11,672 bases of DNA. It comes from Halomonas sp. GTDB taxonomy: Bacteria; Pseudomonadota; Gammaproteobacteria; Pseudomonadales; Halomonadaceae. The position numbers were made by a program, and so were the translations under genes. Every line of letters begins with the position of its first letter. Position 1 is the first letter of the stretch. Positions 1-11,672 of the stretch are shown one piece after another. The DNA is taken from contig PWIZ01000101.1 of assembly GCA_003560175.1 (NCBI GenBank), positions 1 to 11,672 on the forward strand, given 5' to 3'. Below the pieces are notes generated by a model. The model did not search any database and was not told the origin of the DNA. It saw nothing but the letters and a program-made list of their open reading frames with translations.

Positions 1-118
1 CATGGTGTGACGCTCGTATCAAGGGTGGGTCGGGAGCCGTACGATCATTGCCCGGGTTTTTAACCGCTCGGCCCGCGCCAGGTCAAATCACCGCCTGCCG
101 AGGTCACCGCCCGGCTGC

Positions 119-124
119 TATCAT
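119..124 (+). promoter_or_regulatory. Possible -10 element of the gor promoter
   Basis: TATCAT matches the sigma-70 -10 consensus at five of six positions and lies about 50 bases before the gor start. A -35 at the right distance is poor: CTGCCG at 95-100 matches three of six, with an 18-base spacer. The rest of 1-172 shows no gene that can be supported. A CAT at 1-3 could be the start codon of a minus-strand gene leaving the window, but nothing of it is visible. Confidence 0.3.
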
Positions 125-172
125 GCCGCTACGACGAACCGGGCCGCTGGGCCCCAGCAACAGGAGAACTCC

Positions 173-1552
173 GTGTCCGAGAATACCGAATCCCAGTATG
201 ACTGGGACCTCTTCGTGATCGGCGCCGGCTCCGGCGGCGTGCGCGCGGCTCGAACCGCGGCGGCGACGGGCGCCAGGGTCGCCGTGGCCGAGGACCGCTA
301 TCTCGGCGGCACCTGCGTTAACGTGGGTTGCGTGCCCAAGAAGCTCTACTCCTATGCGGCCCATTTCCATGACGCCTTCGAGGATGCCGGCGGCTTCGGC
401 TGGCAGCTGTCCGAAGCGCCGCGGTTCGACTGGGCGACCCTACGTGACAACAAGACTGGCGAGATCAAACGCCTCAACGGCATCTATGGTCGTCTGCTGG
501 AGGGGGCCGGGGTACGCCTGGTTCAAGGCCGAGCGTGCATCCTCGACCCGCACACCGTCGAGGTGGCCGGCGAGACCTTCAGCGCCGAGCGAATTCTGGT
601 GGCGGTGGGCGGATGGCCATGGGTGCCGGAGTTTCCGGGCAGCGAGTTGACCCTGACCTCCAACGAGGTGTTCGATCTGGACACCTTCCCCGAGCGCTTC
701 CTGGTGCTGGGCGGTGGCTACATCGCCGTGGAGTTCGCCAGCATCTTCAACGGCCTGGGCAGCCAGACCCACCTGATCTATCGCGGCGATCTCTTCCTGC
801 GTGGTTTCGACCAGCAGGTGCGCGAGTTCACCCGCGACCAGATGGCTGCCAAGGGTGTGAACCTGCACTTCGAGACCAACATCGAGCGCATCGAACAGTG
901 CGAGAGCGGGTTGGCGGTGACCCTGACCAGCGGTGAGGTGCTTGAGGTGGATGCCGTGCTGGCCGCCACGGGGCGCCGACCGCATCTCGAGGGACTCGGG
1001 CTTGACGCCATGGGCGTCGAGCTCGCCGACAGCGGCCATGTCAAGGTCAACGACCGCTTCGAGACCTCGCAGCCCTCCATCCTGGCGCTGGGCGACGTGT
1101 CCGGCGGCCCCGAGCTGACCCCGGTGGCCCTGGCCGAGGCGATGCACCTGGTGGCGCATCACTTCGGCGACTCCCCACCGACCGCGCCGCTGGACTACCG
1201 CAATATTGCCACCGCAGTGTTCTGTCACCCCAACATCGGCACCGTGGGGCTCTCCGAGGAAGAGGCTCGCGAGCACTGTGGTGATATCCGCGTCTATGTC
1301 ACCGATTTCCGCCCCATGAAGCACACTCTGTCGGGTAGCCAGGAGCGCTGCCTGATGAAGCTGGTGGTGGATGACGCCAGCGACGTGGTGGTGGGCGCTC
1401 ACATGGTGGGCGAGGAGGCCGGAGAGGTAATCCAGGGCATTGCCATTGCCGTTCGCGCCGGCCTCACCAAGGCCGATTTCGATGCCACCGTGGGCATCCA
1501 CCCCACCGGCGCCGAGGAGTTCGTCACCCTGCGCACTCCGTCGCGTCGCTGA
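173..1552 (+). CDS. gor: Glutathione-disulfide reductase
   Basis: This cytoplasmic FAD flavoenzyme reduces oxidised glutathione with NADPH and maintains the thiol pool. The 459 residues fit the family (about 450). An FAD-binding Rossmann motif GAGSGG lies near residues 17-22. The redox disulfide CVNVGC is at 48-53, a second dinucleotide fold GGGYIA at 180-185, and the C-terminal catalytic signature HPTGAEE at 443-449. Arg204 and Arg210, in the stretch after the second fold, match the positions that bind the NADPH 2'-phosphate in E. coli Gor, so NADPH rather than NADH is expected. This separates it from dihydrolipoamide dehydrogenase. The start is GTG at 173, chosen because AGGAG at 162-166 lies six bases upstream and the N-terminus fits the family. 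It appears to be a single-gene unit; ectA follows after 241 bases with its own promoter. Confidence 0.95.
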
Positions 1553-1577
1553 GCTTGCCAATCGACCTTGCATTCAG

Positions 1578-1609
1578 GCGTCGGGTCACCCGGGGGGGTG
1601 GCACGACGC
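1578..1609 (+). terminator. Strong hairpin downstream of gor
   Basis: Outer arms GCGTCG (1578-1583) and CGACGC (1604-1609) enclose inner arms CACCC (1587-1591) and GGGTG (1596-1600) around a GGGG loop. One mismatch and a wobble pair lie between the two stems. No T-run follows, so it is not a canonical intrinsic terminator. It may mark the 3' end of the gor message or assist factor-dependent termination. Confidence 0.35.
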
Positions 1610-1665
1610 TGCTGCGGCACCCGTTCATTCGGTAGGGTATGGACTAGAATGAAATGAGGAGGGCG

Positions 1666-1683
1666 GTGCCGGCAAAAAGGCAC
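1666..1683 (+). other. Second short hairpin in the gor-ectA gap
   Basis: GTGCC (1666-1670) can pair with GGCAC (1679-1683) across an eight-base loop, GGCAAAAA. A T-run occurs only at 1696-1701, rather far from the stem for a classical terminator. It may still act with the upstream hairpin to insulate ectA from gor transcription. Confidence 0.25.
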
Positions 1684-1690
1684 GGCTCTT

Positions 1691-1707
1691 CATAATTTTT
1701 TATTATG
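1691..1707. promoter_or_regulatory. AT-rich inverted repeat upstream of the ectA promoter
   Basis: CATAAT (1691-1696) and ATTATG (1702-1707) are perfect 6-base arms around TTTTT. The dyad lies 28 bases before the ectA -35 element, where an activator or upstream operator could sit. The same arms, with a four-base spacer, recur at 4934-4949 in the other regulatory region of this window. The binding protein is unknown. Confidence 0.4.
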
Positions 1708-1735
1708 GATGAGGCTTTGTTAAATACCCCCAGAT

Positions 1736-1763
1736 TTGAAATATCACTCATCGCTGGTATGAT
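1736..1763 (+). promoter_or_regulatory. Sigma-70-type promoter of ectA
   Basis: A -35 element TTGAAA (1736-1741) and a -10 element TATGAT (1758-1763), each five of six to consensus, are separated by 16 bases. TGG directly before the -10 gives the extended -10 form TGnTATGAT. Transcription would begin near 1770, leaving a leader of about 24 bases. The ectA operon of Halomonas elongata is known to have vegetative and sigma-S promoters; I see no convincing separate sigma-S promoter here. Confidence 0.65.
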
Positions 1764-1793
1764 ATTCCACAAATTCGCACAGCGAACCTGACC

Positions 1794-2372
1794 ATGACGA
1801 CAACTTCCGAGCCCTTCACTCCCTCCTCCGACCTTGCCCGCCCCACCGTGGCGGATGCCGTAGTCGGCGCTGAAAGTTCATCGCTGTTCATTCGTAAGCC
1901 CAACCCCGATGATGGCTGGGGTATCTATGAACTGGTCAAATCCTGTCCCCCACTGGACGTCAATTCCGCCTATGCCTATCTGCTGTTGGCGACTCAGTTT
2001 CGCGACAGCTGTGCGGTGGCTACCAACCAGGAGGGGGAGGTAGTCGGCTTCGTTTCCGGCTATGTGAAGAGTAACGCACCAGACACCTATTTCCTGTGGC
2101 AGGTAGCGGTAGGTGAGAAGGCACGCGGCACCGGCCTGGCCCGGCGCCTGGTCGAGGCCGTCATGTCGCGACCCGAACTGGCCGAGGTGCATCATCTCGA
2201 GACCACCATCACCCCCGACAACCAGGCCTCCTGGGGGCTGTTTCGTCGGCTTGCCGGCCGCTGGCAGGCGCCGCTCAACAGCCGCGAATACTTCTCCACC
2301 GACCAGCTCGGCGGGGAACACGACCCGGAGAACCTGGTCCGCATCGGTCCCTTCCAGACCGATCGCATCTAA
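1794..2372 (+). CDS. ectA: L-2,4-diaminobutyrate N-acetyltransferase (ectoine synthesis)
   Basis: EctA transfers an acetyl group from acetyl-CoA to the gamma-amino group of L-2,4-diaminobutyrate. This is the second step of ectoine synthesis and takes place in the cytoplasm. The protein has a GNAT fold, with the acetyl-CoA pyrophosphate loop RGTGLA at 111-116 after the strand LWQVAVGEKA. Further family blocks are KSCPPLDVNSAYAY near 49-62 and ETTITPDNQASWGLF near 136-150. Its 192 residues equal the length I recall for Halomonas elongata EctA, and the sequence is very similar throughout. The ATG at 1794 gives the usual N-terminus, but the Shine-Dalgarno region (AGCGAA at 1781-1786) is weak. It is the first gene of ectABC, read from the promoter just upstream, and is followed by a terminator-like hairpin before ectB. 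Confidence 0.97.
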   Translation: MTTTSEPFTPSSDLARPTVADAVVGAESSSLFIRKPNPDDGWGIYELVKSCPPLDVNSAYAYLLLATQFRDSCAVATNQEGEVVGFVSGYVKSNAPDTYFLWQVAVGEKARGTGLARRLVEAVMSRPELAEVHHLETTITPDNQASWGLFRRLAGRWQAPLNSREYFSTDQLGGEHDPENLVRIGPFQTDRI

Positions 2373-2380
2373 TCCCTCAA

Positions 2381-3731
<1,351 letters not shown>

Positions 3732-3743
3732 TAATCTAAATAG

Positions 3744-3762
3744 ACGGCCCTCGCCGGGCTGT
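3744..3762 (+). other. Small hairpin in the ectB-ectC gap
   Basis: ACGGCCC (3744-3750) pairs with GGGCTGT (3756-3762), seven pairs including one G-T wobble, around a TCGCC loop. No T-run follows. It could be an mRNA processing or stability element between ectB and ectC. The 86-base gap holds no convincing sigma-54 or sigma-70 promoter for ectC. Confidence 0.3.
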
Positions 3763-3817
3763 GCTGCGGGTGGGTTTGGCGACCCCCTGTTACGAATACA
3801 ACTGTCGGAGTTAATCC

Positions 3818-4213
3818 ATGATCGTTCGCAATCTCGATGAGTGCCGCAAGACCGACCGCCTGGTCAAAGCCGAAAATGGCAACTGGGACAGTACTCGCCT
3901 GAGCCTGGCCGACGACGGCGGCAACTGCTCATTCCATATCACTCGTATCTATGAGGGCACCGAGACCCATATCCACTACAAGCACCACTTCGAGGCGGTA
4001 TACTGCATCGAAGGTGAGGGCGAAGTGGAGACCCTGGCCGATGGCAAGATCTGGCCGATCAAGCCGGGCGACATCTACATACTCGACCAGAATGACGAGC
4101 ACCTGCTGCGCGCCAGCAAGACCATGCACCTGGCCTGCGTGTTCACCCCGGGCCTGACCGGCAAGGAAGTCCACCGCGAGGATGGCTCCTACGCGCCCTC
4201 CGACGAGGGCTGA
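3818..4213 (+). CDS. ectC: L-ectoine synthase
   Basis: EctC closes the ring of N-gamma-acetyl-diaminobutyrate by water elimination to give ectoine, the last step of the pathway. It is a small iron-dependent cupin. Glu59 ([11 protein letters not shown]), Tyr87 (GDIYILD) and His95 (DEHLL) correspond, with a constant offset of two, to the iron ligands reported for the Paenibacillus lautus enzyme (Glu57, Tyr85, His93). The cupin barrel covers most of the protein. At 131 residues it is slightly shorter than the 137 I recall for Halomonas elongata, the difference being a shorter C-terminal tail after SYAPSDEG. The ATG at 3818 is preceded by GGAG at 3807-3810, seven bases away. It ends the operon and faces the convergent lipoprotein gene across a strong hairpin. 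Confidence 0.97.
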
Positions 4214-4231
4214 GCCCAATAGCTGCACGAC

Positions 4232-4263
4232 GACGCCCCCGGACCTCAGGTGCCGGGGGCGTC
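4232..4263. terminator. Bidirectional hairpin between ectC and the convergent lipoprotein gene
   Basis: GACGCCCCCGG (4232-4242) and CCGGGGGCGTC (4253-4263) form a perfect 11-base-pair GC-rich stem with a ten-base loop. The loop (4243-4252) contains the stop codon of the minus-strand lipoprotein gene (4246-4248). No T-run follows on either strand, so efficient intrinsic termination is not certain, but the position suits a shared 3'-end structure for both convergent transcripts. Confidence 0.6.
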
Positions 4264-4827
4264 TGTGCTGGTGTCATCGGAATCCACTCCGAGGCGTTCG
4301 AAGACGATGGTGATCTCTGCCAGGGTCACACCAAACTTCTTCATTGACGTTCGGTTGATCAGGCGACCGTCCGGCTGCAGGAACATCCAATCGTCCATTG
4401 TAAAGGTAATCTCGCGTCCCGAGACCTCAACAGGCAGTCGGTAGGTCATGTTGAAGGCATGGCCGGCCTGGCGGGCTTCCACGGGGCCCTCGACGTCGTT
4501 GGCGCTGCCGATCCAGAGGCCGTCGCCCTGGCGCTCGAAGGTCCAGACTCGGCGATCTGTCTCACCGTCGTCGTAGAGAAAATGCTCGTCGAGGACCAGG
4601 GTCGTGCCGTCATGTTCGCCATGGATGTCTACCACAAAGCGCCGCTGCACTTCGCCGCGGTAGTCCTGGACCATGCCCCAGGCTCGTGTACGACCGTCGA
4701 AGTACTCGCCGATATCGAGCGCCGGTGTAGTGTCCGCGTAGCGATCGACATCGACACTGCTGCAACCGGCCAGCAGCAGGGCAAGCAGGGAGACCAGCAG
4801 TGGGTAAAGCCGAATTTTCCGACACAT
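4246..4827 (-). CDS. DUF3833-type lipoprotein of unknown function
   Basis: The 193-residue product starts with a signal peptide (MCRKIR, then a hydrophobic stretch to residue 20) and a lipobox LLAGC, with the lipidated cysteine at residue 22 followed by Ser. Ser at +2 favours sorting to the outer membrane. The body resembles, from memory, the DUF3833 family: EYFDG (41-45), AWG (49-51), the stretch DDWMF (145-149) and INRTSMKKFG (157-166). These lipoproteins have a lipocalin-like look with many beta strands, but their role is not established. The ATG at 4825-4827 is supported by GAGG at 4836-4839, eight bases upstream. The gene is convergent with ectC, its stop lies in the loop of the shared hairpin, and it is divergent from the retropepsin-like gene, with which it shares an intergenic region. 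Function unknown; an envelope role is inference. Confidence 0.85.
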   Translation of the reverse strand: MCRKIRLYPLLVSLLALLLAGCSSVDVDRYADTTPALDIGEYFDGRTRAWGMVQDYRGEVQRRFVVDIHGEHDGTTLVLDEHFLYDDGETDRRVWTFERQGDGLWIGSANDVEGPVEARQAGHAFNMTYRLPVEVSGREITFTMDDWMFLQPDGRLINRTSMKKFGVTLAEITIVFERLGVDSDDTSTDAPGT

Positions 4828-4923
4828 TGATCAAACCTCGTCAAGGATGTGTGTAGATTTTCTCCATCCTAGCCTCGGACAGGACCCAGAACCAGCGGAA
4901 CAGCGTGACATCGTCCTGGGTGC

Positions 4924-4951
4924 TTGTACTTCGCATAATGTATATTATGTT
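4924..4951 (+). promoter_or_regulatory. Possible promoter of the retropepsin-transglutaminase-ATP-grasp cassette
   Basis: TTGTAC (4924-4929, three of six to the -35 consensus) and TATGTT (4946-4951, four of six to the -10) are 16 bases apart in the only AT-rich patch of the divergent region 4828-5092. The inverted repeat at 4934-4949 fills the spacer, as an operator would. The start site would be near 4958, giving a long leader of about 135 bases before the ATG at 5093. The assignment is tentative; no clear promoter for the minus-strand lipoprotein gene was found. Confidence 0.3.
4934..4949. promoter_or_regulatory. Inverted repeat CATAAT-N4-ATTATG in the divergent intergenic region
   Basis: CATAAT (4934-4939) and ATTATG (4944-4949) are perfect arms around GTAT. 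The arms are identical to those of the dyad upstream of ectA (1691-1707, five-base spacer). It lies between the divergent lipoprotein and retropepsin-like genes and overlaps a candidate promoter, so it could act as an operator for one or both. Confidence 0.45.
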
Positions 4952-5092
4952 AAATCCACTAGGTGGCGGCGCCTCCCGGACTACGGGCCATCGTGGTTTT
5001 TTGGCGATTTCCACTGGCCCGGTTGGACAAGCCGGTCGGCGACTCCTTATGATCACGCGACACGCGCCCGCCTCAAGAGATAACCTCGCCTC

Positions 5093-5935
5093 ATGCCACG
5101 ACGCCTGCTACCCACCGGTGCCCTCGCACTTATTGTGCTACTGAGCACTGGCTGCGCCATGCTCATTGAGCAAAGCGAGCCGGAGCCCGTGCTGGGCCCC
5201 GACGAATTTGCACTGCGCATCGATCGCCTTGAATCCGATCTGGTGGCCCGCTGTGATCTGCAGCAGGCGACCCTGATCGAAAACACCCGCCGCCAGGAGA
5301 CGCTGGTCGCTGACGTGCGTGAGGTCGGCAGCCTGGTCCGACATCTGCGTGCCAATATCGAGCAGCTGGAGCGCGCCGAGGGTAAACCGTCGGTCGCCGC
5401 TCGAGAATGCGCTACCGTTGAGACTGCCCTGGGCAGCAAGACCGCGGTCGGCCGCAGCGAATGGATCGGCCTGCCCGATGTGGGCACCTACCTGAAGGCG
5501 CGAGTCGATTCAGGTGCCAATACCTCGTCGCTGTCGGCCAGCGAGATCACCCGCTTCGAGCGCGACGGGGTCAACTGGGTGCGGTTCAAGCTTGGTGTCA
5601 CCGATGATGACGTGGTGGTCGAAGGTGTGCGCGATGAGTGGATCGAGGCGCCGGTCGAACGCCGTGTGCGCATCCTTCAGGCCGCCGGCGAAGAGTCCCG
5701 CCCGGTGGTTAGCCTGATGATGACCCTGGGCCCGATCCGTGAGGTCGTGGAGTTTACCCTTAACGACCGCACCCACCTCAGCTATCCGGTACTGCTCGGT
5801 CGGCGCTTCTTGATGGACATCGCGGTGATCGATGTTGCCGAGAGCTTTCTCCATGAGCGCCCCGAGTATCCCGGCGGGCGTCCGGCTGACGAGGCCGTCG
5901 ACGACGAGGAAGACCGGGACGACGAAGAGCGCTGA
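5093..5935 (+). CDS. Retropepsin-like aspartyl protease lipoprotein (RimK/ATP-grasp-associated, 'ATP-dependent zinc protease' family)
   Basis: This 280-residue protein has a signal peptide (MPRRLL plus a hydrophobic stretch) ending in LLSTGC, with Cys21 as the likely lipidation site. Its +2 residue is Ala, which suits an outer-membrane lipoprotein. Residues about 36-95 look like an alpha-helical, probably coiled-coil stalk. The C-terminal domain from about 121 is a single retropepsin-like unit. It has the catalytic signature DSGANTSS at 139-146 and the matching LLGRRFL at 234-240, typical of pepsin-fold proteases that work as dimers. The family is often labelled ATP-dependent zinc protease (DUF785), but the motif points to an aspartyl protease. 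The tail (266-280) is very acidic. The start has only a weak Shine-Dalgarno site (AAGAGA at 5075-5080). It heads a cassette with the transglutaminase-7TM gene 61 bases downstream and the ATP-grasp gene. Substrate unknown; envelope peptides are an inference. Confidence 0.85.
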   Translation: MPRRLLPTGALALIVLLSTGCAMLIEQSEPEPVLGPDEFALRIDRLESDLVARCDLQQATLIENTRRQETLVADVREVGSLVRHLRANIEQLERAEGKPSVAARECATVETALGSKTAVGRSEWIGLPDVGTYLKARVDSGANTSSLSASEITRFERDGVNWVRFKLGVTDDDVVVEGVRDEWIEAPVERRVRILQAAGEESRPVVSLMMTLGPIREVVEFTLNDRTHLSYPVLLGRRFLMDIAVIDVAESFLHERPEYPGGRPADEAVDDEEDRDDEER

Positions 5936-5947
5936 AGCGCCTCTCTC

Positions 5948-5975
5948 TCAGTGCTCTGCCGTCAGTGCTCTGCCG
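5948..5975. repeat. Perfect 14-base tandem duplication
   Basis: TCAGTGCTCTGCCG occurs twice in direct contact (5948-5961 and 5962-5975) just after a CT dinucleotide run (5941-5949). It lies in the 61-base gap between the retropepsin-like and transglutaminase-like genes. It looks like a recent slippage duplication; it leaves the Shine-Dalgarno site at 5986-5990 untouched. Confidence 0.9.
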
Positions 5976-5996
5976 CTGTATTGCCAAGGATGATTC

Positions 5997-7502
5997 ATGT
6001 CACGACTGCCCTTCTATCTGCTTGTCGGCCTGCTGCTGGTGATGGGCATCGGCCTCAGCGTTCATCGCCACGTTACCCTCGAGGTACCCTGGACCCCCGG
6101 CGAGCAGCGGGAGGTGTGGGAGGTTGAGGCGCTAGTCAACTTCACCGCCCAGGACGGCCCGGTGCTGGTCAATATGGCACTGCCTTCACGCCAGCAGTCA
6201 TTCCGACTACTTACCGAGCACACCGCCTCGCCGGGGTACGGCCTGGCCTTCCTGGAAGAGAACGGCGGTCGCCGCGCCCAGTGGTCGATTCGCGACGCTT
6301 CCGGCAACCAGCAGCTCTACTACACCACCCAGATGCTGGCCACTCCAGACGCTCGCCCCCCCGGGATCGAGCCACCGGAGCTGCACAGCGACATCATCTG
6401 GGAGCGCCCCTACGACACCGCCGCGGCCCAGATGATCGAACGCGCCTGGAATCGCAGCGCAGACGGCTTCACCTTCGCTCGTGAATTGATTCGCGACTTC
6501 GGTGACGAACGCCAGGGCGAGAATTCCCGCCTGCTGCTGACCCAGTTCGAGCGGGGCCCGCTGCTGGTGCGCCTGCTCAACCAGGCCGGCGTGCCGGCCC
6601 GGGAGGTCAGCGGCCTGCTGCTGGAGGACGCTCGCCGCCGCCAGACCCTCAGCCAGTGGGTGCAGGTATTCGACGGCGAGCGCTGGGCCTTGTTCGACCC
6701 GGCCACTGGCGAACAGGGACGTCCCGATAACCTGCTGCTCTGGGAAGCTTCCGGCCAAGCGGTGCTGGAGGTTCAGGGCGGGACCAACTCGCGAGTCACC
6801 TTCTCGATGCTCAACCGCAACCAGCCGGCGGCGGCCGCGGTGCGCAGCCAGCTAGCCGAGGACACCCTGCTCAACTTCTCCATTCATAGCCTCCCCCTCG
6901 AGGAGCAGGCGCTATTCCAGACGATCCTGCTGATCCCCATCGGCGCTCTGGTGGTGGTCATCCTGCGCATCCTGGTGGGCATCAAGACCTCCGGCACCTT
7001 CATGCCCGTGCTGATCGCCCTGGCCTTCATCCAGACCACCCTGATCACCGGCCTGGTCGGGTTCCTGCTGATCGTGGCGGTGGGCCTGGTGATCCGCAAC
7101 TACCTCTCCTATTTGAATCTGCTACTGGTGGCGAGGGTGACGGCGGTGATCATCACGGTCATCGCCATCATCTCGTTATTCTCGGTGCTCTCCTACCGCT
7201 TCGGGCTCAATGCGGGGCTGACCATCACCTTCTTCCCGATGATCATCCTTTCCTGGACCATCGAGCGCATGTCGATCCTGTGGGAGGAGGAAGGGCCCAG
7301 GGAAGTGTTGATCCAGGGTGGCGGTAGCCTGCTCACCGCGGTGATCGCCTTTCTGGCCATGACCAACCCCTGGGTACGCCATATCACCTTCAACTTCTTG
7401 GGCGTGCAGATGATCCTGATGGCGCTGATCCTGCTCCTTGGCAACTACACCGGCTACCGGCTGCTCGAACTGCGCCGCTTCAAGCCTATTACCGAGGATT
7501 GA
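5997..7502 (+). CDS. Inactive transglutaminase-like domain fused to seven transmembrane helices
   Basis: The 501-residue protein has an N-terminal membrane anchor (about 5-22), a soluble part to about 300, and seven hydrophobic helices near 308-327, 333-350, 352-368, 374-398, 405-421, 441-456 and 466-484. The soluble part contains a transglutaminase/papain-like fold: LLNQAGVPAREVSG (193-206), SQWVQVF (219-225) and LFDPATGE (232-239). In active enzymes the second block reads H-x-W; here Ser219 replaces His, and no Cys is found at the expected nucleophile position (around 175-185). Only the Asp (234) of the triad remains, so it is probably a non-catalytic binding domain, likely periplasmic. The family is known from analyses of ATP-grasp gene neighbourhoods. 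AAGGA at 5986-5990 supports the ATG at 5997. The stop overlaps the leader of the ATP-grasp gene, six bases before its ATG, suggesting translational coupling. Confidence 0.85.
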   Translation: MSRLPFYLLVGLLLVMGIGLSVHRHVTLEVPWTPGEQREVWEVEALVNFTAQDGPVLVNMALPSRQQSFRLLTEHTASPGYGLAFLEENGGRRAQWSIRDASGNQQLYYTTQMLATPDARPPGIEPPELHSDIIWERPYDTAAAQMIERAWNRSADGFTFARELIRDFGDERQGENSRLLLTQFERGPLLVRLLNQAGVPAREVSGLLLEDARRRQTLSQWVQVFDGERWALFDPATGEQGRPDNLLLWEASGQAVLEVQGGTNSRVTFSMLNRNQPAAAAVRSQLAEDTLLNFSIHSLPLEEQALFQTILLIPIGALVVVILRILVGIKTSGTFMPVLIALAFIQTTLITGLVGFLLIVAVGLVIRNYLSYLNLLLVARVTAVIITVIAIISLFSVLSYRFGLNAGLTITFFPMIILSWTIERMSILWEEEGPREVLIQGGGSLLTAVIAFLAMTNPWVRHITFNFLGVQMILMALILLLGNYTGYRLLELRRFKPITED

Positions 7503-7507
7503 GCGCC

Positions 7508-8500
7508 ATGTGGAACTGGACCTCCCCCGGCAAGTTGCGCGCCAAGGGCATCATCGGAATGAATCGCCGAAACATTCGCTATATTGGTCGCTATAACGAT
7601 CGCCGCCTCTACCCACTGGTGGACGACAAGCTCAAGACCAAGATATTGGCCCAGGAATATGGCATCACCACGCCGGCGCTGATCGGCACCGTTGCCACCC
7701 AGTTCGGGGTCAAGCACCTGCGCGAGATGCTGCACGGCCACGACGGATTCGTGATAAAGCCGGCCAAGGGCAGCGGCGGCAAGGGGATACTGGTGATCGA
7801 CCACGTCGAGGATGGCGCCTTTATCAAGCCCAGCGGCGTCCGACTCACCCTCAAGGACGTCGAACGCCACGCCTCCAATATTCTCTCGGGCCTCTACTCC
7901 CTGGGGGGCTCCCCCGACGTGGCGGTGGTCGAGGCGCTGATCAACTTCGACGAGCGGCTCGCGGAGTACACCTACGAGGGCGTCCCCGATATCCGCGTCA
8001 TCGTCTTCCTGGGCTATCCGGTGATGGCGATGATGCGCCTCTCCACCGCGGCGTCGGACGGCAAGGCCAACCTGCATCAGGGCGCCGTCGGGGTAGGCCT
8101 GGATATCGCCACCGGCACCGCCATCCGCGGCGTACAATTCGACCGCACCCGCCTTGACCACCCCGACACCGGTCACGAATTGGCCAGCCTGCATATTCCC
8201 GACTGGGACACCCTGCTGCTGCTGGCCGCCGGCTGCTATGAAATGACCGGGCTGCTGGGCTATCTCGGCACTGACGTGGTACTGGACCGCGACCACGGCC
8301 CCATGCTGCTGGAGCTCAATGCCCGTCCAGGCCTGGCCATCCAGATGGCCAACGGCGAAGGGCTGCGCCGTCGCCTCGATCTGATCGAGCGTCAGCCGGC
8401 GGGGTGTCCCCCCGAAGAGCGCGTGGCCTTCGCCCAGCACCACTTCGCCCGCCGCAGCGAACTCGAGTCAAACGCCGTCTCGGCCGCCCTGGCCGTCTGA
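7508..8500 (+). CDS. RimK-related ATP-grasp ligase ('alpha-L-glutamate ligase-like' protein)
   Basis: This is a cytoplasmic ATP-grasp enzyme expected to form an amide or peptide bond through an acyl-phosphate intermediate. Seen in the sequence: an N-terminal family block GIIGMNRRN (14-22), the ATP-binding loop KPAKGSGGKG (84-93), a DIRVIVF strand (161-167), and the metal/ATP block LLELNARPGL (267-276) with Glu269 and Asn271. The 330 residues fit the subfamily I know as RimK-related glutamate ligase-like; the true amino acid substrate and acceptor are not known. The ATG at 7508 is chosen because GAGG at 7494-7497 lies ten bases upstream and the start MWNWTSPGKLR fits the family. An in-frame TTG at 7499 would add three residues but lies only one base after that site. 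It follows the transglutaminase-7TM gene by five bases, so both are probably co-translated. It completes the three-gene cassette. Confidence 0.85.
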   Translation: MWNWTSPGKLRAKGIIGMNRRNIRYIGRYNDRRLYPLVDDKLKTKILAQEYGITTPALIGTVATQFGVKHLREMLHGHDGFVIKPAKGSGGKGILVIDHVEDGAFIKPSGVRLTLKDVERHASNILSGLYSLGGSPDVAVVEALINFDERLAEYTYEGVPDIRVIVFLGYPVMAMMRLSTAASDGKANLHQGAVGVGLDIATGTAIRGVQFDRTRLDHPDTGHELASLHIPDWDTLLLLAAGCYEMTGLLGYLGTDVVLDRDHGPMLLELNARPGLAIQMANGEGLRRRLDLIERQPAGCPPEERVAFAQHHFARRSELESNAVSAALAV

Positions 8501-8509
8501 TGCTCGCTG

Positions 8510-8527
8510 GCCGGACTGAGGTCCGGC
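8510..8527. other. Hairpin between the ATP-grasp gene and zur
   Basis: GCCGGAC (8510-8516) and GTCCGGC (8521-8527) form a perfect 7-base-pair stem with a TGAG loop, ten bases after the ATP-grasp stop. No T-run follows. It could end the cassette transcript weakly, or be an operator, since a -10-like TAGAAT (8531-8536) lies right after it. Confidence 0.4.
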
Positions 8528-8567
8528 GCGTAGAATGGTGTCCTCATTTCGCCAGTTGATGGTCGTC

Positions 8568-9011
8568 ATGCCAGAACCCCGTGCCCTGCTTGACCAGGCA
8601 GCCCAACAGTGCCAGCAGCGCGGCGCGCGCTTCACCCCGATCCGCCGGCGCGTGCTGGAAATGATCGCCGAGGCTCCGGGCAGTCTGAAGGCCTACGATC
8701 TCCTGGACCGCCTGGCCGAGGAGCACGCCGCCGCTCGGCCGCCCACCGTCTACCGCGCCCTGGAGTTCCTGATCGACCAGGGGCTGGTGCACCGCATCGA
8801 ATCGCTCAACGCCTACGTGGCCTGCCCCTGCCCGGAGCACGCCCATGGCTTCCAGCTGCTGATCTGCCGGCTGTGCGGGCGGGTCGAAGAGCTGCACCTT
8901 GACGACGTCAACGCCCAACTCTCGCGGCAAGCCCGTGACCTCGGCTTTCGCGTGGAGCGCCAGACCATTGAACTGCTCGGCCACTGCGAAGCGTGTCACG
9001 CCGACGCCTGA
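8568..9011 (+). CDS. zur: Zinc uptake regulator, Fur family
   Basis: Zur is a dimeric repressor that binds DNA when zinc is replete and controls zinc uptake and zinc-sparing genes. The winged helix includes the recognition segment PPTVYRALEFL. Metal ligands match E. coli Zur in spacing. Counting from the chosen start, His75, Cys86, His93 and Glu108 correspond to the regulatory site (E. coli His77, Cys88, His96, Glu111). Cys100, Cys103, Cys140 and Cys143 form the structural site, in CRLC and CEAC. This pattern, rather than the HHH-rich pattern of Fur, supports Zur. The ATG at 8568 gives 147 residues. An in-frame ATG at 8535 would add eleven residues (MVSSFRQLMVV) unlike the family and overlaps a TAGAAT -10 candidate. 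None of the possible starts has a strong ribosome site. hisI and yidD follow closely. Confidence 0.88.
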   Translation: MPEPRALLDQAAQQCQQRGARFTPIRRRVLEMIAEAPGSLKAYDLLDRLAEEHAAARPPTVYRALEFLIDQGLVHRIESLNAYVACPCPEHAHGFQLLICRLCGRVEELHLDDVNAQLSRQARDLGFRVERQTIELLGHCEACHADA

Positions 9012-9057
9012 GCCGACCACCCTGCCCCCTGCCCCCCTTCTTTTCGGATCTTCTGCC

Positions 9058-9498
9058 ATGCCCGATACCTTCAAGGCCCTGGAGCGGGCCGACCGTGACA
9101 GCCGACACCCGCTGAACGAGATTCTCGAGGCGGCGCGCTTCAACGCCGAGGGCCTGATCCCCGCCATCGCCCAGCAGCACGACTCGGGGGAGGTTCTGAT
9201 GATGGCCTGGATGAATCGCGAAGCGTTGGAGGAGACACTGCACACCGGGCGCGTCTGCTACTGGTCGCGCTCGCGCGGTAAGCTGTGGCGCAAGGGCGAG
9301 AGTTCCGGCCAGCAGCAGCATCTCAGGGCCGCCGCGCTAGACTGCGACGGTGACACCCTGCTGCTCCAGGTGGACCAGACCGGTCCTGCCTGCCATTCCG
9401 GCCGGCGCAGCTGCTTCTACGTGGCCCTGGAGGGCGAGGAGGCCAGGATTACCACGGCCCCGCTAATCGATCCCGACACTCTTTACGGCAAGGTCTGA
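9058..9498 (+). CDS. hisI: Phosphoribosyl-AMP cyclohydrolase (histidine synthesis)
   Basis: HisI opens the purine ring of phosphoribosyl-AMP, the third step of histidine synthesis, in the cytoplasm. Family blocks are GEVLMMAWMN (44-53), GRVCYWSRSRGKLWRKGESSG (64-84) and the metal-binding end, with the acidic DCDGD at 95-99 and Cys96, Cys112 and Cys119, the zinc cysteines. It is the short HisI-only form (146 residues) without the HisE pyrophosphohydrolase domain. The reading frame is open further upstream, to an ATG at 8899, but that part overlaps zur and has no family character. The ATG at 9058 starts MPDTFKALER and is accepted despite a weak ribosome site (GGA at 9046-9048). It lies 46 bases after zur and one base before yidD. 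Being alone, away from a his operon and beside zur, it may be a zinc-responsive paralog or simply a dispersed single copy. Confidence 0.92.
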   Translation: MPDTFKALERADRDSRHPLNEILEAARFNAEGLIPAIAQQHDSGEVLMMAWMNREALEETLHTGRVCYWSRSRGKLWRKGESSGQQQHLRAAALDCDGDTLLLQVDQTGPACHSGRRSCFYVALEGEEARITTAPLIDPDTLYGKV

Positions 9499-9499
9499 G

Positions 9500-9847
9500 A
9501 TGCCCTGCCTCGCCGCCTGGCTAGCTCGGCTGTTGCGCGCCCTGCGCCGCGGTGTCGGCTGGTTGATGATCGGCCTGGTCAAGGTCTACCAGGTCACGCT
9601 GAGCCCGCTGCTCGGCCCGCGCTGCCGCTACTGGCCGAGCTGCTCCCACTACACGGTGGAAGCCATCCAGGTGCACGGGCCGTTCCGGGGTGGGCTGATG
9701 GCGCTCCGGCGCATCACCCGCTGTCACCCGGGCTGCGAAGGCGGCATCGACCCGGTGCCGGGCGGGCCCAGCGAACGCCTCTGCCGCGAGGATCCGGAGC
9801 TCGACGAGCACTTCCGCCCGCGCGACGACGCCTGCCGTCACCGTTAG
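9500..9847 (+). CDS. yidD: YidD, membrane protein insertion efficiency factor
   Basis: YidD is a small membrane-associated protein that helps YidC/Sec insertion of inner-membrane proteins. The signature is clear: YQVTLSPLLGPRCRYWPSCSHY (30-51), RRITRCHPGCEGGIDPVP (70-87), and conserved cysteines at 42, 48 and 75. An amphipathic N-terminal helix of about 25 residues, rich in Arg and Leu, would lie on the membrane. At 115 residues it is longer than many homologues (roughly 70-100) because of tails at both ends. The ATG at 9500 is one base after the hisI stop and AAGG at 9490-9493 lies inside hisI, so translation is probably coupled. The usual place for yidD is between rnpA and yidC; here it is apart from them, which may mean a second copy or a moved gene. 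Confidence 0.88.
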   Translation: MPCLAAWLARLLRALRRGVGWLMIGLVKVYQVTLSPLLGPRCRYWPSCSHYTVEAIQVHGPFRGGLMALRRITRCHPGCEGGIDPVPGGPSERLCREDPELDEHFRPRDDACRHR

Positions 9848-9897
9848 CCGCTTCTCTCCTGCCTGTCGTCGCCCGCTACCCGCCCTGGCCAGGTTGC

Positions 9898-9919
9898 CTG
9901 GAGCGATTATTCGCTCTGG
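9898..9919. terminator. Hairpin between yidD and the convergent fic gene
   Basis: GAGCGA (9901-9906) and TCGCTC (9911-9916) pair around a TTAT loop, with three more pairs outside (C-G and two wobbles). The loop holds the stop codon of the minus-strand fic gene (9907-9909). No T-run follows on either strand. The 59-base gap otherwise contains only a CCTGGCCAGG palindrome (9884-9893). Confidence 0.45.
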
Positions 9920-11460
9920 CCGATACCGGCAAAGCCGTCAGCCACGATGGCTTCCAGCCGCTCAACGAGAGCCGCGTCATCCAGGACCGGGAAGTCGCGC
10001 CGCAGCTTGCCGCTGACGCCGCCATGCTGTCGAATGGCACGAATGATCCGGTCCATATGTTCATCCGGGCCCTCTACCCACTCCTTGATCGCTTCGCGCG
10101 TCACATACCAGGCTCGCTGAATGGCCGCCTGCTGGTGCATTTCATGCTCCAGGGTGTAGCGCACGATCTCTTCGAGATATTCGACCTGATCGGTCAGGTC
10201 GGGATATCGCCAGGTGGGCCCGGCCTCCTCATAGGCGGAGAAGGTGAAGTCGGATTCGATCCCGTCGGGGTAAGACCGGCGCCGATTGAGGAAGCCGACG
10301 GCATCGCCGTAGTGCCGCATCAGAGGGCGTGAATAACGCTCCAGTACCCGATCATATTCGATGCGGCGCATTGAAGACGAAGTGATCGCCGCGGAGATCG
10401 GCAGAATAAAGGGCTCCGGCACGGCACCATCGCGTCGCAGGATATCATTGATCAGGAAACGCGAGATGCGCCCGTTACCATCCGCCAGCGGGTGTATGAA
10501 TACAAAGCCGAAGCTGGCCACCGCCGCCCTGGTGATGGCATCTTCCTGCCCCGTCGACTCGAGGAAATGATTCAATCCCCTAAGCAGGTCAGGGAGCCAT
10601 GCCCAGGGGGGGCAGACATAGTGCACGACAGCCCCTTGGGTAACGGAGCGACTACCCACGAAGACAGGAGATTGGCGCAATCCCGGCTGAATGGTGGCAA
10701 CGCCCAGGATGGCGCTCTGGAGTTCGCCCAATGCCTCGGGAGCCAGCGGATCCTCCCATTGCCCGCAATAGGCCTCCATGGCGGCGGCAAACCGCTGTAT
10801 GCGCCCCTGGTGGCCGCCCTCATGCTCGATCACGAAACTCGCCCGGCTCTCCTTGATGGTCAACCAGACGGCGCTACGGCGGAGAATGTCGGCGCCGAAC
10901 TCCCCTTCCATGCTTTCCAGCTGGTGACGGATATCATAGTCACGCGACCGCTCGACGCTCGAGGTGCGCCGGACCATGGGGCAGTAGTCCCGCGAGCCGG
11001 GGAGGTTGTCGTTGATACGCCACCGCCGGTTGCGCCTCGGGTGTGTTGCCGTCACATAGTCATCGGGGCTCAGGGCATCCCGGTAATTCCCTCCGGTCTC
11101 GGCGATATCCAGGCGCGCTCCCGTCAGCCATTCATACAGGAAGCCTGCTCGACGGGCGTACTGCCCGGTAGGTTCGCTACGAACCCATTCTGACAGGCTC
11201 TCGGGGGGCAGTTTCTGAAACAGCCGTGCCAGGAACTCGAGATGCACGCCCTCATGCTTGAGGGCAAAGGTGAGATGGCCGGAAAGGGTCGCCGCCGGGC
11301 GCATACTCTCCAGATAGGCCTCGCTGCGGCGCCCCTCATGCTCCAGGGTGTGACGAGCGCGGCTAATACGACTCTCGACAGAGAAAGGCTGGACGGCATC
11401 GACGTCATAAGTCGAGGCCAACCAGGCGTAGCCAATTTCGTCGCCATTTTGCCGTGCCAA
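9907..11460 (-). CDS. Large Fic-domain protein (putative AMP transferase)
   Basis: Fic enzymes usually transfer AMP from ATP to a hydroxyl side chain of a target protein. The catalytic loop HPLADGNGRISR is at 323-334, with the catalytic His323 and phosphate-binding Arg331 and Arg334. A beta-hairpin flap (VFVGSRSVTQGAVVH, 266-280) precedes it. An N-terminal inhibition motif (S/T)xxxE(G/N) seems to be represented by Ser208-Phe-Val-Ile-Glu212, with His213 where Gly or Asn is usual. The C-terminal part (about 440-510) looks like a winged-helix domain. The first 150 residues resemble other large Fic proteins of about 500 residues but have no assigned function. The start is TTG at 11458-11460; GGGA at 11469-11472 is a weak ribosome site, and no upstream ATG is in frame before a stop-free AT-rich leader. 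The target is unknown. No antitoxin-like small gene is next to it. Confidence 0.85.
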   Translation of the reverse strand: MARQNGDEIGYAWLASTYDVDAVQPFSVESRISRARHTLEHEGRRSEAYLESMRPAATLSGHLTFALKHEGVHLEFLARLFQKLPPESLSEWVRSEPTGQYARRAGFLYEWLTGARLDIAETGGNYRDALSPDDYVTATHPRRNRRWRINDNLPGSRDYCPMVRRTSSVERSRDYDIRHQLESMEGEFGADILRRSAVWLTIKESRASFVIEHEGGHQGRIQRFAAAMEAYCGQWEDPLAPEALGELQSAILGVATIQPGLRQSPVFVGSRSVTQGAVVHYVCPPWAWLPDLLRGLNHFLESTGQEDAITRAAVASFGFVFIHPLADGNGRISRFLINDILRRDGAVPEPFILPISAAITSSSMRRIEYDRVLERYSRPLMRHYGDAVGFLNRRRSYPDGIESDFTFSAYEEAGPTWRYPDLTDQVEYLEEIVRYTLEHEMHQQAAIQRAWYVTREAIKEWVEGPDEHMDRIIRAIRQHGGVSGKLRRDFPVLDDAALVERLEAIVADGFAGIGQSE

Positions 11461-11519
11461 AATGATTATCCCGCGTAAAAAACGATTATTTTTAAAGTCC
11501 GGCCTAGAAAAATGATTAT
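11459..11519. repeat. Three phased direct repeats AAAAYGATTAT upstream of fic
   Basis: Copies lie at 11459-11469 (AAAATGATTAT), 11479-11489 (AAAACGATTAT) and 11509-11519 (AAAATGATTAT). Starts are 20 and 30 bases apart, so all three face the same side of the helix. The first copy overlaps the fic start codon; a possible -10 (AATAAT on the minus strand, 11485-11490) lies in the second. This fits an operator bound cooperatively. The core ATAATCATT also resembles half of a Fur box. Confidence 0.7.
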
Positions 11520-11537
11520 GCAGGGGGGCTTATGGGC

Positions 11538-11672
11538 TCAGGCGGCCTCCTGCTCGGCCACCTCATAGATGCGCTTGAGCATGGCGTTCAGGCCGTTGCT
11601 GCGGGTCGGCGAGAGGTGCTTGTCGAGGCCCAGGTCGGCGAGGAAGTGGGGGCTGGTGGCGCGGATCTCGGC
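11538..11672 (-). CDS. sufE: SufE-type sulfur acceptor, C-terminal fragment
   Basis: Only the last 44 residues and the stop are inside the window; the 5' part lies beyond position 11672. The translated end includes LGLDKHLSPTRSNGLNAM, followed by LKRIYEVAEQEAA. The SPTRSNGL block at the C-terminus is typical of SufE, which takes sulfur from a SufS-type cysteine desulfurase and passes it to Fe-S cluster assembly. The catalytic cysteine lies in the unseen part. It could also be the related CsdE, but the wording of the block favours SufE. It is read in the same direction as fic, which begins 77 bases downstream across the repeat region. Confidence 0.75.
   Translation of the reverse strand, partial: AEIRATSPHFLADLGLDKHLSPTRSNGLNAMLKRIYEVAEQEAA

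Follow-up and report, generated by a model that had tools for sequence, protein, structure and literature searches.

A Halomonas version of the RloABC operon and the joint occurrence of its parts across genomes

The closest described system is RloABC of Pseudomonas (Lormand et al. 2025, mBio, PMC12239564), for which the parts of that paper covered here report that the RloA protease cuts runs of at least eight glutamates in vitro, that its active site is required in vivo, and that cells devoid of all three RloA proteases die under hypo-osmotic conditions, a death suppressed by deletion of rloB or rloC. In those parts the polyglutamate cleaved by RloA is a designed substrate only and no natural substrate is reported; likewise, the Rlo literature covered reports no product of the system. 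The interest of this product is that it would underlie the envelope-stress, biofilm and cell-shape phenotypes of Pseudomonas.

Here we describe a three-gene cassette in a stretch of Halomonas DNA of 11,672 nucleotides (hereinafter the window), which is the Halomonas version of the published RloABC operon. A preliminary description had placed three neighboring same-strand genes of these families here, and the ORF calls along with Pfam and NCBIfam profiles confirmed both their positions and their family assignments. The features of the region are:

1794-4213, plus strand: ectABC, upstream of rloABC
4246-4827, minus strand: DUF3833 lipoprotein gene, between ectC and rloA
5024-5053, plus strand: sigma-70-like promoter candidate 5' of rloA (TGGACA, 18 nt, TATGAT)
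5093-5935, plus strand: rloA, lipid-anchored retropepsin-like aspartic protease, 280 aa (PF05618)
5997-7502, plus strand: rloB, membrane-anchored degenerate transglutaminase plus 7TM protein, 501 aa (PF14400 and PF14402)
7508-8500, plus strand: rloC, cytoplasmic ATP-grasp ligase, alpha-L-glutamate ligase-like, 330 aa (PF14397, TIGR02291)

In the window ORFs, rloA and rloB are separated by 61 nt, and rloB and rloC by 5 nt, the latter as had been described; the order A-B-C on one strand with this tight spacing corresponds to the layout of the RloABC operon. The rloC ORF as called begins with a TTG at 7499; however, the ATG at 7508 is the likelier start. The promoter candidate is no better than chance (one found against a mean of 0.7 in shuffles of the region), the promoter and terminator scans of the window yielded nothing above chance, and a search against Rfam likewise gave nothing beyond it.

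RloA begins with a lipobox (LSTGC, with Cys21), followed by a long stretch preceding the protease domain (PF05618 at residues 119-256, E 1e-35) and an acidic C-terminal tail. The catalytic motif is RVDSGA, with the aspartate at position 139; the combination of a D(T/S)GA motif and an N-terminal signal marks it as a secreted PF05618 protein with predicted export. It would thus lie on the periplasmic side as a lipoprotein, presumably anchored in the outer membrane. A phmmer search with the window RloA retrieved 9g59 (E 6.8e-21) and 9g58 (E 4.7e-16), the codes of two crystal structures in the Rlo paper (PMC12239564, as far as covered). By our own matching of positions, R203 and R226 would represent the conserved acid-binding pair: they are 23 residues apart, the same spacing as between R114 and R137 in the RloA of the Rlo paper. 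Judged from its sequence, the window RloA therefore keeps the predicted catalytic and substrate-binding residues. The covered parts of the same paper report a disulfide-forming cysteine pair in the protease domain of periplasmic RloA orthologs, as a trait rather than a definition; this pair is absent from the window RloA, whose only cysteines (21, 54 and 106) all lie outside the protease domain.

RloB joins an inactive transglutaminase domain (PF14400, E 3.9e-53; approximately residues 30-276) to a 7TM domain (PF14402, E 1.6e-108; approximately residues 300-500). The alignment bears out the earlier claim of a degenerate transglutaminase: the columns of the catalytic cysteine and histidine hold Q and S, respectively, and the aspartate column keeps D. 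The loss of the cysteine and histidine from the Cys-His-Asp triad sets the window RloB apart from active transglutaminases. RloC is an ATP-grasp protein of the TIGR02291/PF14397 type (444 bits against a TIGR02291 cut-off of 314; PF14397 E 1.3e-90). The Pfam name of PF14397 is ‘sugar-transfer associated’. The window RloA scores 118 bits against the NCBIfam RloA3 model (cut-off 210) and the window RloB 350 bits against the NCBIfam RloB model (cut-off 900); hence, the NCBI rule denies them both names, and the window proteins are only broader relatives.

The preliminary description had treated the three genes as one system, and comparison of gene neighborhoods within Halomonadaceae and beyond strongly supports this. 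rloB and rloC are present in the identical 70 of 101 genomes of the family and are adjacent in all 70, with rloA adjoining them in at least 67 of these (66 plus G022). The window is an ordinary representative of Halomonadaceae. Further afield in the phylum, the rloA-rloB arrangement was found in 39 of 47 additional genomes and RloC lies next to RloB in 41/41 of the RloB loci examined; in G290, rloBC occurs with no rloA alongside. This recurrence of the arrangement, within the family and in further genomes of the phylum, indicates that it is not due to chance. Moreover, four genera contain both rlo-plus and rlo-minus members, indicating that rloB and rloC have been lost together more than once.

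The distribution of the PF05618 genes ties the protease to this pattern. At least two such genes are found in 67/70 of the rlo-plus genomes of the family; among the 31 rlo-minus genomes, 28 have a single one, two have none and one has two. All 14 PF05618 genes inspected from the rlo-minus genomes display the RimB-type motif DTGA(R/K)TSALHA, and 13 of them lack an N-terminal signal, with the start of the remaining one (G024 L190) being ambiguous. Thus, genomes that lack rloBC scarcely retain secreted RloAs, as would be predicted were the RloA substrate a product of rloBC. The exceptions, drawn from 19 PF05618 genes above the cut-off in 72 rlo-minus genomes of the phylum, are a lone lipoprotein-like PF05618 gene in G129 and an ambiguous case in G142 (L216). 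That rloB, rloC and the secreted RloAs are gained and lost together links the protease to the rloBC product, with evidence that comes from wild genomes and does not depend on the published knock-outs. A variant is seen in five genomes of another family (f32), where the transglutaminase looks intact, no retropepsin is adjacent, and TPR and barrel-like genes lie downstream.

The location next to ectABC had led the preliminary description to propose a role in envelope adaptation to salt; on this reading the cassette would form part of the ectoine-based response and share its regulation with ectABC. Indeed, 56 of the 70 rlo-bearing genomes of the family have ectB on the same strand and no more than 15 kb upstream; however, this linkage is seen in none of the 14 genomes outside the family that have both rlo and ectB, and 31 of the 45 rlo-bearing genomes outside the family lack ectB altogether. 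An ectB-like match occurs in every one of the 101 genomes of the family, whether or not they have rlo, and in 96 it exceeds the cut-off; in one of the rlo-minus genomes, G093, ectABC directly precedes a fur-type gene. In the window itself the opposite-strand DUF3833 gene separates ectC from rloA, and the rlo phenotype described in the covered parts of PMC12239564 is hypo-osmotic rather than one of high salt. We consider a role in salt adaptation very improbable, and the proximity looks like local synteny: old neighbors, not partners. Of the earlier interpretation, the single system and its topology stand and the salt-adaptation link does not: a cytoplasmic ligase, a 7TM protein in the membrane and a protease outside agree with the published genetics and biochemistry, as far as the covered parts of PMC12239564 go.

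Together, these observations make it reasonably probable that the three proteins handle an acidic chain, probably rich in glutamate, which is made by RloC, held or exported by RloB and trimmed by RloA. Under this proposal, which keeps the earlier suggestion that the ligase would make a peptide, RloC would join acidic residues, most likely alpha-linked glutamate, in the cytoplasm, either as a chain or onto a carrier. The 7TM domain of RloB would take up or export this product, its dead transglutaminase domain would retain it on the periplasmic side, and RloA would trim the chain to size or release it from its carrier, with uncut product damaging the envelope in dilute medium. We infer that RloC makes the RloA substrate and that this is polyglutamate; that RloB moves it is suggested by the fold only.

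A reversible protein modification is a rather unlikely alternative: RloC would glutamylate a specific cytoplasmic or membrane protein in the style of RimK and RpsF, and the tag or protein would reach the periplasm, there to be bound by RloB and relieved of the tag by RloA. The covered parts of PMC12239564 note that RloA and RloC resemble RimB and RimK, the modifiers of RpsF, and that polyglutamate on RpsF8E is cut by RloA in vitro. Nevertheless, no candidate target protein is known, the membrane would separate RloA from RloC, which is not so for RimB and RimK, and the 7TM protein is always present, although two soluble tagging enzymes would have no need of it. Even less probable is an action on cell-wall or lipid-linked material, with RloC adding an acidic peptide to a lipid or peptidoglycan precursor that RloB flips or holds and RloA trims. 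The cell-shape and beta-lactam phenotypes of rlo mutants (covered parts of PMC12239564), the overproduction of vesicles upon disruption of hm2192, which encodes an inactive transglutaminase (covered parts of PMC12096838), and the TPR and barrel-like neighbors in f32 speak for it; against it, the rlo loci read showed no neighboring gene for a lipid-carrier enzyme.

Among the systems compared with the window are also the poly-gamma-glutamate synthases. PgsC/CapC (PF14102) is their membrane subunit, with a role in polyglutamate export. In AF2 models, the RloB 7TM domain and CapC are similar in the order and lengths of their helices, including a half-helix, and each weakly matches Rnf/Nqr chains. 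The sequences lend no support to homology between RloB and CapC: the hhalign probabilities were 0.4% for unit 1 of CapC and 0.2% for unit 2, in the range of the unrelated MraY-type control (0.2%; Rnf 0.3%), and the positive control, unit 1 against unit 2 of CapC, reached 86%. Six identical conserved residues at one offset were matched by 3923 of 5000 label shuffles and by the reversed order, and an offset picked by eye had only four. The PF14102 profile search gave no match, and no PDB sequence relatives of RloB or a CapC protein were found at E up to 1. A CapC match in G311 (E 6.5e-4) was dropped, the ORF being one that we take to be COX15-like. It is conceivable, though doubtful, that RloBC is a two-part synthase and exporter of acidic chains akin to PgsBC/CapBC but with an ATP-grasp ligase: RloC would polymerize alpha-glutamate, and the 7TM domain of RloB, either remotely related to CapC or similar to it by convergence and with an inverted fold of the Rnf/Nqr kind, would thread the chain out. 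The periplasmic cutter would then be an intact transglutaminase in one lineage, followed by TPR and outer-membrane-barrel-like export genes, and elsewhere mostly RloA, following the death of the transglutaminase. The f32 lineage is a natural test: if both cutters share one product, there are two unrelated settings in which to look for it. Non-pathogenic Halomonas, with genomes that carry the operon, H. elongata among them, could serve as a bench organism.

Our literature search, whose scope left aside preprints and subscription papers, found nothing linking RloA with Halomonas, or PgsC with RloB, PF14402, 7TM_transglut or an inactive transglutaminase; the Rlo paper alone combined two of these five terms, and PgsC does not occur in it. 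In comparison with known systems, the window shares with RloABC of Pseudomonas the three gene families and their order, the secreted retropepsin, the dead transglutaminase-7TM protein, the ATP-grasp enzyme and the key residues of RloA. It differs in its RloA of 280 aa with a lipobox, long pre-protease region and acidic tail, in the lack of the reported cysteine pair, and in NCBIfam RloA and RloB matches below the cut-offs. RimB-RimK, responsible for the polyglutamylation of ribosomal S6, has a protease and an ATP-grasp enzyme of families homologous to RloA and RloC but is cytoplasmic and without an RloB; a RimB-type gene persists in most rlo-minus genomes of the family. The putative cysteine protease 3isr has the transglutaminase fold, from whose triad the window RloB has lost the cysteine and histidine. 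To these systems, the present analysis adds the counts of co-occurrence, the RimB-type motif of the PF05618 genes inspected in rlo-minus genomes, the limits of ectABC synteny, the f32 variant and the weak likeness of the RloB and CapC models to Rnf/Nqr.

NCBIfam and Pfam name the three adjacent plus-strand genes of the window directly: rloA encodes an RloA-type retropepsin, rloB encodes RloB, and rloC encodes an ATP-grasp ligase of TIGR02291. The cassette is an ordinary, well-conserved member of the recently published Rlo system. The preliminary description had proposed that a ligase, a 7TM protein and a protease act together, and this outline was right. The source genome comprises 2.63 Mb in 439 contigs with a completeness of 72%, and the window RloB shares 94% identity with an RloB named Halomonas tibetensis. 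Certain database names of RloB relatives (“Gonadoliberin III”, “UUP1 family membrane protein”) do not fit the domains and look like propagated misnomers. The genes of the window, in order, are:

173-1552, glutathione reductase-like gene
1794-4213, ectA, ectB and ectC
4246-4827, minus strand, DUF3833 lipoprotein gene between ectC and rloA
5093-5935, plus strand, rloA (retropepsin)
5858-5935, plus strand, acidic C-terminal tail of RloA, RPADEAVDDEEDRDDEER
5997-7502, plus strand, rloB (7TM protein)
7508-8500, plus strand, rloC (ATP-grasp ligase)
8535-9011, Fur/Zur-type regulator gene
within 8899-9498, hisI, start likely at 9060
after hisI, yidD
9907-11460, minus strand, Fic-domain gene (517 aa) at the window edge

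Of the three transglutaminase triad positions, the aligned window RloB keeps the Asp and has lost the Cys and His. RloC retains KPAKGSGGKG and ELNARPG, which we take to be intact ATP-grasp motifs. Tails similar to that of the window RloA, with 9-13 Asp/Glu per 26-32 residues, occur in most of the distinct operon RloAs compared and are missing from those of loci L044, L009 and L059; they could mimic an acidic substrate or reflect halophile protein acidity.

Across the 101 genomes of the Halomonadaceae, RloB (PF14402) and RloC (TIGR02291) co-occur in the same 70, with rloC adjoining rloB in all 70 and rloA adjacent in at least 67 (66 among the matches listed, plus genome G022). Eight genera in the family sample lack any rlo member, and four (g2, g3, g5 and g20) mix genomes with and without rloBC. 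The DUF3833 gene lies between ectC and rloA in G022 as well; in G093, which has lost rlo, both rloABC and the DUF3833 gene are absent from an ectC-to-fur gap of 186 bp.

The retropepsin family (PF05618) follows the same division: at least two genes are found in 67 of the 70 family genomes with rloBC, and the 31 without it have one (28 genomes), none (two) or two (one). All 14 PF05618 genes examined from 14 of the latter encode DTGA(R/K)TSALHA, and 13 have no N-terminal signal, the start in G024 being ambiguous. Six non-operon PF05618 genes from rloBC-bearing genomes comprise four with a signal-like start and two RimB-like ones. Among 72 genomes of the wider phylum without rloBC, 17 carry PF05618, with 19 genes above the cut-off: 17 cytoplasmic-looking, one ambiguous (G142) and one a lipoprotein (G129) whose gene adjoins unrelated genes. 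The rule that secreted RloA accompanies rloBC therefore has at least one exception. The lone lipoprotein-like protease of G129 (L225, 7211-7720) has as neighbors a lipoprotein-like gene of 643 aa and another gene of 889 aa. The joint pattern is as expected if the RloBC product makes secreted RloAs necessary, and the comparative evidence sharpens the question of what that product is.

Outside the family, 47 phylum genomes have PF14402 over the cut-off, and rloA is adjacent upstream in 39; the exceptions are G290 (rloBC with no rloA beside it) and members of two families, f32 (five genomes) and f38 (two). The triad Cys, His and Asp are all present in four aligned f32 RloBs, whose Cys motif recurs in the fifth, that of G372. 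Against Transglut_core (cut-off 23), one f32 RloB reaches 60.9 bits and the window RloB 17.6. PF05618 was not found in four of the five f32 genomes, and G193 has one on another contig. A TPR protein follows RloC in the four f32 loci compared; in three of them the next protein, of 392-403 aa, resembles Slam barrels below threshold (the fourth contig ends there); G372 has size-matched ORFs at the same places. This operon (intact-triad RloB, RloC, TPR and barrel-like proteins) is possibly an export system for the same product. Loci L106, L107 and L108 include a PepSY-like gene in the operon, L116 and L226 being further f32 operon loci, and f32 genomes also encode ~1080-aa proteins in which two CapC (PF14102) units stand in tandem alongside long additional regions (L113, 8486-11725; L114, 8686-11937).

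In f38, a 7TM domain without transglutaminase lies beside RloC and is preceded by an ORF of 314-315 aa whose barrel match falls below threshold. In G228 (L104, ~3727-5067), the barrel-RloB-RloC set is closely preceded by a PF05618 gene of the RimB type and by a probable rimK, an ATP-grasp gene, making rim and rlo-like genes neighbors there. The f32 and f38 variants therefore define the minimal unit as 7TM plus ATP-grasp, with a variable cutter. The cutter is either a dead domain with a retropepsin or an intact domain with no adjacent retropepsin, an alternation that may go back to one evolutionary event and is thus no more than suggestive.

The ectABC neighborhood had been read as linking the cassette to salt adaptation, a reading that the distribution does not support. 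Within the family, ectB lies at most 15 kb upstream on the same strand in 56 of the 70 rloBC-bearing genomes. Outside it, ectB matches of E 1e-120 or better occur in 14 of 45 such genomes, with proximity to rlo in none of them (13 on another contig, where draft assemblies may conceal a few linked cases, and G283 hundreds of kilobases apart). The neighborhood is inherited synteny and not a sign of shared function.

RloABC was described from Pseudomonas aeruginosa, which in hypo-osmotic medium depends on secreted RloA proteases, three in number and redundant; RloA cuts Glu runs of at least 8 and not those of 6 or fewer, and the triple protease mutant is suppressed when rloB or rloC is deleted (PMC12239564). 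In another bacterium, a transposon screen tied vesicle overproduction to a transglutaminase that is inactive and spans the membrane with seven helices (PMC12096838). The window RloA has Asp139 within DSGA, and its Arg203 and Arg226 align with conserved Arg of two crystal structures. Mutating the catalytic Asp, R114 or R137 of the published RloA abolishes rescue (PMC12239564), and the spacing of 23 between these Arg equals that of Arg203 and Arg226, the position mapping being ours. The protease domain of the window RloA differs in having no Cys, whereas the periplasmic RloA orthologs reported there have Cys (PMC12239564).
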